64,000 nt of DNA, taken from Sanderia malayensis (Eukaryota > Cnidaria > Scyphozoa > Semaeostomeae > Pelagiidae). The stretch lies in assembly GCA_013076295.1 (NCBI GenBank), contig RQOL01000906.1:4030001-4094000 (forward strand), given 5' to 3'. The notes under the pieces are model-generated. The model made no database searches. It saw only the letters and a program-made list of their open reading frames with translations, and was not told the origin of the DNA. Shown here piece by piece: positions 1-64,000 of this stretch. Both the position numbers and the translations under genes were made by a program. Every line of letters begins with the position of its first letter. Position 1 is the stretch's first letter.

Positions 1-1115
1 TATCTAGCACCCTCTTGTTATCCTTTGGGGTAGGAAGCTGTTTTGGTTTGGCAATTGATGACATGTTTGTTGTGGGGTTTATTTTGGGTGTTCTCTTTGG
101 AGTTTGTTGAATACGTGACGCGACATGTGTGAAAGTCGGTAGTCTGTCAAACTCATCTGCATTTTCCTCCGTTTCTTTCATATCTTTATTAACTGATTCC
201 TTTGGATTTTTTTTCTGTCTCTTCTCTGCCTTCTTGTAGCTCTCCAATACCAGTGGCCTTTTTCTTGATAATAACGGGTTGTTTGTGTCAGGCTTGTTTC
301 TCCTTGGCACAAAAATAAAATGTTTTGAAACAACTGCAAATTATTTAAAAAACTTGTACCTGGTGAAAATAGTTTTGACTTTTGAAACTAACTATACACA
401 ATCTTAATCTTACCCTTTTTCTTCCCGCCATTTTTCTAGCTTCTCTCTAAAATAAAAGAAGGCCAAATCAGAGAAGAGAAACATTATTTATATTCAATAC
501 TTTCATTTTGAGGGAAATAGAAAACGCACATTTTTAGTTATACCTACCTCATGTTTATTTTGTTTGAGGTTTTGGCAGCGGAGCTAAAATAAATCAAAAG
601 CATTTTAGGCCATTTCAATCTTATGATGGCGGTTAGCTTTTAGCTTTAACCAGCGCAGGATGAGTTTAACCTGAACATATAAATAGATCATACCTTTCTT
701 TTTCCTTTTTCTCAACGACTTTAGATTCCTTTTTCTCATTCTTTAGTCCATTTTCTTTATCTTTAACTTTGTATTTGCTGGGGACAGCAACTTTAGTTTT
801 TTTAGCTGATGTTGTGTTTTCAAGTTGAAGAGTCTTCCGCTTTTCATTTTGCAGTTTAGCTTGCTTCTTCAACTTCCACTGCTCTAACCTTTCGGCTATG
901 AAAAATAAATATTGATAAATCAGAATCTAACACTATGAATCTTGTTTTAAATTTGAAGCTAGGATAGCAGATTGTAATTTTAGAAGGCTTCTCTTTCCAC
1001 CGCCGTACAGAAAGAACCAGAGTACGAGACTTGCTCTGACTGAAATCATAAATATTGTTGAGAGAAAACTTGCTGGTCTTTGCCAGTTAAAATACGCACC
1101 TCTTTTACCATTCAT
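1..1115 (-). CDS. Lysine-rich protein with CKAP2-like motifs (5' part, runs off window)
   Basis: Four exons can be joined in frame on the minus strand: 1115-1100, 895-694, 446-414 and 302-1, the last continuing past the left edge. The ATG at 1115 opens a short first exon. The joined protein is very basic and low in hydrophobic residues, with the repeated pattern E(R/K)LE(Q/K)W near both ends of the first 90 residues (ERLEQWKLKKQ and EKLEKWREEKG). Similar RxxLxxWxxxKG motifs are known in CKAP2/CKAP2L-type mitotic microtubule proteins, so a spindle role is possible, but the resemblance is short and other coiled, lysine-rich proteins could share it. No globular domain is visible. The splice phases agree at all three junctions, which supports a real gene; the family name is weak. 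Confidence 0.6.
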
Positions 1116-1377
1116 CTTGCAAAATTTCTTCTGAAATCAGTCTAATCTAGGTAGAAATTCTTTATTCTGTTTGTTGTGGCAATGTTGTGAAATGAGTACG
1201 CGAACGCGAAATATCAGCTGATCTGATCAACTGTCAACATGAGATTCAAATTTCGTAGAAGCGATTTATTGGATCCAGGCTCCTTTGACCAGCAACAAAT
1301 TGAGTTGAATTGTTTTCAATTTTGACGCATGACATTTCAATTATTATTGTTCTAATCATCTATTAGATGATTAAAAC

Positions 1378-1425
1378 AATATAATATATACAATATAATA
1401 CAATATAATACAATATAATATAAAT
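1378..1425. repeat. AATAC/AATAT simple repeat
   Basis: Short AT-rich tandem repeat built from ATAATACAAT-like units. It has no coding potential. Confidence 0.8.
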
Positions 1426-1510
1426 GGAAAATGCATTTATTGTGCAGATGAGCAATTTTCAGTCGTTACTAGGAAGGCTGGCGCGCTTCGCGCGCCACCT
1501 CCCTAGTGTG

Positions 1511-1613
1511 TTGGCTTTCGATCTGAGTGGGACAGCGATCTTCAAAAAAAGTGGGGTGGGTTTCAGTTATTTTGGCCTTCGATCTGAGTGGAACAGCGAT
1601 CTTCAAAAAAAGT
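1511..1613 (+). repeat. Two direct copies of a ~42-bp segment
   Basis: Copies start at about 1511 and 1572. Both read TTGGC(T/C)TTCGATCTGAGTGG and both end in a run of A before AGT. They differ at only a few positions, so the duplication is local and fairly recent. Confidence 0.8.
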
Positions 1614-2338
1614 AGAACCCCGAGTTTGGTATGATGGTTTTGCTTTGATGAAAACCTTTTTGGCAGTTCGCATGCGTATACCACACCTTCCCACGTCCAA
1701 TCATACCAGATGATATGGTGTGGCATTCAATAAAATATATTTGGCTTTGGTGACCATTGCCTGTGCCAAATGCCACTGGGGATTTTCGGCTTTTTACCTT
1801 TGGCTTATCTCCAAGGTTGAGAGGTCTGGAGTTGCGATTAGTAACTCCATTGGCAAAATGTGGAAAGAGGGTGAGCTTTAGTGGCTGCTCGGCACGTGGC
1901 AATGGTTCCCCGGGGAAGATAGGGTTTCGCTGTTTTTTTGGCGAAATTTTATTGGAACCGGTTTGTTCCTAAGTTTGTATAAATAAATTTTCATAATTTT
2001 TCTTTTTATTTGATTATGTGATTGTTAAAGGCAAAACCAAATTTCTGGAAGAAGTCTGGATTCTGACAGAGGTCGAGACTTCTTCAGAGCTCTGACAATG
2101 AGCTCTCTAGAAGTTGGTTAGGCCTTCAACAATTGTTGATTCGAAGGCTTCAGAAACTTTCCTATGAAATCACCTTTAATTTCTTATCATGAATTGCATG
2201 TGGGACTCGTCATGATGCGCATGCGTTGTGTTCCACAATCTTTCTGTTATCCAGTGTTGTCCTAGACTTCTGGTCTGTAAAATACCTTAACAAAGAAGTT
2301 TGTCGCCTTAACAAAGAAATTCTGGTCTGTAAAATACC

Positions 2339-2382
2339 TTAACAAAGAAACTTCCCTGCTTTCCGGGAAGTTTCTTTGTTAA
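2339..2382. repeat. Perfect 18-bp-stem hairpin
   Basis: The left arm TTAACAAAGAAACTTCCC (2339-2356) is exactly complementary to the right arm ending at 2382, with an 8-base loop. The left-arm core AACAAAGAAA also recurs twice just upstream (about 2288 and 2310), so this is part of a small local repeat family, perhaps the end of a foldback element. Confidence 0.75.
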
Positions 2383-2876
2383 AGAAAATGCAGAATTACT
2401 TATATATATTATGTATGATAGAGATACGATGAGTATGAGTTGCTTGTTCAGAGTTGCCCAACGAATGTATCACAGGGATGCAATGCAGTTAGTCTAGTGT
2501 TGTCCCTGGAACATTGTCCAGCGGTTCATGGTTTTGTCCACGTGATGCACAAGAAGATTGGCATTTCCGGATTCTGTGAATACTATTGCCAAATATGGTT
2601 TGTCACATGACGTTTTCAGTGTGCAAAGATTCTTTCACGCGTTCTGCCTTTCCTTTTGGTCTTCGTCAGCGTCGAGAGAGGGTGGCAAATAGAAGCTCCA
2701 ACAGCAGACAGAAGAAGAACGATAAAGAAAAACAACCGCAATGAAGAAGAAGCTTTGATGAGGAAAGACGACAGAAAGACATTCTGCAAGCCGTTTTCAA
2801 TATTTTGGTTGTTTTTTTTTTTCGAAGAAGAAGGAGCAGTGATAGCAGAGAGAAGCAACCTGAAAGTGTAGAAAAA

Positions 2877-3092
2877 ATGGCTGCACAAGATACCGAAGCT
2901 TCCACTGCTGTTGTGAGTTTGTTGCGCTTCTTACTTTCATTTCCTTTATTCATTTACTCGTTTTATTTTACTTTGGCTGTTTATTTCGCTAACAAATGGC
3001 ATGGCATGCACTTGTTTTAATTTTCGTTTACATTTTAAATTTCGTAGATGGACCTTGAGGATGGTAGGGCGTTGAAGAAAGCTGCTAAATAA
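2877..3092 (+). CDS. Possible two-exon mini-gene (26 codons), doubtful
   Basis: An ATG in a purine-rich leader opens MAAQDTEASTAV (2877-2912), which stops at a good GTGAGT donor. An acceptor at 3045-3047 leads in phase into MDLEDGRALKKAAK and a TAA at 3090-3092. The leader upstream looks like a 5' UTR. I do not recognise the product. It could be the first exons of a truncated or dispersed gene copy, or chance splice-like sites. Confidence 0.2.
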
Positions 3093-4457
3093 GGTTATTC
3101 AGAATTTCTGCTTATTTTTCTGCTCACTTCGTTCTTGTTAGCTGTAGTTTCAAAACTAGTTGTTCAAAATTAATTTGCATTTCTCTCTTTTTTGCATTTC
3201 TAGCATGGATAAAAAATGACAAAGCTGATCAACATGGCAAGAGGCGCGGCTCCCTGGCCTAGAAAATCATGTTCCTATATCGAAAATAACACAAGGGAAG
3301 TCTTCAAGCTTACGAAATAACATCGAGTAACGAAATAACACAAGGGAAGTTACGAAATAACAGCCGAGCAACGAAAGCACGTCTCAAAGAAGCAATGCCA
3401 CGCAAACTATGATGGAGCACTGAATACACTAGACGATGACAAACAATACGATGAAACACTGCACGAGAATACATTTAGCGAATTGACAATAAATTAGTGT
3501 ACGTGTAACATAATAACATAGGAGGATACACTGAAAGGAATGTGAACAAAAAGCAGAAGAATAAGACGAATGGCGGACAAAAAAGTAGTTTAAGTGGACA
3601 ACATGTTGATGACGAAGTAACATACTTATTCATATTATTTGCATATCATTAATAATTGAGTTTAATAATCATTAATAATTTTAGTTTGTATGTATTCTTA
3701 AGGTAAGGCGCCACGAGGAGCATTTTTCATGCCTCAGCGTGCGCCTGAAAATTTTCCCCGTGGAGCCAGGCAAAATTGTTGCAAAGGCTGTTTAATTTGT
3801 GTTGTTTGTTGTTCCACAGCAACAGCATATTGATGAAGTTTACTTTGATCATTAAGATTTTGTGAATTTGAAAGTCTTGTCATCATAACCCTTCAGTTAC
3901 AACGCGCTGTTTAACTCGGATCAAAAGCTTCGTAAAATTTGAAAGAAAATTTTCTAAAGAAAAGTTAGTCATTTGACACTTCCCCCCACCTTCGTAAACT
4001 TATAAATTTATTTATACAAAAGAACCATCACGCCGTACACGTTGGACATGCCGTAAATTCTCGAATAAGCCCCCATTCTGATGATCATTTGGAAGGATAT
4101 TGAGCCCAAATTTCCAGGAATTGAAGTTGTTTAGTGAATGTATTGCAAATGGCAGCAAGTTTCAACCAATAACTTTATTGATTGCCTTCATCGTATAGGT
4201 TTTATTTTCCTTAATATTGAACAATAATCGGGCTAAAATTTCCTTTTTGCAAATAAGCCCCCGGGGCGTATTCCAGGATTTACGGTATTTTTCGGATTCC
4301 AATTTCCCCTCCGTTATGATGAGCAACTTTTTATTGTTTCTTCTTCTTCCAAATATTGCGTTGTGATGTTCACATCTGAAAAAATACAATTCAGTTCAAT
4401 AATTTCATTGTCAGTACAAAATATGGCGGATGGATTTACGATTTCTCTTCGCCCAAA
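3093..4457. other. Intergenic region before AP4S1
   Basis: No gene seen. It contains a short direct repeat around 3282-3366 (units with GAAATAACACAAGGGAAGT) and a terminal-inverted-repeat element at 4051-4285. The last 80 bp form the AP4S1 leader. Confidence 0.6.
4051..4285. mobile_element. MITE-like element with GGGGC-rich termini
   Basis: The left end CCGTAAATTCTCGAATAAGC is matched by the inverted right end finishing TTCCAGGATTTACGG, with a few mismatches and AT-rich DNA between. It belongs with the family at 6688, 10621, 13159 and 53511, whose ends also start (TA)CCGTA and carry runs of C or G. It has no coding capacity. Confidence 0.65.
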
Positions 4458-4461
4458 ATGA
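4423..4461 (+). promoter_or_regulatory. Upstream ORF overlapping the AP4S1 start codon
   Basis: An ATG at 4423 opens a 12-codon reading frame ([12 protein letters not shown]) whose TGA stop (4459-4461) overlaps the AP4S1 ATG (4458-4460) in an ATGA arrangement. If the transcript starts upstream of 4423, this uORF would force termination and re-initiation and so tune AP4S1 translation. Transcript data would decide. Confidence 0.45.
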
Positions 4462-5565
4462 TTGAATTTATACTAATGGTTAATAAGCAAGGTTATACAA
4501 GACTTGCACAGTATTACACAAACAAGGAGAGAAATGAAAGAGTGGCTTTAGAAGCTGAGATTGTGAGAAAATGTCTTGCAAGAGCAGATAATCAGGTGTG
4601 CTGAAGGATGGGCCTAAATCAATATAATATCACTTTCGAATTGGCTTTTAAATTACCCTCACTCTCACATGATGTCCACATTTCAATATTTTGCAGTGCT
4701 CGTTCTTTGAATACAGAAATATAAAAGTTATTTACCGAAGATACGCTTCTTTGTTCTTTATCTTTGGAGTTGACAATGACGAAGTGGGTTTTCGTTTTTA
4801 CAAAACTATGCAACCTAAACCTACAATAATTTAAGACGACATTTGGCAAGTTATTAGGATAAAATTATTTATATCTTACAGAATGAAATGGGAATATTAG
4901 AATTTATTCATAATATGGTAGAGACACTGGACAGATATTTTGATAGTGTGGTAAGAAAGTTTTACAGTTTTCAAAACGAATTTCTGATTCATACCATAAA
5001 GTCTGTGCTTGTCATAGCTCATTCCTAAGAGTGTAGCTTCAAATAGGTGAATTATTTGCCTGATTAGTTGGTAAATTGATAAAGGCAATTAAAGTTACCT
5101 TTCTCACGGAAATATTTGTCTTTCTTTATTTTAGTGTGAGCTTGATGTATCCTTTCAAACAAAACTCTACAATAATAAAACAAAGTTTAATGGCAAGTGT
5201 GGAGATGATATCATTTGCCATGGATATTTGTATGCAACTGCACAGGCAGTAATTAGTTGATATGGAGGGTGAAGGTCTGGATCGTAATTTTATTCTGCTG
5301 TTGTTCAGACAAAGTTCGGGTCAGGAGTTAATGTTGTGTGCAAGTCAGATGAATAGTTGATATGTGATAAGATATGACGCTGTACAAACATCTCCAGTGC
5401 ATATCATCCCCTGTTGTATCAATTTATCCTTGACTTATTCTGCAGCTCATGTTCAACCTAGAGAAAGTCCACATCATAATAGACGAGATGATTATGAATG
5501 GTTATATAGTTGAAACAAACAAAAATGCTGCTATGGCTCCATTGCATGTTCTAGAACAGAAATAA
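4458..5565 (+). CDS. AP4S1: AP-4 complex subunit sigma-1
   Basis: Five exons: 4458-4595, 4697-4783, 4882-4950, 5135-5146, 5446-5565; 141 residues against 144 in human. The start [16 protein letters not shown] is the longin-like strand of adaptor small chains, and the ending ([19 protein letters not shown]) matches AP4S1 closely and AP-1/2/3 sigma less well. In the cell the sigma chain stabilises the AP-4 adaptor at the trans-Golgi network, where AP-4 sorts cargo such as ATG9 without clathrin. All junctions are in phase 0. Exon 4 is only 12 nt (CELD) and falls at a family-conserved position. The gene is convergent with nidogen, 390 bp away. A 12-codon uORF overlaps the start. Confidence 0.95.
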
Positions 5566-5955
5566 CATTAATTAATGGTTTCAATAATATTTTATCATTG
5601 AATTTTGCATTTGTGTACATTTTAGAGAATTGTGTTTGAAATACAGTGTATTATGAAGCTCTGATAAAATACAACACGGCCAGGTTTTAAACATGATATA
5701 CCTGTTAAATCTAGCAAGCTTAATTTCAAAGCATGTAAAATATATAGTTTAAAAAACATATGTGCAAAAATCACCTTTCTTTTGTAATGTATCTAAATAT
5801 AAAATGGTAAAAATATTTCAATATATATGAAAACATATATTTTATGTGATACCTTGCATATTCTTGTTTCTTATCAAAATAGATAATCATCCCTTGCTAG
5901 CTTTTTCAAGATTGTGTAGAAGATAAGGTATTCTTCTTTTTCTTAACATCTTCAG
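5566..5955. other. AP4S1-nidogen convergent 3' region
   Basis: AT-rich sequence shared by the two 3' ends, presumably both 3' UTRs. No further feature seen. Confidence 0.6.
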
Positions 5956-8900
5956 CTAGTATCCTGCAAAAATACATCTTCATATTACTGTTCTAACTTG
6001 AAAATAATCCCAAGAAGAACGAAATGTCTCAAAGAGACCAGCTTGGTCTTGTGTTATTGCAATGCATTGCAGACCTCGCTGCTGCTAACAATGCGCCTGC
6101 GCAGCGCACACAACTCGACATTTTCCGCTGCAGGTTAGCATAGCGCATTTATCAAAGCGAGATCTGGAAATTGTAATTCTCTTCAGAACCATCCACATAA
6201 GCCAAGATAAAGCTAGTTTACGAAACAGCCTTCTGTCCCTCTTACTTGCTTCTCGATAAATTACCCACATTACTTCAATATATTTAAGAAAATTCAGTTA
6301 ATATTCGCAGATAATCCAAAATAACTTCATGCCCCGGGCGTCTAAATTTCCAACGTTCAACCGTAGCATATTATACCAAACTCTCAAATACAAATCACTA
6401 AATGAGATCATTTTAAATTCACTCACTCGTTTCAACGCATCCAGTGTCGTTATCTTGCCCGTCATTATCTGGGCATGCGCATGTTCTTCCACCATCGCTT
6501 CTTAGAAGACAGAAATGACTGCAACCTCCATTTGACTGACTGCAAACATTCTTGCCTGTTTAGAAATGGAAAAGCGTATCTTACTTAACTTAGAATTGGC
6601 TTATTACTTGTGTTTTCAATTAACCCTGAACTAGAGCAAAGAGCAACATAAACGTTAGTTAATGATATGTGGGGTGACTTATCTTTAAATAAGCCCCCAG
6701 GGTGGGGAGTTACACAAAGTGGAGGGTTTGATGGAGGGTTGTTCGGAAATGGGGGCTTATTTTCATCACGATTCTACGCCACGATTTTGGATGAATATTT
6801 CGTAATTCTCAAACTTACGAGCTGGACATGCTGAAACTGATTTGATGTCGAGAATCTTTCCATCTTGTCCGAAACCACTTCTCATCTCGGATTCTGCTTT
6901 ATTCTCAGCCATGTCGAATCTACCAATGTTGTCAGTCATCCAATTTGTCCAAAGGATTGTTGAATGGTGCATTGTTATTCCGAAAGGATAGCCAATCTAA
7001 ATAAAGAGAGAAAACATGCAAGTTTTAACAGTGGTATAGTCGATGAATCGACCATTGTCGAAACTGGAATTGATAAATCGACAATTTTTTTGTCTGCCTT
7101 GGTTTTCAATTGCTTTATGTATTGAAGAAAAGATAAAAGCATAATGAAAAATTGAGTTTTGATTTATCTAACATTTTCTTCCTTTGTAACTATATGGGCT
7201 ATGAGTCAAAGTACTCAGTGGCGTAGCTATAGGGGGGGGGGCAGCTGTCCCCCCACCCAACGTTTCCAGCTGCTTGTCGGAAAATTTGTCGGAAAATTTA
7301 CAACGCAAATTTTACGTTTTTCGGAATTTGTCCGGGTTTCGCTCCTTCGCCGCCAAATCGCAGCTACGCCAGTGAAAGTACTTGTGTTCTACTTTTCACC
7401 TTCAGATTCGACTTTCAATACATAATTCAAATTCTCTTGTTGCTAACTTGAATGGATTTCTTATTTTTACAATTATTTGACACACTTTAACTCAATCATA
7501 GCCAATTTTCAGAAACAGAGATGGAAGATAAAGCAAAACTCAATTCTGCTTTCAAATAAAGAAATGAAACCATTCCTTCTTTACCTTTTGTGCAATCATT
7601 CTTTGATTTCTTCCATCGAAGCCAATACAACAGAGTCCCTGGAGTGCAGCATCTGTCCAGCAGATCTCACGTGATTTATAATCAATCGTTAAGCCATTGG
7701 GTAAACCAACGTCACGTGACACTAACACTCTTCTCCCACTTCCATCCATTGATGAGACTTCTATCCTTGGTTTTCGTCTGTCCCAATCTGCCCAGAACAG
7801 TTGTCTGAAGTTTGAATAAAGAACAGAGTCTTACAGTACAACGTTAGATGTCAGAATAGACACAGAGAAAATAGAAACTTGATTAAGATGCATTATTGAA
7901 ATCTCAGTTTAAGTTGTAAAAGATGAAAGACAAAACAATGAAGGTGAATTTGACAGCAATACTGACCCCGTGTATGGATTGCACACAATGGGTCTTGGAT
8001 TCTTCAAATTATCTTTTATCAAAGTCTTTCGATTTTTTCCATCCAAGCTTGCAACTTTAATTTCACCACGACCGCTCTCCGTCCAATACAAATTTTTACC
8101 AAGCCAATCGATAGCAAGACCTTTAGAAAACATTTGGTGTCAGCTACTAACAGTATCTACTTAGCTATAAAGGCCTACGCAATGATAAAAAGGAAACCGA
8201 CACAATTCCAAGAAAAGAAACCCACACAATGCTAAAGGGGAAACCCACACAATGCTAAAGAAGAAACCCAAACAATGCTGAAGGAGAAGACAATACAATG
8301 CTGAAGAAGAAACCTACACTATGTTAAAAGAAGAAAATACATTTAAAAAGATGCTTGAGAAGAGCATCAAGAGAAAAGCTACGCGAAAAGTGAAACAATC
8401 TGCTTGTTGATTATTTACAAAATCATCTGCTACTGTAAGAACATGTGTTTACTGCTAAAGGTAATTCTACTCTCCGAAAAAGGGTGTCGCAAAGTGTTTC
8501 ACATACCTTGTGGATCATACAGGCCCGTGATGATCGTTTCCATTTCTGAACCATCGTAATTGGAGCGTTGTATTGACTTCGATGTTATATCAGTCCAGTA
8601 GACTTTCTTCTCTTTGCAGTTATAATCAACACCAACCATTAAATGTTGCGGATTTCGATAGATGTAGCCATACGACATTGAGCCATAAGGGTATGAGAAT
8701 CTTTTGATGTTTCCTCCTTGGCTGTATAATAAGAACTCGTCACCAACTGCAAGAAAAAAACAATCGTCTACATTAAAGATAAAAACTCAAAGCTATACAT
8801 TTAATTCAAAGCTATACACTCAAGGCTATATATTTCAACCTTCAAGGTATGGTTGAAATGTAATAGGGGCATATAGGGGAGGTGAAAATTTGCTTAAATT

Positions 8901-11900
8901 GACTGATTTTCGAATTATACAAAATGAAGATGATGACGTTACAGCATAGACAGAACAACTCGAATGCTAGATATGAAGAAAAACATTTACATATCCACGG
9001 AAGCCAAGCACTGCTTACTGCAGTGCAGCACTGTTATTCAGCAATGCCTATGAACTGGACAACGTACCCCATTGGCAAATTACACCTGAAAAACCAGGAG
9101 CACATTTACAGCCAAATTTTCCAACGCAAGTTCCACCATTCAGACATCTCGGGCAGTCGGCTTTGGAGAAAAGGAAATATGTATTAAATCAAATCAAATC
9201 AAATCACAAATGATCTACGAAAATATTGATTTGTGTTCAGTCAAACATCAAAACTTACGAAAGCAATCTCGCTGTCCATAGCCAAAGTGATATCCTTTTG
9301 GACAGCTGCACTCATATGAGCCAGGTGTCTCGGTACAAATTGCATCACTTCCACAAGGGCGCTCTGAGCACTCTTTTATATCTGAAAAGCCAAACAACCC
9401 AGCTAAACATCAGTGTGTCAAACATGCAGTAGAATACGAAACTTGCTAGGGGAATTAATGTAAGAGTAATATAAGTGCATGTGAAATTGAATGAAAGTGA
9501 CTGTTGATTTACCCAAGCATTTACTGCCATTCTTTCGAAATCCTTTATCGCAGACACAGTCAAATGAACCAATTGTATTGACGCATTTTGAATGACTTTG
9601 ACAAGAAATCTTTGTTTCTGTGCACTCATCAATGTCTAAAAATGAAATGAGAACATTTAGATAAATAAATGATCGAAAAAACGATTAGACATCAATCTAA
9701 TGTGGGCCACAAAATAGACCACGAAAAATGCTTTTAAAGTCAAGAAAATGGCTTTCAAATTGAGAAAACTTATTCAATATCAAGAATACATTTTGCAAAT
9801 CAAAAAATCACGACTTATAATAACATAAAGATGTAGAAATTAACTGCACCATTATATTATCATTGTATAACAGAACGTAAAAAAAAGACAGCTTTGAAAA
9901 CAAAATCAGAAGTTTGCAATGACAAAAGTGGATAGGGCTATGAAACAAAAAAGGAACGAAATGTTCAGTTGGTCATGTAGTTGATGTTAAGAAGTTGCAT
10001 CCCTCTTGCTTACCTCTACATTGTCGTCCATCTCCTATGAAACCACGTTTGCATAGACAGTATTTCGATCCCTTTCCGTTGCTATAGCATTCGGCATTGA
10101 AATGGCATTTGCAAGGCAAGTCAACTAATAGTAGGACGAAAATAGCATCTATAATTTTCGGATTTTTCGAAAAAATTAGCAAGAACACTGGTTCTCAAAT
10201 TTTCTTGGGATAACCTGGATTTGCCAGTGATCTAGTTTAGCTTTGTAAATTAAATTAAATTGAACCCACATACGTTTACAATTGACTCCATCACCAACAA
10301 ATCCTTTTTTGCACTTGCAAAAGTACTGGGATTGCTCTCGAAGACATCCACCATTTTCGTGGCACATATACGACCCACACTTTATTCTTCTATCCACTTT
10401 GAAAATAAATTTGCTCGTTATAACACGGAAAAACATATCACAATAAATTTAGAAGCATTTTAGACAACAAGGTATGCACCCTCTAAACTTTTCATCAACT
10501 TGTACATTTTGGTAGAAGGTTAGGATTTCACAACATAACGATTTTCTAACGAACTAAGTTTTTGAATCGTATTCCTCGATAAGATAATTGTTAAGAGAAC
10601 TACGTTATGGGAATTAACTGCCATAATGCTTCGATTAAGCGCCCGGGGCGTTTATTAAGCTTTTTGGCATTTTAGGGAGCTTCTATACGAGGGGGCGTTT
10701 AAAAGGAGGGGACGTTTAATCGAAGCATTACGGTATGCAGATGTTTCGTGGAGAGCTTATGTTGACAAGTTTTCTTACCATTACATATGGTGCCATTGCC
10801 AACATATCCTTCCTTGCAAACACACTTATCTTCAATGCTATTTCGTCTGCAAATTGCAAATTCCGAACAAACATCGCCATTACAATTGCGTGAAACAGGA
10901 GAAGTTGTTGTCTTTACTCTTTCTGTTACTTCCACTTCTTTCGCAGTGGGCCTTTGAGTTGATTCGATGCTATCTTTAACATTTGATGGAGACGAACTCT
11001 TTTTCGTGAAAATTTCTTTAATTGTAGTCTTTCGGGTTGGTTTAAGAGTTTTTCTGGTGACGAGAAGTCGCTTGTCTGTTGCTTTGGGTTGTTCTGGGTC
11101 ACCAGTAGTAACAGGGATTGCAGCAGAGGTAGGTTGTGGCGCTTTGGTGGATTTTGATTTCGTTGGTAGATTTGTTGGAGCTAAACAAACAAAAATTAAG
11201 AAGCAACATAACAATAAACAACAAACTCTTAAATGATAATTCGAACACAGAAATCAAATAATCCATACAGTTCTCAACCTAGTAATACTGTTTTAAAATT
11301 ATTTTTTAAGCAGCATTCAATGAAAATAAAACGTTCCGCATAATGCAATAAAGACCCCTCTAGCATACATTAAGTGAAGACCAAATACATTTGTACAATT
11401 GCCCCCATGGGCCACATAGATGACTCACAAATGTGTTAATTGCAGAGGCATAGAAGAGAGGTTCATTTAAGCAGCTGTGACTGTCTATCTATCTATCTAT
11501 CTATCTATCAAATGATGTACAAATCCCAAAAATTGGGTATTACGCACAATTTTGTTAGTGATTAGATGATAAAATGTTAGTGATTAGAAAATATAATGTT
11601 ACCTTTTAAGAAACTATATACTGCTAGAGATTACAAACGAAATTCAACTATTTGGTGCAATGGAGAGAAAATACTAAGTATTGGACTGCAAGTGGATGTT
11701 TACCCACCCAAAAGAAACGATAACAATATTTATGTTTTGTTACAGTATTCTTACCTGAATCAGATGAGATAGTCGAGAGTCTTTCTGCATACATTAAAAG
11801 TTGACTGTTTTCAATATATGAACCAATTGGATTTGTCACCTTTACAGTGGCTTTGTAGTCCAAATTCTTGGCCCTTGGCTCAAATGTCACCAGTCTGTTC

Positions 11901-14900
11901 ATTGTATAATTGATGTGTCTATCGTCCAAAATATACGTCATGCTACCGCTACTGTATACTTTGCCCCTGGTTGCAACTTCGTAGCTTTCCGTATGAGGTT
12001 CAAATCTATGGATACTCGAGTCTTTTACGACCGGCAAAGGCATGTAGCCTTCGATTTTAGTGTCAAAAATCAAAAAGTTGAATGAATCAAATCCTTTCAT
12101 TCGCTGAGTTACTTTTAAAGCTTCCCCTATTGAAATAAGAGTTCAAACATAGATAAAGAAAGTCAGGAAAATGATACGTATTTTGCTGTTAGTGCTGAAG
12201 CGTAGTTTACAAGGGGTATCCTATCTCAGAATATTTGCGCTGTCAAAAATTTAAAAATTACAGTAATTTGAGCATGAACCTGTAGTTTGTCAAGCAGGGA
12301 TTGTCTGCAAAAAGCAACATTCCTTTTTTTGGCCTAAGTTTTTTCTGGAGTTTTCCTACCCGTATTTGCTGCTTGCAGTGCAAATAATAACAGTTGAAGT
12401 GCCAGAAACTGACCTGTTTTGAAAATGACAACTGAAGTTGCTATGAATCTATCGCCAACAATGTCGAAGCCTGCTTGTTGCTTAGATGGACTGAACAGCC
12501 AGCCAAGCAGTCCAATGATCGGTGGAACCATTTGCAGGTAGTAGCCAGCTTTTGGTCCAACTGGTCCAACAGTGACATACAAGTCACCTCTTTGAGGGTC
12601 CATAAAGGCATCCAAATCAGCATCAGGAATTGCAGCATTATTGACAATGCCAGTAAACTTGCCAATCAGCTTAACACGACCATCTCAAAAGTAAATAAAT
12701 AAATAGCTGCAACAAGCAAGTTCATGACATTGATTAGCATACAGGGAAAGATAGAGCTTGATTTTGTTTTCATAAGAAAAAATCCTAAACATTGCCACTG
12801 GGTGGCAGAAAGCAACCCTAAAACATCATGTTTAGCTTGTGGGAAGGTACTGTATAGCTTGGATTAACTTTCAAAAGAGGATACAAATGACAATACAATT
12901 ACATGTATAGATTACCTTTTCTGGTGCAGATTTTTCCATTTCCAATATACCCATCTCTGCATGTGCAGCTGTAACCGGGATCCAAGTTTGAGCAATCTGC
13001 GTGTGTATGACACGGTGAAATGCCCCGAACACATTCGTCAATATCTAACGGAGGAAAAAACGTGGATCAAACAGATGAGTCCAGATATCTGCAGCAGCGT
13101 GGCCAGCTCGGGTGTCGCCCATTCTGGCAGCGTAATAACTTAGCTAGCATGTATCAAATACCGTAATGCTTCGATCAAACATCCCCTTCTTTTAAACGTC
13201 CCCCTGGAATAGACGCCCCCTAAAATATCAAGAATTTAATAGCAACATTTAATAAACGCCCCGGGCGTTTAATCGAAGCATTAGGGTATACCCAAGTAAT
13301 AAACACTGTTGTCTTGCATTCTCACCTTTTCCTTTTCCCAGGAGTCACAAATTGAAAGAAAGGATGTTCATAAAAAGCTGTATTTCTATATCAAATCGAC
13401 GCAGTTATACTTCAAGTTGATAAGACTATCAACTTGAAGTAATTCTCATGCTTCTGTCTCATCTATGACTTCGAAAATTATAGCCCCAGAAAGCTATCAA
13501 CTCGACATACCTTTGCGAATCCTTCTTCTAGTTACTGCATCACGCCACAAATATGAATCTGGTTCTTGAATTTGGAAGAAGCTTTTATCATCGGAGCTTC
13601 CAGTGAAAAATATCCACTTGCCAGCTGTCATTGTGCTTGAGGTTTTGAACAACAATGACATATTCCTACCAGATCTGGAATCCAGAAGCTCTGTAAACCT
13701 GGTACGAAAAACATCTTTATACAGACTGATGCAATTCACACTTTGCCATAACATGCAATGCAGCGTTTAGAGTAAAACTATGTTTCAAGTTGAAGAGACT
13801 TCTTGCTTCTTGCTGGACCACGAGTCAAGTTACCTGTACTTCTGTGGCCCATATGGGATCTTTAGATACAAAGGCAGTAAAAATAATAATCAGTTATTGT
13901 TTACCTTGTTCGATCTCCGTAACTAAATCCAGATTGTGCATTCATGTTTTCGACTACATTTCCCAAGCTCAAGCCATCCTCATTCTTGAATAGAAACTGG
14001 ATGAAACTTTTTCTTTGTCCAATCATCAAAACAGCTTGGACCGTAGATTTCTACAGTTATGACAAAAAAGAATAATGTGTAATGCAAATTAATGTGAAGT
14101 AATTGGTGGAAGCACAAAGAACATTTTCCCCTCCTAACGTGAAAGGCAATTGTGTAAATATATGTCTTTTCATAACTTTATGTGCATACGTCATAGAAGC
14201 TGTTTATTTTCAAACTTGACCTGGGTTCTCAAGCTCTAATTCCAAAGAATTACATTAAAAGCGATTTTCTCCAAAAATATCTCTACCAAAACAAGTTAAA
14301 ATAGTTTTTGTTTGTGGTGGAAGCATTTGAAAAACAATATTTCAAATCCTTTGGTCATAAATGCTTATTTACTATAAAGAGTCTCTCAACGTACACTCCA
14401 TTGGTTTTGTACAACACAAAGTTGGTGAAAAAAAACTGTATTAGTGAATGAATAAATTGAAAGCAAAGTCAGCTATATTCCACCCCCATTTGATATACAC
14501 AAAAAAACCTAGCAGTATATAACGCATTTCAAGGGGCCTAAAACTAAACCCTTCGTTATTAAATAGATCAGCTCAGAATAAAGATTAACGTTTGGTTAAT
14601 CTTTATCCACGTTTGTTCATGAAGTCTTCAAACCCAGACAGTTTGATTATAACTGTCGAGTCTGAGCTTCAGAAAATCAATTTGAAATAAAGAGAGCCTG
14701 TTTTAAAAGTCTATTAAACGACAGGGACCATATAGTCACAAAAAGATGTAGGTTGAGATTGCTTCTATCGCCAACTCCTCCAGACAATACTTAACACTAT
14801 ATAAGGAAATGAACACTGTGGCAATTGTATAATCTAATCGGCTCGAATGGGGAAATATACTAGAATTGCTCCGAAGTAAGTTTTTTTTTTGCCGAAAAAA

Positions 14901-17313
14901 ATAAATATTGAGACTTCAAGTCTAATCTCAATTGGAAAATATCGAATGTAACTTGGCTTGCAATTTCTTGAATTGTTCCAAAACATAAGTGGAAAAGGAT
15001 GTGACGTCATCAAGGGTCGCATGTTTATAAATTTTTAAGAAACTCTATTTATCTTCGCATGGGTATAGACCAAGCTTAATCTGCAAAGCTAACAATATAT
15101 TCAAAAAGCTGATCATATGTATACATAACTAGTTTTTCCAATGACATTAGATTATAACCTCAAAATAATAGCTTTAAAGACCACTCACCTTTGAGGGAAG
15201 ACCATGCCATGTTATAACGACCAGCTCTCTGGCAACGAAGTCGGAGTGCTGTGTGAAATGAGCAAAGACATCTGACGTGGCTCTGAAGAGTTCAGAGGGG
15301 TCTCTACTTGCATGAATACTGAATTTTCCAAGATTGTTGAAGTCTTGAATCTCGACCATGCACGGCGCGAAAGCTTCGTTTTTCTTGAGCTCATCGGGCG
15401 ACCATACCTTGATATCTTTAAAAGTGACAAAGCCATTGTTGTGGGCCTGGAATCGTCAAAAACATAGTTATGGCTACACACTGTTTTGTTTTATTAGAAT
15501 AATACAGTAAAAACCCGCATGTAAGAACCAATGGATTGAGAGCCTTCAGGGTGATATTTCTGCTTAAAACAATAGAAAAAACAATAGCCTATTGTCTTGG
15601 CAAAATTGGCTCGATGAAAATTTACAGGTTCTTACATGCGGGTTTTTACTGTATTCATAAGAATACTGAAGCTGAAAATGCCAATGGACAATGAAAATTT
15701 ATAAATAACAATAGAAAATGTCCAGACTCAGCAAAATTGAGGTATTCTTATAAAAATTGTGCTTTAAATTTTAAATGTGGAATATATTTAATAACTGCAA
15801 GCATAGTGTCGCTTAACGTGTCTCTAACGAATTTTCAGTTTGGACAAAGAAAGCAAAATTGGGAATCTCTGTATACAATGCAGAGACAACATTTTCGTAA
15901 ACACATTTTTATCTTTGTACAGTTAGATTGTCTTGAAAAAGGCTTCCATATACTCCCATATCTCGTCATCACACAAGGGAAACAATAAACCACTACTTAA
16001 AGCCCCCAAAAGGCCGCATTGTCATCATTTAAACGCAGGCACTTAATTTGCGCTTTGCTGAACAAAACGAAATTCATCATGTTTTCTTTGCATTTATTTC
16101 CCTCCTTCTCGAACCGAGAAAGCCTTTCAAATTTTGTGAATAAACTGTGCAAATCCCGTACCCAAAGGCAAATTCAATAACCATTTCATACCGCTATTCA
16201 ACAGATGTTATCGACTCAAAGACGCCATTTAACAATTTACTTCACATTTCATCTAAAACACAAGCTAACACAGTTTGAATTAATCCATTTGTGTAAAAGA
16301 TTTACTAGCAGATCTATCAATATTGGCAGACACATTTTCGGATCTTGTGTTTAGAACGATCACTGCTAAGTTCTAAGCGATAGAAAAGTTTTATATTAAA
16401 AAGAAGGCTAAGCATAAAATTAAATGACAGTTATAACGGGATCAATAAAGATTTATAATAATTAATTATTTTTGTGAGAATAATAACACGAGAATAGACA
16501 CCACCCATAAAACGAGCTTATTTCGCTACCATATCAAAGAACAATGTAAACTTGCAAGTAAGGGAGACTGTTGAGGAAAGGAAGAGTTTAACATACAAAA
16601 CATAAGGTTTTAATATTCTTTTCTTTCAATGAGTTGCAGCCATTTAATTAAACCGAAATGGTCGGATTGTTGGACGCTTTAAGATGAAAGACCAACGCCC
16701 GCAAAAACATGTATGCATTAATTCACAAAGAGCCGAATTTCTAAAGGAATATCCAAGTTTTGAAATCAGTGCCAAGGTTGGAAGGTTCGAAAAAGATTTC
16801 AATACGTTGAAAGAACGTGTTATGAACAAATCTAAAAACATTCAGAAATTTCGAGAAGGAGAATTAATGCAAATATTAATGGCAACTAACTGGAAGATAA
16901 ATGAATTGATCAAAATAATTAATGATATTGATATAGTAAATATTGAAAAAAACTTGATAACACTTCATTGACTTTAGTTCAGCAGGATTTTTGCTTTGGC
17001 AAGCGAAGGGTGGATATTTTTACCATGAAAAAATTCAAAAGATCAAATACTTAATTCGCTATATGCTATAAGATGATTTTGTTATATTAAATTGCGACTT
17101 TAAGCATAGACTAATAAATAGAGTACTTACATAAATTGATTTATGCTTCTTGTCGTAGAAATGAACTGGCAAAGATGAATTTATCTTGACAACAGATCTG
17201 GTGTCTTCTGTGCTGGTTTTGAACTTGTAGAAGAATTTATCCTCCACTAAGCACGTACCAAAACGAGCTGTAACTGCGAAGACGAAGATTGAAAGCAATA
17301 ACGTATTCATCAT
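5956..17313 (-). CDS. NID1: Nidogen (entactin), basement-membrane linker
   Basis: Nineteen exons: 17313-17131, 15446-15189, 14050-13905, 13698-13511, 13044-12916, 12683-12414, 12126-11755, 11180-10779, 10396-10274, 10124-10014, 9635-9513, 9381-9259, 9160-9068, 8746-8507, 8120-7967, 7804-7585, 6996-6819, 6555-6427, 5963-5956. Every phase agrees, giving 1149 residues. Order: signal peptide (1-20), NIDO domain (about 25-258), EGF, G2F beta-barrel (about 302-515), Ser/Thr/Pro/Lys-rich linker (516-610), six EGF modules (two with the calcium-binding DIDEC or DIKEC start), YWTD propeller (about 841-1105), and a closing EGF ([14 protein letters not shown]). This is the nidogen layout that links laminin and collagen IV. 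The vertebrate thyroglobulin type-1 module is absent. The last exon adds only RY before the stop, as in human NID1, which also ends just after this EGF; that exon is the least certain. The symbol denotes the family. Confidence 0.95.
6688..6762. mobile_element. Short MITE fragment (AATAAGCCCCC ends)
   Basis: AATAAGCCCCCAGGG at the left and GGGGGCTTATT at the right form an inverted pair inside a nidogen intron. The ends match the element at 4051-4285. Confidence 0.5.
7216..7374. mobile_element. hAT-type MITE with 8-bp target duplication
   Basis: The 159-bp element begins CAGTGGCGTAGCT and ends AGCTACGCCAGTG, inverted repeats differing at one base. AAAGTACT is repeated directly on both sides (7208-7215 and 7375-7382). 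An 8-bp duplication with CAGTG-like ends is the signature of the hAT superfamily. It lies in a nidogen intron and has no transposase. Confidence 0.85.
10621..10735. mobile_element. CCGTAATGCTTCGATTAA-type MITE
   Basis: The left end ATAATGCTTCGATTAAGCGC pairs with the right end CGTTTAATCGAAGCATTACGG. The inside is GC-rich against the AT-rich intron. Same family as 13159-13288. Confidence 0.8.
11486..11509. repeat. (CTAT)n microsatellite
   Basis: About six tandem CTAT units in a nidogen intron. Confidence 0.9.
13159..13288. mobile_element. CCGTAATGCTTCGATTAA-type MITE
   Basis: Begins TACCGTAATGCTTCGATCAA and ends with the inverted GTTTAATCGAAGCATTAGGGTA. It shares its ends with 10621-10735 and is flanked by TA, which suggests insertion at a TA dinucleotide. 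Confidence 0.8.
13409..13440. repeat. Perfect 14-bp-stem hairpin
   Basis: ACTTCAAGTTGATA (13409-13422), a 4-base loop, then TATCAACTTGAAGT (13427-13440), in a nidogen intron. Confidence 0.8.
14578..14606. repeat. Perfect 12-bp-stem hairpin
   Basis: ATAAAGATTAAC and GTTAATCTTTAT around a 5-base loop, in a nidogen intron. Confidence 0.8.
15505..15651. mobile_element. MITE with perfect 25-bp inverted repeats at a TA site
   Basis: Starts CAGTAAAAACCCGCATGTAA and ends with the exact inverted copy. It is bracketed by TA, and the interior contains the AACAATAG/CTATTGTT palindrome typical of this family. It lies in the nidogen intron between exons 1 and 2. The perfect ends suggest recent activity. 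Relatives lie at 21426, 23369, 31728 and 58627. Confidence 0.85.
16684..16971 (+). CDS. 95-codon ORF inside a nidogen intron, uncertain
   Basis: An open frame on the opposite strand to nidogen, beginning [20 protein letters not shown] and rich in K, E, I and N with an ordinary amino-acid mix. No known domain is recognised. It might be a transposon remnant, an unspliced exon or chance. Nothing nearby supports expression. Confidence 0.2.
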   Translation: MKDQRPQKHVCINSQRAEFLKEYPSFEISAKVGRFEKDFNTLKERVMNKSKNIQKFREGELMQILMATNWKINELIKIINDIDIVNIEKNLITLH

Positions 17314-19015
17314 TCTTGTTTTGATTATACTCGGTCTGACTGCAGAATAAAAACGTTGGCCCTGCTGGCCGTGTCCTATCAAATCAATGCTACACCCAAC
17401 TTGCTTGAACAAATGAAAGGCGGGGTAAGGAAACTTCACTCGTTCGTCGGAACTCATTGTTGCGTCCCATAAAAGGAGTGCCCAAACAATGCGAACCAAC
17501 TACTTTGTACCCTTGTGTCCAGTGTCGAGGGAGCGGGTTGAAATTGCAGCGGAGTGCGTTCTCATTTATTTTATCATGATAATACACAGGCCAGCCCAAT
17601 CCAACGGGGAATCATTCTTAACATCCCAAACGTTTTCTTTTTGTCGTCAAAATAATCCCCAGAATCAGAGAATTAGCGAACTGTGTCCTTTGTTTTCGCG
17701 CCAATGAACATTATAGGTTTAGCAATGATTCTTATTATTGATCGTAGAGAAGTTGTATGAAGATTCTGTGTCAGGAAATCACGCAACACTTCCGAAAGTT
17801 GCTTCAAAAAGTTTTAACTTTGGTAATTCTAACGAGCTTAACTGCTAGAGCTTATTAATCCAATACCTCGTCAATATCGCTTTTAATTATATTGAAAAAT
17901 GGTTTTAATAAAAAAAGCCCTGCCAATGAGAAGCCGTCTTTTTCAGTCTCTTTCGTCCATCGTTTTGTCGCCAATCAAGGCTTTTTGCAAATATACCCCA
18001 AAGCTATTGTCCCCAAAAGTATTTTTACGGCTATTTGCATACCAAAAGGTTAGTAAAAGCTTAAATATTAAACATCTTGTCTTATCTTTGAAATCAATGT
18101 GCTAAACTTTACGCTAAAACTGTGCCTGAAGAAATGAGTGTTCATAAAGAACGAAAAATAGATCAAATATCAAATGTTTATTTATGAATCTTAAAGTTTA
18201 CACTTTAAACAACCAACCTTGTAGTTAAGTGTAAAAGAAACTAAAAAATAAACATTTGGTTCCCTTTCCTAATCTTTATAAACAAATTCTCTTTTTTGCT
18301 TCACTGACCTGAGGATTGAAGTCTGTGTTGTTCAGGGAGATGGAAATCAAAAACAAGCAAAAATAATCTTTCATCGCTTTAGGACTCTTCTCCCAAGCTC
18401 GCCATGATCACGCGATATTTTCTCTTGAAATGACGAAGACAGCATATAACAACAACCAGTATTTGCTGATATTGACCGCTTTTACTGGCTGCATAACGCT
18501 GACCCTAATCAACCAGCGACACTTTTGTATATTTGATATTATTGTTGTTGTTGCTAATACAACAGATTGGAGTTGTTGTCATAATAGTGGATTAGCTATG
18601 ATTATTACTGTCTTCCATCGCATATTTTTTAAAGTTATAATGAGACATCAACGTAAAATATTATCCTGTAAAACTAGGTCTGTGTAAACCTGTTATTTCC
18701 CTGTACTGACAACTTTTCAACCGAATGTAAACAAGGGCTTGGCTTGATGAAAGAAGAAAGCTCAGCCATCCTTACTTCTAACTAAAACAGAGCATAATGT
18801 AAAGGTCATATTGCCCAAAACAAACACAAAGGGTACCTTCCCAGCAAGAAGCAATTCCATTAAAGTCCCACATGAGGGCTCTGTATTAATATTTTCAAAC
18901 CAAGCACAGAAGAAATAACAAAAATAAAACAACAATTTTCTCATCATTTCGTCATTCATTATCATTGCATCATCAAATTGCAGATCGCATTAGTTACAAT
19001 GCTATGCAAACAATC
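17314..19015. other. Nidogen upstream region to RPS20 3' end
   Basis: Holds the nidogen 5' UTR and promoter (next to 17313) and the 3' flank of RPS20. No further gene supported. A 22-codon minus-strand ATG exon with a GTCAGT donor near 18309-18374 has no partner exon. Confidence 0.6.
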
Positions 19016-19586
19016 TTATGCATCAGCAATCGTAACTTCAACCTCAACTCCTGGTTCAATGCTGATTGAGGTGATCTGCTTGACGATCTCAGCAGGACTC
19101 TTCAGATCAATCAAACGTTTGTGGATTCTCATCTCGTATCGGGACCAGGTCTTGGAACCCTCACCACAAGGTGTCTTCCTTGATGTGATACGGAGCGTCT
19201 TGGTTGGCAGACGAACTGGTCCTTTCACTGACAACTTGTTGCTCTTGGCACCACGGATCAGATCAGCGCAAACCTTCTCCAAACTTCTCACATTTCTGCT
19301 TGTTAGAGTGATTCTGATTCTGTGGATGGAAGCTTCCTCTTCTTGAACTTGTTTTTCCTTGTATGCAGACTGAAAATAAACAAGATTTGATGGACATATG
19401 ATAGCTTATGCTTACGTCAAAAATGTCTGGGGATCGAGCCCATGACCTCGGGATCGAACGAGAGATCGGGTCATGCAGCCAGACAAAACAAATTTGGGCC
19501 TAGCCATGTTTAATATAAGCTTCCAGCCTTGAAGGAGCATTATTTCTATTCAATACAAATGTAATACAAGCAAAGTAACTTACCAT
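19016..19586 (-). CDS. RPS20: 40S ribosomal protein S20 (uS10)
   Basis: Two exons: the first contributes only the ATG (19586-19584), the second is 19369-19016. The 118-residue product has the uS10 core, with [40 protein letters not shown] and the C-terminal [15 protein letters not shown] almost identical to human (119 residues). It belongs to the small-subunit head near the mRNA path. The variable N-terminus ([13 protein letters not shown]) is acidic, as in other animals. Its divergent partner is MED9, with starts 261 bp apart. Confidence 0.97.
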
Positions 19587-19847
19587 GATGATAATTGGCC
19601 GACTTGCAAAGTCAAGTTATTGAATTTTGAATAAAATTAAAGCTGACTTTACAGCGGTGAGCCTGAACTTAAATCTCTTTTCGAAAAGAATGAAAGAAAC
19701 GAAGAGTGTTTCATAGCACGTGTGTGGCACCCATAATGCTTCACTTTAGCCTCGTCTTGCGAAAATAATACACCGAGCGAGACCGAGGCTAAATGGCCTA
19801 GCCATTGGCTGCCATTTTTGTTTTTAAACTTTCATTGAAATAAAGAA
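19587..19847. promoter_or_regulatory. Shared bidirectional promoter of RPS20 and MED9
   Basis: Only 261 bp separate the two divergent ATGs, so both promoters and 5' UTRs must lie here. I see no TATA box at an obvious place. The segment includes several short GC-richer blocks around 19710-19800. Confidence 0.6.
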
Positions 19848-20208
19848 ATGAACCAGGCTTCAGGAGGACAATCGGGACAACAGTTGAGTTTATCTCATGA
19901 GTTTAACTTAATGCCTATGATATTGGAATTGGTAGAGGCTATTCCCAGCTGTAATGACCAACATGAAATCAATAGAAAGGCAAGTCAAATTGTATTTCTG
20001 TTCTGAACCCTATCGCATGATATCGAAGATCCCCGACGTTAGCAAACAAGAGTTTATTTCTCAGGTTGCAAGTTTCAAAACGAAGATACAGTCTTGTAAA
20101 GATCTGTTGAACAAGCTTCCTGGACTCGATACAAGTCCACAAGAGCAAGAGAAAGAGTTGCAAGAGTTGAAGCATCAACTTGCAAGAAAACAGTATGACA
20201 CAAACTAA
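19848..20208 (+). CDS. MED9: Mediator complex subunit 9
   Basis: Exon 1 is 19848-19979 and exon 2 is 20029-20208; 103 residues (human 146, with a longer Pro-rich start). EFNLMPMILELVEAI corresponds to the conserved MED9 start helix, and SCKDLLNKLPGLDTSPQEQE to the family's KLISTMPGIHLSPEQQ segment, followed by a coiled coil. MED9 sits in the Mediator middle module. The two halves lie in different frames, so an intron must join them. The best fit is a 49-nt GC-AG intron (AAAG|GCAAGT ... CGAAG). The only GT alternative would be 37 nt. A frameshifted pseudogene is possible but less likely. Confidence 0.85.
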
Positions 20209-21978
20209 AATGATTATAATATCTTTATTTGTTTGCTATATATTTGTACTTTTATTATCTATATATATCTGTAATTTATATATGTGTGATAATGATATTA
20301 TCCATTACTTTTTAGAGATCTTCTTGAGAGATTTAGCAGTTTGGAGGTCTTAACCTCAAACACTATTCAAAAGGAAACAAGTTGACGCCAACAACTGCTT
20401 TTGAAGCCATGAAACAAAATCAGCGCTCCAAAGCTAACAAAGGTGTCGAAATCCATCACATTATATCACTATTCTGTGAATATCGAAACAAAAATATCCA
20501 TTCTTGTATTAAAAGCCAAGAAGACGATGAAAGATTGCAAATAACAACTGTTAATGAATGCAAAAAAAAACAAAATTCAAATAAATTCAAAGCTCTATCA
20601 TTTTGTCACAATTTACTTTAAAATATGATACAACCAACAATATAAAATGGTCTTCACAAATTAATAATATTCTTTTAAATTTATGAATTAAGTGAGCATT
20701 GCAGATTACCAAAGTTACAACACTATATTATCAAGTGCACACAGTTAAATGGTCTTAGTTTCACTGACCCCAGAAATATCTGTTCACTCTGCATCTATTT
20801 ATATCTGGCATATTAAATTTATAACCCAGAACCCATAAAGTACGAAGGGTCGTTCAAAAAGCGAAGAAAATCATGTTAAACAGGGAGGCCCAAAGAATGG
20901 GTTGACAAGGGACGTTTCCCTGCTACAAAAATATCAGTGTTAAATTTAACTCTCACACATGTTAAATTTATGAGCTTTTCTTTCTTAATCTAATGTTAGA
21001 TTAAGCCAGAAGCCAAAATAACTTAAGCTTCTCTTAAGTTATCGAATATATACGAAAATTAAAAGTAATTACTAATACGACGTAAAACAATGCGCATGAT
21101 GAGAAAAAGCCTTAATAACCACACTTAACGTTATTACACATGTAACTGGATATGACCTCTTTGAAAAGGCTCGCCTTATCGATTCACCATCATAAGATAA
21201 ACAATTCTGAAATTCCGCTCATTGCGATTCTGAAGCTAACCTGCAATTGATAGTCGAGTAATGTGCATATCTACAAATTCCCATAGCTATCGAGGTATTT
21301 TATACCATTCATACACAAAGGGGTTAATATTGGAGTGAAGTAATCAATAAAAATGTTCAGAAGTCAGGGCTGATTCTTTTTTAACGAGAACAGGCGATTG
21401 CGACACGAAAACCCAAATCTCAACACAGTAAAAACCCACTTTAAAAGCAACTTTTAGTTGGAATTTATCTTCAAAACAATAGAAAACAATATACTATCAT
21501 GTTTGAACAATAAACTGGATGCAAAATCAGCAGTTTCTTATATGCGGGCTTTTACTGTAATGAATTCTCCCCTTTACAACGAATTAAATTCGGTTAATCT
21601 TGATTGCATCATTGAACTAATTTTCACAATTCATCATTAGCTTAGCAAACACTTCTCCAACTTAATTCTTCTCCAACTAGGTTCGCCAGATCACTATATT
21701 CAAGATTGATAATCACTACCTCGAACTCTCAACAAAGTTTTTTCGAGACAACGAATGTTAAAAATAACGAGTAGTCGAGATAGCGAATGTCTGTATATCG
21801 TTGTAGATAAACCCCGATTGAATCAAACTTAGCTTGTATGGATATGATTTTGTACTATATTTTCTATGACTTTCTAAGATCAATAAATCGACTATATTTG
21901 TAATCCCATGACGTGTAAAATATCTAATAATAAGTGTGCGCATGACAATTTCAAGCTTAATTCTTCCTACCTTCCCTT
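20209..21978. other. Intergenic region between MED9 and PPP1R37
   Basis: Contains a MITE (21426-21557), a 10-bp perfect inverted repeat at 20984-21005 (CTTAATCTAA, 2-base loop) and a possible fragment of a CTCGA-type element near 21720-21790. Both neighbouring genes end into it. No gene seen. Confidence 0.6.
21426..21557. mobile_element. MITE, CAGTAAAAACCC family (decayed)
   Basis: Ends CAGTAAAAACCCACTT and TATGCGGGCTTTTACTG with the internal AACAATAG motif. Mismatched ends mark it as older than the copy at 15505. Confidence 0.75.
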
Positions 21979-24900
21979 TCAATCATTCGAAGCTCCATTG
22001 GCAATTTCTTGTGCACTAAATTCATTCGATCCTTCTAGATGAACAGAGTTCGATTCAAAGTCTGTCGTTGTTTCCTCCTCGTTGAAATTCTTTTCGCTTT
22101 CGTCTTGAACGAAATCGTTCAATTTCTTCGCTTTGCCGGGATACGGCAGCTTCTCAAGATGATTATCAGTGAGTCTCGGTTTCTCACTACCACCGCTTTC
22201 TGTTGTTGTTGTTGTTGCTGCAACACTATCTTTACTATCTTTACTACTACCGTCTTCACCAGATGGATCACCTTCCTTTAACCGATAGTAAAAATCCTTC
22301 AGCTCTTTATTCCTCACTCGAGTTGGCGACGACGAGTTCTCTTCATCATCCACAACACTCTTCGAATCGACATTCTGCTGTCGTTGTAAGCTCTTCAACT
22401 CTACCTCGCTCTTTTGTGCATCCGGCGCATGCGTAGGACTATCGACAGAGCCTTTCATAGAAGTGAGACGTCGCGAATGTGATGACGAATCAAGCCTGAC
22501 ATTTCCCGCCAATTTATTTGCAACGTCAGCAGAGGCCTGGCCTATTGACTCCATGATTCTAGTTATCGTAAATCTAGGCTTGGCCATCACTGAGTTCTTG
22601 TGCATGTCTGCTACGGCCGACGGCCGATAATTCGCTGAATGTGCAACAGCTTTCAATGAGCCTTTGTTATCCTTTTTTGGCTCTTTGGCTGCCAGCGTTT
22701 GCAGCGATGAAACCAATTCTGTGTTATTTTTAATTTCGTCCAAACTTTCGTGGCCGGTTTTTTCGTCGTCTGATTCTTTTTCGTTGAACTCGTGGGTCTG
22801 AAGCGAATCACTTTCTTCACTTGTTGAACTTTCGCGCGAAAATGACTCTCTCATTGCTTGCTTATTCCGGTGACAGTAGCCGTAAATGTCAGCTAACACT
22901 GATTGTTGAACAGTCTCCAAACCCTTTAAAATCAACAAATGAAATATTAACAAATAAAAACGAAAACATTCATTACCACGGCTTCACATGACATTAACCA
23001 TTATGCTGTCAAAAGTGACCTAATGTGACTTTCAAGCTTCCTGACCAATATTTGACCTTTTGTGACCTTTCTGGACCTTTTGTGACCTATATTTGACCTT
23101 ATATGCTATACTTGGCCTTGTGTGACCTACATTTGGCTTTGCGTGACCTCTTATGATACGCTACAGCCTTCCTTCGCGAATCTCACGTTACGTGACCTTT
23201 TTGACCTTTACTGACCTTACCTGACTCATACTGAAGCGTTAAAAATATCATGTACCCAAAAATACGCAATGGCTTATTGTAACCTGAATCTACATGACCT
23301 CTATTGATAATAATTGTAAATAATTTATTATTTCATTATATTCATTGTAGACAAAGTGATCAACAATAAAGTGAAAACCCGAATATAAGAACCTGCAAAT
23401 TTTGCATCCAGTCTATTGTTCAAACACAATAAGCTATTGTTTCTTCCATTGTTCAAACACAATAAGCTATTCTTTCTTCTAATGTTTTCAGTAGAAATAG
23501 CATCCTGGAGGTTCTTAATCTATTGGTTCTTATATGTGGGTTTTGATAATAAATAGATTGCGTGAATAGCCATTCAATCAATTTGAAGCATACCGGTTCC
23601 TTGCGTAGCTCTTTATCCAAATCGATCCGCGTCAGGGTTCGATTCACCTTCATTGCAAGAGACAATGCCATTAGCCCAGCTATTTGAATGTAGTTTTCTC
23701 TAACATCAATCCGGGCTAGGGAAATGCTGTCTGCTAAAATCTCCGCCAAAGCTACGGCACCTGAAACAAAACAAATCAACAATAAAAAGACCAATAAAAC
23801 CCTTGAATGGAACAAAAATTTCTTTGTTATATTCAGAGATTGTCAAAGCGAGAGTGAGTTGGGCTATGAAGCAATTCAAAAATAGATATTTGTTGAGACT
23901 CAAATGTATATATGTGACAGGAGAGTTCGTGCATTTATATGCATGGTGTTTGTGTCTCAACAACTGACCTTCGTTTGCGATTTTAGTGTTCATTAATCCG
24001 AGTTTCCTAAGCGACCGGTTCCTTATTAAGCCGGGTTTGATCTTCTGGATTCCTAAATCCGAAACTCGGTTCTGTCCGAGGTTCAAAGAACGCAAGGTCT
24101 TAGACTTGGCCTAGAAATACAAGAAGAGCAGATTAATCAACAGAAATGATAATGATTTATCAAAATTGAAAGCCAAAACATGCACTAGAATCTAGTCCAA
24201 AATGCCCTTAGGACTTAATACAAACTATACAATTTGTACAATGTGTTTTGGTAAAAAGACCAAGTTACCAAATATCATTGAATAAGAAAATGTCCCTTAC
24301 CAAAGCGTTGCAGAAGCCAAACATTCCCTCGTGAGTTAATCCTAAATTCCAGAGTACAAGCGTGGCAAGTCCCCCAGATTCAAAAGAAGCTTGGTCCGTT
24401 AATCCGTTGGCAATATGAACTAATCCACCGTCCTGAAAAACAATTAATTTTCATCATAAAGGATTTAGAAAATCAAAACAAGAGATAATGACAACAAGCA
24501 GTGAAAACTGCTGTATGGTTATCCAAGATAATCTTGTCAAAATTAAAAAACGCGTTTGATTCACATTTTCAATTAGAGCGTAATATAACATCAATATGAT
24601 AAGCATTTCAAGTAGCAAAATCGCTAATACAACGAATTAAACATCTGGTACATTGAACTGCTTTAGAAAATTAAAATTTAATCTCAGTCTAACTAACAAG
24701 TTCCTGATAATGATCTTTTGGTTGGCATTACGGTTTGTTTTAAAGAAATTACTTACCCTAAAGCTGTTATTTCTAAGGTCAAGCAGTTGTAGGGTTTTGT
24801 TTGCACCCAACATTGCCCCCACAGACACCCCATCAGCTGGCTGCAAATCGTTGTCTCCAAGATATAATTCTTCAAGCAATGTGTTGTACTTTAAAGCAGT

Positions 24901-27497
24901 TGCTATTAAAAAATTGCAGATAAGAATCATTCAGACCAACTGAAAAATCCTTCCCTGCAGTCTTATTCCAAAATAGTTAGCTACAAGAGCTATTCCAATT
25001 CTCACAGTTCCACAAGAAAACATTTGAGAGTTAAATCGAGAAATATCCTATCTCAAATACGAGATGTAAATATAAATATCCGAATCTCAAATGCGAGATG
25101 TGTGCAATACTAAAGGATAAGGAGATAAAATAAACAATATGTTTGAAATAATAAAGTTTGACTTATTGAAGGCATTACTTGAAGTACAGGTGAAGAAAAT
25201 CAGAATCAGAAGATGGAGAAAATGGAAGATGCATATAACGCTTGTAATAAAATAGCAGTTAACGTCTTGAGGACTGAATGTTGCTGACTAAGACAAAGTA
25301 CTCACTCAAAATGAGAAGATGTCGGCCAGAAAGATAAACTCCTTCCAAGTGCAATATTTTCAGATATGGATCTGCTTTCAGACATCTCCCAAACATTGGC
25401 ATTGTTTGATCAGTAAGCATTGTTCTTCTGGCATTCAAAGAGAGCAAACATGGTGTTTTGCGAAGCATTCTACACAGCGTCTGCCAGCCCCTCATTCCAA
25501 TTTTTGGGTTCAATGCAACGTTTAGTCTGCAGGCACTTTGGTAAAATTCTATCATCTCAAGCAAAGCAGTTGCTCCCTAAAAATCAACAACAGATTGATA
25601 GGAGTTTGCACAAAGTTTTCTTTAAAGAGTTGGTGGCTAATTACAGTGAGTAGGATTCAAAGTTGAGCCTCACAGCATATAACTACAAGTTGGACATAAA
25701 AAAATTGCTTCCCTGGATGTTCACACAAGTTCAATAATTATGATTATTTTGATCAAAAAATTGATCAGAATTATGTGGAATAAATTGAGTTACTACCTCT
25801 TCCTCTAGACCACAATTCTCAAAATCTATAACTTCAAAACGGATTCTTCTGAATATTGCTTCAAGGGATTCACAAGCTTTGCTGTCTAACTTCACACCTG
25901 TAGGCAAAATTGTCAACTTCTTACAAACTAATTTTAAAATAATATGCATTGCATAATATGATCAATAAAGCACATAAAACTGTGGAGTGATCACATTTCT
26001 TCCAACTTAAAATAGTCATATAAATACAAACAATTGGCTACATAAGAAATACATTGCTTCAACAATTTACTCTGAATCAGATGAAATTTCAATAACAGTC
26101 AATGGTCTTTGTGCATGAAGTCAAAACATTCTATAATATACATCCAAACAAAATATATTCTTTTAACTCCAAAAAAATCACTGAGCCACATAGTGACCAC
26201 ATGGTTTTCACCACACAAATACTGAGCTCTGATTGGCCATAGACAGTGTTCAAATAAATTCTTACCATGTTGATTTAGACTATTTACGTTTCAAATTTGA
26301 CAACAAATTTATAACTCCCCTGGGTGTATAACTTGCCAAAATTCAACAACATAGAAATTGTCAAAATACCTTTTAGGCAGAGTGTTGCAATCCTGCAGGA
26401 TAAATCTGGATGATCCTGAGAAAATAAAATAAGATCTGTTGCACAATAAAAAGAAAAGACAGTTAAGATTTGTTATTAATATTGCCTGGTAATCAAGTAA
26501 ATAAAAAATCCATCTACCTGTATTTGTTTTATGATACTGACAATAGGTTTCGTTTTCATCTGTTTACAAGCTTTTCGATATTCGGATATAACTTCAGTGC
26601 TATTTGTTACTATGACTGAAAAATAAAAAGTAAGCTGGTTGAGAAACAGAAGTTCTACATTGCGAATTGGTTGACAAGGGATGTTTTCCTTGTCTTGGAA
26701 CTAAAATATTCCCGAAGTGTGGATATTACTGGGTGTTATTTAATTCAATAAAAAGAAAAACAAACCACAACAAATGAGAAATAATTCATTTCTTTCTGAT
26801 GAGCTTTTGATCTCCACACTTTCAATTACTAAACTAAGCCATAGCAAATGACTTAATCTATTGATACATATCATTTAAATATTAACAATTTCGGGTAATA
26901 TAGCTTAAATATGATGAGATAAGTATAGAAAATTGAAATCGTAATCATACCATTTTTCCAAGGGTCCAAAGGCTCCACTGCTAATGTTACTAAATTATCA
27001 TCGCTTGGAAAAGAAACACTCCTAACAAACTTCTTTTCACGAGTTGAGTCAATTATATTTAACTTTTGAGATGATAAACTAGATTTTTTCGGTATAATTT
27101 CATGTTTCTGTGTAACAGTTTCACTGGCAGAAGCTTCCATGTTTGCGGAACCATGCATGGGCCTACTCTCCGCTGTTGGTCCTTCTAATAAATTAATGTT
27201 TTTGTCCGTGCGATTACTACATCCGTTACTATGTTGCAATTCATTACATTCATCTACAATTTTATTATCACCATGTAAAGATTCGTGGATATTCTGGCAG
27301 GCTTTGCTATCTTTTTCGCCTTCTCGAAATTCGCTGGTTGTAAATGACCCATGATGATGATGGCCATGTTGTTGATGGTGGTGATGCTGTTGTAAAACGG
27401 TTGCAGCATTAGCTGGCGGCGGATCCAGAGTAAAACTAACAATATCCTCTTCCATACAATCTTCGGCAACATCGTCAATACTTTCGGTATCTTCCAT
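21979..27497 (-). CDS. PPP1R37: Protein phosphatase 1 regulatory subunit 37 (LRR protein)
   Basis: Ten exons: 27497-26951, 26615-26518, 26415-26370, 25897-25797, 25576-25306, 24902-24757, 24432-24301, 24110-23969, 23760-23594, 22923-21979; 864 residues (human 691). The start is low-complexity with a His/Gln run (about residues 37-50). Then comes RSVSFPSDD (159-167), a fit to the PP1-docking RVxF motif, and the family signature AVEPLDPW. Residues about 183-550 form leucine-rich repeats (LEELYLGDNDLQ, LRSLNLGQNRVSDLG, LARIDVRENYI). The long tail is Ser/Asp/Glu-rich with a conserved-looking RFTITRI that resembles the FVVTRV stretch of the human tail. Known role: binds and restrains PP1, and in vertebrates interacts with BBSome parts. 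The extra length is in the disordered ends. Confidence 0.93.
23012..23230 (-). repeat. Cluster of TGACCT (AGGTCA) half-sites
   Basis: About a dozen TGACC(T) words with irregular spacing fill 220 bp of the PPP1R37 intron before the last exon, with one more near 23296. On the coding strand they read AGGTCA, the nuclear-receptor half-site. It may be a decayed tandem repeat or a regulatory cluster. Confidence 0.7.
23369..23546. mobile_element. MITE, AAAACCCG..AAGAACC family
   Basis: Ends GTGAAAACCCGAATATAAGA and TCTTATATGTGGGTTTTGAT, with internal AACACAATAAGCTATT repeated twice. Same family as 15505-15651, in a PPP1R37 intron. Confidence 0.7.
26200..26242 (+). repeat. Interspersed 43-bp repeat, copy 1
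   Basis: Contains CTGAGCTCTGATTGGCCATA and matches 28551-28593 at about 40 of 43 positions. The copies lie in introns of two different genes. Confidence 0.75.
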
Positions 27498-28188
27498 AGT
27501 CTAGGATTAGGCCTCAATTATGTAAAATCTCTACGATAACAAATAGTTTACAACATGGCGGACAGACTACATACACAATACGTCAATGACTCAATGCTGC
27601 AAGAGACCGAAACACTCACACCAGGGGTGCCGAGTACAAAAATAAGAACACCGCAATAGCCCCCCCCCCCTACTAAGAAAAGGTTTGCATTGCATAGAAA
27701 AACTTTTTGTTATTGTAAGGCAAAAATCCAGCAGATATTAAATAAAATGTTGCATAAATGTGGATTTTTATTCCTTTCACCATATATTACAGGATAACAC
27801 ATGAATATGAAACAATAGTAATTTAAATAACTCTGAGATAACTTCGTAGAAATTTATCCAAGCTGTTGAGATGCAATGCAAAGCTTCAAAGGTTTGAAGC
27901 ACAAGTGTCTACTTAATGCGTTGTAATCCTAATTTCTTCGTTCAAACATGGCGTGATCTGACTGAGATAGTTATCCGTGTGTATGGTGATGCTTTGCAGT
28001 TGCCGCTTTAAGCTCTACATAAAGTTTTTTACAATGAACTCCATTGAATCTTCTTCAACAGATATTGCCAAATAAGCAAATACTGTAAAGTAGGGAAAGA
28101 TTAGCTCGAGATCTCTTTCAATTTTGCAAAACAGGTAGGTACACAATCTAGAGGATGCCTTGTAAAATCTGGATGTGGGATTTGAAGC
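27498..28188. other. PPP1R37 promoter side and XPO5 3' flank
   Basis: Holds the PPP1R37 upstream region and the downstream end of exportin-5. An 11-base C run sits at 27660-27670. No gene seen. Confidence 0.6.
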
Positions 28189-42018
<13,830 letters not shown>

Positions 42019-42626
42019 TGCAAAATCGCAGGCCCTCGTGGCAATCACACACACGCGCAATTACCGACCACCTTTACAATACACAATTCATATTTCTCGT
42101 TGATTTCTCAGAGACGACACAATTTTTACATTTATATTTCTTTGATAATAAAACAAAAATTAGCAATAGGTAGTGTTACAATAAACTGTTTGCTGTTATT
42201 TGTATAATAAAAAATAACAAAGCTTCGTACAATTGTTAATTATTCTTTCTTTGTAAGATGTATCTTTTTTAGAATGTTCCTCAACAATTTCCTTGATGAG
42301 AAAACTCTTCCACATTCCACCTTGATACAAGTTAGCTTGATTATGTTTTTATTCTTCAGGTTTTTGGAGCTGAAAAAACAAAATACCTTATTTGAGCAAA
42401 CAGATTTTACAATTTTTCTTACAGAAATGTTCAAGTACAGTGAAATCTGGATTAAAAAACACTTGGTATAAGAATGTTTAGGCACATGGTGAATTTAGCA
42501 TTTGGTCCCTTTGAGTAACTTCAAAAACACTTTTTATCTCAGAAAAATGAAATCTTAATTCAACAAAGCATTTCTTGATCATCTTCAGGGTTGGTTCCAA
42601 CAGGTTTGTAATACTCGAATAGTTAA
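42019..42626. other. XPO5 promoter / FCF1 3' flank
   Basis: The 600 bp between two same-strand genes. The first 80 bp upstream of 42018 are GC-richer and likely hold the XPO5 start region. Short open frames at 42240-42485 look like chance. Confidence 0.5.
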
Positions 42627-44297
42627 CTAAATTATAAAAAATATACAAAAAAAATTTGCTTCTCTACCTCCATACGCATCAGGCATTCTTTCAATTGTAT
42701 ATCTACAAAAAATATTGACAATAAATAAAGAAACTTCTTGGAGATGTAACGAATTGGATAATAAATTCTTGAATAACACTGCTTCTGATATTTACCTATG
42801 TTTGGATATATACATGATTGGTACACCGGGAATTTTTCGTATCCTTCTCTTCAGATCTCGATCACAAGTAGCAACAATGTAGCATTTATGCTGCAAAAGT
42901 TACAAAACCATTTTACTACTATTGTCTCACATTTACCAATGAATGCTGCCTGGACTACCAGAGCACAGAACTATTTTAGTTAATTTCAAAGCTACAAAAC
43001 CTGTGTTACTCTATTCACAATGCAGTCATCTGCATATATTCCTTTATGCATGCAGGGTAATCGTTCAAAGCGTGGATCTTTAGCTATTCTATGAAAAAGA
43101 AGCCAAAATCACAATCAGATTAAGAAGAGACTCCACTGTTTGTAACTTATAATGACACTAACTTATTTCTTTTATAGCTGATATGACACTGTGCCTAAAT
43201 ATTTATATGATATGATATGAGAGAGTTGAATATATCTTTGGAAATTTGCTAGATAATAAATATATTAACTTACTTCAATGCTAATCTAAATTTTGGTCCT
43301 AATTTTTCTAATTCACCCATGACACAATCAGATATATATGGTGTACCTGAAGTAACAAATATTTGGAAGAAATTAATAATAACTGAAACTACCAAAATGA
43401 TGGATGAAGGAGAAAATAATAAAAAAATCAGAACTTACATTTTGCATACAAGCAATCCATCAGAGACTGTATCACATCCAATTTATTTTTTATTGAAAAA
43501 TTGATGAAATTTGTATCAATCAACACATGATATGGTGGTCCAAGTTGGGTGTTGTATTGGAAGAAAAGTGCAGAGGAAAATTGTGTCCTGTCAGAAAAAT
43601 AACAAAAAACTTGAGATCTTTTACCACAACTTCAATAAATAAACTGGGACGGCCTTGAAAGAATGAACATTGCATTACAGAGAATTTGATTATGCTAAAT
43701 TATATTTGAAACTCCTAGGCTTAATTTTAGTTGTCCCATAAGCAGTTAAAGAGATCAGTTGTTAAATTTTGCATGGCCATGGCGATAAAGAAAATTGTTT
43801 TTAATGTACTTACACTTGTTTGATTTCATCTTCATCTTTCTTCTTCTTGGTATCTTGCTTTTTCTTGGTCTCGTCTTTCTTTTTACTAACATTAAATAAA
43901 GTTAAACAATTAACTGCGAAGTAAAATGGATCACTAAACATAAACAAAGGGTTATAAAATGCAAACAGTGGTAATTTTAGCAAATTGTAAACATCTTTTG
44001 GTACACAAGACACTGTACCAAGCAACGATAAATCACCACTTACATTCTCGAATCCTTCGGATTTATTATACGTTTAACAGTTGCGAATTTCTTGGTTTTC
44101 ACTTTGCCCTAAAACATTGAAAAGTCTAGTTAGACTCAAAATAAAAAGTAGAACAGACAGAATTGATATGGATGGGCCTAAATTAAAATGTTAAGCTTCA
44201 CTTGATTATAGTGGTCGGGTGAAAACATCTATGGATAAGAACTCTTTCCTAGCTACTGTAAAATCTAACTTAAAACCTTGTGATGCATTCTTACCAT
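42627..44297 (-). CDS. FCF1: rRNA-processing protein FCF1 (PIN domain)
   Basis: Eight exons: 44297-44295 (ATG only), 44108-44044, 43885-43814, 43587-43439, 43346-43274, 43088-43001, 42890-42796, 42702-42627; 206 residues (human 198). After a Lys-rich start comes [20 protein letters not shown], the FCF1/UTP23-type PIN domain. The acidic positions expected in the PIN site are visible in [23 protein letters not shown] and [13 protein letters not shown]1 is an SSU-processome protein needed for early 18S pre-rRNA cleavage. The C-terminus reads [10 protein letters not shown] and then a hydrophobic tail (FFCIFFII) instead of the usual short GAPRF ending, so the last codons may be misread or derived. 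The first intron follows the ATG, as in RPS20. Confidence 0.94.
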
Positions 44298-44439
44298 TTT
44301 CAGCGAAATATTGATAACAAATGAGAGTCTCGAGCAACATCTACTCCACTCCACGTTGTTTTTCTTCAACATCTAATTCGTAGCCTCGGGTTGGAAAGGA
44401 GGCCACTCGAAACTGAAGTCTGCTTTTCTTTTGATAATT

Positions 44440-44605
44440 GTAATGACAAAACTTGAAGTGCATGAAAAAGTTAAATATAAAAAACAAAAACATAATTTCC
44501 CTTTATATTGTGTTCTGGGTGGTAATAAATACCATGGCAGGCTATCTATCGGCAGGTGATCTATCAAGCTGTGACCTTGAAATGATCGACATCAAAATAT
44601 CCAGA
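44440..44605 (+). repeat. Channel upstream module, orphan copy
   Basis: Shares GTAATAAATACCATGGCAGG and the following GTGATCTATCAAGCTGTGACC pattern with modules at 45590-45725 and 49020-49185, but no channel coding sequence follows it. Confidence 0.7.
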
Positions 44606-45589
44606 TAAAAACAGAGATTTCACATTCCATTAATAATATCCTTTAATGCCTTTTGATACCATGTGTAATGCTAAAACCATGTTGGTGTGGTCATTTCATG
44701 CATTGGTTTGGTTGTATGCTTGTGTTATGGACTACAAGAGGGATAGGGGAATGGGAAATAACAATTGCAGGAAAAAGAGAAATCTATGAATATGAATGTC
44801 TCCCAAACAGCTTCAAATACTTTCCTAAGAACATGTAAAGTAAAGAGAAAGCTCATTCACACAGAGGTTTACTTTGTACGTTCATCAGGTTCTTCCCAAT
44901 CTTCATGTAACGGTGGATTCTATCTCTGCAAGCTAAAGTGTATCTCCACCAACATCATACCAATCTTGAAGATCATCTAAGCCTGAGTCGGATTTTATGA
45001 TTTTTACTTCTTTCTCGACCGATTGGGAAAGAGAACACCAGTAAAACATGGAATACAGAATACCAGAGCTGCGAAGTCTGTGTTTCGGTTTCCCGTAAGA
45101 GTGCTCAGTAAATTAAAGTAGAGCTAGACATATACGAAGGAGAAAGGAGTCAAAAGACTAAACTCTGTATCTCGACAAGCCTGATTCGTGGTTTCCCACT
45201 CATCAGGAGATGTACAAAATCCTCTATATGCAGCTCTATAATACTAGAGCTGCATATGCCATAATGATAAGTAACAGCACATTGCAAACATGGGCGGGGA
45301 AGGGTGAGCCCCATACCTCCCATAAATTTTGTCCCAGTTTTAACTAGGTCTATAATGCATATTAGCAATAAAATTTTTTTTGTTTATGAAAACACTTTTG
45401 GGAAATTCAAATGAGGTTCCAAATGAGGAAAATTCATGGAAACGAAACTAAATTTCCTATATTGTTGACCCAATTGCTTAATAACAAATAGCGATTATGA
45501 AATATGACAATGAAAACAAAAAACCGAAAATAAATAACTGCTGTTTCTTTGATATTTGTAATGGAAAATTAATAGGCGTGAACAAAGTT

Positions 45590-45725
45590 GAATAGAAAGA
45601 ACAAAGATTTTTTACCCTTTGTATTGTGTCATGCATGGTAATAAATACCATAGCAGACTATCTGTCTGCAGTTGGTTGGTCGAGCTGTAATCTTGAAGTT
45701 AACAGCATCAAAACATTCTGAAAAG
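45590..45725 (+). promoter_or_regulatory. Channel upstream module, gene 1 copy
   Basis: Conserved with the gene 2 copy from roughly 400 bp upstream to the ATG, including AATAAATACCATAGCAGAC and the leader AACAAAGAGAAATTAAACTT just before the start codon. Likely promoter and 5' UTR. Confidence 0.5.
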
Positions 45726-45800
45726 CCAAACCATATGTGAATTACTTGAAAACTAAACCAAATACTATTAACAAAGAGAAATTAAACTTAACCACTGAAC

Positions 45801-47522
45801 ATGGATATGAATATTCGGACTCTTAAGGCGATGGAAGAGACACTTGATGCCATTAAAAGAATCGAGGAAAAGGTTCAGGCTGTTGCTGCAATTGAGGAAA
45901 ATACTCGAGCTGCGCCCGGTGCAATGCAACCGTTCAAAAAGAATGAAATAAAAAAAGAAAATAAAGTTGATGTTTTTGCGAGAATCAGTGTTGTAACAGT
46001 CGGAGACATAGATCCGGTAAAGCAAAAATTTAAATGTGAATTTCATCTTTCATTGCGATGGGAAGACAAAAGCGAACAACTATTCAAGAAGCTTAAGGGA
46101 GGAGACAAAATCAAATGGGGAGAAGAATTTTGGGAACCAGCGATTTATTTCGTAGATCTGGAAAACATAGAGACATACGAAAGACGGGAAACAGTGCAAA
46201 AAGAGGTATATACTATTGTGAATGCAAATTTTATGCTATGAATTTAAGTTTTAATCAGTAACCACGAATCGTATCATTGACCATTGAATGATTAAATGAT
46301 TAATGATTGTTAATCATAATCTATCAATACTTGATAACCGATTACTAATTAACGACATGATTATTAAACACTGATAAATGATTAATATATATTTCTTATA
46401 AAGGGGGAAGTAGCGTTCTACTACCACATCAAGGGAACATTCAATGTAAAGATGGATATACACCATTTCCCATTTGATTATCAACGATTTGCAATCACGA
46501 TGACGTCACACTGGGACATATCGGAAATCGAATTTAACCTTGACAAAGGTGCAAAGGTTGGAGGCCAGCAAAACAATAATCAAAGTGAAAATGGTACAAA
46601 GGATGAAAGCCAGCAAAACAATAATCAAAGTAAAAATGATGCAAAGGATAAAGGCAAGCAAAAAAAGAATCAAAATGAAAATGGTGCAAAGGATGGAAAA
46701 AAGAAGACTGATGACCAGAAATGGAATGGTACAGAGGATGGATTAAAGAGAAATAACATTCGTACGTGGAACTTTGCTGCTCAAAACGAATGGTGCATCC
46801 AGAAATATGTTCTATCCGAAAAAACATTCACAAAGAAAGAGTATTGTGAAGAAGGATTAATGTCAACATCTCCAAATATCTACCCACTGTACAAGATCAA
46901 GATGTACGCTCGTCGAAAGTATGGTTTCTTTCTGTACAACATTGCATTGACGATGGCTTTGATCACAGCTCTCACATTCACTAATTTCTCAGTTGATCCA
47001 GACACCCCCGGGGATAGAATTCAAATTTCACTGACACTACTTCTTACGTCCGTTGCTTTGAAGTATGTTGTCAATGAATATATTCCACAAACGCCAACAC
47101 CTACGGTGATCGGGTCCTATATTCTGGCTTCCATGGTGTTCCAGTTTGTCATGGCAATTCAAAACGGAATATCTGGGTTAGTTCATTCATACATGCCTCA
47201 TGCGTTGGAAATGTTTGAATGGTGCAGTTTGGCAATTCTCCTGGCGCTATTTGTTACAATACAAAGTGTGTTCCTTTTGTATTGGTGGAGATATACTAAA
47301 ACCTGCAGAGATAAAATCGAATACCATAAAAAGATGTACAAAATGCAGGAAGAAAGGGTTGATGAAGAGTACGAAGTTGAACGCCAAAAAATAAAAGATA
47401 AAAAAGCACAAGAGAAAGAAGCACAAAAGAAAAAAGAACAAGAGCAAAAAGAACAAAAGAAAAAAGAACAAGAGAAAAAAGAACAAGAAAAAAAAGAAAG
47501 ACAAAAAAAAACGTTGGTGTAA
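45801..47522 (+). CDS. Cys-less pentameric ligand-gated ion channel, copy 1
   Basis: Exons 45801-46205 and 46404-47522, 507 residues. A coiled-coil-like start (no signal peptide seen) precedes the channel ligand-binding fold: FHLSLRW, FWEPAIYF, and the loop MDIHHFPFDYQ. The two Cys-loop cysteines are replaced by Val150 and Phe164, spaced exactly 13 residues apart as in the family. A Q/N/K-rich insert occupies about 183-240. TM1 is about 309-332; TM2 338-362 (PGDRIQISLTLLLTSVALKY), with acidic Asp at -1', Arg 0' and Leu 9', and no Pro-Ala insertion, which points to cation selectivity; TM3 368-391; TM4 406-429. The TM3-TM4 link is only about 15 residues, as in bacterial members. A Lys/Glu/Gln tail follows TM4. 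Ligand unknown. Tandem duplicate of 49261-52744. Confidence 0.88.
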
Positions 47523-49260
47523 ATTTGATGCGTCAAGATTTCTTCATTTTAAAATCGTATCAATATCAAGTGAGTTTTCATATCTAAATCTATGACATTT
47601 TTTTCGTTTTAGCTCCTTCAGAAAAGAAAGTTGGCGCGTCACATTTCTCTGAAGTTGAATGTAAACTAATGTTTAATACACACATGGCATGGTTAATCAA
47701 TTGAAGACAGTTTACTGAAAAACGCAACATATATTATGTGCATAACGAATCGTTAACGTAATCAGACCATCAAGCATTATGATGTTAATATCCTGCTTGG
47801 TTTAACAAGCTCCAGGTACAGCAAATTATTTTATGGTATTAAACTTAATCGTAGCATGCAGCATTAGAAACTTACCTTTGAAAATCATTAATCTTTTTTT
47901 AAATAATTTGAATTGAATTTAGTGTGGTCATTTTTTGGCAGAATTTGTAACCTATAATTTTGTAATAGCTTCTTAAAGGGAATTTTGATTTTACATTTCA
48001 TAATGTTGCATAGGATTAGTAGCTTAACTGATTCATTTTCATTAATTATCAGTAGATTGAATTTCATAAAAATATCTTGAAAAAAATAGTTCTCTTTCTT
48101 TACCAGTAGCTAAAAGTTGAAGTAACAAATTCAAGAAGAAACAAAAACAAAAGAATGCTCACTCATCGAGTCGTGAAATTGTATTTTTTATTACTTGTTG
48201 AATTAAAGTATCGAAAACCAAGTTGTGAAAACCTTTTCTAAATAATTTTACATATTCTTTTGCTCGGCATCTCTTCAAAGCAAAATTACCAAAAAGTGCT
48301 TGCGAAGTCCACATAAAAAATTTGAGTTTTGGGGGTGCGGGTGGGTGAACTTGGGATTGCTTACTATAATTTCCTTTCGAGACCAAAAGCTATATGAAGT
48401 AAAATATAAACAAGACGAAAATAAAATTTGCCTGGTAATATTGAACTAAGCTTTAGATTCTTTAAACAACTTTATATTATAATTCACTGTTGATTTATCA
48501 AGCTATTATACACTCATTCGTCTGTAAGAAACTCTCTATAAGGAACCCTAGTATTGGAGCCATTGAACTGCTAAGAAACTTTCAGCACTGGATTGAAGAC
48601 ATTAAGAAACTTAAACCTGAAACATGTTTTCGAAAGAAATCATAACGTTCAGTGCATATTAAACAGTTAGACAAATAGAGGGTATGCATATGCCAATATA
48701 ACAACAACAAAATTGGAAAGTTTCGATTGAGCTCTAACGATGATACTTGTGACTTAGATATAAAACACATTTATGGCATTGAGATAGATAATTGAAATAT
48801 AACCGAAATGTGTTTTTCTGTCTCCTCAAACAAATTAAGAAATGAATTTCATGCAATTCATCACTGGTTCCAAATGAGGAAAATCCAAAAATACGAAACT
48901 TATTTTCGCATATTATTGATGCAATTGCATGATAATAAATATAACGATTGTGAAACATAACAATAAAAACAAAGAACCGAAAGTAAAAATCTGTTGTTCC
49001 CTTGATATTTATTATGAAAAATTGATATGCATGAAAAAAGTTGAATGGCAAAAAACAAAGATTTTTCACCCTTCATATTGTGTTAGCTATAAGTGACAAT
49101 AAATACCATAGCAGACTATCTGTCTGCAGTAGATCTGTCGAGGTGTGGCTGTGAAGTTATCAATATCAAGACATTCTGAGACAAGCTAAACCAAATGTGA
49201 ATTACTTGAAAACTAAACCAAATACTATTAACAAAGAGAAATTAAACTTAATCACTGAAC
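47523..49260. other. Region between the two channel genes
   Basis: The first ~250 bp match the 3' flank of gene 2, including a possible 3'-UTR intron (GTGAGTTTTCATATC to TTTTAG). From about 48870 it matches the gene 1 upstream region. The middle is unique AT-rich DNA with no gene seen. Confidence 0.6.
49020..49185 (+). promoter_or_regulatory. Channel upstream module, gene 2 copy
   Basis: Third copy of the AATAAATACCATAGCAGAC module, followed by the same leader to the ATG at 49261. Confidence 0.5.
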
Positions 49261-52200
49261 ATGGTGGTGGATGTGAATATTCGTACTCTTGAGGCGATGG
49301 AAAAGACACTTGATGCCATTAAAAGAATCGAAGAAAAGGTTCAGGCTGTTGCTGCAATTGAGGAAAATACTCGAGCTGAGCCCAGTGCAATGGCACCCTT
49401 CAAAAAGAATAAAATAAGAGAAGAAAATATAGTTCATGTTTTTGCGAGAATCAGTGTTGTAACAGTCGGAGACATAGATCCGGTGAAGCAAAAATTTAAA
49501 TGTGAATTTTATCTTTCATTGCGATGGAAAGACAAAAGCGAAGAACTATTCAAGAAGTTTGAGAGAGGAGACCAAATCAAATGGGGAGAAGAATTTTGGG
49601 AACCAGCGATTTATTTCGTGGATCTGGAAAATATAGAGAAATACGAAAGACGGGAAACAGTGCAAAAAGAGGTATATACTACTGTGAATACTAATTTTAT
49701 GCTATGCATTTAAGTTTTAATCAGTAACCACGAATCGTATCATTGACCATTGAATGATAAAATGATAAATGATTGTTAATCATAATCTATCAATACTTGA
49801 TAACCGATTACTGATTGACGACATGATTATTAAACACTGATAAATGATTAATGAAAGTTTTGATATATATATTTTTATTAAGGGGGAAGTGACATTCCAC
49901 TACCACATCAAGGGAACTTTCGATATAAAGATGGATATACAGTATTTCCCATTTGACTTCCAACGGTTTGTAATCACGATGACGTCACACTGGGATATAT
50001 CGGAAATCGATTTTCACCTTGACAAAGGTGGAAAGATTGAAGACCAGGAAAACAATGTTCAAAGTGAAAATGATGCAGAGAATAAAGGCCAGCAAAACAA
50101 CAATCAAAATAAAAATGGTGCAAAGAATAAAGGCCAGCAAAACAACAATCAAAATAAAAATGGTGCAAAGAATGGAAAAAAGAAGACTGATGACCAGAAA
50201 TGGAATGGTACAGAGGATGGATTAACGAGAAATAACATTCGTACGTGGAACTTTGCTGCTCAAAACGAATGGCGCATCCAGAACTATGTTCTATCCGAAA
50301 AAACATTCACAAAGAAAGAGTATTGTAAAGAAGGATCAATGTCAACATCTCCAAATATCTACCCGCTGTACAAGATCAAGATGTACGCTCGTCGAAAGTA
50401 TGGTTTCTTTCTGTACAACATTGCATTGACCATGGCTTTGATAACAGCTCTCACATTCACTAATTTTACAGTTGGTGCAGATGTCCCTGGGGATAGAATT
50501 CAAATTTCACTGACACTACTTCTTACGTCCGTTGCTTTGAAGTATGTTGTCAATGGATATATTCCACAAACGCCAACACCGACGGTGCTCGGGTCCTATA
50601 TTCTGGCTTCCATGGTGTTCCAGTTTGTCATGGCAGTTCAAAGCGGGATATCTGGGTTAGTTCATTCATACAAGCCTCATGCGTTGAAAATGTTTGAATG
50701 GTGGAGTGTGACAATTCTCCTGGCGCTATTCATTACAATACAAATTGTATTCCTTTTGTATTGGGACAGATATACTAAATCTTGCAGAGATAAAATCGAA
50801 GGCCATAAAATGAAGTACGAAAATCGGCAAGAGACGGTTGATAAAAAGTATAAAGATGAATGCCAAAAAGTACAAAAGAAAAAAGAAGAAGAGAAAGAAG
50901 AACAAGAGAAAAAAGAACAAGAGAAAGAAGAACAAGTGAAAGAAGAACAACAGAAAAAAGAACAACAGAAAGAAGAACAAGAAAAAAAAGAACAAGAGAA
51001 AGAAGAACAAGTGAAAGAAGAACAAGAGAAAGAAGAACAAGTGAAAGAAGAACAAGAGAAAAAAGAACAAGAGAAAAAAGAACAAGTGAAAGAAGAACAA
51101 GAGAAAGAAGAACAAGAGAAAGAAGAACAAGTGAAAGAAGAACAAGAGAAAAAAGAACAAGAGAAAGAAGAACAAGTGAAAGAAGAACAAGAGAAAGAAG
51201 AACAAGAGAAAGAAGAACAAGTGAAAGAAGAACAAGAAAAAAAAGAACAAGAGAAAGAAGAACAAGAGAAAGAAGAACAAGAGAAAGAAGAACAAGAGAA
51301 AGAAGAACAAGTGAAAGAAGAACAAGAGAAAAAAGAACAAGAGAAAGAAGAACAAGAGAAAGAAGAACAAGAGAAAGAAGAACAAGAGAAAGAAGAACAA
51401 GTGAAAGAAGAACAAGAGAAAAAAGAACAAGAGAAAGAAGAACAAGAGAAAGAAGAACAAGAGAAAGAAGAACAAGAGAAAGAAGAACAAGTGAAAGAAG
51501 AACAAGAAAAAAAAGAACAAGAGAAAGAAGAACAAGAGAAAGAAGAACAAGAGAAAGAAGAACAAGAGAAAGAAGAACAAGTGAAAGAAGAACAAGAGAA
51601 AGAAGAACAAGAGAAAGAAGAACAAGAAAAAAAAGAACAAGAGAAAGAAGAACAAGAGAAAGAAGAACAAGAGAAAGAAGAACAAGAGAAAGAAGAACAA
51701 GTGAAAGAAGAACAAGAGAAAAAAGAACAAGAGAAAGAAGAACAAGAGAAAGAAGAACAAGAGAAAGAAGAACAAGAGAAAGAAGAACAAGAGAAAGAAG
51801 AACAAGTGAAAGAAGAACAAGAGAAAAAAGAACAAGAGAAAGAAGAACAAGAGAAAGAAGAACAAGAGAAAGAAGAACAAGAGAAAGAAGAACAAGTGAA
51901 AGAAGAACAAGAAAAAAAAGAACAAGAGAAAGAAGAACAAGTGAAAGAAGAACAAGAGAAAGAAGAACAAGTGAAAGAAGAACAAGAGAAAAAAGAACAA
52001 GAGAAAAAAGAACAAGTGAAAGAAGAACAAGAGAAAGAAGAACAAGAGAAAGAAGAACAAGAGAAAGAAGAACAAGTGAAAGAAGAACAAGAGAAAAAAG
52101 AACAAGAGCAAAAAGAACAAGTGAAAGAAGAACAAGAGAAAGAAGAACAAGAGAAAGAAGAACAAGAGAAAGAAGAACAAGAGAAAGAAGAACAAGTGAA

Positions 52201-52744
52201 AGAAGAACAAGTGAAAGAAGAACAAGAAAAAAAAGAACAAGAGAAAGAAGAACAAGAGAAAGAAGAACAAGAGAAAGAAGAACAAGAGAAAGAAGAACAA
52301 GTGAAAGAAGAACAAGAGAAAAAAGAACAAGAGAAAGAAGAACAAGAGAAAGAAGAACAAGAGAAAGAAGAACAAGAGAAAGAAGAACAAGTGAAAGAAG
52401 AACAAGAAAAAAAAGAACAAGAGAAAGAAGAACAAGTGAAAGAAGAACAAGAGAAAGAAGAACAAGTGAAAGAAGAACAAGAGAAAAAAGAACAAGAGAA
52501 AAAAGAACAAGTGAAAGAAGAACAAGAGAAAGAAGAACAAGAGAAAGAAGAACAAGAGAAAGAAGAACAAGTGAAAGAAGAACAAGAGAAAAAAGAACAA
52601 GAGCAAAAAGAACAAGTGAAAGAAGAACAAGAGAAAGAAGAACAAGAGAAAGAAGAACAAGAGAAAGAAGAACAAGAGAAAGAAGAACAAGAGAAAGAAG
52701 AACAAGAGAAAAAAGAACAAGAGCAAAAAGAAACCTTTGTGTAA
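49261..52744 (+). CDS. Cys-less pentameric ligand-gated ion channel with giant EKEEQ tail, copy 2
   Basis: Exons 49261-49671 and 49883-52744, 1090 residues. The first ~430 residues are almost the same as copy 1, including the missing cysteines (Ile152 and Phe166), the FPFDFQ loop, the pore PGDRIQISLTLLLTSVALKY and a short TM3-TM4 link. Differences include Gly at the outer pore position where copy 1 has Glu, and an exact 45-nt tandem repeat (15 residues, QQNNNQNKNGAKNKG) inside the extracellular insert. After TM4 the tail runs to the C-terminus as about 124 five-residue units (EKEEQ, VKEEQ, EKKEQ, EQKEQ). In known channels this end is extracellular. The intact frame over 1.86 kb of repeat argues against a pseudogene, although the repeat is open in several frames and so is weak evidence by itself. 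Confidence 0.87.
50870..52738 (+). repeat. 15-bp coding minisatellite with 90-bp and 495-bp higher-order units
   Basis: The basic unit is GAGAAAGAAGAACAA, with variants starting GTG, GAGAAAAAA, GAAAAAAAA or GAGCAAAAA. In the middle, six-unit blocks (one V unit, one KK unit, four EKEEQ) repeat several times in a row. Nearer the end a block of 33 units recurs with a 495-bp shift, for example the rare GAGCAAAAAG at 52106 and 52601. Confidence 0.95.
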
Positions 52745-53124
52745 ATTTGATGGGTCAAAATTTCTTCATTTTAAAATTGTATCAATATCAAGTGAGTTTT
52801 CATATCTAAACTTATGACAAATTTTTCTTTTTAGCTCCTTCACAGAAGAAAGTTGTTTGCTACGTCACGACTCCCTGAAGTTGTGTGAAAACTAACTTTC
52901 AATACACACATGTTAAATCAATTGAAGACAGCTTACTGAAAAACGCAACATATATGTGCATAATGAACTTTGATCTTATTAGACCAGCTTGCAAAAGTAT
53001 CATCATATTGTAATCCTGCTTGCTTTAGCGAGCTCTAGTATAGTATGTTATGGTATTAAACTTAATGGTAGCATGTAGCATTTAGAAACTTACCGCTGAA
53101 TATTGCTGATCTTTTTTATAATCA

Positions 53125-53290
53125 CTTTTTGTAATAATTTCATCATTTTCTACTGTGTTACAAGATTTCTCATCTAGAATGTATATAAGCAGTCGCAAAT
53201 TGCAATGAAACAGATTGTGCTAAGGAAAACATTCTCCATTGAAAATAGTGATTGTGCTGCGTGGCAGATGACAATGCGAGGGATAAAGCC
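53125..53290. repeat. Uninterrupted copy of duplicated spacer unit
   Basis: Contains AAGCAGTCGCAAATTGCAAT, then ACATTCTCCATTGAAAATAG and GTGGCAGATGACAATGCGAG. The same order is found at 53430-54190 but split by two inserts, so this copy serves as the empty site. Confidence 0.8.
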
Positions 53291-53510
53291 TTCCTTTGAA
53301 TTAACAATTTCCCGCTTAATTCTGTCAGTCAAATGTAATAAACTTGCTACTGTTTTCCTTTCTTGCATTTGTTTTGGTGTGCATGCTGTGTTTATTTATG
53401 TTACAAGCTGTTTTTTAGTCCATTATAATCACTTTTTGCAATACTTTCATCTTTTTCTATTGTGTTGGAAATTGTCTCATCCGGAATGTATAAGCAGTCG
53501 CAAATTGCAA

Positions 53511-53942
53511 TACCGTATTTCCTCGATTAAACGCCCCCTCGATTAAAAGCCCCCTCGAATAAACGCCCCCTTATGCTGCCAGCTTTTGCAATAATCACCC
53601 CCTCGATTAAACGCCCCCTCTTTGTGCAAAACCATGGCGACTTTCATTTTCTACGTTGTTGCTCGATAAAGCAAGGCTCAAAGAAACCATTTTCTTTTTT
53701 CTGGACCCAATGACAGAGCCTGTGATCTTGTACTTTCTAATAAACGCCCCCTCGAATAATGGCCCCCTTGATTAAGCGCCCCCTCAAAAAGTGCCGATAT
53801 TAATAAACGTGTTTAATCTAGGAAAGAGCCTGTGATCTTGTACTTTCTAATAAACGCCCCCTCGAATAATGGCCCCCTTGATTAAGCGCCCCCTCAAAAA
53901 GTGCCGATATTAATAAACGCGTTTAATCTAGGAAATACGGTA
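53511..53942. mobile_element. CCGTATTTCCTCGATTAAACGCC-type element at a TA site
   Basis: Begins TACCGTATTTCCTCGATTAA and ends with an inverted TTAATCTAGGAAATACGGTA. Inside, a ~110-bp segment (marker AGAGCCTGTGATCTTGTACT) is present twice. The empty site at 53200 shows the insertion point precisely, next to TA. GC-rich runs (CGCCCCCTCGA) link it to the elements at 4051 and 13159. Confidence 0.88.
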
Positions 53943-53983
53943 AAACAAATTGTGCTCAAGGAGAACATTCTCCATTGAAAATG

Positions 53984-54154
53984 CAGTGGAACGTCCATAC
54001 AACATCTTTGTCCATTGTAGATAGGTGTCCATTGTATAGAGGTAGTATTCGCAAAGAGATGACCAATTTTGATAAGATTTTTGATAAGAAAATTTGTCAG
54101 TTTTTCAGAGGTGTCCGTTGTATAGAGGTGCCCGTTAATGGAGGTTCAACGGTG
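53984..54154. mobile_element. Tigger/pogo-like MITE remnant
   Basis: Left end CAGTGGAACGTCCATAC and right end AATGGAGGTTCAACGGTG are imperfect inverted repeats of the CAGTNGAACCTCC type. GTGTCCATTGTATAGAGGT words recur inside. It interrupts the second spacer copy. Confidence 0.7.
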
Positions 54155-54387
54155 GTCATTGTACTGCGTAGCAGATGACATTGCGAAGGACAATGCATGT
54201 CCACAATGACATCATCACTGGCGAATAGTCAAAAATGTCCCATGTACGAGGCTGAATCTTTGTCTGGATGGAGGAATAAATATTCAAACTCGTATTCAAC
54301 TCAATGAACATTCGTCAGGTCAGGTCAGGTAACCAACCGAAAGTAAAATATATTTTTCCTTTCCTTATTCTTCAAATACCGTCCAAA

Positions 54388-55618
54388 ATGTCGACATCAA
54401 ACTTTGTTCTACACAACGACACTCCAGTCTACGTGCTAGAATGCAAACCGGCTTTTGATGCACTTGATGATAAGGAAAAGAAGTATGCACATTATCTTTC
54501 CAGAGCAGCTTACACTGGAGGCCTTATTGTCCTGCTCCAGACTTCTTCAGAATCTGCTGCCATATTCATGTTGCTTCAAAAACTGTTCGCCGAACAAAGT
54601 ATCAAATCATTGAAGGAAGCTGCACAGAAGGCAGACAGAAGAATCACGGATGATGATTTCCAGGTAAAAAAAATGGTCCAATCATTCAATTTGATTTGAT
54701 TGCAATCAATGAATCGGAGTATCAGATGATTAGTGATTCTGATTGATGAATGGGTCGCACTGCTTCGATTAGTCTAACTATTCAGTGGGCCCTTTGTGCT
54801 TAGCACATAAATCAATACCTTACGAAGATAGTAAGCGTATTTGCCTATCAATCAATCAATCAATGATTGTGGCACCTGATCAATTGTTACAGTTATTTCA
54901 TTACTGGTACGTACAGCCACAGAAAGGAAAAAGTTCCTTGGACATTTTTGTTCAATCCCTTGCCACATTGGGACCTGGGTAGATATCTACTGTTCATGTC
55001 ACATTACTTGGCTCACTTTATTGTCTTGCATGACTCAAAATTCAAATGTTGAACTACAAGTAATAGAAATCTGTTTTTTTTCACCAGGCCTTTCTTGTGT
55101 ATGCTGCTGGGTTATACACCAATATGGGCAACTACAAATCATTTGGAGACACCAAATTTATACCAGGAATAAAAAAGGTGCAACATTTCGGGTTGATTGT
55201 TTGTGACAATTTATTCTGGTGAGCAGCAAAGTGCTCAGTACCCATTGTTACTTTGTTCTCTTCTGGCTGCAGGATAAATTGAAGACAATCATATGGCAGA
55301 GTGAGGCTTTCAAGGATCACTCAGTACTGATGGAGCCTCTTTGGGGTGAATGTTGCAATGCAATTTACAATGTGGAGTCAAGATTCTGTGAGCTTGGAAT
55401 GGAAGACAAGGTCAGATTGGTCAAACATGTTCATTTCATTCTATGATTTTCACCCCATCAATTGGCTTTGTGTCAATATTAGTACAAAATCATTCAACAT
55501 GTTAGAACAATAGTCTTATTGAATTAATTCTAGGGAATATCAACATACTACTCCAGCAATTGTAAGAAAGAAGATGTGGAATTGGTCCAGGAGTTCATGA
55601 AGGAAAAGGTATCATCAT

Positions 55619-55650
<32 letters not shown>

Positions 55651-58600
55651 ATTGCCAACTTTTCTTTAATTCTAAAGCCCTTCTGAAGCATCTTGGTATC
55701 AACTAAAAATGTTTCATCCATGTCTATTTCTTATTAATAATTGAGCATTTCTGAATGTGACGGTTTTTGCATTCTTGCAGGATATAAGTCCATACAACAC
55801 TCGCTTGTTCAAAACTCAAAGCAAAGATGGCAAATGTTCATATGAACTGAGGCTGGCATCTGTTATAACATCTGGTAAACTGAAACACCAACTATTCAAC
55901 AAACTCTCAATGCAGCCTTTGTGTTATTGTGTTATATTCCTTACTCCCCCATTTTGTTTCTGAGTTAGTAGTAGTTCTGTCTACACCCAGTTGACTTTCG
56001 TTTTGTAGAAAAAGAATTTAAAAGCAAGGATGGTTTCAAAGATGATGTTGCTGGGATCCTGGGCAACTATGAATTGAAGGATGCAAGTTTGCGAATAACA
56101 AGAGGAGACTATTCACCACTTCTTAACAGAGTTGTTCAAAATCTTCAGTCTGCAAAGGTCTGAATCATCTTCTCTAACCTGGGGGACAGGAACTGAAGGG
56201 AATTGGGAGTACATGCCCCTGTATCTGAAAGTCCCCCAATATATCAGCAAAATGCACCAAAATTTAACAAAGAAGTGGATGTGTTTAAAATCTTATAAAA
56301 CTTTTATGCTCTTCTATTTTTCAATTACTTCTTACTGACTTTTTTCACAGAATGTAATCCTTGAACCCTATATATAACAAATCTTCTGGAACAGTAAACT
56401 GAACATTTGGTCCCTTGAACTGCTGCATTGTACAATTTAAGGAGACCAACAAAATATTGATGCAATGAAAAATATTATTTGGTTCAAGTACTTTATAAGG
56501 ATTGCACAGTATGTCTATTATGCTGTTGATAATCTTGCAAATTTGTCATTTCTTAACAGGAATTTGTTGCAAATGACAACGAGAAATCTATGTTGGAAAA
56601 CTACATCCATTGTTTCATGACTGGCTCAATTGGTGCACACAAGAATGGCTCACGTTTTTGGATCAAAGATGCTGGGCCAGTTGTGGAAAGGTATGTGACA
56701 AAATTCAAAACAATTCTATGTGCTGTAAATTGTGTTATTCGTAACACTGGGTGGGTCATATAATTGTCTGTTATTGTCAATGCTTGATTCCTTGCACTTA
56801 ATTCTCAGCTACATAGGATTCATAGAATCATACAGAGACCCATACGGAATGCGAGGAGAATTTGAAGGTTTGTTTTATGTTTGTTTATTGTTGTTTGAAT
56901 TCGCAACTGTTTATCCGAGGAAATAGGTTCTTTATACATACGTTTTGCATGATTATACATCTGACATGCGCTATCGCGAACTTGGCAATCTGTAATCTAT
57001 TCAAGATATCAGATGTTCCAACTATACTATTACAAAATGAGGGGAAATTGAAATTCGTTCGAGAAGACGAATGTTTGAGATAGCAGGCGGTCGAGAACGT
57101 GGATGTCAACTGTATCAGAAAACAAGACTTTGTAAGTTAGGAGTTTCATGCTATATTCAATCATCAGACAGCCTGTCTTGTTTTATTATCAACAAACTTT
57201 GCTCTCGAGTATTATCCAACCTGCCCTGTCTACACTGTAAAGGGCACTGTAAAGAGCCTGGTAAAGAGCACCATGGAATAGACAGCCAAACAGTGATTAG
57301 TTTCATCATCCTTCTATTCTATGACGTATCTTTTTGCTCTTCAAGGTTTTGTTGCAATGGTAAACAAGGAGATGAGTGCCAAATTCACCACGCTTGTTAA
57401 AAGAGCTGAGAACCTGATCAAACTTCTACCATGGACTGCTGATTTTGAGAAGAATAAATTCCTCAAGCCTGACTTCACATCGTTAGATGTTCTTTCGTTT
57501 GCTGGAAGTGGCATTCCTGCTGGCATCAACATTCCAAACTGTACGTAGATATTTTATACGCGCGGATCTCCACCGCTCCGCGCAGCACAATGCCGCGGGA
57601 ATTATTGTACAATTAAATTCAAGCAACACCCTAAGGTTTTCCGTAGTCCCATTTCATCAAATGCAGGGAATACAATGAAATCATTCCATTTAACGAATTT
57701 GCACCACGGAGGGATCAGTGAATGGGCCCTTAAAACGCTCATAATTAGGGGGAATTTTCTTTTCACTACGGGGTCCAGATTGCGCCTGCCGCGAAAAATT
57801 TCCCCGTAGCAAAAATGTTAAAAAAGCTCTGCCACTCCATATAACGAATTTCCTCAGTGTAGCGAACTATATACCTATAGTTCCTCAATAGACTGCTTAA
57901 TAGAACAACTTGCTCTCAGTCTAACGGAATAACGATGTAAGCGAAATATCTTTCCCTCCCTATTATTCCATCTATATAGACATTTGACTTTGAAAACCCT
58001 ATGTCATTGGCATTGACAATTCGGCCAGTTGTTTCAGGAAGTATGTCCCATCGTTCTACGTCCAAAATTAGACACCAGACCTAATTTACGAATACTAACG
58101 GTTTTGTTTACAAATATATAAAATAAAGTATTGATACTACTTCTTACCTTCGTTTTAATTCAGATGATGACATCAGACAGGAGGAAGGGTTTAAGAACGT
58201 GTCTCTTGGCAACGTCTTGAAATGCTACACGAAAGATAAAAACATAACTTTCATTGAACAATCTGAGAAGGTACACAACCAACTGTTACTATAAGATATA
58301 TTGTAAGAAGTTGGTTGTTTTAATCCTAGTTATGAACGAAATATGTTATCTTCTACTGCAGGAGCTTTTCTCGGAGTTAAGAGGTCCATCGTTTGAGGTA
58401 CAAGTTGGGTTGCACGAGCTTCTTGGCCATGGAAGTGGAAAGCTGCTTGCAGAGGTAAGGGTTACCCAATTTTCATCGAAACCCGGGGGTATATATTGTC
58501 CATAATGGGATGTAATGTCAGTTTCTGTGAACAGAGCTTGCTAATAATAGTTGCGACACTCTTTACGTGAATTGAAGCATCTTGTATCACAAGCGCAGAC

Positions 58601-61600
58601 ATGGCAATAAATAAACAAACTCTGTTACAGTATTACCCCGCCACTGAGAAACTGACTTACAAGAAACTGGAGCCTAAAATTGTTCTGAAAACAATAGATA
58701 TCAACAATAGTCTATTGTTTTTAAAATACCCTGGTCCCAAATAACCAATTTCTAAGTGGCGGGGTAATACTGTATTTGGTAAACATGATTCTGGGCATTA
58801 ACTACCAAATAGCATCCGTGAACGTTAATTAATGGAGCAGGGCCTTTCAACGCTTATGATTTAGGACAAAGGAAGCTGATTTCTCTGCCTGTTGATTTTA
58901 TCGGAGTAAGTCTCTTTGTTGTTGTTGTTGTTATTTTCCCGTCTACGACAATACAGAGGTTTTGATGTGATTCTATTTTTTTGCAATTACAGAACAAAGA
59001 TGGAACATTTAATTTCGACAAAGAGAGCGTGAAAGATATGCTTTACCAGCAAAAGGCAAGCCCCCTTGTTTTAACTTTATTTTCAGCTAATTCGACTGCA
59101 AAAAGCTGCACTAACCAGGGTGTATATGACGCGTTCAATATACCCACATATAACGAACTAAACATCCAACTTATTTGACTGCTTCAATGCACAGTATAGC
59201 TTTGCATACGCAAGTAAAACTGCTTTGATAATACTACTGTGTTTTGTAGCACAATAATGTTTTGTAGCATAATAATGCTATGTTTTGCTACGAAGTTAGT
59301 ATCAGTAGCTTTGCATGTATTTGGTTTGACAATCTCTCAAATTTAATCAATCATTCGCCTATATGACAAGCAACTCCATTTCACAGTACAAAGTACTGAA
59401 ACATAACTGTAACGTATTGTGTTGATAATACAGGGTTAAGCTGAGAATTATATCATGGCCCTTTACTTTCTATTTTAAGGTTGCAAGTTGGTACAAACCG
59501 GGTGAGACATGGGATTCGGTTTTTTCAACCATCAGCTCCACGTATGAAGAATGCCGAGCAGAATGCGTTGGGCTTTATTTATCAATTCCAAAAGAAATCC
59601 TTAGGTAACTTCATACCGGTCCTATCTCATTTTAACAGACCTATCGCTTAATTGCATTATAATATACAACAATGCACATATAATAGATTCTTGCTTGACT
59701 GAGAAAATATAATAGGGACATGACGGAATACGTTCCAGTCATATCATTACATTATACAATACATATATACAACACAATACATTATATGCTATGGTCCCGT
59801 TATAGTTCCATTGTGTTATCGTAAGGTGTTGTATGACATCGTATGTTATGGTATCATAGGGTATTGAAATCCTATACCTGCTCCACTCATTAAGAGTTCG
59901 GAGCCACTTGTGAGGCGAAACTACAGGGCTAATTCTAACCAACTCATGCAAGGCTCTCACATTAACTCCACACGGTCTAATCCGTTACAATCCTGATCTA
60001 ACGAGTCTTGACCGGGACAACAACATATTTTATTGTATCTTGACTTGACTCATGGAGAGCCATGCTGTATATTATCACTGCATTGTCTTTCGTATCTACC
60101 TCTTCGAATGATAACATGTTTTTTTATATCAGCATATTTGGACACGAAGGTCAACATGCAGATGATATAATGTACGTCAACTGGTTGAACATGGCTCGTG
60201 CTGGTTTGATGGGTCTCGAGTATTTTTCTCCTTCAACGGGCACGTGGAAACAGGTACAGTAACCCTACGTACTATTGCCCTGCTGCCTTGAAAATGCTTC
60301 ATGGCACAAACGAGCTCTCGTAAAAACCAAGCTTCGTTACAATCAAATTCAAGATCCCCTATATCGATAATATAATGCTCTTTGTTGTCTCATTTCTGTT
60401 TAGGCTCACATGCAAGCGAGGTACGTGATTCTGCAAGTCTTTCTCCAAGCTGGTGACAATTTCGTTAGCATAAAGCAAACAACTGGACAAGATGGAAAGC
60501 CCGACTTGATTGTCACGTTGGACCGCAGTAAAATTGCTACAACGGGGAAAGAAGTAATTGGTGAATTTTTAAAGAAGCTACAGGTATGCATTTTATTCCA
60601 ACATAACACACCCTACTCAGCTTTCAAGCTAATCCAACCAAACACTTGGTATTAAAAAATTGTTACAAAAACCTTCGAAAGTAAATCTCCGTTTCTCTTA
60701 CGAACTCGAAAATTGACGTTGGTATTGAAACGATTAAACGCAATGCAGCCTATTAGCTTATTCAGTTATTCATAGAGTGCGCTAATCTTCAATAGTTTCT
60801 GTTTCTTTGCTAATTTTTACCGAAATCATCTGTCCAAGCATGATGATAACGTGAAATCAGATCCGCCTTCTTATTTTCCATCAATTTGTGGAAACTGTTT
60901 CAGTGTAAACAGATTCTCTTAATTTGTTTCCAAAGCTGTGAAGGCTTCTGCTCCAGGATATTACCTCAGTTTTAGACACATTGTACCAAACCTCGATTCA
61001 TTTTATGACACTTTCAATTAACTTTATTACACCCATTTTTTTATAAGAAACCCTTTATAAGAAATCACAGGCTCCTATTTTCAAAACTTAAGAAACTTTT
61101 GTAGGAGATTTTGTGTGACTGAACGAAATTAAGAAACTTTCTACGGTGTTTTGACGAGAAAAAATGTTAAAAACAACTTGCGCATTTTATTCCCACAGAT
61201 TTGTAACAAATCTCAACAATGTTAAGAAACTTGCTGAGAAACTTTTCGTACCATAATTAGGTACGAAACCCTGAGAAACTAAGAAAGGAAAGCCTGGCAC
61301 GAAAATTTAGCATAGTTTCTTATTAAAAAAATGGGTGTATTATGATGTCCAGTGATTTCAACCAGCTCCTCTGATCTATGGGACCATTTATCTACGACCT
61401 GTGATATACGACCATCCTAACTCATTCACCCATTACATCCACTTGGACATAACCATCGTAGGTCTCATCTTGTTTTACAGGCTGTTCTCTTCGTTTATTG
61501 AAGCCTCTTTCTGACCCTGCTTAACCTTCCCAAGATGATGTAGTCATGTCTCTTCTCCCCAAGACAACCTAAATCTTGTAAGCTTGTTATTTAGTGTCAT

Positions 61601-62833
61601 GGACACTGCACGTCAATCTAAACCCATCTTTTCTTTCACTTACACTGTTAATTATGACTCGAATCACTTCATGAACTTAATCAGATAAAGGATGGATTTC
61701 TTTAAATTTCCATAAAGCCAATTAGTTGTGGGTCTTATGAGCTCGCTGGTTTATTAAGCCTGGGTTTGAAGTTCTTCCAACCTCTCTTTGGCGCCTTGTT
61801 GTTTGCATTGAGGTTGTAGTAGATGTATTGGACCGAGGCTGTGCAATTCTATGGTCATATCTATGATGAGCGATAGCTGTAAGTTCTGAATCAGGTCATA
61901 CTGGGATATGTAATGAAGCCAACCAACTGAGGATTGTTCGTAAGAGCATGAACTCAGAGTACTGGTTTAAATTGTAGTTTTTTGGTTTTCACTGCCGTTA
62001 TACTCTGCTCTTACGAGTGTCCACACCTCTCAATTGAACAAGAATTTGATTCAAAGAAGAGTTTGTACGATATATTTTATCGGCTTCTTCTGTGTCTTAA
62101 TTAATCGTTTTATAAATATTTTGCATTTTATAGAACTACAAAGCAACTGCCAATTACAGTGAAGGCAAGGCAATGTACGATAACCTTTCGGACGTCCGAA
62201 GTGACTCTCCTTTCGGCGACTTTCTCGAATTCAGAGACATCATATTGGCTCGGAAACAGCCAAGGAAAATGTTCGTACAGGCCCACACAGAACTAAATGG
62301 TAAGTAGCACAATTAATACTTGGATAAGCACTTAAATAAAAAATTTATAAAGAATTACACTCATTCCCCAAACTGAAACTATGCCGTGCACAAAGTAAAG
62401 TCAGTAGAATCTTTTTTTAAAATGGATATTTTACAGGTTCTTAATTATTTTTGAGCTTGAGCTTGGTGCTAGAGACTTTTTAATTTTTGGCCAACCTAGT
62501 TCTAGTTCCTTAAAAAACAGTTTCGTAATCAAAAAAGACGTATGCTCCACTTGTATCTTAATTCCTTCATTCATTGATTCATTCCTTCATTCATTCATTC
62601 CTTCACTGATTCATTCCTTCATTCCTTCATACATACATTCATTCAATGTTTCTGCTATTACAGGAGACACTGTTACCCTGGAGGAGTTTGATGCAAGTCC
62701 AGCGGGAGTTATACAATCATTTGTCAAGCGATTCCCATACCATGATTCAGAACTTGAACAGTTATGGAGTACAGACAAACAGTTCCACTTCTACAAACAA
62801 CAACAACAACAACAAAACCCGCAGAGAGCATAA
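54388..62833 (+). CDS. DPP3: Dipeptidyl peptidase 3 (M49 metallopeptidase)
   Basis: Seventeen in-phase exons, 743 residues (human 737): 54388-54663, 55088-55177, 55273-55410, 55534-55608, 55781-55874, 56009-56157, 56560-56690, 56809-56867, 57346-57540, 58164-58270, 58362-58454, 58993-59055, 59480-59604, 60133-60253, 60404-60583, 62134-62299, 62664-62833. This cytosolic zinc enzyme removes dipeptides from peptide N-termini. The M49 zinc motif HELLGH is at 456-461, EECRAE at 513-518 supplies the third ligand (Glu514), and His574 in HMQAR matches a catalytic-site histidine. Exon 12 ends AAAAG|GCAAGC, a GC-AG intron required by the frame. An in-frame ATG at 54304 could add 28 residues; the ATG at 54388 fits family length better. 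The C-terminus carries a short poly-Gln. Confidence 0.96.
55617..55650. repeat. (ATC)n microsatellite
   Basis: About eleven tandem CAT/ATC units in DPP3 intron 4, just after the exon 4 donor. Confidence 0.95.
58627..58774. mobile_element. MITE with perfect 20-bp ends at a TA site
   Basis: Both ends read TACAGTATTACCCCGCCACT (inverted at the right), and the interior holds AACAATAG/CTATTGTT. A related but distinct subfamily of the 15505 element, in DPP3 intron 11. Confidence 0.88.
59681..59745 (+). repeat. ~65-bp repeat, inverted partner at 63402-63466
   Basis: Contains GAGAAAATATAATAGGGACA and TGACGGAA. Its reverse complement at 63402-63466 is about 90% the same by eye. Lies in DPP3 intron 13. 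Confidence 0.8.
61025..61342. mobile_element. MITE with TTACACCCATTTTTTT ends
   Basis: Left end ATTACACCCATTTTTTTATA, right end TATTAAAAAAATGGGTGTAT, an inverted pair continuing as AAGAAAC/GTTTCTT. The interior repeats TAAGAAACTT words several times. Lies in DPP3 intron 15. A possible relative with TAAGAAACT words is near 48525-48620. Confidence 0.8.
62567..62647. repeat. (ATTC/CTTC)n microsatellite
   Basis: Imperfect ATTC and CTTC tetranucleotides over 80 bp in the last DPP3 intron, ending close to the acceptor of exon 17. Confidence 0.9.
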
Positions 62834-63401
62834 CAGAACTGATATGATATAAATTAAGTTAGAACGACAATGGCAAGGTTCTTAAGAGCGATAAGGCTTA
62901 TCTGTATGTATTAGCGGAGGCGTCTAACGAGTCAATGTTGTTACTACCGAGTTTAAGCTTGCAAAGACGCCAGGAAATCTAGTTATTTATTGGTTGTTAC
63001 TCATGAAAAGCCAATGCAAATTGATATTCTAGATGTCTGCATTACAGCTTGAATATAGTCAAAGAGATATGAGCCAGAAAGATGACTATCAGCCTTAATG
63101 CTATTGTGTTTCTCTTCCTTCTTTCATCGTGTAATTATATTTTTCCATCGTTGGCTCAACGTCTTTCCATGTATAGCTACTATCTTTCTCACAGCAACAG
63201 GCAATCAAGGTTGATATAAATCGACTGTGGTAAAGTTGGCCGCACTACTGTACATGCGCGGAGGCAACAGAGTGCTTGAACGTGGGGACAACCATGATGG
63301 TAACAATAATCAAAAATCTACCTAATATGTGCCGGGGACGCTACTGGATCGCTTAAGCTGGTATGTGAATCATTTTTGGTTGAAATCAGTTCAACTTCGC
63401 C

Positions 63402-63466
63402 GATATGACTGAAACGTGTTCCGTCATGTCCCTATTATATTTTCTCAATCGGGCAAGAATCTATTG
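63402..63466 (-). repeat. ~65-bp repeat, partner of 59681-59745
   Basis: Opposite orientation to the copy in DPP3 intron 13, sharing TGTCCCTATTATATTTTCTC. Confidence 0.8.
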
Positions 63467-63565
63467 TTCTTCTATTACCTTATTGTTTATCTGCCGCTTA
63501 CAGTGCGCACGAGGCTATCTCTTGCAGTTGCCTCTTACTGAGCTGTTTCGCCGTCATGTAATTCA

Positions 63566-63673
63566 CTAGACTCATTACATTACGTCCCAGTGCCTCGCTC
63601 GTAACTCGCTCAACACAAGGAGAACAAGCGAGCAAAACGATTGAGGCACAGGGACGCAATGTAGTGAGTCTAG
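63566..63673. mobile_element. Short inverted-repeat element with 7-bp target duplication
   Basis: Starts CTAGACTCATTACATTACGT and ends with the near-exact inverse (…TGAGTCTAG), arms of about 30 bp with three mismatches. TAATTCA is repeated directly on each side (63559-63565 and 63674-63680). The size and duplication suggest a hAT- or related-type MITE. Confidence 0.8.
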
Positions 63674-64000
63674 TAATTCACATCAAATGCAAAAATTCAC
63701 CTGATGCATCGAAGTAGTATGCGTCAAATCCATTCAACATTATGCCCTTTGTACGAGGGTGGGTCTTTTTTGCACTGTAATATATGACTAATCAAGTTTC
63801 ATGTTATTTACCAATCTTGGCGTCGTTAGCTAATGAAATCTCATTTGAAATGTTTGTTCACCCATCCACGCGTTCCCTGATTACTAAACACCCAACTGAA
63901 TGTTATATATGACCAATTCCTAATAGTATTTGAATTATCATATGGGTTAATTTGACTAGGATCTCAACAAATGAAGTGTTTATACTGACTAATGCATGCG

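Follow-up and report, generated by a model that had tools for sequence, protein, structure and literature searches.

That invertebrates and protists have a Cys-less clade of pentameric channels is already in the literature (Jaiteh, Taly and Henin 2016, PMC4795631; Johnson et al. 2023, PMC9874803). The passages of the 2016 report consulted here describe a clade without the cysteine pair but with the Pro-loop motif, which includes metazoans and protists, among them one Nematostella sequence, deuterostomes and Lophotrochozoa. In the corresponding parts of the 2023 report, planarian homologues are placed in mechanosensory neurons and have RNAi phenotypes. With many invertebrate groups thus holding Cys-less members in print in both papers, as far as these passages go, the view of a preliminary description of the present locus, that Cys-less loops are rare in animals, does not hold.

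Organization of the tandem pair

The window analysed here, a stretch of 64,000 nucleotides from the jellyfish Sanderia malayensis, contains two adjacent two-exon genes in tandem, each encoding a complete pentameric channel subunit (Table 1). At both start codons, an in-frame stop begins 12 nts upstream and no AG lies between the stop and the start. Copies 1 and 2 are young tandem duplicates from the eukaryotic Cys-less pentameric channel clade; their introns are 95% identical and their dN/dS is 0.47 (347 codons). The Asn/Gln-rich insert of copy 1 is modelled with low confidence (pLDDT about 40), and the last 622 residues of copy 2 consist of 314 Glu, 150 Lys, 127 Gln, 29 Val, 1 Thr and 1 Phe.

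Table 1. Features of the two tandem channel genes (positions within the window)
Feature	Position	Strand	Basis
Copy 1 exon 1: N-terminal helix (aa 2-36) with IEENTR motif and first half of the ligand-binding domain	45801..46205	+	splice/translation, model
Copy 1 exon 2: remaining ligand domain, M1-M4 and C-tail with KKTLV end	46404..47522	+	splice/translation, model
Copy 1 Cys-less Pro loop, V150-F164	46446..46490	+	translation
Copy 1 Asn/Gln-rich insert ahead of IRTWNF, 45-bp tandem repeat	46541..46695	+	repeat, model
Copy 1 C-terminal Lys/Glu/Gln repeat, 15-bp unit	47386..47512	+	repeat analysis
Copy 2 exon 1	49261..49671	+	splice/translation
Copy 2 exon 2: remaining ligand domain, M1-M4 and 659-residue C-tail with KETFV end	49883..52744	+	splice/translation
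Copy 2 Cys-less Pro loop, I152-F166	49925..49969	+	translation
Copy 2 Asn/Gln-rich insert, 45-bp tandem repeat	50027..50173	+	repeat analysis
Copy 2 tail array, 15-bp unit, 124.3 copies	50868..52732	+	repeat analysis

The youth of the pair, the dN/dS between its members, the very long 15-bp repeat of copy 2 and a EukProt model of copy 2 that lacks M4 would fit one or both genes being decaying duplicates without function. This is nevertheless very unlikely, given that the frames are open, the gating residues are retained, EukProt holds gene models for both copies and the comparison of copy 1 with the paralogue g20423 gives a dN/dS of about 0.34-0.46.

Channel core and missing disulfide

Both copies have the ligand-domain and four-helix fold of the superfamily, the FPxD loop, the pre-M1 Arg, a basic residue at M2 0′ and the M2-M3 Pro, fold membership resting on single-chain structure models together with sequence. 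Translation confirmed the earlier observation that the Cys-loop positions are Val/Phe in copy 1 (150/164) and Ile/Phe in copy 2 (152/166), so that both lack the cysteine pair, spaced by 13 residues and flanking FPFD, which defines a Cys-loop receptor. The very short M3-M4 link was also confirmed (12 residues in copy 1).

Across the clade, the pre-M1 Arg, M2 0′ Arg, 9′ Leu and M2-M3 Pro occur in 57/57 representatives and the Pro-loop Asp in 56 of them. An acidic residue stands at -1′ in 91 of the 107 full-length rows, and the pore is predicted to be of the cation type. Both cysteines together are found in none of the 108 full-length homologues. Ligand domains contain 1 to 10 cysteines across the clade versus 4 in each of seven controls. 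One ligand-domain position is Cys in 68/106, which is suggestive of an unpaired cysteine.

Phylogenetic position

A first tree had 66 rows; a second was built without Prok_L038 and P0131, which have long branches. In this second tree, the 47 Cys-less rows form one side of a branch (bootstrap/SH 98/98; 99% of 200 bootstrap trees), in which both copies group with the Nematostella, deuterostome, lophotrochozoan and protist Cys-less channels. The alignments comprised neither N-terminal helices nor M4 nor tails, apart from bacterial frames that entered at full length (Prok_L038, L039, L040 and L042), for which columns filled in less than half of the rows were dropped. The two copies thus belong to the eukaryotic Cys-less clade by tree as well as by fold, and the same genome holds about 13 genes of this clade by our own grouping. 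Hence, of the three origins offered by the preliminary description, the persistence of an old eukaryotic Cys-less lineage is the one supported by the tree and by the approximately unbiased (AU) test.

The idea that the disulfide was lost secondarily and locally, within a cnidarian clade of Cys-loop receptors, has precedents, since losses in nematodes, a spider and Oikopleura are mentioned in the passages of the 2016 report (PMC4795631). The Cys-loop rows of the same genome nevertheless form a separate branch (100/100), no full-length homologue has the cysteine pair, and joining the copies to the 11 Cys-loop rows of this genome only was rejected (p-AU 0.00138). The nesting which the preliminary description had named as the result that would speak for local loss was therefore not seen against these 11 rows, and the probability of this explanation is negligible.

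Acquisition of the gene was the third origin proposed; it could have been a recent transfer from bacteria or an ancient transfer between eukaryotes before the cnidarian/bilaterian split. By sequence, the best matches among solved structures are ELIC chains (E about 1e-13), foraminiferan rows are among the first to branch in the clade, with weak support, and the authors of the 2016 report, in the passages available, left an ancient lateral transfer possible (PMC4795631). However, joining the copies to the prokaryote-type rows was rejected (p-AU 1.5e-5; 6 rows, ELIC and GLIC themselves lying outside the tree), each gene has one intron, and there are members from Anthozoa, echinoderms, amphioxus, hemichordates, brachiopods and molluscs. 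The scan of genome contigs yielded one bacterial relative of 22% identity from 38 pattern matches. In the sample of this bacterium's phylum, 5/299 genomes, its own included, have the ligand domain, and these were used as controls; a protein search of phage records gave 0 matches. What stands of the acquisition proposal is the ancient eukaryote-to-eukaryote transfer, and acquisition in either form is considered quite unlikely.

Signal peptides and charge distribution

None of the 96 scorable homologues has a signal-peptide-like start (12 of 108 were not scorable), though many of the homologues are reading frames taken from metagenomes and may have incorrect ends. The leader and charge measures are our own simple scripts, by which neither copy has the N-terminal signal peptide of metazoan Cys-loop receptors. 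Of the seven conventional receptors encoded by a single exon in this genome, five pass the strict leader limits, as do the prokaryote-type channels L009 and P0147; looser limits, chosen after inspection of the table, pass all seven together with L009 and P0147, and the homologues still score 0/96. P0034, one of the 12 unscored homologues, has a hydrophobic stretch at its start, directly at the first strand. P0149, taken as prokaryotic, is without a scored leader, yet its charges are conventional.

Of 56 representatives at 70% identity, 55 have more Lys and Arg on the ligand-domain side of the membrane than on the opposite side, and the remaining one (P0134) is tied. The same excess is seen in 1 of 17 controls, the conventional receptor L013, which falls on the inverted side by 5 to 4; one control is tied and 15 are reversed. 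In this count, loops were hand-set for L009, P0147, P0149, L039, L040 and L042. L038, whose M1-M2 turn is unclear, and L041, which has no membrane part, were excluded; L037 designates the same locus as L009. When the first 15 residues behind M4 are compared with the M3-M4 link alone, they are richer in Lys and Arg in 52 representatives, tied in 4 and poorer in 0 (n=56). Because the link of the clade is short, it offers fewer places for these residues; their density is roughly 0.14 per residue in the link versus 0.24 after M4. The mean net charge in the clade is -0.86 for the link and +3.16 for the first 25 residues after M4. A basic pre-M1 stretch is also present in conventional receptors.

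C-terminal tails and MORN repeats

At least 20 residues follow M4 in 53/57 clade representatives, and 3-13 residues in the conventional frames (n=11). Both copies end in T-x-V. Among 54 representatives, S/T-x-V/I/L ends occur in 7 versus 1.2 expected from composition, and class II PDZ-like ends in 7 versus 3.0 expected. The paralogue P0121 carries MORN repeats (E 7.3e-36) ahead of the ligand domain with compatible splice sites, in a single gene model without transcript support; the related rows P0072-P0079 start without MORN repeats. The preliminary description was silent on the missing signal peptide, the charge pattern and the tails.

Proposed topology

The absence of signal peptides, the charge bias and the tails suggest an inverted orientation. 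No leader together with positive charge on the ligand-domain side, the combination proposed to define an inverted class, is what was found here. The best explanation, and in our judgement a probable one, is a Cys-less clade of inverted topology in which both termini and the ligand domain would be cytosolic. Membrane insertion would need no signal peptide, with M1 serving as the signal anchor and holding the N-terminus inside. The cytosolic part would then comprise the ligand-binding domain together with the N-terminal helix and the long tail after M4, and the M1-M2 and M3-M4 turns would be outside. The assembled subunits would form cation-type channels that a cytosolic ligand opens through the ordinary coupling of the Pro loop to M2-M3, whose residues are conserved, while the coils and the tail would tether the channel to cytosolic partners. 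In the cytosol a disulfide would be of no use, and this would account for its persistent absence.

Alternatively, members of the same clade could keep the ligand domain outside, by means of M1 as a reverse signal anchor or of an unusual leader, and work as ordinary sensory or non-synaptic ligand-gated channels. The fold and the coupling residues match those of extracellularly gated channels, the authors of the 2023 report describe the ligand domain as extracellular in the parts consulted (PMC9874803), and natural N-glycosylation sequons are present, although their number, on average 0.83 per ligand domain for the clade and 1-3 for seven controls, is uninformative on orientation. In such a channel, however, some 300 residues before M1 (copy 1) would cross the membrane leaderless, together with MORN repeats in one gene model, and neither the lack of leaders in 96 homologues nor a charge pattern opposite to that of 15/17 controls would be expected. 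The conventional orientation is thus possible but rather doubtful.

Extended to the whole branch of the superfamily, from foraminifera and cnidarians to molluscs, echinoderms and amphioxus, the inverted reading is somewhat favoured: all these channels would be upside-down, with the ligand domain as a cytosolic sensor and the tails and coils as cytoskeletal or scaffold anchors, and the absent disulfide would mark a compartment rather than being merely an ancestral relic. Orientation would then be a more surprising feature than the absence of the disulfide. To our knowledge, family members of known function respond to extracellular or periplasmic ligands. If the proposal is true, the inside-facing animal branch would represent a novel class of cation channel, gated from inside the cell, and there would be a simple reason for the absence of the disulfide in exactly this branch. 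Ligand hunts for the flatworm, coral and jellyfish members would also change, because an agonist applied outside would fail.

Comparison with known channels

Among the matches listed in the open PMC literature, no paper describes an inverted or leaderless pentameric channel, nor was the combination of missing leaders and ligand-side basic residues found in print. The main text of the 2016 report contains "signal peptide" and "coiled" 0 times, and in its passages the inverted topology, the expansion, the tails and the MORN fusion were not found (PMC4795631). In the available parts of the 2023 report, "signal peptide" and "topology" occur 0 times, although DeepTMHMM located the membrane helices, and cnidarians are absent from the taxon list in the text (PMC9874803). 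A further paper, listed in a search on the planarian homologues (PMC12626421), contains 0 of four channel terms.

The eukaryotic clade of 2016 shares with that of the copies the absent cysteine pair, the Pro-loop motif and the taxon range, according to its passages (PMC4795631). Similarly, the flatworm and schistosome channels, as described in the parts of the 2023 report consulted, are Cys-less, have an acidic residue at M2 -1′ or -2′ and span a wide taxon range, as here; the difference lies in the ligand domain, which is called extracellular there and proposed to be cytosolic here (PMC9874803). The planarian mechanosensory role is compatible with either orientation.

Prokaryotic channels of the ELIC/GLIC type resemble the copies in the Cys-less loop, the short M3-M4 link and the fold. 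They differ in having leaders (scored in L009 and P0147, by eye in L038-L042; none scored in P0149), K/R-rich M3-M4 turns and C-tails of 0-10 residues (six rows scored, one tie), and they are separated from the copies by the tree (p-AU 1.5e-5). The conventional receptors of the same genome (L001-L007 and L010-L013) share the pre-M1 Arg, M2 0′ Arg, 9′ Leu and M2-M3 Pro, as well as the acidic -1′ residue (11/11), but differ by the presence of the cysteine pair (11/11), M3-M4 loops of 79-201 residues, tails of 3-13 residues and signal peptides in 7/7 scorable receptors with the looser limits (5/7 with the strict ones).

Gene pair and phylogenetic placement

The preliminary description had proposed a tandem pair of pentameric channel genes lacking both Cys-loop cysteines, and this pair is real. 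Copies 1 and 2 lie head-to-tail in an assembly of 184 Mb and 918 contigs, and both have gene models in EukProt (P0001 and P0002; P-numbers denote homologue proteins, L-numbers genomic loci or frames). M4 and part of the repeat are left out of P0002 and the genomic frame is open through M4; the omission could stem from a faulty model or from real splicing. With 95% identity between their introns and a dN/dS of 0.47 (347 core codons), the two copies are a young pair under moderate constraint. Shifted and opposite-strand frames are open too in the repeat array of copy 2, so further long ORFs in the array are not necessarily genes.

Features in the window, with positions in nucleotides
Feature	Position	Strand	Remarks
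Copy 1	exons 45801-46205 + 46404-47522	+	507 aa
Copy 2	exons 49261-49671 + 49883-52744	+	1090 aa
Copy 2 segment compared with P0002, genomic frame	50700-50870		open
Copy 2 tail array	50868-52732		15-bp minisatellite unit, 124.3 copies; encodes Glu/Lys/Gln tract, one frame open
Presumed nidogen-type gene, by look	10699-12100	-	EGF-like pieces below cut-off, G2F domain over cut-off
Reading frame, presumably resembling dipeptidyl peptidase III	54304-54699	+	no Pfam match at 0.01

Homologue searches returned 24, 76 and 109 proteins, 150 different in all. The closest named matches are cnidarian, and the named cnidarian sources include Exaiptasia, Dendronephthya, Oculina, Montipora, Acropora and Nematostella; others are sea urchins, starfish, sea cucumbers, one brittle star, amphioxus, hemichordates, Lingula, molluscs and the foraminifer Ammonia. 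After removal of P0147 as a prokaryote-type control, 108 of the remaining 149 were full-length by our criteria, including P0149, a presumed prokaryote judging by its sequence and contig. None of the 108 has both cysteines: the first position is occupied by E (51), T (21), S (16), V (8), C (2) or other residues or a gap (10), and the second by L (101), F (6) or M (1).

In a tree of 64 rows (47 Cys-less, 11 Cys-loop receptors of this genome and 6 prokaryote-type), a single branch (98/98, recovered in 99% of 200 bootstrap trees) sets the Cys-less rows apart from all others, the Cys-loop rows form a separate branch (100/100) and the prokaryote-type rows are poorly resolved (63/12). A simple local loss of the disulfide, under which the copies would nest inside a Cys-loop clade, is rejected, as forcing them with the 11 Cys-loop rows gave a p-AU of 0.00138. 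Grouping with the six prokaryote-type rows was also rejected (p-AU 1.5e-5). Both copies and three paralogues form a five-row group (100/100), which is joined by paralogue g20422 and P0009 into seven rows (100/99), and P0081, whose EukProt name we take for the jellyfish Aurelia, groups with one paralogue of this genome. The pair is part of a probable jellyfish expansion of the already published Cys-less clade.

With paralogue P0003 as query, 28 matching places were found, which, grouped by eye, correspond to about 13 Cys-less genes plus fragments: seven genes on contig 859 across about 1 Mb and single genes on contigs 836, 464, 569, 405, 598 and 616. Two paralogues with equal ligand-domain scores (G000:C859 4866993-4868273 and 4964263-4965663, near 4.87 and 4.96 Mb) may be a recent duplicate or an unmerged haplotype. 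At least 128 exon-level matches to the ligand-domain family as a whole exist in the genome, and the classification covers those described here.

Orientation in the membrane

Scoring for a leader covered 96 of the 108 homologues (Met start, with 25 or more residues ahead of the first strand), within the first 45 residues ahead of that strand. By a simple measure of our own, with strict limits (a 9-residue run free of D, E, K, R, N, Q and H, and a 12-residue hydropathy of at least 1.8), a signal-peptide-like start was found in 0/96, and five of the seven single-exon conventional receptors of this genome passed, together with the prokaryote-type L009 and P0147. At looser limits (8 and 1.6), chosen after the table was seen, 7/7 conventional receptors, L009 and P0147 passed and the Cys-less homologues were still 0/96. 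P0149 fails both; it is one of the 12 unscored, with P0018, P0034, P0035, P0036, P0038, P0083, P0094, P0106, P0136, P0138 and P0142. The hydrophobic start of P0034, directly at the first strand, may be intron read-through. In place of a leader, many members have an N-terminal helix closed by a motif (IExNTR, NGR or NSK, for example) that a loose pattern of ours picked up in 68/96. In neither copy can an exon from upstream be spliced on at this point: an in-frame stop starts 12 nt ahead of the ATG, and no AG lies between the two; among six further genes of this genome, two (g20420 and the contig 464 gene) have the stop without an AG and four have an AG.

Mean net charge over the 108 rows is +3.0 in the 15 residues before M1, -1.0 in the M1-M2 turn, -0.7 in M2-M3, -0.9 in the M3-M4 link (median 10 residues) and +3.2 in the 25 residues after M4. 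Lysine plus arginine is higher on the ligand-domain side in 106/108 rows (one tie; one reverse, P0149) and in 55/56 representatives (70% identity, tail of at least 10 residues, P0149 left out), with P0134 tied. The ligand side is richer in 1/17 controls (11 Cys-loop frames and 6 prokaryote-type), namely L013 (5 to 4), tied in L039 and reversed in 15. The 15 residues after M4 are richer than the M3-M4 link in 52/56 representatives, tied in four and reversed in none, a raw difference inflated by the shortness of the link; per residue, the means give roughly 0.24 versus 0.14. Under the established positive-inside rule, this bias would place the two termini, together with the ligand domain, in the cytosol. 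Several agreeing, indirect sequence signs suggest that the Cys-less clade faces the cytosol, which deserves a bench test.

According to the available text of Jaiteh 2016 (PMC4795631), 69 of 218 metazoan sequences are Cys-less, a eukaryotic Cys-less clade was described, and non-synaptic expression was predicted. In the text available, the Nematostella channels of PMC13335744 have the Cys-loop disulfide and PMC11085791 is on diatoms. The term "signal peptide" is absent from the main texts of these three papers and Johnson 2023 (PMC9874803), and no paper among the matches listed in the literature search concerned an inverted or leaderless pentameric channel. The cytosol-facing reading is an addition to this clade, which is itself already in print.

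Tails and fusions

At least 20 residues follow M4 in 53/57 representatives, with a maximum of 580 in the homologue set; conventional frames of this genome have 3-13. Tails of about 360-580 residues occur in P0053, P0056, P0059, P0060, P0063-P0065, P0104, P0105 and P0108, and paralogue P0068 (L033, G000:C569:6469000-6473500) has 559. The tail of copy 2 reaches 659 residues, the last 622 comprising Glu 314, Lys 150, Gln 127, Val 29, Thr 1 and Phe 1, with 123 Glu-to-Lys pairs at i+4 and 120 at i+3. Single alpha-helix rods have this kind of composition and, at 0.15 nm per residue, the tract would span some 90 nm as such a rod. The C-termini of both copies match T-x-V, which is a pattern of class I PDZ ligands, and class I PDZ-like ends occur in 7/54 representatives versus 1.2 expected. 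P0090, which is grouped with Ammonia, carries in its tail a cluster of cysteines adjoining lysines and arginines.

In characterised proteins, MORN repeats typically lie in the cytosol. The gene model of paralogue P0121 places such repeats (E 7.3e-36) ahead of the ligand domain (L032:166-4037), on the same strand and in upstream exons; the splice sites that join the two parts appear sound, both donor and acceptor, and the fusion is a prediction of the gene model. The related rows P0072-P0079 start without MORN repeats. No paper among the matches listed (best 8 of 271) combined MORN repeats with a Cys-less channel.

Gating and proposed function

In planarians, two homologues show expression in mechanosensory neurons, and their RNAi leads to seizure-like movement and reduced sensory function, as stated in the available text of Johnson et al. 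2023 (PMC9874803). These phenotypes fit a channel tied to the sensory cytoskeleton and are compatible with either orientation. As judged from conserved residues, the gating parts are intact in the Cys-less clade: the pre-M1 Arg, M2 0' Arg, 9' Leu and M2-M3 Pro are present in 57/57 representatives, the Pro-loop Asp in 56/57 and W172 in 37/57. A cytosolic ligand would cause the binding loops to close, upon which the Pro loop would push M2-M3 and open a cation pore, the selectivity end of which would face outward. An acidic residue precedes 0' in 91 of 107 full-length rows, as it does in cation channels.
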